Source of the DNA: an uncultured Alphaproteobacteria bacterium
GTDB lineage: Bacteria; Pseudomonadota; Alphaproteobacteria; HIMB59; GCA-002718135
Direction: 5' to 3'
NCBI GenBank assembly: GCA_902597015.1
Contig: CACJWQ010000005.1
Coordinates: forward strand, 17,017 to 81,016
Length of the DNA stretch: 64,000 nucleotides
Shown: positions 1 to 64,000 of the stretch, one piece after another
Position numbering within the stretch: the first letter of the stretch is position 1
Layout of the letters: the number at the start of each line of letters is the position of its first letter
Translations under genes and position numbers: made by a program
Notes under the pieces: generated by a model
Seen by the model: only the letters and a program-made list of their open reading frames with translations
The model's database searches: none
What the model was told of the DNA's origin: nothing

Positions 1-124
1 TACCTGCTCCATTTGGGCCAACTATAACAACAATTTCACCTTCATTTACTTCTAAATTGATATCTTTAATAATATCGACCCCTCCATATCCAGCTGTTAA
101 ATCTTTACCAATTAAATTATTCAT
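1..124 (-). CDS. livF: Branched-chain amino acid ABC transporter ATP-binding protein, LivF-like (partial, runs off the window start)
   Basis: Reverse-strand translation from ATG at 122-124: MNNLIGKDLTAGYGGVDIIKDINLEVNEGEIVVIVGPNGAG..., with the start of a Walker A motif; adjacent to the LivG-like gene. Confidence 0.75.
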   Translation of the reverse strand, partial: MNNLIGKDLTAGYGGVDIIKDINLEVNEGEIVVIVGPNGAG

Positions 125-130
125 AAAATT

Positions 131-898
131 CTAGTTCTTATTAATACCTTTTCCTAAATAAGCTTCTATAACCGTGTCGTTATTTTTAACCTCATTAAAA
201 TTTCCTTTAAATAAAACAGAACCTTCCGCCATAACAATTACAGGATCACAAATTTTTTCTATGAGTTCCATATCATGTTCAATTACAAAAAACGTATAAT
301 TCTTTTCTTTATTTAATCTTAATATTGCATCTGTTATTTCATTAAGAAGTGTTCTATTAACTCCAGCTCCTACTTCATCAAGTAAAACAATTTGAGGATC
401 AACCATCATGGTTCTCCCTAACTCAAGTAGTTTTTTTTGACCACCAGATAAGTTGCCTGCAAGTTCTTGAGTTAAGTGACTTAAATTTAAAAAATTTATT
501 ACTTCGATAGCTTTTTGTCTTATTTCTTCTTCTTGTTGTTTTACTTTAGCATTACTTAATAAAGCATATGATAATTTTTCACCAAATTGATTTGGTGGTA
601 CCATCATTAAATTTTCAAGAACAGTTAATGTTGAAAATTCATGGGCAATTTGAAAAGTTCTTAGAACTCCTTTAGCAAATAATTCGTGAGGCTTTAAAAA
701 AGAAATATCTTCATTATTAAGAATTATATTTCCCTCATCTGGATCATATAATCCTGCAATAGTATTGAATAATGTTGTTTTTCCTGCTCCATTTGGACCT
801 ATTAAACCTGTAATTGAACCCATTTCAACTTTTATTGATGCGTTATGAACTGCCTTTAATCCTCCAAAAAATTTATTAACATTATTAATTTCAAGCAT
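131..898 (-). CDS. livG: Branched-chain amino acid ABC transporter ATP-binding protein, LivG-like
   Basis: 255 aa; Walker A GPNGAGKTT, signature LSGGQKK, Walker B IVLLDEVGAGVN; LivG-like FGGLKAV start. Confidence 0.85.
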   Translation of the reverse strand: MLEINNVNKFFGGLKAVHNASIKVEMGSITGLIGPNGAGKTTLFNTIAGLYDPDEGNIILNNEDISFLKPHELFAKGVLRTFQIAHEFSTLTVLENLMMVPPNQFGEKLSYALLSNAKVKQQEEEIRQKAIEVINFLNLSHLTQELAGNLSGGQKKLLELGRTMMVDPQIVLLDEVGAGVNRTLLNEITDAILRLNKEKNYTFFVIEHDMELIEKICDPVIVMAEGSVLFKGNFNEVKNNDTVIEAYLGKGINKN

Positions 899-1988
899 TA
901 TATAATTTTTTCAAATTTCCATTTAATTCTGCATTAAGAACTAGTCCTATAGATATAATTATTGCAAGCATTGCTGACCCTCCATAAGAAACTAAAGGTA
1001 ATGGAATTCCAACAACAGGCATTAATCCAGATACCATAGATATGTTCATTATGACATATATAAATAAATTGCTGCCAACACCTATAGAAAGAATTCTACC
1101 AAAAATATGATTTGATTTAATACTTATATAAAAACAAACTGATATTAATAATAGAAATAGTAAAATTATAAACATAGTGCCAATAAAACCAAATTCTTCT
1201 CCAATTAATGTAAAGATAAAATCAGTTTGTTTTTCAGGTAAATACTGCAGATAAGCTTGAGAACCCTCTAAAAAACCTTTGCCAGTTAGACCGCCTGAAC
1301 CTAAAGCAATTTTGGATTGTATGAGTTGATATCCTCTTCCAAGAGCATCTGCTTCAGGATTTAAAAAAGAGAAAATTCTATCTTTTTGATATGGTTGTAA
1401 CGAATTTAATGACAAAGGAATTGATAAAATTAGGACAAAAAATCCTAATACAAACTTCCAAATTCTTATGCCACTTGCAAATAGAATCAAAATTCCAAGC
1501 ATTGCTATACTTAATGCAGTGCCAAGATCCGGCTGTATTACGACTAAAGCAAAGGGTAAAAATAAAATTAATATTGGAAAAAATAAATTTTTTATTCGCT
1601 TAATTTCATCAAATTTTAAATCATGATAAAATCTTGCTAGCGCTAGTATTATAGTTATTTTTATTAATTCTGAAGGTTGAATGCTAAATCCAAATAGATT
1701 TATCCATCTAGTTGCACCTTTACCAAAAACACCAATTAATTCGACTGATAGTAAAAGTAATAATGATAAAACAAAAAAGATATAAGCAAATTGATAAATA
1801 TACTTGATATTTATTAAGGCTAGAACAATTGCTAAAAAAATAAAAACTAGTAATCTAATTAAATGTCTTGATGCCCAAGGACTGTATGATCCTCCCGCAG
1901 CTGAATATAAACCTGCTGCGCCAATAAATGAGATCAATATTACTAAAAAAATCAATAAATAATTTAAGTTTTGAATTTTATTTAACAT
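891..1988 (-). CDS. rodA: Rod shape-determining SEDS protein RodA
   Basis: 365 aa polytopic SEDS protein; IQPSELIKI and QPDLGTALS motifs; follows mrdA in the mre operon. Confidence 0.93.
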   Translation of the reverse strand: MLNKIQNLNYLLIFLVILISFIGAAGLYSAAGGSYSPWASRHLIRLLVFIFLAIVLALINIKYIYQFAYIFFVLSLLLLLSVELIGVFGKGATRWINLFGFSIQPSELIKITIILALARFYHDLKFDEIKRIKNLFFPILILFLPFALVVIQPDLGTALSIAMLGILILFASGIRIWKFVLGFFVLILSIPLSLNSLQPYQKDRIFSFLNPEADALGRGYQLIQSKIALGSGGLTGKGFLEGSQAYLQYLPEKQTDFIFTLIGEEFGFIGTMFIILLFLLLISVCFYISIKSNHIFGRILSIGVGSNLFIYVIMNISMVSGLMPVVGIPLPLVSYGGSAMLAIIISIGLVLNAELNGNLKKLYNA

Positions 1989-3790
1989 TAAATTTCTAAA
2001 TTTTTCGTAAATTGAAAAATTTCTTTTGCTATAGGAGCTGCAGTTGAAGCACCTGAGCCTCCATGTTCAATAACAACTGAAACAGCATATTTAGGATTTT
2101 CAACTGGCATATATCCAACAAATAGAGCGTGATCTCTTTTTTTCCATTCTACTTCTTTTTTCCTAAAATCTTCACTTTCTCTTTCGGCCACAGTTATTCT
2201 TCTAACTTGAGAGGTGCCTGTCTTACCGGCAAAAGGTGCAGACTCAGATCTCGAATTATAAGCAGTACCTTTACTTTCATTAACTACTTTAAACATCGAA
2301 CTTTTAATAATTTTAATTGCATCTTGGTATTTTTCTAATTTATTAAATTCAATTTCATTATTTTGTTTTATAATGTTTGGTTTTATATTTTTTCCATTAG
2401 AGGCAATAATAGAAGTCATTACAGCAAGTTGTAATGGATTAGTTAAAACAAAACCTTGTCCAATTGCTGAGATTAGAGTTTCTCCAGGATACCAACTTTC
2501 ATCGTATTTTTTCTTTTTCCAATCCCGCGAAGGGATAATTCCTTTTTTTTGATTAGGTAAAGGTAGATCATATATTTTGCCTAAACCAAAATCTTCAGCA
2601 ACTCTAGCAATTTTATCTATCCCTATTTTTTTTGATATTTCATAAAAGAATACATCACATGATTCTTTAATAGCATTACTAACGTTCATCCCTCCATGAC
2701 CATTATTTTTCCAGCAATGATAAAGTCTATCTCCTAAATTAATTTTTCCACTACAAAAATGTTTCGTATTTGTATCAATAATCCCATGAACTAATCCAGC
2801 TATGGCAACTACCATTTTAAAAGTTGAGCCTGGAGCGTACAAACCCTGAATACATCTATAAGTAAGTGGTGAGAGCTCATTCTCTAAAATTGAATCCCAA
2901 TATTCTTTATTTGGTTTCTGTATAATTTTATTAGGATTATAAGATGGGGTAGAAGCCATACATAAAATATTTCCATTATTAATATCCATAAGTACAGCTG
3001 ATCCTGCCTTATGTTCTTTTAGTAAGTTTAAAGCATATTGTTGAATTCTTAGATCAATTGTAATTTGAATATCATTTCCTTTTTGACTATCTTGTCTAGA
3101 TATTTCACGAATCACTCTTCCATAAGAATTTACTTCAATCTCTCTTTGTCCTGATTTACCGATTAGATTGGGATTAAAACTTTTTTCAATACCATCTTTT
3201 CCTATTTCTAAATTAGGCATATTTGCAATAAATGGTAATTCAACTTCTTCTCGATTGGGTTTATTTGTATAACCGATTAAATGTGAAACAATATTATCAA
3301 AGTGGTAGGTTCTCATATAATCTTGAGAAATAAATATACCCTCAATATTGAGTTTATTAGCTTCTATTTTTTCAAGCTCTGACCAATTTATGTTTTCTAA
3401 AACTTTTATTTTTTCAAATTTTCTTACTTGTTTAGATAAATCTATTATTTTTCTTCTATCACTAAAATCTATTTTTATAATTTGGTTTAATTTGTTTAAA
3501 GATTTATTGATATTATTTGTATTTTCAGGAATTATATATACATCAAAAACTTTAATATTAGATGCTAAAACCTGGTTATTAGTGTCATAAATTTTACCCC
3601 TAACAGGGTATATAATTTCAATGTCTATTTGGTTATTTTTTGAGAGAGTTTTATATTTTTGCGAATTTTTTATTTGAATATTATATAATCTCCAACCTAC
3701 AATACCAAAAAAAGAAACTTTTAGTAAATACAATAAAAAAGTTCTTCTATTTAGAACTGAATATTGTTTTTTATCATCTGAATAAAACAT
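1988..3790 (-). CDS. mrdA: Penicillin-binding protein 2
   Basis: 600 aa; N-terminal TM, RGKIYDTNNQVLASN, transpeptidase PGSTFKM and KTGTSQV motifs. Confidence 0.95.
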   Translation of the reverse strand: MFYSDDKKQYSVLNRRTFLLYLLKVSFFGIVGWRLYNIQIKNSQKYKTLSKNNQIDIEIIYPVRGKIYDTNNQVLASNIKVFDVYIIPENTNNINKSLNKLNQIIKIDFSDRRKIIDLSKQVRKFEKIKVLENINWSELEKIEANKLNIEGIFISQDYMRTYHFDNIVSHLIGYTNKPNREEVELPFIANMPNLEIGKDGIEKSFNPNLIGKSGQREIEVNSYGRVIREISRQDSQKGNDIQITIDLRIQQYALNLLKEHKAGSAVLMDINNGNILCMASTPSYNPNKIIQKPNKEYWDSILENELSPLTYRCIQGLYAPGSTFKMVVAIAGLVHGIIDTNTKHFCSGKINLGDRLYHCWKNNGHGGMNVSNAIKESCDVFFYEISKKIGIDKIARVAEDFGLGKIYDLPLPNQKKGIIPSRDWKKKKYDESWYPGETLISAIGQGFVLTNPLQLAVMTSIIASNGKNIKPNIIKQNNEIEFNKLEKYQDAIKIIKSSMFKVVNESKGTAYNSRSESAPFAGKTGTSQVRRITVAERESEDFRKKEVEWKKRDHALFVGYMPVENPKYAVSVVIEHGGSGASTAAPIAKEIFQFTKNLEI

Positions 3791-4276
3791 TTACTTATCT
3801 AATTTAGTAAACAAAAATACAGTAGGAACGAATATAATTAAAGAGATTAAAAAAAAATTGAAAAGAGAGTTCATATTAAATTTATAATTGTGTATTAAAT
3901 TAGCTAAAATCTGTTCAATTAGAAGTAAAATAATTAAAGTTATAAAATACATAAATATGATTTGATATGAAGATAATCTAATTAAATATTTTTTTAGAAA
4001 TAAAAATAATAATAAAAGAGATAAAAAAGTAATTAGATGGGCTCCAATATTATTAAATAATAATATATCAAACAAAATTCCATATATAAGAGCTACAAAA
4101 TAAAGGTAATAATGGTAATGATAAAAAATTAGATAAATAAAAGTTAAATGAAATAAAATATAAAATGCATTATTGAGATTAGGAAATAAGATAAAGGAAT
4201 TCACAGATATTGAGAAACTTATCATTAAAATGATGTTTAGTTTAGAAGAGGAGTTAAGAAATTTGGAAAACTCCAT
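3791..4276 (-). CDS. mreD: Rod shape-determining protein MreD
   Basis: 161 aa membrane protein between mreC and mrdA; call rests on size, hydropathy and synteny. Confidence 0.8.
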   Translation of the reverse strand: MEFSKFLNSSSKLNIILMISFSISVNSFILFPNLNNAFYILFHLTFIYLIFYHYHYYLYFVALIYGILFDILLFNNIGAHLITFLSLLLLFLFLKKYLIRLSSYQIIFMYFITLIILLLIEQILANLIHNYKFNMNSLFNFFLISLIIFVPTVFLFTKLDK

Positions 4277-5097
4277 TATTTTGATATAACTATTTGTACG
4301 TAATCAATATTTTCAAAATCAACAAATGGCAAAACAAAAAATCTGTTTTTTTCAACTCTAGCTACTTTTCCAACCAATAGATCTACGGGAAAGATTTGAG
4401 CTGTACCACTTGTAACTACAATATCTCCCAATCTTGGCATTTTATTTTCTTTCACAAAAGAGCTTACTAGATATTTTCCATCTCCATTTCCAGTAAGTAA
4501 TGAAAAAATTTCATCAGATATTGATTTTACAGAAATAGATAAATTTGGATCAGTTAATAATATTACTCTAGAATTTTTAGCAGATGTATCAATTACTTTT
4601 CCTATTAATCCCCTTTCATTAATAGCCGACATATTTTTCTTAATTTTATCTTCGTAACCAGCATTTAAGTTTATTAACTTACTGTAAATTGTATCATTCC
4701 TATTAACAAGAGAAGCTGTTTTAACTAAAGTTAAATTATTATCAGTAGCATTTAACAACTTTTTTAAAACTCTATTCTCTCTTGAATTTTGTATTGCTAA
4801 TGTTTGCCATTTTTTTAGACGTATAATTTCTTCTTGAAGAATTTTATTTTCAAATTTTAAGCTTCTAAACTGGTTGTATTCTTCAACAAAATTTGAAAAG
4901 ACATTTAAAGGTGCTGAAATAACTCTAGTAATTGGAACTATAACTGAGCTAGATATATTTTTTATCCCATTAATAATAAACAAATCTGATTTTGAAAAAA
5001 AGACTAAAAGAAAAGATAATGTAACAACAGAAACAATTGTAAAATTTTTTATATAAGTTGAAATTTGAAAAACTTTTATTCTAAATTTTAGTGCCAT
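4276..5097 (-). CDS. mreC: Rod shape-determining protein MreC
   Basis: 273 aa; N-terminal TM, coiled coil, MreC-type beta domain (GLIGKVIDTSAKNSRVILLTDPNLSISV). Confidence 0.93.
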   Translation of the reverse strand: MALKFRIKVFQISTYIKNFTIVSVVTLSFLLVFFSKSDLFIINGIKNISSSVIVPITRVISAPLNVFSNFVEEYNQFRSLKFENKILQEEIIRLKKWQTLAIQNSRENRVLKKLLNATDNNLTLVKTASLVNRNDTIYSKLINLNAGYEDKIKKNMSAINERGLIGKVIDTSAKNSRVILLTDPNLSISVKSISDEIFSLLTGNGDGKYLVSSFVKENKMPRLGDIVVTSGTAQIFPVDLLVGKVARVEKNRFFVLPFVDFENIDYVQIVISK

Positions 5098-5105
5098 TTT
5101 AATTT

Positions 5106-6149
<1,044 letters not shown>

Positions 6150-7706
6150 CTAAACTCCTTCTATTTTTAAATTTGCTGCATTTTCTTTAATTGATTTTGT
6201 TTTTTTAAAGATCAATCTGTTTAATGCATTAATATAAGCTTTTGCAGACGCAACAATAATATCTGGGTCACTTCCTTTTGCCTGTGATGATAAATTATCA
6301 TCTTCAAGTCTGACAGTTACCTCTCCCTGTGCATCAGTTCCAGCTGTAATTGCATTTACTTGGTAAAGTTTAAGTTTAAATTCAGTATTAGTAAGTTTTT
6401 TTATGGCGTTAAATGTGGCATCAACAGGACCATTACCATTAATATTAGTATTTTCCACTTTATCGTTTATTTCAATCTTTAATTTAGCTTCAGCTTTTTC
6501 AACAGATCCAGCATTTACTTCTAATGATACAAATTTAATGTGTTCATCGTATGACGAAGTTCTATCCTCTGCTAATGCAATTAAATCTTCTTCAAATATT
6601 TCTTTTTTCTTATCAGCTAAATCTTTAAATCTTCCAAATAATTCCATTAAAGCATTATCACCAACTTCATAACCAAGTTCTTTTAACTTTTCTGAAAAAG
6701 CATGTTTACCTGAATGTTTTCCAAGAACTAGTGAAGATTTGTTAAGTCCTATTGATTCAGGTGTCATAATTTCATACGTACCAGCATGTTTGAGCATACC
6801 ATCTTGATGTATTCCTGCTTCATGAGCAAAAGCATTTGCACCAACTATAGCTTTATTTGGTTGAACTGGAAAACCTGTTATTGATGATACCAATCTAGAA
6901 GCTTTCATAATAGATTCTGTTTTAATATCTGTATGAAAAGGCATTAGGTCTTTTTTTACTTTTAAAGTCATGACAATTTCTTCTAATGATGAATTTCCAG
7001 CTCTTTCACCCATACCATTAATTGTACACTCAACTTGTCTAGCACCTTCTTTAATAGCAGCAACATTATTTGCTGTCGCTAAACCCAAATCATTATGTGT
7101 GTGAGTAGAAAGAATTGCTTTATCAATATTTGGAACATTATTTTTAACATTTTTAAAAATTTTACCAAACTCTTCTGGTAATGTATAACCAACAGTATCA
7201 GGGATATTAATAGTCGAAGCACCAGAGTTAATAGCAAGTTCGATACATTTATATAAAAATTCTAACTCTGATCTTCCACCATCTTCACAACTCCACTCAA
7301 TGTTATCACATAGATTTCTTGCATGAGAGACTGTCTTTTGAATAGCCTCTAAAACTTCATCTTCAGTTTTCTTTAATTTATATTTCATATGAAGAGGACT
7401 TGTTGCAATAAAAGTATGAATTCTTGGAGAATTTGCATGTTGAACTGCTTCCCAAGCACGATCAATATCTTTAAAACTTGCTCTTGCTAATCCTGCTATC
7501 GTTGAATTTTTTACCTGTTTACTAACTTCAGAAACAGCTTCAAAATCTCCATTAGAAGCAATTGGAAACCCTGCTTCAATAATATCAACCTTCATAGAGT
7601 CAAGCACTTCAGCTATTTGAAGTTTTTCATCTAAATTCATTGATGCTCCTGGAGACTGCTCTCCGTCTCGAAGTGTTGTATCAAAAATGTAAATTTTTTC
7701 AGTCAT
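6150..7706 (-). CDS. leuA: 2-isopropylmalate synthase
   Basis: 518 aa; FDTTLRDGEQSPGASM, THTHNDLGLATANN, C-terminal regulatory domain. Confidence 0.97.
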   Translation of the reverse strand: MTEKIYIFDTTLRDGEQSPGASMNLDEKLQIAEVLDSMKVDIIEAGFPIASNGDFEAVSEVSKQVKNSTIAGLARASFKDIDRAWEAVQHANSPRIHTFIATSPLHMKYKLKKTEDEVLEAIQKTVSHARNLCDNIEWSCEDGGRSELEFLYKCIELAINSGASTINIPDTVGYTLPEEFGKIFKNVKNNVPNIDKAILSTHTHNDLGLATANNVAAIKEGARQVECTINGMGERAGNSSLEEIVMTLKVKKDLMPFHTDIKTESIMKASRLVSSITGFPVQPNKAIVGANAFAHEAGIHQDGMLKHAGTYEIMTPESIGLNKSSLVLGKHSGKHAFSEKLKELGYEVGDNALMELFGRFKDLADKKKEIFEEDLIALAEDRTSSYDEHIKFVSLEVNAGSVEKAEAKLKIEINDKVENTNINGNGPVDATFNAIKKLTNTEFKLKLYQVNAITAGTDAQGEVTVRLEDDNLSSQAKGSDPDIIVASAKAYINALNRLIFKKTKSIKENAANLKIEGV

Positions 7707-7748
7707 TTATTCAATTATACACTAATAAAAATTTTATTAAACTTTCAT

Positions 7749-9309
<1,561 letters not shown>

Positions 9310-9310
<1 letters not shown>

Positions 9311-11076
9311 TAAACTAAAATTTTTCCTTTTTCTGCTGATTTTTTATCTTGTTTTTGATCTTTACTTAACATCATTTCATTATGAGCAGATCCACTTTGA
9401 ATCATTGGAAAGCAATTCTCTTCTTTAGTAACCCAAATATCAGCAATAACTGTGTTTTTTGTTTCAATCATTTGCGTTATTACATCATCAAGTTCATCAG
9501 TCGTCTTTGCTCTTAAACCAACAGCTTTATAACTCTCAGCTAACTTTACAAAATCAGGTAAACTATCAGTATAACTTTCGGAATATCTTCCACCATGTAA
9601 AAGTTCTTGCCACTGTCTTACCATTCCCATGTATTCATTGTTTAAAATAAATATTTTTACAGGTAATCTATATTGAACAGCTGTGCTCATCTCTTGAATG
9701 TTCATGAGTATGGAGGCATCTCCCGCTATATCGACTACTAAGGCATCTGGGTGTCCAACCTGAGCTCCAATTGCAGCAGGAAATCCGTACCCCATAGTTC
9801 CCAAACCACCTGATGTAAGCCATCTATTTGGTTCTTCAAATTTATAAAATTGAGCAGCCCACATTTGATGCTGGCCCACTTCAGTCGTAATAAAAGTTTT
9901 TGTATTTTTTGTTAACTCATATAGTCTTTGAACTGCATACTGAGGCTTGATCTGTTTACCTTTATTATTGTAGTTTAAACAATCTACTTCTTTCCATTTA
10001 TTAATTTTATCCCACCACAATTTCAGTGAATCAGTATCTATTTTATATTTTTTGTCTTTCCAAATCGAAATCATTTTTTCGACAACTTGTTTAACGTCAC
10101 CTATTATTGGCACATCAACATTTATTGTTTTGTTGATATTACTTTCATCAATATCTATATGAATTTTTTTTGAGTTAGGTGAGAAAGCATCAAGTCTTCC
10201 AGTAACCCTATCATCAAACCTTGCTCCAATATTAATCATAACATCACATTCATGCATAGCCATATTGGCTTCATACATTCCATGCATACCAAGCATGCCA
10301 AGTGAGTTTTTATCTGATGAACCTACTACACCAAGACCCATTAATGTCATTGTAACTGGTGATCCAACCATATTTATAAATTCTCTAACTAATTTTGAAG
10401 CCTTTGGACCGGAGTTAATACATCCACCACCAATATAAAAAATTGGTCTTTTTGCTTTAGAAATTAATTCTACTGCTTCCTCAATTTTATTTTTTTCAAA
10501 ATCTGGACTTGGTTCAAATAATCTATGAGAAGGAATAATAATTTTATTTTTTTCTTCATAAGTTCCTGATGCAAATTGAACATCTTTTGGTATGTCAATT
10601 AATACAGGTCCTGGTCTTCCATTTTGAGCAATGGTAAATGCCTCATGAAATACGGAAGATAATTTATTAACATCTTTAACTAAATAATTATGTTTAGTAC
10701 AAGGTCTGGTTATACCTGTTGTGTCACATTCTTGAAATGCATCACTGCCAATTAAGTGTTGTGGTACCTGTCCAGTTATACATACGATAGGTACACTATC
10801 CATCATAGCATCAGTTAAACCAGTTACAACATTTGTTGCACCAGGTCCTGACGTTACAAGAACTACTCCAGTTTTACCAGTAGACCTAGCATAACCTTCA
10901 GCTGCATGAATTGCACCACCTTCTTGTCTTACTAAAACGTGCTTAATTGAATTCTGTTTAAATAAAGTATCATATATGGGTAATACTGCTCCGCCAGGAT
11001 ATCCAAATACAACTTCTACGCCTTGTTCAGCTAAGCTTTTTAAGACAATTTCAGCGCCTGTAATTTCATTATTCAT
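9310..11076 (-). CDS. ilvB: Acetolactate synthase large subunit
   Basis: 588 aa ThDP enzyme; GGAVLPIYD, TSGPGATNVVTGL, GDASILMNIQEMSTA. Confidence 0.97.
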
Positions 11077-11123
11077 TGACTTTAGCTCATAGGCTGTGGA
11101 TAAAATAAAATCAATAAATTAGT

Positions 11124-12047
11124 TTAAATTTGGTCTAAATTAATGGATTTTATGTCAATTTCGTCCGGAAATTGATCAAATTTTTTAAAAATATTAAGAT
11201 TTGAAGATCTCCACCAAGTGTGTTGTCTTTTTACATAGTTTCTTGTGACCTGCTGAATTTTAGAAATACATTCTTCAATTGATACTTCGTGATTAAGATA
11301 AGATTGAATTTCAGGAACTCCGTGAGCTTTCATTATTGGTAAACTATTATTATAATTTAATTTGAGCAAATTTTCGACTTCATCTATCGCACCATCTTCA
11401 ATCATTAGATGAGTTCTATGATCTACTCTTTTATAATTTTCTTTTCTTTCAGGAAGAAATAATAAAATTTTATAATCTCCTAAATTAATTAATTTTTTAT
11501 TTTTATTTTGTTTCCAGTCACTAAATTTTTTCTTAGTAAAAAAATTTACTTCCCAAATTCTTCTTATTCTTTGAATATCATTGGATGAAATATTTTTCAT
11601 TGCATCAACATCTTGTTCTTTAACTAAATTAAAAAAATTTTCCTTACCAATTTTTAAAATCATTTTTTCTGATTCTTTTTTTACTTTTTCTGGAATAAAT
11701 GGAATTGAAACTATTCCATTAATTAAAGATTCTATGTAAAGACCTGTACCTCCAACTAAAATAGGAGTTATGTTTTTATCAACCAAATAATTAATTTTTG
11801 TTGATGCTTCCTCACACCATTTTTGTACATTAAATCTAATATCGCCTTTTACAAACCCATAAAGATGATGATTTATTTTTTTTTGATCATTTATTGTAGG
11901 TCTAGCTGTTAAGATACTTAACTCTTTATAAATCTGCATACTATCTGCATTTATAATCTCACCATTTAGTTTTTTAGCTAAGCTTAAAGCAAATTTTGAT
12001 TTTCCTGATGCAGTTGGCCCTAATACAAAATAGATTTGAGTTTTCAA
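11124..12047 (-). CDS. miaA: tRNA dimethylallyltransferase
   Basis: 307 aa; VLGPTASGKSKFAL, GEIINADSMQIYK, PILVGGTGLYIESLI. Confidence 0.96.
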   Translation of the reverse strand: MKTQIYFVLGPTASGKSKFALSLAKKLNGEIINADSMQIYKELSILTARPTINDQKKINHHLYGFVKGDIRFNVQKWCEEASTKINYLVDKNITPILVGGTGLYIESLINGIVSIPFIPEKVKKESEKMILKIGKENFFNLVKEQDVDAMKNISSNDIQRIRRIWEVNFFTKKKFSDWKQNKNKKLINLGDYKILLFLPERKENYKRVDHRTHLMIEDGAIDEVENLLKLNYNNSLPIMKAHGVPEIQSYLNHEVSIEECISKIQQVTRNYVKRQHTWWRSSNLNIFKKFDQFPDEIDIKSINLDQI

Positions 12048-13417
12048 TTATTCTTAAATTTAATTGTTACCCAATTTTGCTCTTCATCTCTAATTATTTT
12101 TAGTAATAATGAGGATCTACCTGTTTTTTCCAAAGAATTTACTAATTCTTCAAATGAATTCATATTATTAATAATCTCTCTATTAACTTCTGTAATTATA
12201 TCTCCATTTTCCAAACTACTATCAACATCATCAATTGAAATTACTTTAACTCCACTGTCATGATCTTCAATAGTAATTCCTAAAGATTCTATTTTTAAAT
12301 TTCTTTCAATATTTGAAGTTGTTTTTCTTTCCGTAACTACCTCTCCAGGTAATTCTCCTAATATTACCTCAATACGAATTTTTTTATTTTTTCTCCAAAC
12401 TTCTAATATTGCAGTAGAGCCTACATCTGACTCTGCCACAACTCTTGGTAGATCAGGCATCTTTTTAATTTCTATATTATTAAATTTTAAAATTACATCG
12501 CCTGGCTCTAATCCTGCAGTTTTTGAGGGCCCATTAGGATTGACATTGGATATAAATGCGCCTTTTTGATCAGGCAATCCAAGACTTTCCGCAAAATCCT
12601 TAGTTACAGGTTGAATTTGTACACCTAACCAACCTCGCTTAGTTTTTCCAAAATCTTTTAATTGTTGTACTATTTTTTTTGCACTGTTCGCAGGTATTGC
12701 AAATCCTAAACCAATACTACCACCTGTTTGTGAAACAATTGCCGTATTAATTCCTATTACCTCTCCATCTAAATTAAATAATGGTCCACCTGAATTACCA
12801 CGATTAATAGATGCATCTGTTTGTAAAAATTTAACATATGGTCCGCTACCTAAATCTCTTGAGATTGCAGATATAATTCCTGCTGTTACAGTTCCTCCCA
12901 AACCAAGAGGGTTTCCAATTGCAATTGACCAATCTCCAACTCTCATCTTATCAGAATCACCCCAACCGACATATGTAAGTTTTTTGTTATTAGGATCAAT
13001 TTTCAATACAGCTATATCTGCTTTGGGATCTCTTCCAAGTAATTCAGCCGTAAATTCTGTTTCATCATTTAGAATTACAGTTATTTCATCAGCTCCTTCA
13101 ATAACATGATTATTTGTTACAACTATACCATCTTCGCTTATTATAAAACCTGACCCAAGTCCTGTCATTGGTCGTTGTGATCGCCTTTGATCACGATCAA
13201 AATATTCTTTAAAAAAATCATCAAAGGGAGATCCCTCTGGAAATTGTGGTATTTGATTTTGGTTATTATTTTCAACAATAGTAGTTGATGCAATACTAAC
13301 TACTGCAGGAGATAATTGTTCTACTAAATCAGCAAAGCTCTCAGGTACACCAAGTAATGGTTTCGAAAATAAAATAGATATTAAGAATAAAAATTTAATT
13401 CTCATATTAATTGTCAT
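12044..13417 (-). CDS. degP: DegP/DegQ-family periplasmic serine protease (Do-like, PDZ)
   Basis: 457 aa; signal peptide, trypsin-like triad context TNNHVI...DIAVLKI...GNSGGPLFN, two PDZ-like regions. Confidence 0.94.
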   Translation of the reverse strand: MTINMRIKFLFLISILFSKPLLGVPESFADLVEQLSPAVVSIASTTIVENNNQNQIPQFPEGSPFDDFFKEYFDRDQRRSQRPMTGLGSGFIISEDGIVVTNNHVIEGADEITVILNDETEFTAELLGRDPKADIAVLKIDPNNKKLTYVGWGDSDKMRVGDWSIAIGNPLGLGGTVTAGIISAISRDLGSGPYVKFLQTDASINRGNSGGPLFNLDGEVIGINTAIVSQTGGSIGLGFAIPANSAKKIVQQLKDFGKTKRGWLGVQIQPVTKDFAESLGLPDQKGAFISNVNPNGPSKTAGLEPGDVILKFNNIEIKKMPDLPRVVAESDVGSTAILEVWRKNKKIRIEVILGELPGEVVTERKTTSNIERNLKIESLGITIEDHDSGVKVISIDDVDSSLENGDIITEVNREIINNMNSFEELVNSLEKTGRSSLLLKIIRDEEQNWVTIKFKNN

Positions 13418-13607
13418 AGTATTTGAACGTGAAATAAATAAGGCACAGTCCTAGAAGAGCAAAAAATAAACTAATATTTTTTACAGTTTGTGGATTAATA
13501 AGAGAAATCATATCGAGATATTTTTTTAAATTGTTCGCTAAGAAAAAATAAAGAACACCTTCAATGATCAGCACTAGACCAATGCTTATTAGTAAAATTT
13601 CAAACAT
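13407..13607 (-). CDS. DUF2065-family small membrane protein
   Basis: 66 aa, two TMs (EGVLYFFLANNLKKYL), located between hflC and degP as often seen in proteobacteria. Confidence 0.75.
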   Translation of the reverse strand: MFEILLISIGLVLIIEGVLYFFLANNLKKYLDMISLINPQTVKNISLFFALLGLCLIYFTFKYYDN

Positions 13608-14482
13608 TAATTTTGGATATCTATTTCACCAAAAAACTTTTCACAAACTTCCCCAGGAGCAATTACCATAGACATCTCTGTATCTCCAAAAGTATCTTTA
13701 CAAGCTTGCATTGTTCTTAAGAAATCAAAAAATTCCTCATCAAGACTATAAGCATCACCTAATATTCTATTTTTAGCAGCATCTCCTTCACCTCTTAGTA
13801 TTGATGAAGTTCTTTCGGCTTCGGCTAGAATTACTGTTTGTTGTCTATCCGCTGAAGCAACAATTTCTTTAGAAAGTTCTTCACCTTCTGCTCTTAATAA
13901 ATTTGCTTCTTTTTCACGTTCAGAACGCATTCTTTGATAAACGTTATTAGATACTTGTTCGGTTAAATCTGTTCTTCCAATTCTAATATCTACAATTTTA
14001 ACACCAAAAGAATTTTCATTAACCTTAATTTGTTTTTCAATTTCATTCATAATATTAATACGTTCGTCACTGAGAAGAGAGGTCAGAGAATATTGAGCTA
14101 TTACACCCCTAACCGCTGCATTTATTATCCTTCCAAATCTATCCGAAAAAGTAGTCTCATTTCTAACTGTCTGATAAAACTTTAGAGGATCAACAATGTT
14201 GTATCTAGCAAATGAATCAACAATAATTCTTTTTTGATCTGAAAGTATCATTTCTTCAGGCTGTGGATCGAGATTAAGTAATCTAGAATCTAAAAAAACG
14301 GCATCTTGAATAAATGGAATTTTAAATTGAAGGCCAGGTTTTGTAACAACTTTTCTTGGGTCACCAAATTGAAGCACTAAAGCTTGCTTAGTTTCATTTA
14401 CAATAAAAAAAGCTCCCGTAAAAGTTAGGAATAGAATAAATAAAACTAAAACTATAAGTAAATTTCTTGCACTAAATCTCAT
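13607..14482 (-). CDS. hflC: HflC, SPFH-domain modulator of FtsH
   Basis: Supplied ORF extends to 14512; conserved start is probably internal MRFSARNLLIV. SPFH protein paired with hflK. Confidence 0.92.
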   Translation of the reverse strand: MRFSARNLLIVLVLFILFLTFTGAFFIVNETKQALVLQFGDPRKVVTKPGLQFKIPFIQDAVFLDSRLLNLDPQPEEMILSDQKRIIVDSFARYNIVDPLKFYQTVRNETTFSDRFGRIINAAVRGVIAQYSLTSLLSDERINIMNEIEKQIKVNENSFGVKIVDIRIGRTDLTEQVSNNVYQRMRSEREKEANLLRAEGEELSKEIVASADRQQTVILAEAERTSSILRGEGDAAKNRILGDAYSLDEEFFDFLRTMQACKDTFGDTEMSMVIAPGEVCEKFFGEIDIQN

Positions 14483-14483
14483 C

Positions 14484-15590
14484 TTAATTATTTCCTGACT
14501 TTTTAAGTTCATTCAATGGAAGGTAAGGAACTACACCTTGTCCATTGCCAGTATCATCTAAAATTATTTTGTTCTTACCTTCTAAAACTTCTCTTAAAGT
14601 TTCTAAATATATTCTTCTTTTAGTTACTTCTTTCGCATCTTTATAACTGTTGTAAACATCTATAAAGTTTTGCGCTACACCTTCTGCTTGTTTAACCACC
14701 TGCTCTTTATAAGCTGTAGCAGCTTCAACGAGTTTTGCTGCTTCACCACGAGCATTAGGTACAATTCTATTTAAATAAGTGTTTGCTTCGTTAACTAATC
14801 TTTCTTTATCTTGTCTTGCTCTTTGGACTTCATCAAAAGCATCAATTACTTGGTCTGGCGGATCAACACTTTGCAGTTGAACTGATTGAATTAAAACACC
14901 ACTTTCATAGGAATCTAAAACTAGTTGTAACTCATTTCTTACAACTTGTTCAACCTCTTGACGACCTTCTGTAAGTAAGAATTGAAGATCTCTTTGACCA
15001 ACAACTTCACGAACGACACTTTCAGACATATCTTTTACAGTAAGCTCTGGATTTCTAAGTTTAAATAAAAAGTTTCCAGCATCTTTTATTTTAAATAGAA
15101 CTGTAAATGCTACGTCTGCTATATTTTGATCACCTGTAAGCATTAAACTTTCTTCAATTACTTTTCGCTCTGCATTTGAATTTGAGGCAAAACCAAGATC
15201 ACTTGCACTTCTAAAGCCAACATTAATCTTTCTAATCACTTCAACTTTTGGTGTAACAGTCTGTCCGATTGGAGTGGGAAAAAAGTAATGTAATCCTGGC
15301 TCAGTTGTTTGACCATTCCATCTTCCAAATAAAAGTTCTACACCTTGTTCATCAGGCTCAACTCTGTAAAAACCAGTAGCTAGCCATAGTAAAACAGCTA
15401 CTATTATAAATATTGAAAGGTTACGTCTGCCACCAAATTTAAAATTGCCAAATCTATCTTTTGCTTTTCTAATGGAATCTTCAAAATCTCTTCTATTTGG
15501 ACCGTCTCCAGACCCGCCTGAACCCCAAGGGTTGTTATTTCCACCTGATCCCCAAGGATTATTATCGTTGTTATTTTTGTTCCAGTTCAT
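14484..15590 (-). CDS. hflK: HflK, SPFH-domain modulator of FtsH
   Basis: 368 aa; Gly/Asn-rich N-terminus NNPWGSGG repeats, TM, SPFH domain, VDPPDQVIDAFDEVQRARQDKERL. Confidence 0.95.
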   Translation of the reverse strand: MNWNKNNNDNNPWGSGGNNNPWGSGGSGDGPNRRDFEDSIRKAKDRFGNFKFGGRRNLSIFIIVAVLLWLATGFYRVEPDEQGVELLFGRWNGQTTEPGLHYFFPTPIGQTVTPKVEVIRKINVGFRSASDLGFASNSNAERKVIEESLMLTGDQNIADVAFTVLFKIKDAGNFLFKLRNPELTVKDMSESVVREVVGQRDLQFLLTEGRQEVEQVVRNELQLVLDSYESGVLIQSVQLQSVDPPDQVIDAFDEVQRARQDKERLVNEANTYLNRIVPNARGEAAKLVEAATAYKEQVVKQAEGVAQNFIDVYNSYKDAKEVTKRRIYLETLREVLEGKNKIILDDTGNGQGVVPYLPLNELKKSGNN

Positions 15591-15676
15591 ATATTATTGA
15601 TAATATTGGCTCTATCTACTAACACTAATTATATTATTTAATAACTAATATTTGAGTAAATCTGGAAAAATCAAGT

Positions 15677-16720
15677 ATGTCTGATGAAATTTTATCTTTA
15701 ATTTATACATTTTCTAAGAAATTTAGTGATCCTGAAACAAATCTTAGTTTTGATCCTAAAAATCAAAATATTTCAGCAGTTGTAAAAGGGGGCAATGTAA
15801 ACATTTCCTTGCTTGTAAAAGGTCAAAAAGAAGATCAATATCTGAATATTGCAAGATTGCTTAAAAATAATGTTGAGCAAATTTCTGGAATACTTTCTGT
15901 AAATGTAATTATAAACTCAGATGTAGAAAGTACTAAAACAAATAATAATGATAATAAAAGATTTAAAATTGATGCAAAAAATATTGTAGCAATTGCTAGT
16001 GGTAAGGGTGGAGTTGGCAAATCAACATTTTCGGTAAATCTTGCCACAGCATTAAGCTCATTAGATCTTAAGATCGGTTTACTTGATGCAGATATTTATG
16101 GTCCTAGTATTCCTAGAATGATGGGTATTTCAAAAAAACCTATAATGAATGAAAACAAAAAACTTGTACCTTTAGAAAATTATGGAATTAAATTGATGTC
16201 TATTGGTTTTATTCTTGACTCTGAGGCTCCAACAATTTGGAGAGGACCAATGGTCATGAAAGCTTTAGAGCAAATGTTTAATGGAGTTGAATGGGGTGAA
16301 TTAGATTACCTTATAATAGATCTGCCACCAGGCACTGGAGATGCTCAGCTTACTTTGGCCCAAAGTTCAAAACTTTCTGGATCAATTGTAATTTCAACAC
16401 CTCAAGATGTAGCTCTTACTGATGCTAGAAAAGGAATAAATATGTTTAAAAAAGTAAATGTTGATATTCTTGGTATTGTTGAAAATATGAGTTATTTCAT
16501 ATGTGATAACTGTAATCAAAAACATTATATATTTTCAAAAGATGGTGTGAAAAAAGAAGCTCAAGAATTTAAAATACCTTTTTTAGGAGAAATTCCTATT
16601 GATACAAATTTAAGAATTCAATCAGACAATGGAATACCTGCTTTAATAGATAATCCAGATGGTGAAATTGCAAAAAAATTTATATCAATTGCTAAAAACT
16701 TAAAAAAATCTCTAGATTAA
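15677..16720 (+). CDS. mrp: Mrp/ApbC-type P-loop Fe-S cluster carrier
   Basis: 347 aa; N-terminal MIP18-like domain, GKGGVGKSTFSVNLA, LIIDLPPGTGDAQLTL, CXXC (CDNC). Confidence 0.95.
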   Translation: MSDEILSLIYTFSKKFSDPETNLSFDPKNQNISAVVKGGNVNISLLVKGQKEDQYLNIARLLKNNVEQISGILSVNVIINSDVESTKTNNNDNKRFKIDAKNIVAIASGKGGVGKSTFSVNLATALSSLDLKIGLLDADIYGPSIPRMMGISKKPIMNENKKLVPLENYGIKLMSIGFILDSEAPTIWRGPMVMKALEQMFNGVEWGELDYLIIDLPPGTGDAQLTLAQSSKLSGSIVISTPQDVALTDARKGINMFKKVNVDILGIVENMSYFICDNCNQKHYIFSKDGVKKEAQEFKIPFLGEIPIDTNLRIQSDNGIPALIDNPDGEIAKKFISIAKNLKKSLD

Positions 16721-17556
16721 ACATTCATCAGAGCATCAATTTTTTCATGATGCTGATAGTTTATTAATTTAAAATCATTTACGTTGTATTTAAAAAAATC
16801 TTTTGTTTCGAATTGAAGTTCAGGTAATTTTTTAGGCACTCTGTCTAATTGGATTTTTACCTGCTCAAAATGTTCTCTATAGATGTGAAAATCTCCTAAA
16901 GAATGAATAAAAGTTCCAACTTCTAATTTACACTCTCTAGCTAACATATGAGTTAAAAGACTATAACTAGCTATATTAAATGGAACTCCCAAAAACATGT
17001 CACATGACCTTTGATATAATTGGCAGCTTAATTTATTATTAGAAATAAAAAATTGTGAAAATGCATGACATGCTGGCAATGACATATTTTTAATCTCCGG
17101 AGGGTTCCAAGCTGAAATTATATGACGCCTTCCATTTGGATCTTCTTTTAATCCTTTAATTAGATTTAAGACTTGATCTTCTCCATTAAAATTTCTCCAT
17201 TGAACTCCATAAATTTTACCGACATCTCCTTCAAACCGGGCATGTGTTTTCCAGTAATCAGCTTGAGCATTTTGTGTCCAAATAGTTTTTTTATCTTTTA
17301 AATTTTCTCTTGAATCATTGTATAAAATTTCAGCAAGTCTTCTCTCATCATCTGAACCTTCGATGAACCACAATAACTCTGAAACTACAGATTTCCATGC
17401 TAGTTTTTTAGTCGTTATTGCAGGAAAACCTTTTGATAGATCATAATGCATTTGATAACCAAATGATTTTCTAACACCTCCCGCTCTACTTTCAACATCA
17501 GAGCCATTATTATAACAATATCTCAAAGCATCTAGGTATTGTTTCATCTTTCCCAA
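16717..17556 (-). CDS. thyA: Thymidylate synthase (ThyA type)
   Basis: 279 aa; SLPACHAFSQFFI..LSCQLYQRSCDMFLGVPFNIASYSLL. Confidence 0.97.
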   Translation of the reverse strand: MGKMKQYLDALRYCYNNGSDVESRAGGVRKSFGYQMHYDLSKGFPAITTKKLAWKSVVSELLWFIEGSDDERRLAEILYNDSRENLKDKKTIWTQNAQADYWKTHARFEGDVGKIYGVQWRNFNGEDQVLNLIKGLKEDPNGRRHIISAWNPPEIKNMSLPACHAFSQFFISNNKLSCQLYQRSCDMFLGVPFNIASYSLLTHMLARECKLEVGTFIHSLGDFHIYREHFEQVKIQLDRVPKKLPELQFETKDFFKYNVNDFKLINYQHHEKIDALMNV

Positions 17557-18032
17557 ATCTCAAAATGGCAAGTTGAGTCACCATTTATTTTTTTAATCAT
17601 TTTCATATTATTTTCTATAGAAGTAATATCTATAAATTTTTCACAATTGTAATTACCGTAGATTCTAGTGAGATAAAATTGTTCTATGGATTTAAAAGTT
17701 AAATTTATTATTTCTGAACCTCCAATTATAAAAATATCCTTTTCTATATGTTTTAATTGAAGATTTTGAATTTGATCATTTATATTTCCACTCAAGTAAT
17801 AATCTGCTCCTTCAATTAATTCTTTATCTTTGCTTGTAATTAGAACATTTATTCTTGATTTTAGAGGTGTAGGCATAAAAGGATCTTCCCAAGTCTTCCT
17901 TCCCATTACTACAACATTATTTATAGTATTTTCTTTAAACCATTTTAGATCAATTGAATTTTTTGGCCAGGGCATACTTTGGCCCTTACTTATTCCCCCT
18001 ATTTCATCTACTGCCATTATTGCTTTGATCAT
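17544..18032 (-). CDS. folA: Dihydrofolate reductase
   Basis: 162 aa; IMAVDEIGGISKGQSMPWPKNSIDLKWFKENTINNVVVMGRKTWE. Confidence 0.95.
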   Translation of the reverse strand: MIKAIMAVDEIGGISKGQSMPWPKNSIDLKWFKENTINNVVVMGRKTWEDPFMPTPLKSRINVLITSKDKELIEGADYYLSGNINDQIQNLQLKHIEKDIFIIGGSEIINLTFKSIEQFYLTRIYGNYNCEKFIDITSIENNMKMIKKINGDSTCHFEIWER

Positions 18033-18129
18033 ATTTTTTTATTTTATGTCTTAATTAGTAACAATTTTTTTTTTTAATTGCTAGGTTTCAAGACAAAACT
18101 TTCAAGTATAATTAGTTTAAGGTATAATG

Positions 18130-18392
18130 AAAATGTTGCTTTGCAACTAAGATAATAAATGCTTTGTGCAATAAGTTATTCGGACCCGGGGGCAGTACCC
18201 GGCGTCTCCACCAAATATGGGGACGAAATAGGTTTGACGGTAATTCAAAGACAAAGACTTTATCCGGTATTGTACCACCGTTATCGGGCTATTTTATAAA
18301 CGCTAACGATAATAGATTAGCACTTGCTGCCTAGATTCTAGGTGAGCGCGGTCAGGGGCACCGAGCAACAGAACGCCCCACTACATTCTTAA
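18130..18392 (+). ncRNA. ssrA: tmRNA, circularly permuted two-piece alphaproteobacterial form (acceptor piece first, coding piece second); outer ends approximate
   Basis: Acceptor-piece 3' end CGTCTCC-A-CCA (18203-18213), 5-nt spacer AATAT (18214-18218), coding-piece 5' end GGGGACG (18219-18225) forming a 7-bp acceptor stem with G3-U70; tag frame GCT AAC GAT AAT AGA TTA GCA CTT GCT GCC TAG at 18302-18334 (ANDNRLALAA*). Confidence 0.95.
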
Positions 18393-18470
18393 ATTGTATT
18401 TCTTTTATTTTGTTTTTTTTAAGTTGCTATAAACTTCTGATTAATATGTGTATAAATAAATTAAGGTTTT

Positions 18471-18827
18471 CTAATTTTCACCAAACCATTCCCAAATAAC
18501 TTCGGCAATAATATCACAACTTGTTCCGCCTGATTCAATTACTAAAGCTGCACCTTCTGCACCATTTTCCCAAGCCAATTCCTGACTTTCGGTTAGATGA
18601 TCTAACTCTGACGAGTATTTTTGAAATCTAGGACTTTCTTGTAATCTTTCTGTTATTAGAGTGTAATATTGATTATCTATACAGCTTTCTTCATAAACAT
18701 ATATTTGAACCCATAATCCTCCTAGAGTCGCTATATCCTCATTAGAAACTTCTACATCATGAAAAGCTAGAGCAGGATTAACAAAAAATAAGAAAACTAA
18801 GATTTTTTTTATTAGTTTTGGAAACAT
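18471..18827 (-). CDS. Hypothetical small secreted protein
   Basis: 118 aa; signal peptide MFPKLIKKILVFLFFVNPALAF; three cysteines in the mature part; no family recognised. Confidence 0.6.
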   Translation of the reverse strand: MFPKLIKKILVFLFFVNPALAFHDVEVSNEDIATLGGLWVQIYVYEESCIDNQYYTLITERLQESPRFQKYSSELDHLTESQELAWENGAEGAALVIESGGTSCDIIAEVIWEWFGEN

Positions 18828-18911
18828 AATATTAGATATTATAAATTATAAATAATTTAAATAAATATTTAAAACCATATTACTAAATTAAATTTATTTA
18901 TTATCTCTAAA

Positions 18912-19457
18912 TCAACTTTCTGAACTTTGAAAGGTGTATGGTTTTTTTGGCCAAGCATTTACTATTATCGCCCTTCTTCTTCCACTATTTATAGGACTTA
19001 CTCTGTGAGGATAAGATGGATTAAACATGATTAGTCTATTTTCTATTGGTTTTAATCTTTCAATTTTACTAGAATCAACATTATTTCGATCAGGGCTGTT
19101 AGCAATTTCTAAATATCCTCCATCTAGTTCTTCTGAAATTGCATAGTATACCAAGCCCATAGATGGCATAACTATCTCTTTTTTTTCCTGCATTAATTTT
19201 TCATCCTTATCAACATGCCAATTTAATCCGTCACCAGTTTGATGAACGTTACTCCAATACTCAAATCCGGCAATTTTATTTTCAACATTTGTAAATTGTT
19301 TCCAAACAATTTTTATAAAGTTTTCACAAATATTTCTAGGTTCAATTTTCCACCACCCATCCCACCAATTTAATTGGGCCATACTAGACCAAAATTTTTC
19401 GTTTTTTAATTCATCTAAGAGTATTTTATCTTTAATAAAATTATCTACTACAATCAT
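18912..19457 (-). CDS. Putative 2-oxoglutarate/Fe(II)-dependent oxygenase (prolyl-hydroxylase-like)
   Basis: 181 aa; HxD in LNWHVDKDE, distal H and R in YPHRVSPINSGRRRAIIVNAW. Confidence 0.75.
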   Translation of the reverse strand: MIVVDNFIKDKILLDELKNEKFWSSMAQLNWWDGWWKIEPRNICENFIKIVWKQFTNVENKIAGFEYWSNVHQTGDGLNWHVDKDEKLMQEKKEIVMPSMGLVYYAISEELDGGYLEIANSPDRNNVDSSKIERLKPIENRLIMFNPSYPHRVSPINSGRRRAIIVNAWPKKPYTFQSSES

Positions 19458-19692
19458 ATATTAAGTTTAGTAACATATTTTTGATATAAATTCTGCAATT
19501 TCATGAGTGATAATGTTATATTTTTTTTTAAAAAATTTATATTTTAATAATCATATGTTATAAACTTCTTTAATAATAAGTAAAAAAACAAATTATATGT
19601 TTATAACTTTTTTTTAAACTCAAAAGTTGTAAAATTAGAAAAAGTTAATGTACTGAGCAAAAAAACATCGTAATTAGTAAGGTAGGGAAATA

Positions 19693-20058
19693 ATGAAAAA
19701 ATTCGAAGACTTAATGAATGTTAAAAATGAAATTAAAAATATTTCTGCATCTGAAGCAAAAGAAAAAATAGATGATCCAAATGTTCAATTTATTGATGTG
19801 AGGGATAAAGAAAGTTATTCTAAAGGAACTATAGGAAATGCAATTCATTTAGATAGAGCGTTTCTTGAATTTTATCTAGCAGAAGGTAGTCCCCTAGAGA
19901 ATAAATTTTTCAAAGAAAACCCAGATAAAGATTATGTTGTATTTTGTGGCGTGGGTGGACAAGGAACTCTATCCACTAAAACAATGCAAGATATGGGTAT
20001 TAAAAATGTTAAGAATATTACCGGTGGAATGGCTGAATGGGAAAAATTAAAAAAATAA
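19693..20058 (+). CDS. Rhodanese-domain protein
   Basis: 121 aa; FIDVRDKESYSKGTIGNAIHL, catalytic-loop-like CGVGGQG, GGMAEW C-terminus. Confidence 0.88.
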   Translation: MKKFEDLMNVKNEIKNISASEAKEKIDDPNVQFIDVRDKESYSKGTIGNAIHLDRAFLEFYLAEGSPLENKFFKENPDKDYVVFCGVGGQGTLSTKTMQDMGIKNVKNITGGMAEWEKLKK

Positions 20059-20076
20059 TTTTATTAAATTAAAAAT

Positions 20077-20589
20077 TTATTTAAGTTTTTTTTCTTTCAA
20101 GAAAGGTACCATTGAACTCCATACACCATCTCTTTTTAGACGATGGAAAGTTGCAGCTAAAATATGAATACCTATAAACAAATATAGCAAGTTAACGTTT
20201 AGTTCGTGAATAATAATAATAATATCAATTAAAATTCCTTCTTTAAGTTCAATCCAAAATAAAAACCCTATCGATAATCCTGATAATGCTGTACCTGCTA
20301 ACAAAGCATACATTCCGTTATGAACAATTTTTGCAGATATTTTTTGTATTCTAGGAGTATCCTCAGGTAATGATGTTTTTTGAGTTGTTTTCATATAAAT
20401 TAAACGGATTATAAGTAGAAACAAAAAAATTAATGCAAAAATAATTTCAAATCTAAAAAGAGCATTATCTTCAAGTTGATTTATATCCTCAACTTGTTTT
20501 GCCACACCATATGCAAATAATAAAACAAAACCCCAGTGAAATAATTTTGCTATTTTACTATATTGCGAATTATTTTTATCTAAACTCAT
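20077..20589 (-). CDS. Cytochrome b561-type membrane protein
   Basis: 170 aa, four TMs, SKIAKLFHWGFVLLFAYG, LHILAATFHRLKRDGV. Confidence 0.85.
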   Translation of the reverse strand: MSLDKNNSQYSKIAKLFHWGFVLLFAYGVAKQVEDINQLEDNALFRFEIIFALIFLFLLIIRLIYMKTTQKTSLPEDTPRIQKISAKIVHNGMYALLAGTALSGLSIGFLFWIELKEGILIDIIIIIHELNVNLLYLFIGIHILAATFHRLKRDGVWSSMVPFLKEKKLK

Positions 20590-20637
20590 AAATTTTATTG
20601 CAATACTTTAAATATTTAATAAAAAAATAAAACAGAA

Positions 20638-21069
20638 ATGATCGAATATCAAAAAATACTAGATAAAAATATGCTTAATGTATTTAAAGATATTCTTAAA
20701 AACATAAAAGATAATGGATTATCAAATAATAATCATCTCTACATTACATTTTTAACGAATCATAAAAACGTTGAATTACCTAATTGGTTAAAACAAAAAT
20801 ATCCACAAGAAATGACAATTATTATTCAATATGAATATTATGATCTAGAAATAAATAAAAATAATTTTTCTATTACACTCTCATTTGGTGATATTAAAAC
20901 AAACTTAAAAATTGATTATAATGCTATTGTTTCATTTGCAGATCCTTCAGCTAATTTTGGTTTAATTTTGCAAAAAAGTAAAATTCATAAAGAAGTAAAT
21001 AAAAAATTAGAAACCAATATATCAGAAAAGGATAATGTAATTAATTTTTCAAATTATAAAAAAAATTAA
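20638..21069 (+). CDS. sspB: SspB-family ClpXP adaptor (alphaproteobacterial type)
   Basis: 143 aa; HLYITFLTNHKNVELPNWLKQKYPQEMTIIIQYEYYDLEI, FSITLSFGDIKTNLKIDYNAIVSFADPSANFGLIL. Confidence 0.85.
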   Translation: MIEYQKILDKNMLNVFKDILKNIKDNGLSNNNHLYITFLTNHKNVELPNWLKQKYPQEMTIIIQYEYYDLEINKNNFSITLSFGDIKTNLKIDYNAIVSFADPSANFGLILQKSKIHKEVNKKLETNISEKDNVINFSNYKKN

Positions 21070-21695
21070 TCTAAGTAATAATGTTCAATTAATTCACCAT
21101 TTTGGTAATCTAAACATAATGGACTTCCAGTTGGGAGTTCTATCGAAGATATTTCTTCAGGTTTGTACATGCCAACTTTAATCATAATTGCTCTTAAGGA
21201 ATTCCCATGTGCTGCAATTAAAACATTTTTTTCATTTAATATATATGGTTGAATTTTTTCAGTAAAGTAGGGAGAAACTCGGTCTACCACATCCTTAAGA
21301 CTTTCTCCATTTGGAGGCGGTGTATCATAAGATCTTCTCCATATGTGTACTTGTTCTTTTCCAAATTTATCAGCAGTTTCAGCCTTATTTAAACCAACTA
21401 AATCTCCATAATCCCTCTCATTCAGTTGTTGATCTTTTTCATATATGAGTTTTCCATCTTTATGTAAATTTTCTATCTGTGATGCCTTTATAGCTATTTC
21501 TGCTGTTTTATTTGCTCTTTCTAAAACACTACTAAAAACTTTATCAATTTTTATACTATGTTTTTTTAATAAATGTCCTGCATTATTAGCTTCATTAATA
21601 CCTTTTTCGGTTAATGGAACATCTTTCCAGCCAGTAAATCTATTTTCTAAATTCCATTGACTTTGACCATGTCTCAGTAAAACAAGTTTGTTCAT
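21066..21695 (-). CDS. gpmA: 2,3-bisphosphoglycerate-dependent phosphoglycerate mutase
   Basis: Conserved start at MNKLVLLRHGQSQWNLENRFTGW (supplied ORF extends to 21743); RHG motif, LNERDYGDLVG. Confidence 0.95.
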   Translation of the reverse strand: MNKLVLLRHGQSQWNLENRFTGWKDVPLTEKGINEANNAGHLLKKHSIKIDKVFSSVLERANKTAEIAIKASQIENLHKDGKLIYEKDQQLNERDYGDLVGLNKAETADKFGKEQVHIWRRSYDTPPPNGESLKDVVDRVSPYFTEKIQPYILNEKNVLIAAHGNSLRAIMIKVGMYKPEEISSIELPTGSPLCLDYQNGELIEHYYLD

Positions 21696-21736
21696 ATGTT
21701 TCATATAATATGTTATAAAGGTTTTGTTAATAAATA

Positions 21737-23122
21737 ATGGCATATAAAAAAAGAATAGAATTTGATAATTTAGGTTCCAAAAAAATTGATCAAAATAAAC
21801 TTTGGGGTGCGCAAACTCAAAGATCCTTAGAAAATTTTAAAATTGGCAGTGAAAAAATACCATCAGAATTAATTATCGCATTAGGTCAGCAAAAGAAAGC
21901 AGCTGCAGCAGCTAACATAGAACTAGGTGTTATAGATAAAAAATTGGGAACATTAATATCTAAAGCCTGCGATGATATTATTAATTTAAAACTTATTGAA
22001 GAGTTTCCATTATCAGTATGGCAAACTGGATCTGGAACTCAAACTAATATGAATGCAAATGAGGTAATTAGTAATCATATAATCAAAAAATTAAAAGGAA
22101 GAATTGGAAGTAAAAAACCTATTCACCCAAATGATCATGTAAATTTATCTCAATCATCAAATGATACCTTTCCAACAATAATGCATGTTGCAATAAATGA
22201 GTTATCAATAAAAAATTTAATTCCAAATCTAAAAGATTTAATAAAAGAATTTCAAAAAAAGAAAAAAAAATTTAAAAATATAATTAAAATAGGAAGAACT
22301 CATACTCAAGATGCAACACCAATCACTTTAGGTGATGAGTTTTCTGCCTTTTGTTCTCAATTGCAAGCCTGTTTAAATAGAATAGAAGTTTCAAAATCAG
22401 AATTAAAATATCTTGCTCAGGGTGGGACTGCTGTAGGTTCTGGAATTAATGCACCAAAAAAATTTGATAAAGTATTTTGTAAATATTTAAATAAACTTAC
22501 TAGAGATAATTATAAACCATCTCAAAATAAATTTGAGTCTTTAGCTTCTCATGATCCACTAATAAATTTTTCAAATTCTTTAAAAACTTTATCAATTTCA
22601 TTATTAAAAATAATAAATGACATTAGATTTTTGGCATCTGGACCTAGATCGGGTTTAGGAGAATTGATATTACCTGCAAATGAACCCGGATCATCAATAA
22701 TGCCAGGAAAAATAAATCCAACTCAAATTGAAGCATTAAGTATGGTCTGCGTTCAAGTAATTGGAAATAGTACAACTGTAGATATTGCAGGTTCAAATGG
22801 CCACTTTCAATTAAATGCCTATAAACCAGTTATTGCCTTGAATATAATTCAATCTATTAATCTTATTAACGATGGAATAAAAAGTTTTAATAAAAATTGT
22901 TTAAAAGGAATTAAGGCAAATAAAATAAGGATTGATAATCATTTAAATAATTCTTTAATGCTTGTAACTGCTTTAAATAAAAGTATTGGATATGATAATG
23001 CAGCAAAAATTGCTAAAAAAGCATTTGATGAAAATTTGACTCTTAAAGAAGCGGCATTAAAATTAAAAATAATTTCTGAAAAGGAATTTGATAAGATAGT
23101 TAATCCAAAGAAAATGATTTAA
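21737..23122 (+). CDS. fumC: Fumarate hydratase class II
   Basis: 461 aa; WGAQTQRSLENFKIG, GSSIMPGKINPTQIEAL. Confidence 0.97.
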   Translation: MAYKKRIEFDNLGSKKIDQNKLWGAQTQRSLENFKIGSEKIPSELIIALGQQKKAAAAANIELGVIDKKLGTLISKACDDIINLKLIEEFPLSVWQTGSGTQTNMNANEVISNHIIKKLKGRIGSKKPIHPNDHVNLSQSSNDTFPTIMHVAINELSIKNLIPNLKDLIKEFQKKKKKFKNIIKIGRTHTQDATPITLGDEFSAFCSQLQACLNRIEVSKSELKYLAQGGTAVGSGINAPKKFDKVFCKYLNKLTRDNYKPSQNKFESLASHDPLINFSNSLKTLSISLLKIINDIRFLASGPRSGLGELILPANEPGSSIMPGKINPTQIEALSMVCVQVIGNSTTVDIAGSNGHFQLNAYKPVIALNIIQSINLINDGIKSFNKNCLKGIKANKIRIDNHLNNSLMLVTALNKSIGYDNAAKIAKKAFDENLTLKEAALKLKIISEKEFDKIVNPKKMI

Positions 23123-23995
23123 CTAAATATATTCGTAGTTTTCTTTATCAGCAAATAAAGACCTTAATAATAAGTTATTTAAATGATGACCTGATTTGTT
23201 ACCTAGAAAATATCCATGTATTGGAGCTCCAGCTAAATACAAATCTCCGATAGAATCAAGAATTTTATGTCTTACAAACTCATCCCTAAAGCGTAATCCA
23301 TCTGAATTAAGTATTTTACTTTCTCCAACAACAACTGCGTTATCTAGGGAGCCACCTAGTGCTAAACCATTTGATCTCAGCATATCGACATCTCTTTCAA
23401 ATCCAAAAGTGCGTGCTGATGCAATGTCAGTTTTATAATTTCCATTTACTAATTGTAATTGACAACTTTGTTTGCTAACTAATTTACTTGGAAAATCAAT
23501 TTCAAAATCAATTGAAAATTGATTATTTGGTTTTAATTCTACAGATGAGTCATTATTTTCTACTTTAATATTTTTTTTAACTTTTAAAATTTTTCTTTTT
23601 TTATTTAAACTTTGAGTGGAAGTTTGATCAATAAGATCAACAAACTTTATTGAGCTTCCATCCATTATTGGGACTTCCGGTCCATCAATTTCAATTTTAA
23701 TATTATCTATATGCAGTCCAGACAAAGCACTCATCAAATGCTCAATCGTTGAGACACTTGCACCATTTTGATTACCTATAGTTGTGCTTAATTTTGTATT
23801 AGTTACATTTGACCATATAGCTTCAATGATGTTATTTTTATTAAGATCCTTTCGGATAAATTTTATTCCATAATCAGCTTCAGCAGGATATAATTTCATG
23901 GTTACATCTACTCCTGAATGTAATCCTATTCCATTAATTGATACTGGTTCGGCTATTGTTTGTTGATTTCTAGGATTATTTGATATGTCTATCAT
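23123..23995 (-). CDS. lpxC: UDP-3-O-acyl-N-acetylglucosamine deacetylase
   Basis: 290 aa; GIGLHSGVDVTMKLYPA, STIEHLMSALSGLHIDN, HKILDSIGDLYLAGAPI. Confidence 0.97.
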   Translation of the reverse strand: MIDISNNPRNQQTIAEPVSINGIGLHSGVDVTMKLYPAEADYGIKFIRKDLNKNNIIEAIWSNVTNTKLSTTIGNQNGASVSTIEHLMSALSGLHIDNIKIEIDGPEVPIMDGSSIKFVDLIDQTSTQSLNKKRKILKVKKNIKVENNDSSVELKPNNQFSIDFEIDFPSKLVSKQSCQLQLVNGNYKTDIASARTFGFERDVDMLRSNGLALGGSLDNAVVVGESKILNSDGLRFRDEFVRHKILDSIGDLYLAGAPIHGYFLGNKSGHHLNNLLLRSLFADKENYEYI

Positions 23996-24000
23996 TTTAT

Positions 24001-24028
24001 AAAAAAGTGCTTATTTCAGCACTTTTTT
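24001..24028 (-). terminator. Terminator-like hairpin between ftsZ and lpxC
   Basis: Perfect 11-bp inverted repeat AAAAAAGTGCT / AGCACTTTTTT with 6-nt loop (24012-24017); minus-strand transcript ends in U6. Confidence 0.75.
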
Positions 24029-24097
24029 ATTACATATTTTTGACGTTTTTAACAACTAACCTAATATTTCAAAATATTGCAGATAATAGTTAATTTA

Positions 24098-25747
24098 CTA
24101 ATTAGCCTGTCTTCTAAGAAAAGTTGGTATATCTAAAAGTTCTTCCTCTGTTTCCTGATTAAACTCGTCATCTATTTTAGAAGATTCATTCTCTTCAGCA
24201 CTGAATTCCTCTTTGTCAATGATACTTGAATTGTCATCTTCAGAATTGTTATCCTTAGAGTCATTTTCTTCAATCTTTTCCTCTGAGGATGCAAAAACAG
24301 GTTCAGTCTTTGTAAGAATATTATTTTCTTCAGCTATTTCTTCAGATTTATTTTCAGTAGAAAGAGTATCAAATAAACTTAACTTTCTTACACTTACTTC
24401 ATTTGGTTTATCTGTATCGAAAGATGAGCTTGATACTTCACCAGAAATATTATCAGTTTCAATTTGATCTAAAGTTTCTGTAGCTTCGTTTTGAAAAGAT
24501 TCTTTATCTTCAATATTTTCTTCTAAGCTTGAAGTCTCTAATTGGTTAATATTTGTTAGCTCATCTTCATTAAAATCATCAGAATTTTGATTATTGAGCA
24601 TTCCTTCATTTGCTATCTCATTAATCTCTTCATCTATGATGCTTCCATCTTGTGAGGTATTGTCCTGTAAAATACTACTTTCAGACAATAACTCAGATTT
24701 TTCTATATCTTGTTTATAAATATCATTATTTATATTTATTGGTGCAAAGCTCTCTATCGGTTTAGCTGATATATTATTGTTTACATCAATGCCTGTAGCA
24801 ACAATGCTAACTCTTACAACACCTTCAAGTCTATCGTCGCAAGTAGTTCCATAAATAATGTTTGCTTCTTCATCTACTTCTTGTTTGATTCTATTTGCAG
24901 CTTCATCAACTTCATACAATGTAATATCTTTACCTCCAGTAATATTAATTATTAGACCTTTTGCACCTTTTAAGGACACATCATCAATTAATGGGTTTGC
25001 AATAGCTGCTTCAGCAGCCGCAATTGCTCTACCTTCGCCTTGTGCTTCACCAGTACCCATCATAGCTTTACCCATTTCAGACATTACAGTTTTGATATCT
25101 GAGAAATCTAAATTTATCATTCCAGGCTGAACCATAAGATCAGTTACGCCTCTAACACCTGCATATAAAACATCGTCTGCCATCTTAAAAGCATCAGAAA
25201 AAGTAGTTTTTTCATTAGCAATTCTAAATAAATTTTGATTAGGTATTGTTAGTAATGTATCAACATACTGTTGCAGTTCCTCAATACCTTTCTCAGCTAA
25301 CTTCATCCTTTGAGAGCCTTCAAAATGGAAAGGTTTAGTTACCACACCTACAGTTAGTATTCCTTTTTCTCTTGCAAGTTTAGCAATTACTGGCGCAGCT
25401 CCTGTGCCAGTACCACCACCCATACCAGCGGCTATAAAAAGCATATGACTACCTTCAAACTTTTCATTTAGATCTTGAATTGCCTCTTCCGCTGCCTGTC
25501 TTCCAATATCAGGTCTCATTCCGGCTCCTAAACCTTTTGTGCTATTTAATCCTAATTGAATTTTATTTGGACAACTCGAAATTTGTAAAGCTTGTGCATC
25601 TGTATTAGCTATTAAAAAATCTACACCTTCTAAATTTGCATTAATCATATTGTTAACTGCATTTCCACCAGATCCACCCACGCCCAAAACTGTTATTTTG
25701 GGATGTAAGTTTTGCTCTACATCTTGTATTGAAATATTGATCGTCAT
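24098..25747 (-). CDS. ftsZ: Cell division GTPase FtsZ with long acidic C-terminal linker
   Basis: 549 aa; [16 protein letters not shown]-terminal peptide [11 protein letters not shown]. Confidence 0.98.
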
Positions 25748-25826
25748 TGTAATCTCCGCCGTTTTAAATAGTTTTTAACGATTTATGTTCGAAATCGTCA
25801 ATATAATTTACTATATATAGTATTAT

Positions 25827-27047
25827 CTAAATATACTGATCAAGCCAAGAAAAAAAGCCTGATATTCCTCGTTTTTTTGAATTTTTTGATTGATTTGCTA
25901 AAAAATCAATTTTAAATAAATCTTTGTCATACAAGATAGATCCAATAATGTCGCAAAAATTGGGTTTTTTAAAATTATTATCCAAATTTAATTGTTCTAA
26001 GGGACTTGATACTCTCACGCCACTTGCAAAAATTGTTTCTACATATTTTTCAATATTATCCATCATTGCCCCACCGCCTGTAAGAACTACATTTTTTAAT
26101 TTTTTATTGTTTAAATTATTGTCTTTAATTTTTTGCCATATCATCTCTAAAGTTTCTTCAATACGCGGTCTAATAATAGCATTTAAGCTTGATCTTGTTA
26201 TTTGTTTAAATGAATTTTTATCACCTGAAATTATTGGTATTTCTATTATTTCATGATCATCACTGGGAGATGAAACTAGAGAACCGTATAAAGTTTTTAA
26301 TCTTTCAGCACTAGAAATATTAGTAGATAAACCTCGAGCAATATCTAATGTAACATTATTACTACCAACACCTATTGCATCTCCATACACAAACTTATTA
26401 TTTTCAAATACTGATATAGAAGATGTTGAATGGCCTAAATCAATACAAATAGTACCAAGCTCTTTTTCATCTCTTGTTAGTGATGATAGGGAAGAAGATA
26501 AAGGAGAAGGAATATAATTATCAATATTGAGTTTCAATTTTTTGATAACACTGGAAATATTATCTGTATATTTTTTTTGTATATTTATTTTATAAAAGTT
26601 TATTTTTATATTATCTGAGTAATTTCCTATTGGAGCATTAAAATACAGGTTATTATCGATATCGTATGAGGTTATATTATTAAATATTTCAAATTGTTCA
26701 CGATGATTATTAAAATATTCTGATTGATTAATAATTTTTTTAAGATGTAATTCTGAAATTTTCTCATTTTTTAATTCTATTGCCGAGTTGTAATAATGAG
26801 AATTAGAGTTCAGTAAAGATAGATTAAGATTGATAGAATTTAATTTAGTTTGAGATTGTTTTTCAGCATCTATAACTAAAGATTTAATTTGATCATATAG
26901 ATTTTCAAAATTTAAAATTATATTTTTTTTAATATTATTATTAGGAACACTAGCAATAGATAGGATATTAATATTATCGGTATTCTTATAATCAGCAACG
27001 ACACATGATATTTTTGAATTACCAATATCCAGACCAGCTTTAATCAT
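25827..27047 (-). CDS. ftsA: Cell division protein FtsA
   Basis: 406 aa actin-like; GLDIGNSKISCVVAD, VVLTGGGAMMDNIE, C-terminal amphipathic GISGFFSWLDQYI. Confidence 0.95.
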   Translation of the reverse strand: MIKAGLDIGNSKISCVVADYKNTDNINILSIASVPNNNIKKNIILNFENLYDQIKSLVIDAEKQSQTKLNSINLNLSLLNSNSHYYNSAIELKNEKISELHLKKIINQSEYFNNHREQFEIFNNITSYDIDNNLYFNAPIGNYSDNIKINFYKINIQKKYTDNISSVIKKLKLNIDNYIPSPLSSSLSSLTRDEKELGTICIDLGHSTSSISVFENNKFVYGDAIGVGSNNVTLDIARGLSTNISSAERLKTLYGSLVSSPSDDHEIIEIPIISGDKNSFKQITRSSLNAIIRPRIEETLEMIWQKIKDNNLNNKKLKNVVLTGGGAMMDNIEKYVETIFASGVRVSSPLEQLNLDNNFKKPNFCDIIGSILYDKDLFKIDFLANQSKNSKKRGISGFFSWLDQYI

Positions 27048-27048
27048 T

Positions 27049-27813
27049 TTAATTAATTAAGATTGTTTTTTTTAAATTTCTTAAATCATATATTTTTATA
27101 TTATTAATATCCGTTTCGCTAAGTTTATTTTGTATCATAATAAAATTTTGAATAGATTTATTTGGATCTTCCTCTGAAAGCATTAATTTCACATCTCTAT
27201 ATAAATTTATATCCCATCTTCTTTTATTAATAAATTCCAAACTCTCTATTTGATATTTTTTTTCAAAATCATTATTTTTTAAAAAATTAATTAGTGAGTT
27301 AGCTTTTAAGTTTGAAGAATTGCCCTTAAAAATTAATAATGACTGATGAGTGAAATCTGTAATGTAAATTTGATCTATGATTTTTCCTTTTTCATCAAAA
27401 ACAAAGTATTTCTCATTAAACAAATAAATTCCTATTGGTTTATATTCTTCAATCTTAATAAATAGAGTATCTTTGTAATTGGTGTGTAAATATATTTCTT
27501 TGACCCAATTATTTTCTTTTATTGAGTCACTAATTTGATCCAATGGTAATAAAAAAATCGAAGATCCTAAATAATTTTGCAGTTTATCCTCTACAAATTT
27601 AAATTCAATTTTCTCCAAACCTGAAATATCAAATTTTGAAAATTGGTATTGGAAGTTTTCTGAAAAACTCTGAATTGTATTTTTAGAAATCTTAATTAAA
27701 TTATTTTTGTAAAAATATAGTAAAATAGAAAAAATAATTAAAAATAAAAAAATACAAATTAAAGTTAATGATCTAATACTTAAGACATATCTTCTTCTAT
27801 TAATATTATTCAT
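27049..27813 (-). CDS. ftsQ: Cell division protein FtsQ
   Basis: 254 aa; single N-terminal TM, POTRA-like region; position between ddl and ftsA. Confidence 0.88.
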   Translation of the reverse strand: MNNINRRRYVLSIRSLTLICIFLFLIIFSILLYFYKNNLIKISKNTIQSFSENFQYQFSKFDISGLEKIEFKFVEDKLQNYLGSSIFLLPLDQISDSIKENNWVKEIYLHTNYKDTLFIKIEEYKPIGIYLFNEKYFVFDEKGKIIDQIYITDFTHQSLLIFKGNSSNLKANSLINFLKNNDFEKKYQIESLEFINKRRWDINLYRDVKLMLSEEDPNKSIQNFIMIQNKLSETDINNIKIYDLRNLKKTILIN

Positions 27814-27814
27814 A

Positions 27815-28765
27815 CTAATAATTTAAATTTTTGATCAAAATAAAAATGATTTCTGAAAAAGGTAAACCTTTATAATTAGCTTGTTCAGGTAATAGAGATA
27901 TTGGAGTAAGTCCAGGTTGAGTATTTGTTTCTAAAAAGAAAATTTTATTTTTTTTTGTATCAAAAATAAAATCAGTTCTTGCAAGTGAATTACAACCTAA
28001 GAGTTTATGAGCTTTAGTAGCAAATTTAAGACATTTAGCATAATTTATTTTATTTAACTTGGCTGGTAAAATATGTTTAGCGTAACCTTTTGAATATTTT
28101 GCTTTATAATCGAAGAAATTATTTTTTGATTTTATCTCTGTAACAGCTAGTGCGTGAATTTTTTTATCTAATTTAATAGTTGAAACTGTAAGCTCCTTTC
28201 CAGATATATACTCTTCTATTAAAATTTCTTTGTGATTATTAAGTTCCTTTTTAAATTCTTCTATATTAGAAATTAAATTATCAAATTCTTTTTGATTTTT
28301 TATTATTTTTATACCAAAACTTGAACCACTTCTATTGGGCTTAATAACAAATTTTTTTAACTTACTTTTGATAGTAATTAATTTCTTCTCATTTAAATCA
28401 TTTATATTTAAAAGATAAAATTTTGGAGACATTAATTTATTTTTAATAATTTCTCTCTTGGAGGCAGATTTATTAAAACATAGATTAGACGATTTTATAT
28501 TTGAATGAGAAAAGGGAATCTTATTTTTTTTTAAAATTTTTTGAGTTTGTCCATCTTCACCAAAGGGTCCGTGTAAAGCATTAATACAAACAAAATTTTT
28601 ATAATTAATTATTTTTTTATGAAAGTTTTTTGGATTAACTCTTAATATCTTAAACTTCAATTTATTTTGATTAAGAATTTTTTGAATTTCTCTAGAGCTT
28701 ACTAAAGATACATCATGCTCTTCATTATTGCCACCTTCTAAAATTAAAATTTTTTTATTACTCAC
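27815..28765 (-). CDS. ddl: D-alanine--D-alanine ligase
   Basis: 316 aa ATP-grasp; LHGPFGEDGQTQKIL, KPNRSGSSFGIKII, LETNTQPGLTPISLLPEQA. Confidence 0.95.
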   Translation of the reverse strand: MSNKKILILEGGNNEEHDVSLVSSREIQKILNQNKLKFKILRVNPKNFHKKIINYKNFVCINALHGPFGEDGQTQKILKKNKIPFSHSNIKSSNLCFNKSASKREIIKNKLMSPKFYLLNINDLNEKKLITIKSKLKKFVIKPNRSGSSFGIKIIKNQKEFDNLISNIEEFKKELNNHKEILIEEYISGKELTVSTIKLDKKIHALAVTEIKSKNNFFDYKAKYSKGYAKHILPAKLNKINYAKCLKFATKAHKLLGCNSLARTDFIFDTKKNKIFFLETNTQPGLTPISLLPEQANYKGLPFSEIIFILIKNLNY

Positions 28766-29651
28766 CTATTATTTTTACCTCCCATTCTAATTTTACATTG
28801 AATTTGGCATATACTTTCTCAACAATACTTTTACCTAGGTTTTCTATATCTGTTGCTGAAGCACTTCCCATATTAATTAAAAAATTTGCATGTTTATCAC
28901 TCACATATGCATCTCCAAAATTGGTACCTTTACATCCTGCTTCTTCAATTAGTTTTGCCGCATGAAGATTTTCAGGATTTTTGAAAGTACTACCAGAAGT
29001 TTTATTTTTTATTGGCTGAGATTCTAAACGTTTATTCTTTATTTTATTAATCTTATCTTTTATTAAATTTTGATCTCCATGATTAAAATTAAATATAGCT
29101 TTTGTAACTATATCTGTATTATTTATTTCTGAAGACCTATATTTTAGATTTAGTTTATCTTTTGTAATTATTTTTCTTTGACCAAATTTATCACAAATCT
29201 CAATGCTGTTTATAACATCTACAGTTTCCGAACCATAACATCCGGCATTCATTTTAACTGCTCCACCTATTGATCCTGGAATACCACTATAAAATTCAAA
29301 ACCCTCTATATTTTGTCTCAATGCATAATTTGATAAATTAATATCTAAAATACTAGCGCCAACTTCAAGCTTGTTATCTTTGATTTTAATAGTATTAAAA
29401 CCTTTACCTAATTTTATAAGAGTTCCATTATAACCATTATCTCTAATTAATAGATTTGAGCCTGAACCTATTATATAAAAATTTTCATTATTTATTTCAT
29501 TTAATATAATTTCTAACTCTAAATTATCTTCAACTATTGCAAATATTTTTGCATTACCTCCTGTTCTAAACCAAGTATGTTTACCAGCATTATAATCTGA
29601 GTAGATTTTACTTTTAAGTTTATCGGCTAATTCTATAATTTTTTTTGACAT
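28758..29651 (-). CDS. murB: UDP-N-acetylenolpyruvoylglucosamine reductase
   Basis: 297 aa; NTWFRTGG-like HTWFRTGGNAKIF, IGSGSNLLIRDNGYNG, SGIPGSIGGAVKMNAGCYG. Confidence 0.96.
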   Translation of the reverse strand: MSKKIIELADKLKSKIYSDYNAGKHTWFRTGGNAKIFAIVEDNLELEIILNEINNENFYIIGSGSNLLIRDNGYNGTLIKLGKGFNTIKIKDNKLEVGASILDINLSNYALRQNIEGFEFYSGIPGSIGGAVKMNAGCYGSETVDVINSIEICDKFGQRKIITKDKLNLKYRSSEINNTDIVTKAIFNFNHGDQNLIKDKINKIKNKRLESQPIKNKTSGSTFKNPENLHAAKLIEEAGCKGTNFGDAYVSDKHANFLINMGSASATDIENLGKSIVEKVYAKFNVKLEWEVKIIGE

Positions 29652-31021
29652 TAGTTATTCAAATATTTTTTTGCAATACTTGATATTGAACCCGCGCCCA
29701 TAAAAACAATTGTATTTTGATGCAATGTATAAGGTTTCATTAATTTATTTAAATCACCTATATTTTTTAAATATATAGTATTTTTATTTTTTTTTAATAT
29801 TTTAGAATATATGTCTTTTGAAGTTGCACCCTTGATAATCTTTTCTCCAGCTGAATAAGTTTCTAATAAAAATAAATAATCAACTTTAGATAAAACTTTT
29901 ATAAATTCTCTAATTAGTATTTTAGTTCTAGTGTATCTGTGTGGCTGAAAAACAACTATTACTTTATTTTTTAGACTTTTAGCTGCACTTAATGTAGCTG
30001 CAATTTCTGTTGGATGATGTGCATAATCATCATACACAAAAGACTTATTTTTTTTTCCAATAAATGAGAACCTTCTTTTTACACCTACATAATTAATCAA
30101 AGCATTATTAATATCTTTATTTTTAATTCCATTTAGTTTGGCTGCAATAATACTTGCAGTTGCATTTAAAATATTATGATTGCCAATTGCATTGATAGTA
30201 AATTTATAATTAGAAGAATGAATAATTTTATTGTTAATTTTTAATTTAAAAGAAGTTTTTAGTTTGTTTTGTATAATATCAAAGATTAATACATCTGCTT
30301 TTTTATTTTTTATTGAATAAGTTAAAATATTTCTAGTTTTTATTTTGTTAATTAATAATTTAAGATTATTATCATCATAACACATTATTGTGGTTCCATA
30401 AAATGGAAGCAGATTTATAAATTTTTCAAATGCATTAATTAAATTTTTTTTTGATTTATAAAAATCCATGTGTTCAATATCTAAATTAGTAATAATTGAT
30501 ATTTGATGTGGAAGCTTTAAAAAGGTACCATCACTCTCGTCTGCTTCAACAATCATCCATTCACCTTTTCCATAACGATTATTATTAGAAAAAGAATTTA
30601 TAATACCGCCATTTACAATAGTAGGATCTAAACCTGCTTCATTGAAAATATTTCCTACCAAACTAGTAGTAGTAGTTTTTCCGTGAGATCCAGCTATGGC
30701 AATAGATTTTTTATTTTTCATTAATTCAGAAAGCATATCAGCTCGAGAAAGAACTGGTATTTTTTTAATATATGCCTCTCTTATTTCAGGATTATTTTTT
30801 TTAATAGCTGATGAATAAACAATAGCATGAGCATTTTTAATATTTTTTTTATTATGTCCTAAAAAAAATTTTATACCTTTTTTCTTTAATCTTTTGGTAT
30901 TATCATTTACTGATATATCACTACCCTGGATCGAATATCCTTTATCTAGCATCAATTCTGCAATACCAGACATTCCTATTCCTGAAATACCTATAAAATG
31001 AATTTTACTGTTAATTTGCAT
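29651..31021 (-). CDS. murC: UDP-N-acetylmuramate--L-alanine ligase
   Basis: 456 aa; HFIGISGIGMSGIAELM, GSHGKTTTTSLV, VYDDYAHHPTEI. Confidence 0.97.
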   Translation of the reverse strand: MQINSKIHFIGISGIGMSGIAELMLDKGYSIQGSDISVNDNTKRLKKKGIKFFLGHNKKNIKNAHAIVYSSAIKKNNPEIREAYIKKIPVLSRADMLSELMKNKKSIAIAGSHGKTTTTSLVGNIFNEAGLDPTIVNGGIINSFSNNNRYGKGEWMIVEADESDGTFLKLPHQISIITNLDIEHMDFYKSKKNLINAFEKFINLLPFYGTTIMCYDDNNLKLLINKIKTRNILTYSIKNKKADVLIFDIIQNKLKTSFKLKINNKIIHSSNYKFTINAIGNHNILNATASIIAAKLNGIKNKDINNALINYVGVKRRFSFIGKKNKSFVYDDYAHHPTEIAATLSAAKSLKNKVIVVFQPHRYTRTKILIREFIKVLSKVDYLFLLETYSAGEKIIKGATSKDIYSKILKKNKNTIYLKNIGDLNKLMKPYTLHQNTIVFMGAGSISSIAKKYLNN

Positions 31022-32096
31022 TTAGCATTAATTTATAAATTAAAGTATTAGAGTTTTTAACTTTAATCATATCAAATTTTTTATTCATTGATTCTAATTT
31101 ACTTTCATTACTATATGTTTCATAAATATGTCTTTTTGCTTTGTCTAAATCATCATTATTTTGATCAAAAATTATGGCTAAGTCATGTTTAGCTAATATA
31201 TCAGCATTAAAAAATTGATGATTATCTTTTGCAGAAGGTAAAGGAATTAATATCGAGGGAAGTTTAAAGTTAATTAAATCAACAATTGTTCCAGCTCCAG
31301 CTCTGCATATTGCTAAATTAGAATTAGCTAGTATTTCATCTACATTTATAAAAAAATCTTTCAAAATTATTGGTGATTTAATATTTTGTAATTCTGCTTC
31401 ATATTTTTTTATCAAATGTTTAGAACACTGAAATATAAATTTAGCTTTTATAATTTTTTCGTCATCTATAATTTTAATTAGATTTGTTGCAAAATTTGAT
31501 ACAAATTCTGATCCTTGACTGCCACCAGAAATAAAAATTGTAAAGTTACTCTTAGAATTATTATTGCTTATGTTATTATTTTTTTGAAAATTATTTTCTG
31601 GAGAACCAACTACAAATATTTTATCTTTAAACTTTGAATTAATTTTAGATTTAATATCAAAATTTAAAAATAATTTATTTGAAAAATTCAAAAAAAATTT
31701 ATTCGTTCTTCCAATTATTGAATTTTGTTCATGTATATAAAGTTTAACTTTATAAATTGGTTTCAATAACATACATGTTAACATTGGAGAAAACGAAGCA
31801 TAACTTCCAAAAGAAATAGAATGGGATGGTTTTAATAAAAATATAATTATGAATGATTGAATTAATCCTAATAAAATTTGAAATATGCCAAAAATTTTAA
31901 ATATTAGGTTTCCATTCAAATTTGACGAACTAATTATATAAATTTTTCCATTATAATTATCAAAGTATTTATAGCCTCTTTTGTCTGTTATAATTGTGCA
32001 ACTTATATTTTTATTAGATAAATAATTAGCAAAATTTTTTGCTGGTATAACATGTCCACCTGTTCCTCCTGTAATTAGTAAAAAATTTTCTTTCAT
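31011..32096 (-). CDS. murG: UDP-GlcNAc transferase MurG
   Basis: 361 aa; ITGGTGGHVIPA, SFGSYASFSPML, ISGGSQGSEFVS, CRAGAGTI. Confidence 0.96.
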   Translation of the reverse strand: MKENFLLITGGTGGHVIPAKNFANYLSNKNISCTIITDKRGYKYFDNYNGKIYIISSSNLNGNLIFKIFGIFQILLGLIQSFIIIFLLKPSHSISFGSYASFSPMLTCMLLKPIYKVKLYIHEQNSIIGRTNKFFLNFSNKLFLNFDIKSKINSKFKDKIFVVGSPENNFQKNNNISNNNSKSNFTIFISGGSQGSEFVSNFATNLIKIIDDEKIIKAKFIFQCSKHLIKKYEAELQNIKSPIILKDFFINVDEILANSNLAICRAGAGTIVDLINFKLPSILIPLPSAKDNHQFFNADILAKHDLAIIFDQNNDDLDKAKRHIYETYSNESKLESMNKKFDMIKVKNSNTLIYKLMLNAN

Positions 32097-33154
32097 AATT
32101 CTTCATTTTTTTTGTTTGTAAGAGATAATAAAAAACCAAATAAAATTGCTATTGATATCATGGAAGAACCTCCATAACTTACAAATGGCAGTGTCATACC
32201 CTTTGTTGGTATAAGGCCCAGCGAGCTAAAGATATTAATTAAGCATTGTAATCCAAATGAGCAAATTAAACCACTAATTGCAATAATTTTATATGGATCT
32301 TCAAGTTGTAGAACTTTTAATAAGCTTCTTATTATAATAGATAGAATTATAAAAATAATTATTAAACAAAAAATAAATCCTAATTCTTCTCCAGCAACAG
32401 CAAAAATAAAATCAGTGTTAGCATCAGGAATTTTTTCTTTTAAAATACCTTGCCCTGGACCCTTTCCAAGTAGCCCACCATTTTTGAAAGCTTGAATACT
32501 TAAATCTATTTGGTATGTATCAGTCCCACCTAATCCGCCAAGAAATGAATTAATTCTTGATTGAACATGATCAAAAATAAAATAAGAAAAAATTGAAATT
32601 CCTAATATAAATAAAAATGCAACTATAACTAAAAAAATTGATAAACCAGCAACAAATAACTGGCAAAAAAAAGTTGCTGACAGTAAAACTGTCATTCCCA
32701 AATCAGGCTGCATAAGTATTAAAGATAAAAGCAAGAAGAAAAAAACAAACAGTAAAGGTAAATAAAATTTTTTATCTTCTATAGATTTACTTATACACCA
32801 TGCAGTCAATATGACAAAAATAGGCTTAATTATCTCTGAAGGTTGAAGTGTAAATTTAAATATTTGAAACCATCTCTTAGCGCCTTTAACTTCGTAATCT
32901 AAAAAAAGTATTAGCAGTATTATTATTAATAAAATAATAAATAAAAATAATGAAATTCTTCTTATATTTTTACTATCTAAGTCTGATAACGCAATAAGTA
33001 AGAAAACTGAAAAAAGAAAAAAAATAGAGTGTCTATTTATGGATAAATTTTCATCTATGGAAAATGAAAGTATTAATCCCGTAAAACCCAATGATAATAT
33101 TAATATAATATTAATTCTATCAACTGAACTCCACCAATTCTTTAAATATTCCAT
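32093..33154 (-). CDS. ftsW: SEDS glycosyltransferase FtsW
   Basis: 353 aa; LQPSEIIKP, MQPDLGMTVL, LPFVSYGGSSM. Confidence 0.95.
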   Translation of the reverse strand: MEYLKNWWSSVDRINIILILSLGFTGLILSFSIDENLSINRHSIFFLFSVFLLIALSDLDSKNIRRISLFLFIILLIIILLILFLDYEVKGAKRWFQIFKFTLQPSEIIKPIFVILTAWCISKSIEDKKFYLPLLFVFFFLLLSLILMQPDLGMTVLLSATFFCQLFVAGLSIFLVIVAFLFILGISIFSYFIFDHVQSRINSFLGGLGGTDTYQIDLSIQAFKNGGLLGKGPGQGILKEKIPDANTDFIFAVAGEELGFIFCLIIIFIILSIIIRSLLKVLQLEDPYKIIAISGLICSFGLQCLINIFSSLGLIPTKGMTLPFVSYGGSSMISIAILFGFLLSLTNKKNEEL

Positions 33155-33156
33155 GG

Positions 33157-34473
33157 TTAATTTATATAATTTTTAATTAATTTATTAAAATGCATGCCTC
33201 TTTCTTCAAAATTTTTGTATTGATCATAAGAGGCACAAGCAGGAGCGAATAGTATAGTTGATTGATTTGAATTTTTTTTAATATCCTTGAAGGTTTCTTT
33301 GATAACTGAATTTAAATTTGCCAATTTTTTTACGACCAATTCTTTTTTTAATTTTTTTTCAATGAAATTTCCTGATTTTCCGTATGTATATACACAGCTA
33401 ATTTTATTTTTATATTTTAGAAGAATTTCAAAATTTTTTTCTTTAGCTATGCCTCCTAAGATTAAGTAAATATTATTATAATTTACAACTGAATTTATTG
33501 TTGAATTTAAATTAGTAGATTTACTATTATTTACTATTTTTAATTTATTATTTGTAAAAATTGTAGATGATCTAAATGGAAGACCCTTAAATGTTTTAAT
33601 CACCTTAAGAAAATTAGATTCTGGAATTTTTAATATTTTGCTACATATGTATGCTATTAAAATATTTTGAATATTAAAATTACCTTCTAAATCTTTTGAG
33701 ATTTTTTTTATAAATAATTTTTTGTTTTTTTTGAAGTAATTATCTAGAATATAATCATTGTTAGCGAAACAATCAGCTGATTTATCTACTAAAGAAAAAC
33801 TAATTTTATTTTTAATTTTTTTTTGATTAAATATCTTTCTTGAATAAATATCATCAATTGATAACAAATTAATTCCATTTTTAGTAATAATATTTTTCTT
33901 CTGACTAACATAATCATTAATACCTTTGTACCTATCTAAATGATCACCAGATAAATTTGTTATTACTGATATTCTACTATCAAGTGACTTAACTGTTTCT
34001 AATTGAAAAGAACTTAATTCGATAACATGAACTTTATATTTTTTTTTAAGAAGAAAAGCATTGCATAATGATTCTCCAATATTGCCTCCGACAAATGTTT
34101 TAATATTATTTTTTTTTAAAATGTCTCCTATTAATTTGGTTGTTGTTGATTTCCCATTTGTGCCAGTAATAGCTACAATCTTTTGATTTGTTAAATTCGA
34201 AATATATAAATTTAAATCTCTATTTACTTTTTTAGATATATTTTTTCTTTTAAATTTTTTTTGTCTTAAAGATATTCCTGGGCTAACAAAAATTTTTTTA
34301 AAATCATTCAAATTATCTTTTTTTATATTAAAAAAATAATCTTTATTGTAATTTTTTTTTATAGCCTTTCTTACTATTGGATTATCATCCCACATCTTAA
34401 ATTTTATTTTTTTATTTTCAAAATAATTTACTATAGAAAGTCCTGATTTTTGAATTCCATAAATTAAATACAT
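33157..34473 (-). CDS. murD: UDP-N-acetylmuramoylalanine--D-glutamate ligase
   Basis: ATP-binding AITGTNGKSTTTKLIG; conserved start probably MYLIYGIQKSG (ATG 34471-34473 overlapping the mraY stop as TAATG); supplied ORF extends to 34530. Confidence 0.94.
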   Translation of the reverse strand: MYLIYGIQKSGLSIVNYFENKKIKFKMWDDNPIVRKAIKKNYNKDYFFNIKKDNLNDFKKIFVSPGISLRQKKFKRKNISKKVNRDLNLYISNLTNQKIVAITGTNGKSTTTKLIGDILKKNNIKTFVGGNIGESLCNAFLLKKKYKVHVIELSSFQLETVKSLDSRISVITNLSGDHLDRYKGINDYVSQKKNIITKNGINLLSIDDIYSRKIFNQKKIKNKISFSLVDKSADCFANNDYILDNYFKKNKKLFIKKISKDLEGNFNIQNILIAYICSKILKIPESNFLKVIKTFKGLPFRSSTIFTNNKLKIVNNSKSTNLNSTINSVVNYNNIYLILGGIAKEKNFEILLKYKNKISCVYTYGKSGNFIEKKLKKELVVKKLANLNSVIKETFKDIKKNSNQSTILFAPACASYDQYKNFEERGMHFNKLIKNYIN

Positions 34474-35561
34474 TATCTTATTCTTAAAGTTGCAAGACCT
34501 ATCAAAGCTAATACAATAGTAATTATCCAAAAACGAATAACTATTGTTGACTCAGGCCATCCCTTTTTTTCAAAATGATGATGTAGTGGAGCCATTAAAA
34601 AAACCCTTTTTCCTGTCATTTTAAAAATGAATACTTGGATTACTACAGACAAGGTTTCTAGAACAAATAAACCTCCTATTATTGCAAGAAGAATTTCATG
34701 TTTGCATATTATTGCTACTGAGCCTAAAGAGCCGCCTAATGCTAAAGATCCTGTATCACCCATAAAAACTTTAGCAGGTGGTGCGTTAAACCAAAGAAAA
34801 CCTAAAGCGGCTCCAATTAAAGAACCACAAAAAACTGCTAATTCACCAGTTCCAGGAATATATTGGATAAGTAAATAATTAGAAAAAACTATATTACCTG
34901 AAACATAAGCTATGAAAGCAAAAGACATAGCAACTATCATTACAGGGACAATTGCTAAACCATCAAGTCCATCAGTTAGGTTTACTGCATTAGCCGATCC
35001 AATAATTATAAATATGGAAATTAGAAAATAAAATATTCCAAAATCTATAATTAAATTTTTAAAGAAAGGAAATGTCATAGAGTTGCTTATACTTGGATCT
35101 AAATTGATAAGAATTAAATATGTAATGAAAAAAGAAAAAATGATTTGAAATATAATTCTTATTTTTGATGAAATACCCTTACTGGTATTTGATTTGATTT
35201 TACTGTAGTCATCTGCAAAACCAATAGATCCAAAAATTAAAATAGTTAAAAGTAAAATCCATATAAAAATATTTTGTAAATCAGCCCAAATAATTGTTGA
35301 AACAAAAACACTCAAAATAATCAACAGGCCACCCATTGTAGGAGTACCTTTTTTTGCAATTATATGTGACTCTGGACCATCATCCCTTATTGGCTGGCCA
35401 GTTGGCTGAACATTTGATAATTTGTTAATAATATAATTTCCAAATATGAGAGAAAAAAATAATCCAGTAAGAATAGAGGCGCCAGCTCTAAATGTTATAT
35501 AGCTAAAAATATTTAGAAAACTAAATAAAGATTGGTATTCAAAGGCCAAATATTTAATCAA
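34473..35561 (-). CDS. mraY: Phospho-N-acetylmuramoyl-pentapeptide transferase
   Basis: 362 aa; KKGTPTMGGLLIILS, NLTDGLDGLAI, KVFMGDTGSLALGG, APLHHHFEKKGW. Confidence 0.97.
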   Translation of the reverse strand: MIKYLAFEYQSLFSFLNIFSYITFRAGASILTGLFFSLIFGNYIINKLSNVQPTGQPIRDDGPESHIIAKKGTPTMGGLLIILSVFVSTIIWADLQNIFIWILLLTILIFGSIGFADDYSKIKSNTSKGISSKIRIIFQIIFSFFITYLILINLDPSISNSMTFPFFKNLIIDFGIFYFLISIFIIIGSANAVNLTDGLDGLAIVPVMIVAMSFAFIAYVSGNIVFSNYLLIQYIPGTGELAVFCGSLIGAALGFLWFNAPPAKVFMGDTGSLALGGSLGSVAIICKHEILLAIIGGLFVLETLSVVIQVFIFKMTGKRVFLMAPLHHHFEKKGWPESTIVIRFWIITIVLALIGLATLRIR

Positions 35562-36922
35562 ATCGATACCTGTTTTAATAATATTTTTGCAAACTTATTT
35601 ATTTTTGTCGAATTAGAACATTTAATTAAAATAATGTCATTATTATGCACTTTCTCTTTTAAAAATTGCATAATTCTATTTGTATTTTTAAAATGGATAA
35701 ATTCATTATTTGGATTTAAATTTTTTACAGATAATTCGAAGAATTCGCCACATAAAATTACAAATTTAAAAATAGTGACATCTAATTGTTGTAGTAATTT
35801 ATAATGAATTTTATAAGAATTATTTCCTAATTCATTCATTGTCCCTAGAATTATTATTTTTTTATTATTTTTTACTTTGATATTTTCTAAGTTTTTTATG
35901 CTTTGCAACATTGTATCAGGATTAGCATTATAAGATTCATCAATAATATTTATTTTTTTTTTATTTAAAGAAATTTTATGAACTAATCCCCTTCCTTCCA
36001 CTGGTTTTAAAAACTTGAAACGATTTAGAACTGATTTAATGTTCAGAGAATTTTCATTATAAAATGCAAGACAAAATAATAAGTTATTTAATCTATGCAT
36101 TACTATTGCGTCAGTAACAATGTTAACCTTTTTTTTATTAATTGATAAAGTTACTTTATGCAATTTTTTATAGGGAGATATTTTTTTAATAAAATATTTT
36201 TTTGAAGAACTATCAATACGAACTATTTTAAGATTTTTTTCTTTTTTTGCTTTTGTGATTAAAATATTTTCAGATTTAGAAGAAACATTGAGATATAGCT
36301 TTTTCCTATTATTATTATATTTAGAAATAAATATATCAGCTTTTTCTCTGGCAATATTATTTTTAGTTTGGAAATTTTCAAGGTGAGTAGATTGTATATT
36401 TGTAATAAATACCTCTGATGGTTTGACTAAATTACTAAGAAATTTTATCTCACCAAAATTATTTGTTCCAATTTCAAAAATTGCATAATTTGATTTTAAA
36501 TTTAAATTTAGTAAAGAAATTAATACACCTAACTGATTATTATAACTTTTCTTTGAGTAAGAAATGGTATGATCTTTTTTTAAGAAAAATGCTAAAGTTT
36601 CTTTTAAAGTAGTTTTACCAGCACTGCCAGTAATGCCTATTACTTTACCTTTGTATAAATCTCGTTTTGTTTTTGCTATTTTTGAAAGATGCTTATAAAT
36701 ATTATTTACATATAAAATTTTTTTATTTTTTTTGAAATTTTTATTATCAGTTACACAAAATTTTGCACCTTTATCTATTGCTTCATTTAAAAACTTGTTT
36801 CCATGAAATCTTTTACCTTTTAAAGCAAGAAATATATCGCCACTTTTAATATCTTTACTTGATATTTGAATTTTATCTTTTTTAGATATTATATATTTCT
36901 CTAATTGATTTAGTTCGATCAT
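35558..36922 (-). CDS. murF: UDP-MurNAc-tripeptide--D-Ala-D-Ala ligase
   Basis: 454 aa; VIGITGSAGKTTLKE, IIDESYNANPDTM. Confidence 0.94.
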   Translation of the reverse strand: MIELNQLEKYIISKKDKIQISSKDIKSGDIFLALKGKRFHGNKFLNEAIDKGAKFCVTDNKNFKKNKKILYVNNIYKHLSKIAKTKRDLYKGKVIGITGSAGKTTLKETLAFFLKKDHTISYSKKSYNNQLGVLISLLNLNLKSNYAIFEIGTNNFGEIKFLSNLVKPSEVFITNIQSTHLENFQTKNNIAREKADIFISKYNNNRKKLYLNVSSKSENILITKAKKEKNLKIVRIDSSSKKYFIKKISPYKKLHKVTLSINKKKVNIVTDAIVMHRLNNLLFCLAFYNENSLNIKSVLNRFKFLKPVEGRGLVHKISLNKKKINIIDESYNANPDTMLQSIKNLENIKVKNNKKIIILGTMNELGNNSYKIHYKLLQQLDVTIFKFVILCGEFFELSVKNLNPNNEFIHFKNTNRIMQFLKEKVHNNDIILIKCSNSTKINKFAKILLKQVSI

Positions 36923-38340
36923 TAATTTAATAATTGTTTAACAACTTTAAAATCATCAAACTTAATTGTTTTATTTTTTAAAACTTGAAATTTTTCGTGC
37001 CCTTTACCTGCTACTATTAAAATTTCATTCATTTTTAATTCTTTAATAGCTAATTTAATTGCTTTTCTTCTATCAGATACTTCCATAGCTCTAGAACAAT
37101 ATTTTAGAATATTTTTCCTTATTTTAGATGGATTTTCGTTTCTAGGATTGTCATCCGTTATATAAATTTTATTAGCATATTTATTTGCAATTAATGCCAT
37201 AGATTTTCGCTTACTTTTATCTCTATCACCACCACAACCAAATAAAATTGATGGTTTCATTTTTTTGATTTTATAAGCAAGTAGAATTTTTTTCAAAGCA
37301 TCTGGTGTATGTGCATAATCAATAATAATTTTTGATTTTTTTTTCTTATACTCAATTGTTTGCAAACGACCTGTTGGATTTGTAACTTTTGATAATACTC
37401 TTATAATTTTACTTTGACTAATATTAAGTGCTAAGCAACAAGTAATCGCACATTCTAAATTTTCCAATTCTATATTTGTTTTAAGTTTTAGATTTTCTAG
37501 TTTATATTTTGTATTGTTAATATTCAAATAAACAAAATCATTGATTTTTATTAATTTTATATTTTTATTTCCGAAATATTTAAATTTTACGTTTTTTTTT
37601 ATCAATGTTTTTTTTAATTCAGATAAGATGTCTAATCTTGAATTAATTATAGCAAATCCAGAATTTATTAAATGATTAGAGAAAAGTTTAATTTTAGATT
37701 TTTTATAATTTGAGAATGTTTTATGGTAATCAAGATGATCTTTTGAAATGTTTGTAATAGCTGCAATATTTATTGGATAATTTCTTAACCTGTTTTGTTC
37801 TAGAGCGTGACTTGAAGCTTCAAAAATGAAAATATTTTTTTCTTTTTTATTCGAAGATCCATATCTAAATAATTCTTCATAGGCAGGTGTTGTTAAATTT
37901 ATATCATTTATTTTTTTTCCGTTTACAAAATGTCCTAAAGTACCAACCATTGTATTATTATATTTTAGTGAATTAAGAATTTTTGAAATATACCAAACAA
38001 CTGATGTCTTTCCATTGGTACCTGTAACTGCTAGTGTTTTAAAGGGATGATTGCTATGAAGCTTAGTTAATAAATAATGTATCTCAAAATTAATATTAGA
38101 TACAACAAATTGAGGAATTTTTAAGTTTTTAATATATTTATTTGAAATTATAGCAGGAGTTTTATTCTTAAGTACTTCATCTAAATAAATCTTTTTTACC
38201 TTTGTATTTTTGTCATAAACAAACAACGTTTTGTTATTAGTAAATTTTGAGTTAGAGGTAATTGTAAAGAAATATTTATTTTTATTAAAGTTGTACGTTT
38301 TATTTACTCTTATAACTTTTGATAAATTAGACAGTAGCAT
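36922..38340 (-). CDS. murE: UDP-MurNAc-Ala-Glu--diaminopimelate ligase
   Basis: 472 aa; AVTGTNGKTSVVWYI, IDYAHTPDALKKIL, DDNPRNENPSKIR (meso-Dap signature DNPR). Confidence 0.96.
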   Translation of the reverse strand: MLLSNLSKVIRVNKTYNFNKNKYFFTITSNSKFTNNKTLFVYDKNTKVKKIYLDEVLKNKTPAIISNKYIKNLKIPQFVVSNINFEIHYLLTKLHSNHPFKTLAVTGTNGKTSVVWYISKILNSLKYNNTMVGTLGHFVNGKKINDINLTTPAYEELFRYGSSNKKEKNIFIFEASSHALEQNRLRNYPINIAAITNISKDHLDYHKTFSNYKKSKIKLFSNHLINSGFAIINSRLDILSELKKTLIKKNVKFKYFGNKNIKLIKINDFVYLNINNTKYKLENLKLKTNIELENLECAITCCLALNISQSKIIRVLSKVTNPTGRLQTIEYKKKKSKIIIDYAHTPDALKKILLAYKIKKMKPSILFGCGGDRDKSKRKSMALIANKYANKIYITDDNPRNENPSKIRKNILKYCSRAMEVSDRRKAIKLAIKELKMNEILIVAGKGHEKFQVLKNKTIKFDDFKVVKQLLN

Positions 38341-39976
38341 TTAATTTTCTATATAAAAAATTTGTGTCTACTTTTAGAAGATCATCATTTTTATCTTTTG
38401 AAATATTAAAGAGGCTTATAATATTAATAATAATATCTTTTACCAAGGGTGCATTTACTCTTGCTCCAGTCATTCTTTGTTTAGTGCCTGTTTCCTTTTT
38501 TGGATACTCAATAGCAGTGTAAACTACATATTTTGGACTATTTGTTGGGAATATCGCAATAAAGGACGTTAAGTTTCTATCCTTATAATATCCACCATTT
38601 GGATTTAGTAATTCTGATGTTCCCGTTTTACCTCCTACAGAATAACCATCTACTTTTACTCTAGGACCAGTGTATTCAGTCTTGAGAACAACAGAATTTA
38701 ACAAATTGATAAAGAATTTAGATGATTCTTTATTATTAAAAATTTGATTTTGTTCAAATTGTTTGTTTAATTGAAGTGTAGGAAAAACCTCATTCCCATT
38801 ATTCGCTAATGAAGCATAAGCCTTAACTAAATGAAGAGGTGTAATTGCAAATCCATGACCAAATCCTATCGTTGCTGTTTCTAGCTTACCCCAATTATAT
38901 TTATTTCCTAAAGGAGCTGAGTTTTCTTTATTTTCTATATTTATTTTTTTATTGAAACCTATTTTTTCAAAAAATTCTATTTGGTTTTTTTTTCCAATCA
39001 AAGTAGCAATCTGAGCTGTACCAATATTGGATGATTCAACAATTATTTTTTCAACATCATAAATACCATTATTTTTATATTTATCATGATCACTTATATT
39101 TAAATATTTTTTTGTAACATCAAAAGTCATTTGAGGATCTATAATATCTAAATCAAATCCAATAGTGGCAGTTATTGGTTTGAAAGTTGATCCCATTTCA
39201 TAATTAGACTGAAAAACTCTATTCATTAAATTGTTGTTATTATATGAGGATTTGTCCTCAGGATTATAATCAGGTAAGCTTACTGATGATAAGATTTGAC
39301 CGTTAGTAATATCCATAACTATAGCTAAACCGGATTCAGCTTTATAATTATTTATTGTTTTTAAGAGATTTTCTCTAACCAACTGCTGTAAATTAGTATC
39401 AATACTAATAGTTATATCTTGTGATTTTGCGAGATCATTTTCAAAATACCTCTCAATGCCACTTTGACCAATTTGATCAATATCTACATATCCAAGAATA
39501 TGTGACAACGTATTCTTATAAGGATATATTCTTTTAAATTCCTTATGAGTTTTGATGTTTATTTCACCAAGATTAATTATTTCTTGATATTCAACTGGAG
39601 ATATATTTCTTTTTATCCAAATAAATTTACTTGTTGATAATAATTTTTTTTCTATTTTTTTTATATCTAAATCAAGAATAAATCCCAATTTATTGGCTAG
39701 TTCTTTTTTATTTTTTATTTTATTAGGGTTAATTGATAAAGAGATACTTTCAATTGAAGTAGCAATTATATTTCCATTCCTATCATAAATACTGCCCCTA
39801 ATATCTTTTTTTATATAATTAGTAGTAACATCATTCAGATCAGGAAAGAGCATAATTGACGAAATTCTATAAATAGAAATAAAATAGACAAAGATAAAAA
39901 TTGTAATTGAAAAAAAAACTCTTCTATGAAGTAATTTTAAAGAGTCGCTATCAAATAATTTTAGTTTACTTAACAT
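38327..39976 (-). CDS. ftsI: Peptidoglycan D,D-transpeptidase FtsI (PBP3)
   Basis: 549 aa; RGSIYDRNGNIIATS, MGSTFKPITA, SSNIGTAQIA, GGKTGTSELL. Confidence 0.96.
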   Translation of the reverse strand: MLSKLKLFDSDSLKLLHRRVFFSITIFIFVYFISIYRISSIMLFPDLNDVTTNYIKKDIRGSIYDRNGNIIATSIESISLSINPNKIKNKKELANKLGFILDLDIKKIEKKLLSTSKFIWIKRNISPVEYQEIINLGEINIKTHKEFKRIYPYKNTLSHILGYVDIDQIGQSGIERYFENDLAKSQDITISIDTNLQQLVRENLLKTINNYKAESGLAIVMDITNGQILSSVSLPDYNPEDKSSYNNNNLMNRVFQSNYEMGSTFKPITATIGFDLDIIDPQMTFDVTKKYLNISDHDKYKNNGIYDVEKIIVESSNIGTAQIATLIGKKNQIEFFEKIGFNKKINIENKENSAPLGNKYNWGKLETATIGFGHGFAITPLHLVKAYASLANNGNEVFPTLQLNKQFEQNQIFNNKESSKFFINLLNSVVLKTEYTGPRVKVDGYSVGGKTGTSELLNPNGGYYKDRNLTSFIAIFPTNSPKYVVYTAIEYPKKETGTKQRMTGARVNAPLVKDIIINIISLFNISKDKNDDLLKVDTNFLYRKLNATV

Positions 39977-39979
39977 TAA

Positions 39980-40294
39980 TTAATTATTTGAACTAACAAG
40001 CTTGATATTTTTATCTTGATTTGAAAGTTCTTGGATTTTTACTATAAGAGGAACATTATTGTTTTGAGTTTCATAAAAATACAATTCATATAGTGTTTTT
40101 AAATATGAGCTATTTTGATGAGCAGCTAATTCAATCTTATTAATTTTTAAATTTTCTGAAATTTTAGATATTTTCATTTTCAGATTTTGATTATTTTTTT
40201 CGATCTCTCTTGTATTGTTGGCAATAAAAATCATTGAAAAAACCAGTATTAAATTAAGAATTAAAAAGAATATAATTGATTTAGTATACTTCAT
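39980..40294 (-). CDS. ftsL: FtsL-like division protein
   Basis: 104 aa; one TM plus coiled coil; position between rsmH and ftsI. Confidence 0.75.
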   Translation of the reverse strand: MKYTKSIIFFLILNLILVFSMIFIANNTREIEKNNQNLKMKISKISENLKINKIELAAHQNSSYLKTLYELYFYETQNNNVPLIVKIQELSNQDKNIKLVSSNN

Positions 40295-40296
40295 TA

Positions 40297-41235
40297 TTAA
40301 ATTTTCTGAGCTACCCGAAGTTTTGCTGATCTAGATCTGGGATTTTCTAAAATCTCAGAAGCTGATGGCAATATTGGTTTTTTGGTGATTATTTTAAGTT
40401 GAGTTGCCAGTTTATCAGGTAACTCCGGGTAGTGGCGGGAGGAACGCCATCGTTTACCACTATTGTGGTTAAAAAAATCTTTCACAATTCTATCTTCTAG
40501 ACTTTGGAAAGAAACTACTAAAATTAAACCATCTTTATTTAAAATTTTTAAAGTTTTTTCTAAACTTGTCTTTAGTTCACTTAACTCATCATTCACATAA
40601 ATTCTAATTGCCTGAAATGTTTTTGTAGCTGGATGAATCTTATTTTTTAATTGATTCTTTTTTGGTAAACATTTTTTAATAATGTTTGATAATTCTATCG
40701 TGTCACTTATAAATTTTATTTTTCTGTTTTTTACTATTTCTTTTGCAATAACTCTTGAATAACGTTCTTCTCCATATTGATAAATTATGTCAGCTAAATT
40801 TTTTTCTTCATACTTATTAATTATATCATAAGCATTTTTATCTGAAGAACCCATCCGCATATCAAGTGGGCCAGATTTATTAAATGAAAAACCTCGTTGT
40901 GCATTATCTATTTGATTTGAGCTTGTGCCTATATCAAAAAGAATTATATCAAATTTTTTTTCTTTCAACTTTATATTATTTACTATTTCTTCAATTTTAC
41001 TAAATTTATCATTTATTAGAGTAAAATTTGAAAATTTAGATTCTATTTCTTTTGCAAATATTTTCGAAATTGGATCCCTATCTATTGCTAACAATTGATT
41101 TACATTAAATTTTTCAAGGATAGTTTTTGAATAGCCGCCACCACCAAAAGTTGCATCTATTACATTTATTGATTTTGATAACGGTAGAAAGGATATTATT
41201 TCTTTAATCATTACTGACTTATGCAAATTTTCCAT
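40297..41235 (-). CDS. rsmH: 16S rRNA m4C1402 methyltransferase RsmH (MraW)
   Basis: 312 aa; HKSVMIKEII, DATFGGGGYSKTIL, FDIGTSSNQIDNAQRGFSF. Confidence 0.97.
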   Translation of the reverse strand: MENLHKSVMIKEIISFLPLSKSINVIDATFGGGGYSKTILEKFNVNQLLAIDRDPISKIFAKEIESKFSNFTLINDKFSKIEEIVNNIKLKEKKFDIILFDIGTSSNQIDNAQRGFSFNKSGPLDMRMGSSDKNAYDIINKYEEKNLADIIYQYGEERYSRVIAKEIVKNRKIKFISDTIELSNIIKKCLPKKNQLKNKIHPATKTFQAIRIYVNDELSELKTSLEKTLKILNKDGLILVVSFQSLEDRIVKDFFNHNSGKRWRSSRHYPELPDKLATQLKIITKKPILPSASEILENPRSRSAKLRVAQKI

Positions 41236-41236
41236 A

Positions 41237-41701
41237 TTATTTTTGTTGTGTTAACATCATTCGTAATGATTTTTTTTCTTTTAAAAGACGTCTTCTTGAA
41301 TCTTCAGTATTTTTTAGACCTTTTTTTGGCTCCCAGATTTGAAAGTAGTAGCCTTGACCAAAAAAAGCAGCTTCAGTTTTAATGCCAGCGTATAATTTTA
41401 ATTCTTCTGGAATTAAAAATCTTCCTTCTTTATCAATATTAGTTGTAATTATTTCTGAAAATATAGATGTTGAAAAATCGTCATAATCCTCGGAAAAAAA
41501 ATCTAAGTTATTAATTCTTTTGGCAATTTCTTTTAATCTTCCAACACCACAACCTTCTATAGAGGGTGTTTTTATAGATTTGTATAAAATAATTTCATTT
41601 CTATTAGCTTTTGGAAGTACATTTCTAAAGCTAGAGGGTAGAGAAACTCTTCCCTTCTTATCTATTTTATTAACATATTTAGATACAAATAAATCCATCA
41701 T
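41237..41701 (-). CDS. mraZ: Transcriptional regulator MraZ
   Basis: 154 aa; two SpoVT-AbrB-like repeats (NKIDKKGRVSLPSSFR; TNIDKEGRFLIPEELK). Confidence 0.93.
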   Translation of the reverse strand: MMDLFVSKYVNKIDKKGRVSLPSSFRNVLPKANRNEIILYKSIKTPSIEGCGVGRLKEIAKRINNLDFFSEDYDDFSTSIFSEIITTNIDKEGRFLIPEELKLYAGIKTEAAFFGQGYYFQIWEPKKGLKNTEDSRRRLLKEKKSLRMMLTQQK

Positions 41702-41704
41702 ATA

Positions 41705-41739
41705 TGGGTTATCATGGGATTATATGGGCGTCAATGGGT
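41705..41739. promoter_or_regulatory. Putative MraZ-binding repeat cluster: four TGGGN repeats at exactly 10-bp spacing
   Basis: Plus strand TGGGT-tatca-TGGGA-ttata-TGGGC-gtcaa-TGGGT; TGGG starts at 41705, 41715, 41725, 41735; directly upstream of the mraZ start at 41701. Confidence 0.8.
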
Positions 41740-41786
41740 ATATAAAACTATAATAAATGTTCTTTGTATGTTCTCAATAAATATAA

Positions 41787-42122
41787 AGATGGTGCATAAG
41801 CCGGGTTCTGTAATTTTATAAAAATTGATGATCATTAATCTAGAACAAATGTCACCATTTGTTTCAAGCAGTCTACCCGAACAGCTCAGCTGGAACTGAT
41901 TGCCATTCCTATTTGACCTTGCTCCAAAAAGGGTTTGCAAAGCCTTTTTTGTTACCAAAAAAGCGGTAAGCTCTTACCTTACCTTTTCACCCTTACCTTT
42001 TCAGGCGGTATATTTTCTGTTGCACTTTCCCTAAGCTTTCACTTGCCAGGTGTTACCTGGTTTTTTTTCCAGTGGAGCCCGGACTTTCCTCTTGATTACT
42101 CAAGCGATCATCGCACCATCTA
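41787..42122 (-). ncRNA. rnpB: RNase P RNA (bacterial type A)
   Basis: Minus-strand 5' GAGGAAAGTCCGGGCTCC, GGTAAGAGCTTACC, ACAGAACCCGGCTTATGCACC 3'; complementary ends AGATGGTGC/GCACCATCT; GNRA-capped 8-bp stem at 41844-41863. Confidence 0.95.
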
Positions 42123-42140
42123 AATTTGTAATAAATTTAT

Positions 42141-42887
42141 TTAACTTTTCGTCAACATAAAACTAAATAGGTGTGTAATTAAAACAGTATATATTGATTT
42201 GTTTTTAATTTTATCTTCACTCCTTAGATACTTAATTCTATAAGCAAGTATAAGTTGATTATATAATTTGTTATTTTGATATACTTTTCGTGTATCGTAT
42301 CCAATTAATGATAAAGCTAAAATAATTTTCTCTTTTTTTAACTTTAAGTTATGATTATCAAACCAATCTTCTATAATCTTAAATTTAACCCTATTTAATT
42401 TCTTTGTATTTAAAACTAATTTTGAAGAAGAGAGTGATTTCCACGGAAAGTGCTTACCAGGATCTTTTTTTCTGTAGGGAGCAATATCTGAATGTGCAAT
42501 AATACTGTTAATATTTATTTTATAATTTTTTTTTAATTTAAGAATTAGTTTTTTTAATGAATTTAACATTTTTAATGAGAATTTATTATTTTTTCCTCTC
42601 GGACTATAATCAAGCTCTATCCCAATCGAGATAGAATTGATATCAGTAGAGTCTTGCCAGAAAGCTTCGCCTGCATGCCAAGCTCTAAATTTATCTTTTA
42701 CCAAGTTGTAAATTGTTCCGTTTTGAGAAATTAGATAATGAGAACTAACTTTTTTTTCCTTATTACATAAATATGAAATTGCATCTTCAATATTTTTTAA
42801 AGCGGTATAATGAATTATAATAAGCTGGATTTTTGAATTTTTTCTTGAATTATAATTTGGAGACCTAAATTTAGTTACATATTTCAT
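42141..42887 (-). CDS. ampD: N-acetylmuramoyl-L-alanine amidase, AmpD family
   Basis: 248 aa; IIIHYTALKN, SSHYLISQNGTIYNLV, RAWHAGEAFW, IIAHSDIAPYRKKDPGKHFPW. Confidence 0.92.
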   Translation of the reverse strand: MKYVTKFRSPNYNSRKNSKIQLIIIHYTALKNIEDAISYLCNKEKKVSSHYLISQNGTIYNLVKDKFRAWHAGEAFWQDSTDINSISIGIELDYSPRGKNNKFSLKMLNSLKKLILKLKKNYKININSIIAHSDIAPYRKKDPGKHFPWKSLSSSKLVLNTKKLNRVKFKIIEDWFDNHNLKLKKEKIILALSLIGYDTRKVYQNNKLYNQLILAYRIKYLRSEDKIKNKSIYTVLITHLFSFMLTKS

Positions 42888-42920
42888 TCAAATTTAAAAA
42901 TTAAAATATATAAATAAAAT

Positions 42921-43727
42921 ATGATAAAAAAAATTATCTGTCTAATATTATTATTATTTTGCATTAATTGCTCAAATAATAATATAAATTCAAACAAAAG
43001 TGAGGAGAAAAAATTATTAGCAAAACCCGAAACTATTTATAAATTAGCAAAAATAAGTTTTGATCAACAAAACTATGATCTAGCAAGAATTCAATTTAAA
43101 GAGACTGCAAAACTATTTCCTCTATCTAATGAAGCTATACAGTCACAAATAATGATTGCATTTATAGATTATATTCAAATGGATTATGATAATGCCATTT
43201 TAAGTTACAATAGAATAATAAACAAATACCCATCCCATAAAGATTTAGATTACGTTTACTATATGTTAGCTATGTGTAATTATGAACAACTCCAAAATGA
43301 AGCATTGGATGGATATTATAATGATTTGGCTCTAAATGCTTTTAATCAAGTTATTAAGCGATTCCCCGCAAGCAAATATGCAAAAGATAGTAGACAAAAA
43401 ATTATTTTAGTTGAATCAAATATAGCAGCTAAACATATGGATATTGGAAGATTTTATTTAGAAAATAAAAAATACATTGCTGCATTAAATAGATTTAAAA
43501 TAGTTGTAGATAATTACTCAATAACTAAATTTACACCTGAAGCATTACACAGAATGGTAGAGGTTTATTTTGCGATGGGTATGTATGAAGATAGCTATAA
43601 TACAGCCGCTTTACTGGGATATAATTATCCTGATACTAAATGGTATGAATATAGTTATAATTTAGTTATGAAAATTGGTGACGAAGAAACATTCTTAAAA
43701 AAAATTAGAAATTTCTTTGATGGTTAA
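42921..43727 (+). CDS. bamD: Outer membrane assembly lipoprotein BamD
   Basis: 268 aa; lipobox (FCINC-SNN), TPR repeats, FPLSNEAIQSQIMIAFIDY. Confidence 0.92.
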   Translation: MIKKIICLILLLFCINCSNNNINSNKSEEKKLLAKPETIYKLAKISFDQQNYDLARIQFKETAKLFPLSNEAIQSQIMIAFIDYIQMDYDNAILSYNRIINKYPSHKDLDYVYYMLAMCNYEQLQNEALDGYYNDLALNAFNQVIKRFPASKYAKDSRQKIILVESNIAAKHMDIGRFYLENKKYIAALNRFKIVVDNYSITKFTPEALHRMVEVYFAMGMYEDSYNTAALLGYNYPDTKWYEYSYNLVMKIGDEETFLKKIRNFFDG

Positions 43728-45732
43728 AGAAGAGATAATTTTAAAAAGATTAAAAGAGCTTTCTGAATTAATCAAAAAACATAATTATAATTATCACACA
43801 TTAGATAAACCTGAAATAACTGATAAAGAATTTGATAAATTAGTTAAAGAAAATGATACTTTAGAAAAAAAATATCCAAGTTTAATTTTAAAGAATAGCC
43901 CTAACAAAAATTATGGTAGTAAAATAAAAGATAATTTCAAAAAAATAAAACACGACTCTCAAATGTACTCACTTGCCAATGCATTTGATAATAATGATAT
44001 AAAAGAGTTTATAAAACGTTCTGTGAAATTTTTAAATTTAGACAATGATGATGATTTTCAATATATTTGTGAACCAAAAATTGATGGATTATCTTTAAAT
44101 CTTGTCTACAAAGATGGTAATTTAGTTTCTGCTGGTACAAGAGGAGATGGATTTGTAGGAGAAGATGTTACTGAAAATATTTTAAATATAAAAAATATTC
44201 CATCAAATTTAAAAAAAGATTTTCCAGATTTTATTGAAATTAGAGGAGAAGTATTCTTAAATAAGAGTGATTTTGAAAAACTTAATTCTAAGTTAGAAAA
44301 TAAATCTAAATTTGCAAATCCAAGGAATGCTGCAGCTGGTAGCCTAAGACAACTTGATATTTCTATTAGTCATAGTAGACCACTTAAATTTATACCTCAC
44401 GGTATAGGTAAATGTTCTTATAATTTTGATAAAATTGAGAATTATTATGATCAACTTAATAGTTGGAACATTGCTCCAAATAATTTAAGCAAAAAATGTC
44501 AATCAGTTGAAGAAATAATTAAATTTTATAATGAAATTGATCAAAAAAGATCAGGTATAGATTATGATATTGATGGATTAGTTGTAAAAATAAATAGTTT
44601 TAAACTACAACAAAGATTAGGTTATGTAGGAAAAAACCCAAGATGGGCAGTTGCTATAAAATTTTCTGCTGAAAAAGCTAATACTATAATTAAATCTGTT
44701 GATTACCAAGTTGGAAGAACTGGGGCAATCACTCCGGTAGCTAGATTACAACCTGTCAATTTGGGTGGTGTCATTATATCTAACGCTTCTTTACACAATT
44801 TTGATGAAATATATAAAAAAAATATAAATGTTTTAGATCTTGTTGAAGTTGAAAGAGCAGGAGATGTTATTCCGTATGTTACGAGATTAGTAAAAAAAAA
44901 TAGTAAATTAAATACTAAGATAAAACCTCCTAGGAATTGTCCTATCTGTAAGAGTAATGTTTTAAAAGAAAAAGATGAAGCAATACTAAGATGTTCAAAT
45001 ACATATGGTTGTAGTTCTCAAAAAATAGGAAGGATAATTCATTTCGTTAGTAAGAAAAGTTTAAACATAGATGGATTTGGTGAGAAACAAGTTAAACAAT
45101 TATTTAATCTAAAATATATCAAAAAAGTAGAAGATATTTTTAATCTTGAAAAGTATAAATCAGAAATAGTTAATTTAGATGGATGGGGTGAATTATCTTT
45201 TTCTAATTTAATTAATTCTATTAATAATGCTAAAAAAATATCATTGGATAAATTTATTTATTCACTTGGCATTAGATTTATTGGAGAAGTTAATGCTGAA
45301 ATCTTAGCAAACGAATTTAAAGATCTAGATGTATTGATTTCATCTTCAAGTAATATAAGCATGTTAGAAAATATTGATGGTTTAGGACCAAAAGCAATAT
45401 CTTCAATCATAAATTTTTTTTCAGAAGAAATAAATAAGGAAACTGTTAAAAATTTAAAAAATCACTTAACTATATTATTTATAGAGAATAAAAAGATACA
45501 TAATTTTTTTTCAAATAAACATTTAGTTTTTACAGGTACTTTAGCTGAATTATCAAGAGACGAAGCAAAGTACTTAGCAAAAACTAAAGGAGCAAAAATA
45601 TTATCTAGTATTAGTAAAAAAACAGATTTTCTAATTGCTGGAGAAAAAGCAGGTTCAAAAATAGATAAGGCAACACAATTAGGGGTTAAAATTTTAAATG
45701 AAAAAGAATTCCTTAAAAAAATTAATCTATAA
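43717..45732 (+). CDS. ligA: NAD-dependent DNA ligase
   Basis: 671 aa; EPKIDGLSLNLVYKDG, Zn-finger cysteines, HhH, C-terminal BRCT. Confidence 0.98.
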   Translation: MMVKEEIILKRLKELSELIKKHNYNYHTLDKPEITDKEFDKLVKENDTLEKKYPSLILKNSPNKNYGSKIKDNFKKIKHDSQMYSLANAFDNNDIKEFIKRSVKFLNLDNDDDFQYICEPKIDGLSLNLVYKDGNLVSAGTRGDGFVGEDVTENILNIKNIPSNLKKDFPDFIEIRGEVFLNKSDFEKLNSKLENKSKFANPRNAAAGSLRQLDISISHSRPLKFIPHGIGKCSYNFDKIENYYDQLNSWNIAPNNLSKKCQSVEEIIKFYNEIDQKRSGIDYDIDGLVVKINSFKLQQRLGYVGKNPRWAVAIKFSAEKANTIIKSVDYQVGRTGAITPVARLQPVNLGGVIISNASLHNFDEIYKKNINVLDLVEVERAGDVIPYVTRLVKKNSKLNTKIKPPRNCPICKSNVLKEKDEAILRCSNTYGCSSQKIGRIIHFVSKKSLNIDGFGEKQVKQLFNLKYIKKVEDIFNLEKYKSEIVNLDGWGELSFSNLINSINNAKKISLDKFIYSLGIRFIGEVNAEILANEFKDLDVLISSSSNISMLENIDGLGPKAISSIINFFSEEINKETVKNLKNHLTILFIENKKIHNFFSNKHLVFTGTLAELSRDEAKYLAKTKGAKILSSISKKTDFLIAGEKAGSKIDKATQLGVKILNEKEFLKKINL

Positions 45733-47950
45733 TTTTCAAGAATTTTAAATATACTTTTTTTGAAGAAAAATTCTCAAAATCAATTAAAGCTTTATCACCA
45801 TCTAATTTGATGATTTTTCCGTTACCAAATTTTTGATGATAAACATTTTTCCCTTTAGATATATCGACATCATATTCGAAATCTTGATTAAAATCCCAAT
45901 CGATATTATTTTTTTTTGAGTTTTCTAATAATCTTCTTCTTCCCGGTGTAATTAATTCTTCGCTAAATGAATCAGTTTCTAAAAAATTATCTAAAAAGTT
46001 ATTATCTTGAATATATTTGGAGTCATTTATCTCTACTTTATCTTCTGGAAGCTCGCTTATAAATCTAGATGGTAAATTATAATCATGTGATGCAAAAGAA
46101 TATCTATTTTGATTTACATAAGTAATATAAATTTTTTTTCTTGCTCTCGTTAGTGCAACATAGGCCAATCTTCTTTCTTCTTCTAATCCCTGATTACCTG
46201 ATTCCTCTATTGATCTTTGACTTGGAAAAACTCCTTCCTCCCAGCCAGCTAAAAATACATAATCAAACTCCAATCCTTTAGCTGCATGCATTGTCATAAG
46301 AGTAAGTGTTTCTTCTGAAGTATTTGTTATATTTTCCATAACCAAAGATACATGTTCCAAAAAACCTTCTATATTTTCAAATTCTTTTAAACTTTCTATA
46401 AATTCATTTAAATTGTCTATTCTTGATAGGCTATCTGGTTTATTTGAACTCTCTTCCTCTTTTTTTAAATAATCTAAATAACCAGAGTCTTCTATTATTA
46501 CTTTTGCTAATTCAATATGGTCAAATTTTTTCTTAACCTTTTGCCATTTTAAAATATTGTCAGTAAAATTATATAATTCACCCTTAGCTTTAGCATTACT
46601 TTTAAATGTCAATTGTTGAGCAGATTCAAATAAAGAAATATTATTCATTCTTGCATAGCTACTAATTTTACTAACTGTTGATTTCCCTATTCCTCTTTTA
46701 GGTACATTAATAATTCTTTCAAAAGCTAAATCATCAGATAAATTATTTGTTAATCTTAAATACGCAATAATATCTTTGATTTCTTTTCTTTCGTAAAATC
46801 GTAATCCTCCAATAATTTTATAAGGTAATCCAAGATTGATTAGTCTTTCTTCAAATGATCTAGTATGCGCAGCAACTCGAAATAAGATAGAGATCTCACT
46901 TAAATTTATTTTGTCTTTTATTATATTTTCTATTTTATCAGTTACAAATACAGACTCCTCTTTTGTTTCCCAAAATCCATTAATTGTAATTTTTTCACCA
47001 ATCTGATTTTTACTCCACAATTCTTTTCCATATCTTCCTTTATTTTTAGAAATAAGAGTTGATGCACAACTTAATATATTTCTTGTAGATCGATAATTTT
47101 GTTCTAATCTTACAATTGTTACATTTTCAAAATTTTTTTCAAAATTTAATAAATTAGTAACATCAGCACCTCTCCAAGAGTATATTGATTGATCATCATC
47201 ACCAACACAACATATATTTTTATTTCCTTTATATAAAAAATGAATCCATTGTTGTTGTATCGGATTAATATCTTGATATTCATCTACATGAATATATTTA
47301 AAAATGTTTTGATATTTTGATAATATAATATTATTTTTTTGAAAAATTTTTATACAAAATAAAATTAAGTCACCAAAATCAACACTATTTAATCGAAGAA
47401 GTTCAGACTGATAAATACTATAGATATTTCGAATTTCTTTATCATTCTTCCGATATTTATTTTCACTCAATTCATTGGGGCTTATTCCTTTGTTTTTTAA
47501 ATTATCTATTGCTGATAAATAATATTTAGGAGAAGTTTCTTTTGTATCTATTTTTTCTACCTCACAAATATTTTTAATCAATTTTAACTGATCATCTACA
47601 TCAATAATTAAAAAATTTTTTCTTAATCCTACTTCCTCATAATGTTGCCTTAGTATTCTTAGAGATAAAGAGTGAAATGTTCCTACCCACATATTGTCTA
47701 TAGGAAAATTTAATGCATCTCCGATTCGTGACTTCATTTCGCTCGCAGCTTTATTTGTAAAAGTGACTGCCAAAATTTGCCTAGGAGTGGCTAATTTTTT
47801 AATTAATATATTTAAGATTCTGAAGGTTAATACCCTAGTTTTTCCACTACCAGCCCCAGCTAAAACGAGTAATGAACCATCAGTTTGCTGTACAGCATTT
47901 CTTTGCTCTTTATTTAATAAATCTAGATAATTTTCAGAATTTTCTGTCAT
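45722..47950 (-). CDS. uvrD: UvrD/PcrA-type DNA helicase
   Basis: 742 aa; LAGAGSGKTRVLTFRI, VDEYQDINPIQ, VGDDDQSIYSWRGAD, MTMHAAKGLEFDYVFLAGWEEG. Confidence 0.95.
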   Translation of the reverse strand: MTENSENYLDLLNKEQRNAVQQTDGSLLVLAGAGSGKTRVLTFRILNILIKKLATPRQILAVTFTNKAASEMKSRIGDALNFPIDNMWVGTFHSLSLRILRQHYEEVGLRKNFLIIDVDDQLKLIKNICEVEKIDTKETSPKYYLSAIDNLKNKGISPNELSENKYRKNDKEIRNIYSIYQSELLRLNSVDFGDLILFCIKIFQKNNIILSKYQNIFKYIHVDEYQDINPIQQQWIHFLYKGNKNICCVGDDDQSIYSWRGADVTNLLNFEKNFENVTIVRLEQNYRSTRNILSCASTLISKNKGRYGKELWSKNQIGEKITINGFWETKEESVFVTDKIENIIKDKINLSEISILFRVAAHTRSFEERLINLGLPYKIIGGLRFYERKEIKDIIAYLRLTNNLSDDLAFERIINVPKRGIGKSTVSKISSYARMNNISLFESAQQLTFKSNAKAKGELYNFTDNILKWQKVKKKFDHIELAKVIIEDSGYLDYLKKEEESSNKPDSLSRIDNLNEFIESLKEFENIEGFLEHVSLVMENITNTSEETLTLMTMHAAKGLEFDYVFLAGWEEGVFPSQRSIEESGNQGLEEERRLAYVALTRARKKIYITYVNQNRYSFASHDYNLPSRFISELPEDKVEINDSKYIQDNNFLDNFLETDSFSEELITPGRRRLLENSKKNNIDWDFNQDFEYDVDISKGKNVYHQKFGNGKIIKLDGDKALIDFENFSSKKVYLKFLKIID

Positions 47951-48029
47951 TTTTTTGCTATATTAGAGATATATATAATGTAGTTTATAAACTATATTAA
48001 ATAATAATTTAGATATTAGTGATGAGTCT

Positions 48030-48815
48030 ATGAATAAAAAAATTATAATTCTATTTTTTCTATTTTTCAGCTTACTCTCCTATAAAGTAATTGCAAGTGA
48101 TGCTGATCAAGTACGAACTGACTCAGAGGATTTTGAAACAACCACGATAGAGGATGAAATATATGATCCTTTTGAACCAGTGAATAGAGCCATATTTAGT
48201 TTTAATAATGTAGCTGATAGAATTGTTTTAGAACCAATTGCAAAAGGCTACAAAAAATTACCTTCTCCACTACAAAGTGGAATAAATAATTTTTTGAGTA
48301 ATTTAAGAGCTCCTTTGGTTGTTGTGAATCAATTATTACAAGGTCAAGGCGAAAATGCCATTCAATCATCAGGAAGATTTATTCTTAATAGCACTGTGGG
48401 TGTATTTGGGTTATTCGACGTAGCTGAAAAGATGGGATTCGAAGAAAAAGAGGAGGATTATGGACAAACCCTTGCAACTTGGGGTGTTGGAGATGGTTTT
48501 TATATAGTACTTCCATTGTTTGGGCCATCTAATCTTAGAGATACTTCAGGAATGGTTTTAACAATGATGACAGATCCAATCAATGCATATGCAGTAAGTG
48601 AGGGTGAAGCATGGTTAGTACCAATGAGAACAGCTGTTAATGCAGTTGATACAAGATCACAAATAATTGATGAAGTGAATGCCTTAAGAGATAATTCAGT
48701 AGATTATTATGCTGCAGTAAGAAGCTCTTACTATCAAAACCGTAAGGCGGCAATTAATAATGTCGATGACTCAGAATTAACACCTCTACCTCTAATTAGC
48801 ATTGAATTTGAATAA
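48030..48815 (+). CDS. mlaA: MlaA/VacJ-family outer membrane lipid asymmetry protein
   Basis: 261 aa; YDPFEPVNRAIFSFNNVADRIVLEPIAKGY, FNRFILNSTVGVFGLFD-like segment, EEDYGQTLATWGVG. Confidence 0.93.
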   Translation: MNKKIIILFFLFFSLLSYKVIASDADQVRTDSEDFETTTIEDEIYDPFEPVNRAIFSFNNVADRIVLEPIAKGYKKLPSPLQSGINNFLSNLRAPLVVVNQLLQGQGENAIQSSGRFILNSTVGVFGLFDVAEKMGFEEKEEDYGQTLATWGVGDGFYIVLPLFGPSNLRDTSGMVLTMMTDPINAYAVSEGEAWLVPMRTAVNAVDTRSQIIDEVNALRDNSVDYYAAVRSSYYQNRKAAINNVDDSELTPLPLISIEFE

Positions 48816-49417
48816 TGAAGTTTAATTTAATTATAATTTTTTTTATAATCTTTATTTCAAAAAATTTATATTCTGATGAAACCTCAGAATGGCTCAAAAG
48901 AGAAATAGATATTATTCTTGAAGCTTACAAAGATCAAAATCTCTCAAATGAAAACAGGTTTCTTTTAATTGAAGAAACGATAAATAATAATTTTGCTGGA
49001 ACTGGCATTGCTAAATTTGTTGCAGGAGAAGCTTGGAAAAAATCAAATAAAAATACAAAAACAATATACATTGATAATTTTAAAAGACATTTGGCACTAA
49101 ATATAGCCTCAATGATGCAAGGTTATTCAGACCAAACTTATGAATTAACAAAATCAAAACATGATAACAAAAATCAAGTCACTTTGATAGATATGGAGAT
49201 TTTTTCAGATACTGGATCAGTCGTCGTAACATGGAGAGTAAAAAAATCAAAAGATCGATTTTTTGTTATTGATTTAATTGTTGCTGATATTTCTTTAGTA
49301 GTAACAAAAAGATCAGAATTTAATTCAATGTTAAAAAAAGTTGATAATGATCTTTCAAAATTTAATGAAGTTTTATCTGATCAAAATGAAATAAGTTATC
49401 TGAAAATGACTGAATAA
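48815..49417 (+). CDS. mlaC: MlaC/Ttg2D-family phospholipid-binding protein
   Basis: 200 aa; signal peptide, MlaC-like fold region (FKRHLALNIASMMQGYSDQTYEL), adjacent to mlaA. Confidence 0.85.
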   Translation: MKFNLIIIFFIIFISKNLYSDETSEWLKREIDIILEAYKDQNLSNENRFLLIEETINNNFAGTGIAKFVAGEAWKKSNKNTKTIYIDNFKRHLALNIASMMQGYSDQTYELTKSKHDNKNQVTLIDMEIFSDTGSVVVTWRVKKSKDRFFVIDLIVADISLVVTKRSEFNSMLKKVDNDLSKFNEVLSDQNEISYLKMTE

Positions 49418-49439
49418 TATCCAATAAAATACAAAATAA

Positions 49440-50564
49440 TTAAATTTTTAATTTTTTTATTTCTTCTTCACTTAGTATTGCAGGTTGATTAGGATTGGTT
49501 GATAGATGATAAGATTTGCTTTCCTCAGCCGATTTTATAATTCCATCCATAATCTCAAGCACATGAAGAGATAATTCAAGAGAACATCTAGCTTTTCGAT
49601 TATTAGCAATTGAATCGATCATTTCTGAAAGACCAATTCCTCTATAATTTGCTTTTTTATTACCCTCTCCATCACTTTTATTAGGGATACCTAACAACAT
49701 ATTATCATTATTGATAGTTTCCCAATCACTATCTTTTTTGGAAATTAATAAATCACCACTAAAAAAATTTGGATCAGGGACAATCATTGAACCATCAAGC
49801 CCATAAAGTTCAATTGTTGAATGATTGTTTTTCCAGACATCCCAAGTACAAAAAAACTGTACTTTTGCATTGCTTTGAAACTCTAAAGAACCCATCAGAG
49901 TTGTTGGGGTTTCAACTTTAATTTTATCTCCGTATCTTGGTTGACTAGTTATTGTTCTCTCATTGGTAGCAGTTCCACTAATTGCATATATTTGTTTAAC
50001 TGGTCCAATTAGGTTTACTAATTGCGTAATATAATAAACTCCAACATCAAAAACCGGTCCTGCACCAGGTTTAAAGAAAAAATCTGGATTAGGGTGCCAA
50101 TGTTCCATCCCATGAGACATTAAATTAAATGTACCTAAAACAATTTTACCTAACTTATTATCTTCAATTAATTTTCTAGCTCTTTGCCCTGCTGCTCCAA
50201 GAAATGTATCTGGCGCACATCCTACATATAAGCCTTTTTCATCTGCTAATTTTTGTATTTCTAAACCCTCTTCAAAATTCATTGCTAAGGGCTTTTCACT
50301 AAAACAGTGTTTTTTATTAAGAAGAGATTTTGTAATAATTTCTTTATGAGCTGCAGGAATTGTTAAATTAATAATTAAATCAATTTCATTATTTTCTAAA
50401 ATTTCATCAACTGATAACGCGTTAACATTATATTTAGATGCAGCATTAGATGCAGCTTCCTTATTAATATCAGCGCAAGCAACTATTTTGAAATTATTAA
50501 ATATTTTTTGACATTCAAAATAAGTTTCAGAAATATTCCCACAACCAACAATTCCGATTTTCAT
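49440..50564 (-). CDS. Gfo/Idh/MocA-family oxidoreductase
   Basis: 374 aa; GIVGCGNISETYFEC, FSEKPLAMNFEEG, GPVFDVGVYYITQL. Confidence 0.92.
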   Translation of the reverse strand: MKIGIVGCGNISETYFECQKIFNNFKIVACADINKEAASNAASKYNVNALSVDEILENNEIDLIINLTIPAAHKEIITKSLLNKKHCFSEKPLAMNFEEGLEIQKLADEKGLYVGCAPDTFLGAAGQRARKLIEDNKLGKIVLGTFNLMSHGMEHWHPNPDFFFKPGAGPVFDVGVYYITQLVNLIGPVKQIYAISGTATNERTITSQPRYGDKIKVETPTTLMGSLEFQSNAKVQFFCTWDVWKNNHSTIELYGLDGSMIVPDPNFFSGDLLISKKDSDWETINNDNMLLGIPNKSDGEGNKKANYRGIGLSEMIDSIANNRKARCSLELSLHVLEIMDGIIKSAEESKSYHLSTNPNQPAILSEEEIKKLKI

Positions 50565-51337
50565 TAAATTGTCTCTAAATATTCTAAAGACTTTGTTGTG
50601 TATTCTTTATAATCTTTTGGATCATCATGCTCTAGTACAAAAACTTCACATGGTGTTTTTTTAACTTCAGAAATTAGTGAAGGCCAATCAATGAAACCTT
50701 CACCTACAGCAGACTGTTCGTTGTGTTCTAATAAGTTTTTACTTTGATCGTAAAAATCTTTTAAGTGACATCCGATAATTTTATTTGAATATTTTTTTAT
50801 CCAAGGAGTAGGATCTGCACCACCTGCTATTGTCCAGCCAAGATCAATTTCTAATTTTAAATTTTCATTATGATCCATCATACATTCAATTGGCAACTTT
50901 CCACTTGGTAAAGGTTTAAATTCATAAGAATGATTATGATAACCAAGTGTTAATCCAGCATCTTCAAAAATACTAACATGAGAAGATAATTTTTTTCCAA
51001 AATCCATCCACTCTTCTTCATCCATATCAAATGTATTTTTAAACTCAGCATCTTTTCTTGCAGGAGGTGCTGGCACAATAATATGCTTAATATTCATTTT
51101 ATTTGCACGATTGATGATATTATCGGAATCACTTAGAGATTCAAAACCAACATGAGTAGACTTTGATGTAATATTTGATTGATCCATAATTAATTTAAAC
51201 TCATCAATATTCATTGATTCTAAGCCAAAAAGTTCAATATTAACAATACCTGAGTTTGATAAAAATTTTAGTATTGGTTCATATGGCTGAAAATGTCTAG
51301 TGGTATAAAGTTGCATTGTAACATCTTGTTTATTCAT
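50564..51337 (-). CDS. Sugar phosphate isomerase/epimerase family (AP-endonuclease-2-like TIM barrel)
   Basis: Start probably MNKQDVTMQLYTTR; LGYHNHSYEF, LEIDLGW, GCHLKDF, VGEGFIDW, FVLEHDDP. Confidence 0.9.
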   Translation of the reverse strand: MNKQDVTMQLYTTRHFQPYEPILKFLSNSGIVNIELFGLESMNIDEFKLIMDQSNITSKSTHVGFESLSDSDNIINRANKMNIKHIIVPAPPARKDAEFKNTFDMDEEEWMDFGKKLSSHVSIFEDAGLTLGYHNHSYEFKPLPSGKLPIECMMDHNENLKLEIDLGWTIAGGADPTPWIKKYSNKIIGCHLKDFYDQSKNLLEHNEQSAVGEGFIDWPSLISEVKKTPCEVFVLEHDDPKDYKEYTTKSLEYLETI

Positions 51338-51338
51338 A

Positions 51339-52412
51339 TTAAATTCTCTCCTCAGAGTTACTGTCAAATATAGAAGATTTATTTATATCAAAAGAGATAC
51401 TTATTTCATCATTTAAATTAAAATTTGAGCTTCCTTCAAGTCTAATAGATATTGGATTACCCTCAACACTAGTCCAAACAAGAGTATCTGCTCCCATCGG
51501 CTCTACTAATTCAACTTTACATTGAATAGAATTTTCATTTTTTTCTATATTTATGTTTTCAGGTCTAATTCCAAACACAACCTCTTGATTATTCATCAAA
51601 TTCTTTATGTTTTCATATTTAGAAATATCAATTTGTTTTTTTCCAACAATTATATTTTGACTTGATTTATCAAATTTAGCTTTTAAAAAATTCATGCTCG
51701 GAGATCCAATAAAACCAGCCACAAATAAATTAGTTGGTTTGTTATAAATTTGTTTAGGTGTATCTAATTGCTGTATTAATCCATCTTTCATAACAGATAT
51801 ACGGTCCGCAAGCGTCATAGCTTCTATTTGATCATGAGTAACATAAATCATAGTATTTGATAAATCTCTGTGAAGTTTTTTAATTTCATAGCGTAGTTCA
51901 GCTCTTAATTTTGCATCTAGATTACTTAAAGGTTCGTCAAATAAAAAGACTTTCGCATCTCTAACTAAAGCTCTACCAATAGCAACGCGCTGCCTTTGAC
52001 CTCCAGAGAGTTGAGAAGGTTTTCTTTTAAGTAATTCATTTATTTGGAGAAGATTTGCAGCTTTTTTAATTTTTTCATTAATTAAATCTTTTGCTGTACC
52101 CATCATTCTTAAACCAAATGATAAATTTTTCTCAACAGTCATACTTGGGTACAATGCGTAAGATTGGAATACCATTCCTATGTGTCTATCTTTTGGTTCT
52201 TTCCATGTAACGTTATCATCTTCAATCCAAATCTGTCCATCCGTTAAATCCAAAAGACCTGCTATACAATTTAATAAAGTAGTTTTTCCACAACCTGAAG
52301 GACCAAGCAAAACCATGAATTCTCCTTCTTTAATATCTAGACTTAAATCATTTAATATTTCAGTTTTTCCATAACTGAAGGATATATTTTTTACTTCAAC
52401 ACTATTTTTCAT
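51339..52412 (-). CDS. ugpC: CUT1 sugar ABC transporter ATP-binding protein (UgpC/MalK/MsmX-like)
   Basis: Start probably MKNSVEVKNISFSYG; GPSGCGKTTLLN, LSGGQRQRVAIGRALVR, FLFDEPLSNLDAKLR, C-terminal TOBE-like domain. Confidence 0.93.
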   Translation of the reverse strand: MKNSVEVKNISFSYGKTEILNDLSLDIKEGEFMVLLGPSGCGKTTLLNCIAGLLDLTDGQIWIEDDNVTWKEPKDRHIGMVFQSYALYPSMTVEKNLSFGLRMMGTAKDLINEKIKKAANLLQINELLKRKPSQLSGGQRQRVAIGRALVRDAKVFLFDEPLSNLDAKLRAELRYEIKKLHRDLSNTMIYVTHDQIEAMTLADRISVMKDGLIQQLDTPKQIYNKPTNLFVAGFIGSPSMNFLKAKFDKSSQNIIVGKKQIDISKYENIKNLMNNQEVVFGIRPENINIEKNENSIQCKVELVEPMGADTLVWTSVEGNPISIRLEGSSNFNLNDEISISFDINKSSIFDSNSEERI

Positions 52413-52414
52413 AC

Positions 52415-53296
52415 TCACCCCTTGATTGCCCCAGCTGCTATTCCACGCACAAACCATCTTCCAGAAATAAAGTATACGAAAAGAGGAACTAGAGAAGTTA
52501 AAATTGTTGCAGACATATCTACGTTATACTCAGCAACACCATAATCTACTTGAACAATATTGTTTAATTGAACTGTCATTGGTTGGTTGTCTCTTCCTGC
52601 AAAAACTAATCCTAGAAGAAAATCATTCCAAATTCCTGTAACTTGAAGAATAACAGCCACTATAGTTATAGGAGTAGACATTGGAATTATTACATAAAAA
52701 AATATTTTTATAAAATTACCGCCATCTATTCTGGCAGCTTTAAATAGATCTATTGGAAGACTCGCATAAAAATTTCTAAAGATAAGTGTTAGTATAGGCA
52801 TACCAAAAATAGTATGAACAAGTATGATGCCTGGTAAAGAAGAATAAATACCTAAGAAATCTTCTATTTTTAAAAGTGGGTACACCATTACTTGATAAGG
52901 AATAAATGCTCCAAACATACATAGTCCAAAAAAGAAGTATGCTCCCCTAAATCGCCAAAAAGCTAATGCATATCCATTTAGTGCACTTAAAGCTACGGAT
53001 ACAATTACACTAGGTACAGTTATCTTTACGGAGTTAACAAAACCTGGCTTCAATCCCTCACATACAAATCCTGTACATGCTTGAGACCAAGCTTTTGGCC
53101 AAGCATAAAAACTAAGTTCTTTCGGGAGGTTTAAAATATTAGCAGCTCTTATTTCATCCATATCTTTAAGAGAAGTAATGATCATTACATATAAGGGCAT
53201 TAAAAAAAATAATGCGCACATAATTATAAAACAATACAAACCTATTCTTCCAACTGTAAGGTGTTTTGGTCGAGGTCCTTTAGGAATTGTAGACAT
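52415..53296 (-). CDS. Sugar ABC transporter permease (MalG-like; GtsC-like)
   Basis: 293 aa; six TMs, EAA loop FKAARIDGGNFIKIFFYVIIPM. Confidence 0.9.
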   Translation of the reverse strand: MSTIPKGPRPKHLTVGRIGLYCFIIMCALFFLMPLYVMIITSLKDMDEIRAANILNLPKELSFYAWPKAWSQACTGFVCEGLKPGFVNSVKITVPSVIVSVALSALNGYALAFWRFRGAYFFFGLCMFGAFIPYQVMVYPLLKIEDFLGIYSSLPGIILVHTIFGMPILTLIFRNFYASLPIDLFKAARIDGGNFIKIFFYVIIPMSTPITIVAVILQVTGIWNDFLLGLVFAGRDNQPMTVQLNNIVQVDYGVAEYNVDMSATILTSLVPLFVYFISGRWFVRGIAAGAIKG

Positions 53297-54177
53297 TAGT
53301 TATTTGCGTATTTGTTTCTTAGATAAAATTCATAAAAAGCCCAAGGAGCAAGAATACATACAACTGAAATAAACATTATTATAGAAGCTGCAAAAGCTTG
53401 TCCTAAATTTGCTCTACTAAAAAAATTCTCCATTACATACATTGCTGGTGTTGTAGTAGCATATCCAGGTCCACCAGATGTAAGGGCTAAAATTAAATCA
53501 TAGACTTTTACTACACCAGCTGCAATCAAGACAATTGCAGTTACTACCATTGGTCTTAACATCGGCAAAATTACAAAAATATAAGATTTCCATTTAGCTA
53601 CACCTTCAATACTAAGTGATTTCCAAATATCTTCATCAATACCTCTGAGTCCAGCCAACATTAATACCATTACAAAACCTGCGCCTTGCCAAACAGCAGC
53701 TATACACACAGCATAGATTGCAAGATCTCTATTTACCAACCAGTCTAATTCAAACCATGTCATACCCCACATATGCATTGAATTCTCGAGACCAAATGTT
53801 GGGTTTAAAACCCATTTCCAGACTAAACCAGTAACAACGAAAGACATTGCATAAGGATATAAAAAAATTGTTCTGAATAAACTCTCACCTCTTATTTTTT
53901 GATCAATTAAAACTGCTAATAGAAAACCAATGATTAAACATCCGATTGTAAATACAAAACCATAAATAAAAATATTTTCAACAGCTACATCCCATTTTCT
54001 TTGTTTAAATAATCTTTCGTATTGATCAAAACCAACATAGTTTATTACTGGAACTAATTTCGAATTTGTTAGAGAAAAAACAAAAGAATAAATAATGCAT
54101 CCAACAAAGACAGTTAAAGATATAACTATCATTGGTAACAGTGCTATTTTTGCAGCTATATTTCTATAAAAAGGCAT
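53296..54177 (-). CDS. Sugar ABC transporter permease (MalF-like; GtsB-like)
   Basis: 293 aa; EAA-like loop WKSLSIEGVAKWKSYIFVILPMLRP. Confidence 0.9.
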   Translation of the reverse strand: MPFYRNIAAKIALLPMIVISLTVFVGCIIYSFVFSLTNSKLVPVINYVGFDQYERLFKQRKWDVAVENIFIYGFVFTIGCLIIGFLLAVLIDQKIRGESLFRTIFLYPYAMSFVVTGLVWKWVLNPTFGLENSMHMWGMTWFELDWLVNRDLAIYAVCIAAVWQGAGFVMVLMLAGLRGIDEDIWKSLSIEGVAKWKSYIFVILPMLRPMVVTAIVLIAAGVVKVYDLILALTSGGPGYATTTPAMYVMENFFSRANLGQAFAASIIMFISVVCILAPWAFYEFYLRNKYANN

Positions 54178-54185
54178 AAAATGTT

Positions 54186-54215
54186 AAATGGCAGGATAAA
54201 TTAATCCTGCCATTT
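54186..54215 (-). promoter_or_regulatory. Intercistronic hairpin between the SBP and first permease gene
   Basis: Perfect 12-bp inverted repeat AAATGGCAGGAT / ATCCTGCCATTT with 6-nt loop. Confidence 0.8.
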
Positions 54216-54224
54216 CGTATATAT

Positions 54225-55469
54225 TTAAAGTCCGCTAGTTAAAACGCCTTCTAAGTCGTCCATTACTTGAGCAACAGTGTAATTAGGATCATTTCTAAAT
54301 TCAGAAATAATATCACCCCATGCTGCAGTGAATGCAGGAGTATTCCAATCATCACTTTCTCTCATAATTGCATCTGGATTTTGAATTAAATCTAAACCCA
54401 TTTGCATACAAGCATCAGCTGCAGAAGTATCAACGTCAAGTCTCATAGGTAGAGAACCTTTAGCATTGTTAAATTTAGCCTGTACAGTTGGATTAACCAT
54501 CATACTTGCCATTGCTAGCTGAGCATCTTTCACTTTTGGATCATCATTTTTAGGAAAAACAAATACATCACCGCCAAGAGCAACATATTTTTCTTTACCA
54601 GGAATTACACAAGAATAATCAACCATTGCTTCTTGTCCAGCAACAGCAAATTCACCTCTTGCCCAATCTCCCATAACTTGCATTGCAGCTTTTCCTTCGA
54701 TAACCATAGCGGTAGTATCATTCCATAATCTTCCAGGAGAACCTTCATCTGTGAATTGGTTTAATTCTCTGTAAGTATTTAAAACTGACTCAAATCTTCC
54801 ATCTCTAAATGCATCCAGATCTTTATCTCTATAAATTGATTGCATTAGAGGAAAGCCCATTATTGAAGACGCAACAACATCAAACATACCAGATTCTTGC
54901 CATCCCTGACCGCCTAGTGCCAATGGAATGATTCCAGCTTCTTGAATTTTTGGAGCTCCAGCTAAAAATTCCTCAAAAGTTTGAGGTACTGGTAAACCAA
55001 CTTTTTTGTAAACATCATTGTTGATCCACATCCATTGCCAGCTGTGAATATTTACAGGTACACAATAAAATTCACCCTCAAATTCACAAGTTTCAATTAA
55101 TTCAGGTGGGTAAATAAAATCTCTCCAACCCTCTGCAGAGGCAACTTCTTCAAGTGATTGAAGTAAACCTTGCTCAACTAAATCTACAAATTGTTTTGAT
55201 ACGTTGAACTGTGCTGCAGTTGGTGGATTTCCACCAATAATTCTGTTTACAGTTGTTCCTCTTGCATTATCACCACCAGTAATTGCAGTGTCAATCCAAG
55301 TATTACCCATTTCTTCCCAAGCTTTAGCAAATTCTGAAATTGCAGCTTGCTCTCCACCAGAAGTCCACCAGTGAATAACTTCAGCTTCCATGTGACCAGC
55401 AGCCTTGGAAACATTAGTAAAAGATAGGGGTACAAATATAGTTAATAATATTGAAAAAAATTTTTTCAT
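54225..55469 (-). CDS. Sugar ABC transporter substrate-binding protein (glucose/mannose GtsA-like)
   Basis: Likely start MKKFFSILLT with upstream GGGAGGAAAATAATG; signal peptide; VIHWWTSGGEQAAISEFAKAWEE, IHSWQWMWINNDVYKKVGL. Confidence 0.9.
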   Translation of the reverse strand: MKKFFSILLTIFVPLSFTNVSKAAGHMEAEVIHWWTSGGEQAAISEFAKAWEEMGNTWIDTAITGGDNARGTTVNRIIGGNPPTAAQFNVSKQFVDLVEQGLLQSLEEVASAEGWRDFIYPPELIETCEFEGEFYCVPVNIHSWQWMWINNDVYKKVGLPVPQTFEEFLAGAPKIQEAGIIPLALGGQGWQESGMFDVVASSIMGFPLMQSIYRDKDLDAFRDGRFESVLNTYRELNQFTDEGSPGRLWNDTTAMVIEGKAAMQVMGDWARGEFAVAGQEAMVDYSCVIPGKEKYVALGGDVFVFPKNDDPKVKDAQLAMASMMVNPTVQAKFNNAKGSLPMRLDVDTSAADACMQMGLDLIQNPDAIMRESDDWNTPAFTAAWGDIISEFRNDPNYTVAQVMDDLEGVLTSGL

Positions 55470-55504
55470 TATTTTCCTCCCTTTTTTAAATAAATTCACA
55501 ATTT

Positions 55505-55520
55505 AGTAAAACGTTTTACT
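55505..55520. promoter_or_regulatory. Putative LacI-family operator
   Basis: Perfect 16-bp palindrome AGTAAAACGTTTTACT with central CG, in the divergent SBP/lacI intergenic region. Confidence 0.85.
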
Positions 55521-55569
55521 TGTCAAGCCAAATAGTATTATTTAATTTAATTAATAGATTTTAAGTATT

Positions 55570-56607
55570 ATGAAGAAAAACAAGAAAATAAATATTGTTG
55601 GTTTATCTCAAAAATTAGGTTTATCAGTGAGTTCAGTATCAAGAGCACTGAATGGATATGACAATATATCACAGAAAACAAAAGATAAAATTTTTAAAAC
55701 AGCTAAAAAATATAACTACTTTCCAGATTTAAATGCCAAAAGATTAGCTTCCAAAAAAAAGGATACAATTGCTTTTATATCATCCATAGACCCTGACGCA
55801 CCAGATCATGTTGTTTTGCAGTTTCTTGCAGGAATTACTCTTGGGATAAAAAATACAAATACTGAATTAATAACAAAATTTTGCTTAAATGAAGATGAAG
55901 AAATGAATTATTTCAAAAAACTCATTAGCACAGGTCAAGCAGATAAATTTATTTTTTATAAAATTAAAAAAAATGATGAAAGAGTTCATTTCTTAAACCA
56001 AAGAGGAATCAAATTTGTGACTTGGGGTAGAACTAACAAACAAACAGAGCATGCTTGGATTGATCTGGATAATAAAAAAAGTATTGAACTGTTAATGGAT
56101 AAACTTTCAAATAATGGCCATAAAAGAATTGCTTTTATCAATGTTCATCGAAGTTTTAATTATGGAGCGCAAAGAAAAGCTGCTTATGAAAGTTTAATAA
56201 AAAATTTACAACTGCAATATTCAAATGAATATTATCAAGATAGTTTAATCGAAACTGTTGAGTCAGGATCAGCCATAACAAAGTATTTATTAAGTTTAAA
56301 AAAACCTCCTACTGCTATAATTTGTTCTCATCTTCGTTTTTTTACAGGTTGTTTGTTAAAATGTCAGGATATGAAATTAGAAATTGGAAAAGATATTTCT
56401 GTGGTAGGATTTAATGACCAGGATAGTTATTTAAGCTCTCAAAATCTTACATATATTTCACATCCATTAATGGAAATGGGAAAACAATCTGTAAAAATTT
56501 TACAGAACCTAGAACAAGATATATCAATAAAAAAAGTATCCACTTTAATAGAGCCAATATTAAATGAAGGAACAAGTCACAAAATTAAAAAAACTAAATT
56601 AAGATAA
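55570..56607 (+). CDS. LacI-family transcriptional regulator
   Basis: 345 aa; N-terminal HTH NIVGLSQKLGLSVSSVSRALNGYDNISQKTKDKI, periplasmic-binding-like domain. Confidence 0.95.
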   Translation: MKKNKKINIVGLSQKLGLSVSSVSRALNGYDNISQKTKDKIFKTAKKYNYFPDLNAKRLASKKKDTIAFISSIDPDAPDHVVLQFLAGITLGIKNTNTELITKFCLNEDEEMNYFKKLISTGQADKFIFYKIKKNDERVHFLNQRGIKFVTWGRTNKQTEHAWIDLDNKKSIELLMDKLSNNGHKRIAFINVHRSFNYGAQRKAAYESLIKNLQLQYSNEYYQDSLIETVESGSAITKYLLSLKKPPTAIICSHLRFFTGCLLKCQDMKLEIGKDISVVGFNDQDSYLSSQNLTYISHPLMEMGKQSVKILQNLEQDISIKKVSTLIEPILNEGTSHKIKKTKLR

Positions 56608-57558
56608 ATTTAACCAATTAATTTCTTCTTTTGTTAATTCTATATCTAAGCAAGGTAATGTAGTATCAAGCTCATCGATTGTTCGTGGTCCAATTAATGC
56701 AAATGATGGAAAAGATTGATTGATGGTCCAGCTTGCAGCAATATTATTTGCTGAGCATCCTTTTTTTTCTGCTAATTCACTAGCTCTTTTTTTTCTCTCC
56801 CTATTATCGTCACTATCATAACAACTAATAGGTCCACTAGAATTTTCGCCAGGCTTTCTCCAAGATGACTCAGCCTCTGTAATTTTTTTCTCTATTTCTT
56901 TTGTAACTTTATCATCTAAAAAATAACCTCTTGCTTGACTTGACCATGACATATGAGATTTTTGAGTAGTATTAAGATAATCTAATATTTCATTATCATT
57001 TGATGATAAACATCCATTCCAAAGTGGATTAATCATCTTAGCAAGGGCTAAATTATTATTTAATATAGACATTTCTTGTTTATTATTTTTTTGCGCCCAT
57101 TCATTTCCTTTTTTGAATCTTTCAATAGTCCAATTAGAACCTCCAAATATTTTGATTCTTCCTTTTTCTTTTTCTTCATTTAAAACATCAATAAACTCAT
57201 CAACTGGATAATCATTATTATCTCGATGCATTATATAAATGTCCACATAATCTGTTTTCATTCTTTCAAGAGAAATAGTTAACTGTTTTGAGATAGCTTC
57301 AGGGTTACAGTCAGGTGTGTGAGCACCTTTACCTAATATTAGAACATCCTCTCTATTATTATTATTTGTAAGCCATTGTCCTAAAACTTTTTCATGATTG
57401 CCACCGCCATAAATAAATGCTGTATCAAACATATTGCCACCAACTTCAATCCAATGATCCCATAACTTTGAAGCTTCATTGATGTCATCTTGGTTATCAC
57501 ATCCCATAACAAGTTTAGAAATGTCTTTATCTATTCCTTCAATTTTATCGTATTTCAT
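56599..57558 (-). CDS. Aldo/keto reductase
   Basis: 319 aa; GGNMFDTAFIYGGGNHEKVLG, YVDIYIMHRDN, GGSNWTIERF. Confidence 0.92.
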   Translation of the reverse strand: MKYDKIEGIDKDISKLVMGCDNQDDINEASKLWDHWIEVGGNMFDTAFIYGGGNHEKVLGQWLTNNNNREDVLILGKGAHTPDCNPEAISKQLTISLERMKTDYVDIYIMHRDNNDYPVDEFIDVLNEEKEKGRIKIFGGSNWTIERFKKGNEWAQKNNKQEMSILNNNLALAKMINPLWNGCLSSNDNEILDYLNTTQKSHMSWSSQARGYFLDDKVTKEIEKKITEAESSWRKPGENSSGPISCYDSDDNRERKKRASELAEKKGCSANNIAASWTINQSFPSFALIGPRTIDELDTTLPCLDIELTKEEINWLNLS

Positions 57559-58598
57559 ATTTCATCCTGTGGTAGTTTATAATTTACTTTCTCTCTCCAA
57601 GTATCAAGAGCCTTAAGATTTCCTAATGTATCTTCCCAAGTCATTGCTGGATGAGGAGGTTCAGTTTTTTCTTTTGCAATACACTGACTAGCAAGTTCTC
57701 CTTCAAAGAAAAAAAGATGTTCAGGTCCTTTGATATCGACTATTTCTTCGTTATTATTTTTATTTATAATAATTTTTGCATGGTATGGACCGCCATCTCT
57801 ACCAGGCATCCACGGGTCTGGTAATTCAATTTTTCCTTCTGATCCCATAATCACAGCTCTATTTTTCATTGTTTCTCTAATGGCCGTTGATACTTTAGCT
57901 TTTATACCATTTTTAAATTCTAAATTTGCGTGAGCAATTTCATCAACACCTGTTTCCCCTATTTTTGCTTCAGCATCTAAAAATTTTGGTTCTAAAAATT
58001 TATCTCCTATTGCAGCTCCTGCAATTAGTCTAGAAAAGGAAATAGGATATAAGCCAACATCAAGTATGCCACCGCCAGCTAAATTTTTATTAAATAACCT
58101 ATGATTAGGTATAGTCTTACCCATATCAAAACCAAAAGAGGCTTCAATAGATATTACATCTCCTATCATTTTGTTTTTAATTATCTCAACTAGTTTTGGA
58201 ATTTGTGGATGACAACGATACATAAAGCCCTCCATATAAAACACACCAGCTTCTCTTACCGCATCAATAATTTTCTTACCTTCATTAAAATTTATAGCTC
58301 CAGGTTTCTCACATAGAATGTGCTTACCTTTACCGGCAGCTTTTATTGTCCATTCAGCATGTAGAGTATGTGGTGTGGAAATATATATAGCGTCTATATG
58401 TTCTGAATTTATGATATCTTCATAAGAATCAAATCTAAAATCAGGATGAATATCATATTTATCCCCAAAATTTTTCCTGCGATCTTCACTTTTACTCGCT
58501 ATGCTAACTAATTGTCCAGAATAGGAACCTTTTAATCCATCAGCAAAATTATTTGCAATATTTCCAGGGCCAATGATACCCCATTTAATTTTTTCCAT
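57555..58598 (-). CDS. Gfo/Idh/MocA-family oxidoreductase
   Basis: 347 aa; WGIIGPGNIANNFADGL, ILCEKPGAINFNEGKKI, GGGILDVGLYPISFSRL. Confidence 0.93.
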   Translation of the reverse strand: MEKIKWGIIGPGNIANNFADGLKGSYSGQLVSIASKSEDRRKNFGDKYDIHPDFRFDSYEDIINSEHIDAIYISTPHTLHAEWTIKAAGKGKHILCEKPGAINFNEGKKIIDAVREAGVFYMEGFMYRCHPQIPKLVEIIKNKMIGDVISIEASFGFDMGKTIPNHRLFNKNLAGGGILDVGLYPISFSRLIAGAAIGDKFLEPKFLDAEAKIGETGVDEIAHANLEFKNGIKAKVSTAIRETMKNRAVIMGSEGKIELPDPWMPGRDGGPYHAKIIINKNNNEEIVDIKGPEHLFFFEGELASQCIAKEKTEPPHPAMTWEDTLGNLKALDTWREKVNYKLPQDEI

Positions 58599-58599
58599 T

Positions 58600-59433
58600 T
58601 TATTTATTATTAGGTGTTAACACATTTTGATGAGGCATAACTATTTTTTTTTGAAATTTTGATAGTCTTGATAAAAGATCTTTAGATGGTCTGTATGGAT
58701 GCCTAAAGAAACCCCAAGAAGGTCCATATCTATAAACAACTATTCTTCTTTCACCTTTATTTATTCTTTTTGCTGATCCATGACAGAGCGAGTCAACAAA
58801 TAAAAGAGCATCTCCAGCTTTCATATAAACTTCTTTAGCTCCTGTCATCCCTTCTGCTGAAGATACTTTGCCTCCTTTTAACATTTTATTATCTCTAAAT
58901 TCTGGATGTACAATATTTGATTTATGTGAAGATGGAATTATAACAGTTCCACCATCACCTGGACCAATATTTGTTAGCGCAAGAAGAATGTTTACTTGTG
59001 AACAATGAAATTTTCCATTTTGATATCTATAATGATTTCTTTGCAAACCCTCAGGATTGCCGGAATGAATACCAATAGCTTCACCAGGTCCACGAATATT
59101 GGCAAAGTTTTCATCAATAAAAAGAGGTCCATGAAGATGATCAAAAGTACCCTTTCCTCCAACAAAATGTAGCATATGATTTATCCATGATGGATGATCA
59201 ATTAATTTTTCAAATGGTTTTCCAGCTTCATAAATTTGCTGAAGATTTAAACCCTCTTTTCCACCATAATTATGACCATGAACATGGCCTGCCCATTCAT
59301 CGTTTTTAATATTTTTTAACTTATCAAGAATATTATTAAGATCTTTTAGTTCTTTTTTATTTAATGCATTATTTATAATAAGGTATCCATTTAAATCAAA
59401 AAGGTATTCATCAAGTTTTGAAATTTTTTTCAC
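58600..59433 (-). CDS. Phytanoyl-CoA dioxygenase (PhyH) family protein
   Basis: 277 aa; GLQRNHYRYQNGKFHCSQVNILLALTNIGPGDGGTVIIPSSHKSN, GDALLFVDSLCHGSAKR. Confidence 0.88.
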   Translation of the reverse strand: MKKISKLDEYLFDLNGYLIINNALNKKELKDLNNILDKLKNIKNDEWAGHVHGHNYGGKEGLNLQQIYEAGKPFEKLIDHPSWINHMLHFVGGKGTFDHLHGPLFIDENFANIRGPGEAIGIHSGNPEGLQRNHYRYQNGKFHCSQVNILLALTNIGPGDGGTVIIPSSHKSNIVHPEFRDNKMLKGGKVSSAEGMTGAKEVYMKAGDALLFVDSLCHGSAKRINKGERRIVVYRYGPSWGFFRHPYRPSKDLLSRLSKFQKKIVMPHQNVLTPNNK

Positions 59434-59478
59434 TAAAGTATTGTGAAATAAAAAATTTATTTTTTCAATAAAAAAATT

Positions 59479-60543
59479 TTAATTTATGACTGCTGTAAAT
59501 TCTCCAGATTTATATTTTGTAGCCATTGCTCCAAGAGAAATTGAATTAATAGAAGAAGCATTTCCTGCAGTTCCAAATTCTTGCAATCTACTTTTAACAA
59601 CTTCTTTCATAGCATCCTTAGAAAGTAATAAATATTTACGAGGATCAAATTGTGAAGGATTCTCATGGAAGTATTTTCTTACTGCAGCAGTTGCAGCTAA
59701 TCTTAAATCAGTATCAACGTTAACTTTTCTTACGCCATGTTTTATGCCTACTTGAATTTCAGAAACTGGTACACCGTATGTCTCTTTAATTTTTCCACCA
59801 TATTCATTAATAGTTTTTATTAAATCTTGTGGAACCGAAGATGAGCCATGCATAACTAGATGTGTGTTTGGAAGTCTTGAATGTATTTCTTTTATTCTAT
59901 CTATTGCTAAAATATCTCCAGTTGGTGGTCTAGAAAATTTATAAGCACCGTGGCTTGTACCAATAGCAATAGCTAATGCATCAACATTTGTAGCTTTAAC
60001 GAAATCTGAAGCTTCATCTGGATCAGTTAATAGTTGATCATGATCAAGTTTACCTTCAGCACCAACACCATCTTCTTTTTCACCTGTTCCAGTTTCTAAA
60101 GAGCCTAAACAGCCTATCTCCCCTTCAACTGAAACTCCTAATGCATGAGCCATATCAGTTGTTTCTTTTGTAACTCTTACATTATAATTAAAATCTGAAG
60201 GTGTTTTTTGATCATCCATTAAGGATCCATCCATCATTACAGATGTAAAACCAAGTTCTATGCAATTTTTGCAATCGGATGGAGAACCACCATGATCTTG
60301 ATGTAAAACGGTCGGAATTTCTGAAAACTCATCCATTGCCGCCTCAACTAATTTTTTTACAAAAATTGGACCAGCATATTTTCTTGCAGCTCCAGAAGCT
60401 TGGAGAATTACAGGACTGTTTAATTCTTTTGCACCTTCCATTATAGCTCTTATTGCCTCTAAATTATTTACATTAAATGCAGGAACTCCATAATTATTTT
60501 CAGCAGCATGATCTAATAGTTGTCGAAGTGAAATTAATGACAT
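59479..60543 (-). CDS. fba: Fructose-bisphosphate aldolase class II
   Basis: 354 aa; [71 protein letters not shown]. Confidence 0.95.
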
Positions 60544-60587
60544 ATGTGAACTCTATTAAACATAATAATAATTAATTCAACTAAACA

Positions 60588-61715
60588 GTGAAAGAAATTT
60601 TAAAATTTTCTTGTCTAATTTTTTTATATGCTTTGTCACATAGTTATTTAGCAACATGTTTTGCAATTGATTTAAAAATAAAAGGATATGAAGAACGTTA
60701 TATAGGTTTATCTTTATCATTCTGGGGGATAGGAGTTATTATTGGATCATCATTACATAATTTAATAAGAAAAAAATTAAATTTGATTTCAACTATTTTA
60801 TATGGCTCATTAATTCAATTTATATTTTCATTAGTTTTTTTATTTGATCAAAATACTTTCCTTGTAGCTTTAATGCAATTTGTTATGGGTGTAACAAGTG
60901 CTATAAATTCACTTACCCTAGAATCATATATCAGTTCAAAATTTAAAAAATCATCTGGTTTTTACATATCTTTATTTTGGTCATCTGCAGGGTTCGGTGC
61001 AATTACTGGAAGTTTATTTATTGCAATCAATGGTATAAATTATCTTACCTATTACATAGCTGTTTTATTTTTTCTTATGCATTTTATTCCAATTTATGTA
61101 TTTCGTTTGTCTATCAGTAAAATTGCCATTGAAAACCTAAGTATAAAATTATCTAGAAATGTTTTAAGTAAAATTAAATATTTACTTATATGTGTAATTT
61201 TATTTGGTGCCTGTGATGCGGGATTTAGTTCTTTATTTCCATCTTATCTTTTAGAAGAAAATTATAGTGACAAGCAAATTGGAGGAATTAATTTTTTTGC
61301 TGGAGCAATAGCATTATTTTTTTACCCATTTATGGGTAAATTAGTTGACAATTATAATAAAACTATAATTTTTAATTTATTTTGTTTTATTAACTTAATA
61401 AACTTGATCATACTTTATTCAATTAACGACTTTTATATCTATGTGATTTGTGTTGCTTTCTATTATTATACAATTGGGACAGTTTTTTTAATCACATTTA
61501 ATATTGTTGGTAAACAACTTGAAGGAGGAGTAATTGTTTTTGGAATAGCTGGTCACTATATAAGTGAAAATATAGGTAGTTTTCTTGGGCCAAATTTAAT
61601 TGGAAATATTATAAATATAAATATGAATTATTTTTTCTTAGTTTTTATACTTTTATATTTATTAATTCTTTTATTGTTTAATTTTAATCAAATAAAAAAA
61701 GGTGATATCTTATAG
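60588..61715 (+). CDS. MFS transporter (GTG start)
   Basis: 375 aa; ~12 TMs, ERYIGLSLSFWGIGVIIGSSLHNLIRKKL. Confidence 0.85.
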   Translation: MKEILKFSCLIFLYALSHSYLATCFAIDLKIKGYEERYIGLSLSFWGIGVIIGSSLHNLIRKKLNLISTILYGSLIQFIFSLVFLFDQNTFLVALMQFVMGVTSAINSLTLESYISSKFKKSSGFYISLFWSSAGFGAITGSLFIAINGINYLTYYIAVLFFLMHFIPIYVFRLSISKIAIENLSIKLSRNVLSKIKYLLICVILFGACDAGFSSLFPSYLLEENYSDKQIGGINFFAGAIALFFYPFMGKLVDNYNKTIIFNLFCFINLINLIILYSINDFYIYVICVAFYYYTIGTVFLITFNIVGKQLEGGVIVFGIAGHYISENIGSFLGPNLIGNIININMNYFFLVFILLYLLILLLFNFNQIKKGDIL

Positions 61716-61748
61716 ATTTATGCATTATGACAATCCCTTTTATATAAA

Positions 61749-62600
61749 TTATCCTTTTACTGCTCCAAATGTTAATCCTTGAATAAATTGTCTTTGCAGA
61801 ATAAAGAACATAACTACAGGAGGTAATGCTGCTACTACTGATCCTGCTGAAACTAAATTCCATGCAGTTGTCCATTGACCTCTTAATACATCTAGCCCAA
61901 CAGTTATTGGTTTAACAGTATCTCCTTGTGTTAGAATTAACGCCCAAAAATAATCATTCCAAATAAAAGTAAATTCTAATACACCTAGTGCTGCAAGTGC
62001 AGGTATTGTTAAAGGAATAATTATTTTCCTATAAATTGTCCACTCTGTAGCCCCATCAGCTCTTGCAGCTTCAATAAGTTCAAAAGGTAATTCTTTAATA
62101 AAATTTCTTAAAAAGAAGGTACAAAAACCTGTTTGAAAAGCAATATGGAAAATAATTAAACCCAAATGACTATTATACATACCTAATTCAATAGATATAT
62201 TTCGAACGGGTATCATGAGTATTTGATATGGAACAAAATTTCCTGCTATAAACATTGCAAATACCAACAAGTTTAATTTGAATCGATGCATAGCAAGCGA
62301 ATATCCTGCAAGAGAACTTAAAAATAATGTTCCTATTACTGTTGGAATTGTAATAATAAGACTATTAAGGAAAAAACCTGCCATTTTTCCATCTGCGAAT
62401 ACTTCAGCATAATTAGAAAGGAATGCTGTTTCTTTTGGAAAAGTCCAGTAATTACCTGCAAGAACATCTTCAAAAGTTCTAATAGAAGTAAGCATAACAG
62501 CAATTAATGGTAATAACCAAATTAGAAGAGTAATTACAAGTATAACTCTGTATCCAATATTAATTTTTAAAGAATAATTTTGAATTGGAGTTGGAAACAT
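61749..62600 (-). CDS. Carbohydrate ABC transporter permease (MalG-like)
   Basis: 283 aa; EAA loop IEAARADGATEWTIYRKIIIPLTIPAL, FIQGLTFGAVKG terminus. Confidence 0.92.
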   Translation of the reverse strand: MFPTPIQNYSLKINIGYRVILVITLLIWLLPLIAVMLTSIRTFEDVLAGNYWTFPKETAFLSNYAEVFADGKMAGFFLNSLIITIPTVIGTLFLSSLAGYSLAMHRFKLNLLVFAMFIAGNFVPYQILMIPVRNISIELGMYNSHLGLIIFHIAFQTGFCTFFLRNFIKELPFELIEAARADGATEWTIYRKIIIPLTIPALAALGVLEFTFIWNDYFWALILTQGDTVKPITVGLDVLRGQWTTAWNLVSAGSVVAALPPVVMFFILQRQFIQGLTFGAVKG

Positions 62601-63514
62601 TATTTTTCTGACCTTTCATTTTTAAATAAACGATATAAGAACCATGCAATATAAATATCCATTATTAAAAAAAGGATTGTAGCTATAGCTGCACCATATC
62701 CCATTCTGTAATTAAATAATGCCTCTTGATACATCTTATACGCTAAAACTTCTGAACTACCCCAAGGGCCTCCAGCTGTCATAACAGCAATTAAATCAAA
62801 TGCTCTAAGTGCACCAACTAATGTTACAACAATAGCAATTAGAGTTGCTGCTCTTAATTGTGGTAATACAACGTGCCATAACATTGTAAATCCAGAAGCT
62901 CCATCTATTCTTCCAGCTTCAATCATTTCACGACTCACTCCAGTCAAACCAGTAATATACAATATCATTGTGTAAGCTATCCCAGGAAAAAATGATGCTA
63001 TAATAATTCCATAGGTTGCTAAATTTTCATCTGCTAAAAAAGGTATTGGATCTAAACCAAAAAAACTTAAGACATATGCTAGAGCTCCATATTTAGGATT
63101 ATAAAACCAAGTAAATATAACTCCTATAACAACAGCATTTATTACAAAAGGAAAATAAAATAATGATTTAATATATCTTATACCTAAAATTTTTTGATTA
63201 ACGAAAAGAGCTAGTGCCAAACCAATTGGAATTGCTAGTAAACTAAAAACTAACCATTTTATATTATTAAAAAGAGATACGTAAAATTCATCATCATCAG
63301 TGAATAAAGTTATATAATTTTTAAAACCAACAAACTCCCAGTTAGGTTTTCCCGTACCTCTTACTCCATCCTTATCCATTCCATTCCATTCATGAAAACT
63401 GACCCATATAGAATCAAAAATAGGATAAATTACATAAACTAAAAAAATAAATATTGCTGGTGCAAGAAAAAGAAAGGGGGCTAATTTTAATTGATTACGT
63501 TCCCAGAATGTCAT
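62600..63514 (-). CDS. Carbohydrate ABC transporter permease (MalF-like)
   Basis: 304 aa; IEAGRIDGASGFTMLWHVVLPQLRAATLIAIV. Confidence 0.92.
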   Translation of the reverse strand: MTFWERNQLKLAPFLFLAPAIFIFLVYVIYPIFDSIWVSFHEWNGMDKDGVRGTGKPNWEFVGFKNYITLFTDDDEFYVSLFNNIKWLVFSLLAIPIGLALALFVNQKILGIRYIKSLFYFPFVINAVVIGVIFTWFYNPKYGALAYVLSFFGLDPIPFLADENLATYGIIIASFFPGIAYTMILYITGLTGVSREMIEAGRIDGASGFTMLWHVVLPQLRAATLIAIVVTLVGALRAFDLIAVMTAGGPWGSSEVLAYKMYQEALFNYRMGYGAAIATILFLIMDIYIAWFLYRLFKNERSEK

Positions 63515-63570
63515 TTAATTGTAATATCTCTTTCTATTAATTTTATAATATTAAATTTAAATAGTAGAAA

Positions 63571-63598
63571 AATAGAGGTGTAAAGTTACACCTCTATT
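63571..63598 (-). promoter_or_regulatory. Intercistronic hairpin downstream of the second SBP gene
   Basis: Perfect 13-bp inverted repeat AATAGAGGTGTAA / TTACACCTCTATT separated by 2 nt (63584-63585). Confidence 0.8.
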
Positions 63599-63609
63599 TA
63601 ATATTTATT

Positions 63610-64000
63610 TTATAATGCTCCGTGAATTCTAGCTCTTTCTTTTTCTAGTCGAGCTCTAATTTTATCTTCACGGTCAGGTTTAACCATAAACTCTTGGAAA
63701 CCTTCCATTGCTGCACTTGCCATATCTGGATTTGAATCTCTATCCCAGAATTGAGCAATATCATCAGCAGCTGCAAGCATTTTTGCACCCATTATTGAAA
63801 ATCTATTTTCAGGTTTTGGAGCATTTTTGTTAGGACTTAACATACCTGCAATTTTTGCCCATTCACCAGCTGCACCTGCATTTGACATGAATGCTAAGAA
63901 TTTTTTTGCATCCTCAACATTTTTTGCACCCGCAGGAATATGCATAGTATCAGTTGGCGCATCTTCAGCTACTCCCACACCCTCGTATATTGTAGGGAAT
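63610..64000 (-). CDS. Carbohydrate ABC transporter substrate-binding protein (partial, C-terminal part)
   Basis: Frame stays open to the window end (FPTIYEGVGVAEDAPTDTMHIPAGAKNVEDAKKFLAFMSN...); the supplied ORF begins at an internal GTG. Confidence 0.85.
   Translation of the reverse strand, partial: FPTIYEGVGVAEDAPTDTMHIPAGAKNVEDAKKFLAFMSNAGAAGEWAKIAGMLSPNKNAPKPENRFSIMGAKMLAAADDIAQFWDRDSNPDMASAAMEGFQEFMVKPDREDKIRARLEKERARIHGAL

Follow-up and report, generated by a model that had tools for sequence, protein, structure and literature searches.

A predicted MraZ operator in inverted orientation, interleaved with a putative promoter and adjoining an SOS box, upstream of mraZ in Alphaproteobacteria

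Introduction

Few regulators are conserved across bacteria as widely as MraZ, yet work on its operator has covered a small number of species. For Escherichia coli, Eraso et al. in 2014 reportedly defined this operator as a set of TGGGN repeats with 5-nt spacers at the mraZ promoter. When we re-read the E. coli sequence, the coding strand upstream of mraZ carried TGGGA-AATTG-TGGGG-CAAAG-TGGGA, located downstream of TTGACA-18-TAAACT. A second described system is that of Mycoplasma, for which cryo-EM has shown MraZ of M. genitalium in complex with a promoter of four boxes (PDB 9sz7). A motif for alphaproteobacterial LexA has been defined as GTTC-N7-GTTC (PMC3323433, PMC8565304). The dcw cluster of E. 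coli is also on record as containing LexA sites, and LexA has been reported to bind at a Gram-positive mraZ (PMC3265435, PMC3998124), so that a link between LexA and mraZ has precedent. The literature that we searched contained no earlier report of a LexA site at an alphaproteobacterial mraZ. We likewise found no prior account of alphaproteobacterial MraZ boxes, in a search that did not reach the main experimental MraZ papers.

Here, we describe the region upstream of mraZ in a 64,000-nt stretch of DNA from an uncultured marine alphaproteobacterium (contig CACJWQ010000005.1; the whole stretch is referred to as the window), in which four TGGGN repeats had been noticed and proposed to be a MraZ operator.

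Results

mraZ and its neighborhood

The mraZ open reading frame occupies positions 41237-41701 on the minus strand, and alignment with relatives placed the homologous start at the second ATG (41698). The encoded protein matched Pfam PF02381 with 45 bits, compared to a cut-off of 23, through its C-terminal domain, and alignment showed that both SpoVT/AbrB-like domains of MraZ are present with their DxxxR motifs (D13-R17 and D89-R93). The structure model was confident (pLDDT 92.5), and its only strong fold matches, which span the whole protein, were solved MraZ structures obtained by crystallography or cryo-EM, including 9sz7. Judged by sequence and model, the product is a true MraZ. On the minus strand, the genes follow in the order amidase gene, rnpB, a 79-nt gap, mraZ, rsmH, and more dcw genes, which we named ftsL, ftsI, murE, and murF from their place and sequence. 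The gene directly upstream of mraZ, rnpB (41781-42123, minus strand), was recognized by an Rfam match to class A RNase P RNA (RF00010). Among named relatives, the nearest are uncultured Alphaproteobacteria known from single-cell genomes of the ocean; one of them, AG-912-F03, has a MraZ that is 99% identical.

Four boxes upstream of mraZ

The four TGGGN repeats of the original prediction are present on the plus strand in steps of 10 bp: TGGGT at 41705-41709, TGGGA at 41715-41719, TGGGC at 41725-41729, and TGGGT at 41735-41739. As had also been pointed out, TGGG lies on the strand opposite to mraZ, so that the operator reads CCCA-N6 four times on the coding strand (boxes at 41738-41735, 41728-41725, 41718-41715, and 41708-41705, minus strand). 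The last box was said to lie 3-4 nt from the start codon, which is right for the first ATG (3 nt), while the distance to the second, homologous ATG is 6 nt. Given the 28% GC content and the observed frequency of TGGG, 7e-7 four-box runs are expected by chance in the window, and none of 100 dinucleotide shuffles contained even a three-box run.

A search of the source genome revealed no three-box pattern elsewhere. Across the genus, this pattern was found in 15 of 23 genomes, solely at mraZ, and the reversed-pattern control gave 0. We also noted two extra TGGG-N6-TGGG pairs in the window, at 48397-48410 (plus strand) and 55306-55319 (minus strand), both of which are intragenic and probably due to chance. 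We considered further MraZ targets and rejected them, as the three-box pattern occurs at mraZ alone in the genus and the two spare pairs of the window lie inside genes.

The original prediction had proposed aligning the mraZ upstream regions of relatives, and in such an alignment the boxes were kept in every genus relative with sequence at that place. They also recur beyond the genus, in the same orientation, across the Alphaproteobacteria. Because they are conserved, the boxes are almost certainly the MraZ operator, and on sequence grounds they very likely serve MraZ autoregulation. The earlier identification of a likely MraZ operator thus gains support both from the family and fold of the protein and from box conservation in genus and class. 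That this operator controls the whole dcw cluster, as was also suggested, is plausible.

The original prediction had urged caution over orientation, and this caution was justified, as coding-strand TGGG is the arrangement of E. coli and most non-alphaproteobacterial relatives and the opposite strand is used here. At 41 loci from the same phylum outside the Alphaproteobacteria (E. coli included), coding-strand TGGG won at 35 and tied at four, and CCCA was favored at two low-scoring loci. Where TTGAC was found at these loci, it lay 25-58 nt (mostly 28-43 nt) upstream of the first box. Among 93 alphaproteobacterial loci, about one per family and drawn from the best Pfam hits, so that families with very divergent MraZ are under-sampled, 77 scored at least 14 of 16 for four coding-strand CCCA boxes; the corresponding counts for TGGG and for shuffled sequences were both 0. 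The inversion is thus a trait of the class and no peculiarity of the source genome.

A predicted promoter within the boxes

A predicted -35 element, TTGACG, occupies the first operator spacer (41729-41734, minus strand), and a predicted extended -10 element, TGA-TAACCC (41706-41714, minus strand; hexamer 41711-41706), lies with its TGATAA in the third spacer and runs into box 4. Both are invariant in the genus, and both have class-wide counterparts in a TTGAC located 17-18 bp before a TATCCC-like -10 with the consensus TGnTATCCC. In the 25 aligned genus loci, CCCATTGACGCCCAT and CCCATGATAACCCA did not vary, in contrast to the spacer between them. TTGA-N-TGnTA at promoter spacing was present at 71 of the 93 alphaproteobacterial loci, compared to a shuffle maximum of 7. 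The hexamer TAACCC is a poor fit to TATAAT and has no T at -7. A TATAAT in the second spacer is a better consensus match, but we rejected it as the -10 since it is not conserved in the genus. The sequence has the features of a sigma70 promoter of the alphaproteobacterial type, namely TTGAC, a spacer of 17-18 bp, and a -10 often without the -7T. The -7T is often absent from alphaproteobacterial promoters, which has been linked to CarD (PMC8407463), and a protein of CarD type and size is encoded in the genus.

Across the class, the boxes are phase-locked to the -10, and the TTGAC slides by one base between loci with 17-bp and 18-bp spacers, which argues that the TTGAC is a promoter element and not a MraZ contact. 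Between the same two groups, the box set moves by one full turn. In the sister family and in SAR11, there are two or three boxes and the -10 falls in a different spacer, so the arrangement differs between lineages. The sister family has a reduced operator in which TATAAT is flanked by two CCCA boxes; a TTTACT lies 17 bp upstream, a third, box-like ACCATG includes the start codon, and there is no SOS box.

The end of the -10 is separated from the start codon by 7 nt at 20 of the 25 genus loci and by 8-10 nt at the rest. From this distance, we predict that transcription starts at about 41699 (41697-41701, minus strand), at or beside the start codon. No ribosome-binding site was seen before the mraZ start in the window sequence. 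Provided that the promoter is correctly assigned, transcription begins at the ATG or no more than a few bases from it, and mraZ mRNA in the genus is predicted to be leaderless or nearly so. In other alphaproteobacterial families, the first in-frame start lies at a median distance of about 69 nt, so the compaction is lineage-specific.

An SOS box between rnpB and the operator

Twenty base pairs upstream of the operator, on the rnpB side, lies an SOS (LexA) box that the original prediction had missed (GAACATACAAAGAAC; GAAC-N7-GAAC; 41759-41773, minus strand), identified by a perfect motif match and by conservation. In the genus, the box precedes mraZ at 22 of 25 loci in exact form and at the remaining three with one change. 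It also precedes known SOS genes: a script found it before lexA at 20 of 21 loci, and the one remaining locus, which is mis-framed in that search, has the box too; before recA, it was present at all 17 assessable loci (recA of the source genome is at a contig start, with its upstream region absent). Most genomes of the genus encode lexA, and the source assembly, which is 67% complete, yielded no match. The source genome contains 11 GAAC-N7-GAAC sites, of which two are intergenic, one at mraZ and the other some 60 nt upstream of paired umuDC genes; the nine sites internal to open reading frames are probably chance occurrences. One site, noted by eye, covers the first codons of an FtsK-like open reading frame in the source genome and may be chance; in E. 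coli, ftsK belongs to the SOS genes. Separately, GAACAAAATAAGAACA within a trmE/mnmE-like open reading frame recurs in many genomes of the genus, often in two copies.

The exact SOS motif was absent from the lexA, recA, and mraZ loci examined in the sister family. Across the class, an SOS box was found upstream of mraZ at 29 of the 93 loci and in the opposite orientation at 7 (36 of 93 in all), compared to shuffle means of 0.8 and 0.6. rnpB lies upstream at 12 of 20 class loci with an SOS box at mraZ. In many alphaproteobacteria, the box follows soon after rnpB and is separated from the mraZ -35 downstream of it by about 140-160 bp, a stretch that could hold a separate SOS-controlled transcript. 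We also considered whether the GAACAT repeat is a response-regulator site and rejected this assignment, as the motif precedes lexA, recA, and umuDC and fits the published LexA motif. Overlapping the SOS box is a possible upstream promoter, TTGAGA-N16-TATTAT (41750-41777, minus strand), which was recognized by its consensus match and is weakly conserved.

Discussion

Taken as a whole, the region is best explained, in our view with good probability, as a MraZ autorepression operator that is interleaved with its promoter, acts by occlusion, and receives SOS input. What we observed is the sequence with its conservation, orientation, and spacing, together with the family and fold of the MraZ protein and the presence of the SOS motif at established SOS genes; binding and repression, the start of transcription, and whether LexA acts positively or negatively are inferred. 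A MraZ ring would dock its subunits on the four in-phase boxes and thereby cover about -39 to -6. Bound MraZ would exclude RNA polymerase and so repress both mraZ and the dcw genes that follow. With little MraZ present, polymerase would start at or next to the ATG and produce a leaderless or nearly leaderless mRNA. The LexA site 20 bp further upstream would add the SOS input; LexA could repress the upstream promoter, repress the main promoter, or act otherwise. Relative to the original prediction, the class-wide inversion, the promoter phasing, the predicted leaderless start, and the neighboring SOS box are additions, read from sequence.

The layout could instead resemble that of E. coli, with transcription from the upstream promoter (41777-41750) and with MraZ boxes in the 5' leader that act as a roadblock or block promoter escape. 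We regard this as unlikely, although that promoter has 10 of 12 consensus matches, better than the operator-internal -10, and the boxes of E. coli and other non-alphaproteobacterial loci do lie downstream of the promoter. Its -10 and part of its -35 vary in the genus, whereas the operator-internal TTGACG and TGATAA are invariant and class-wide. Both promoters could also be used, and secondary mraZ start sites have been reported in agrobacteria (PMC10469942).

The preferred reading, an operator for MraZ, also has to be weighed against another regulator with a half-site period of 10 bp, such as a response regulator of the CenR, NtrX, or CtrA type. CenR binds TGA-N8-TGA, and NtrX sites have been reported upstream of Rhodobacter mraZ (PMC9275681, PMC7240162), but the motifs published for these two regulators differ from CCCA/TGGG, the boxes have the sequence and period described for MraZ, and the run is confined to mraZ in the genus, which makes this reading very improbable. 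We give slightly less credence still to an action in RNA, for example through a structure or a protein-binding site that governs the translation of mraZ. In favor of this, the boxes lie next to the start codon and a ribosome-binding site was not seen; however, there is no Rfam match at the boxes, those of other families lie tens to more than 100 bases upstream of the start, and the exact helical phasing and the embedded -35 and -10 fit DNA. The shortness of each single box might suggest a chance or compositional repeat, an explanation that is refuted by conservation and has a negligible probability, given the expectation of 7e-7, a run that is genus-invariant amid varying flanks, and its recurrence throughout the class.

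A wider claim, to which we give a little less than even weight, is that the dcw cluster carries a class-wide composite control region. This would combine an inverted MraZ operator, phase-locked within a core promoter that lacks the -7T and probably depends on CarD, with a LexA/SOS box that lies between rnpB and mraZ in one-third of the families or more, so that DNA damage would act directly on the genes for cell wall and division; in the genus, the mraZ mRNA would also be leaderless. With the operator inverted across the class and placed in the core promoter instead of the leader, repression is predicted to work by a mechanism unlike that of E. coli. Through this layout, one could also test cleanly whether a ring-shaped repressor is sensitive to the orientation of its operator, and the neighboring SOS box allows a direct link between DNA damage and the division cluster to be tested in common laboratory Alphaproteobacteria.

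Compared with described systems, the operator in the window is a variant of the known MraZ operator type. It shares with the E. coli operator the TGGG core, the 10-bp period, the position just upstream of mraZ, and a presumed role in autorepression. It differs in that E. coli has TGGG on the coding strand and three boxes instead of four, and in that the E. coli boxes lie downstream of the -10, whereas those of the window overlap the predicted -35 and -10. The Mycoplasma operator likewise consists of direct repeats in tandem ahead of mraZ, and the MraZ that binds them has the same fold, but the boxes read AAAGTG[T/G] and the protein is distant, with about 20% identity to the MraZ of the window. 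The SOS box, in turn, is the exact reverse complement of the alphaproteobacterial LexA motif, a motif that in this lineage also stands before lexA, recA, and umuDC; unlike those boxes, the one in the window is located at mraZ.
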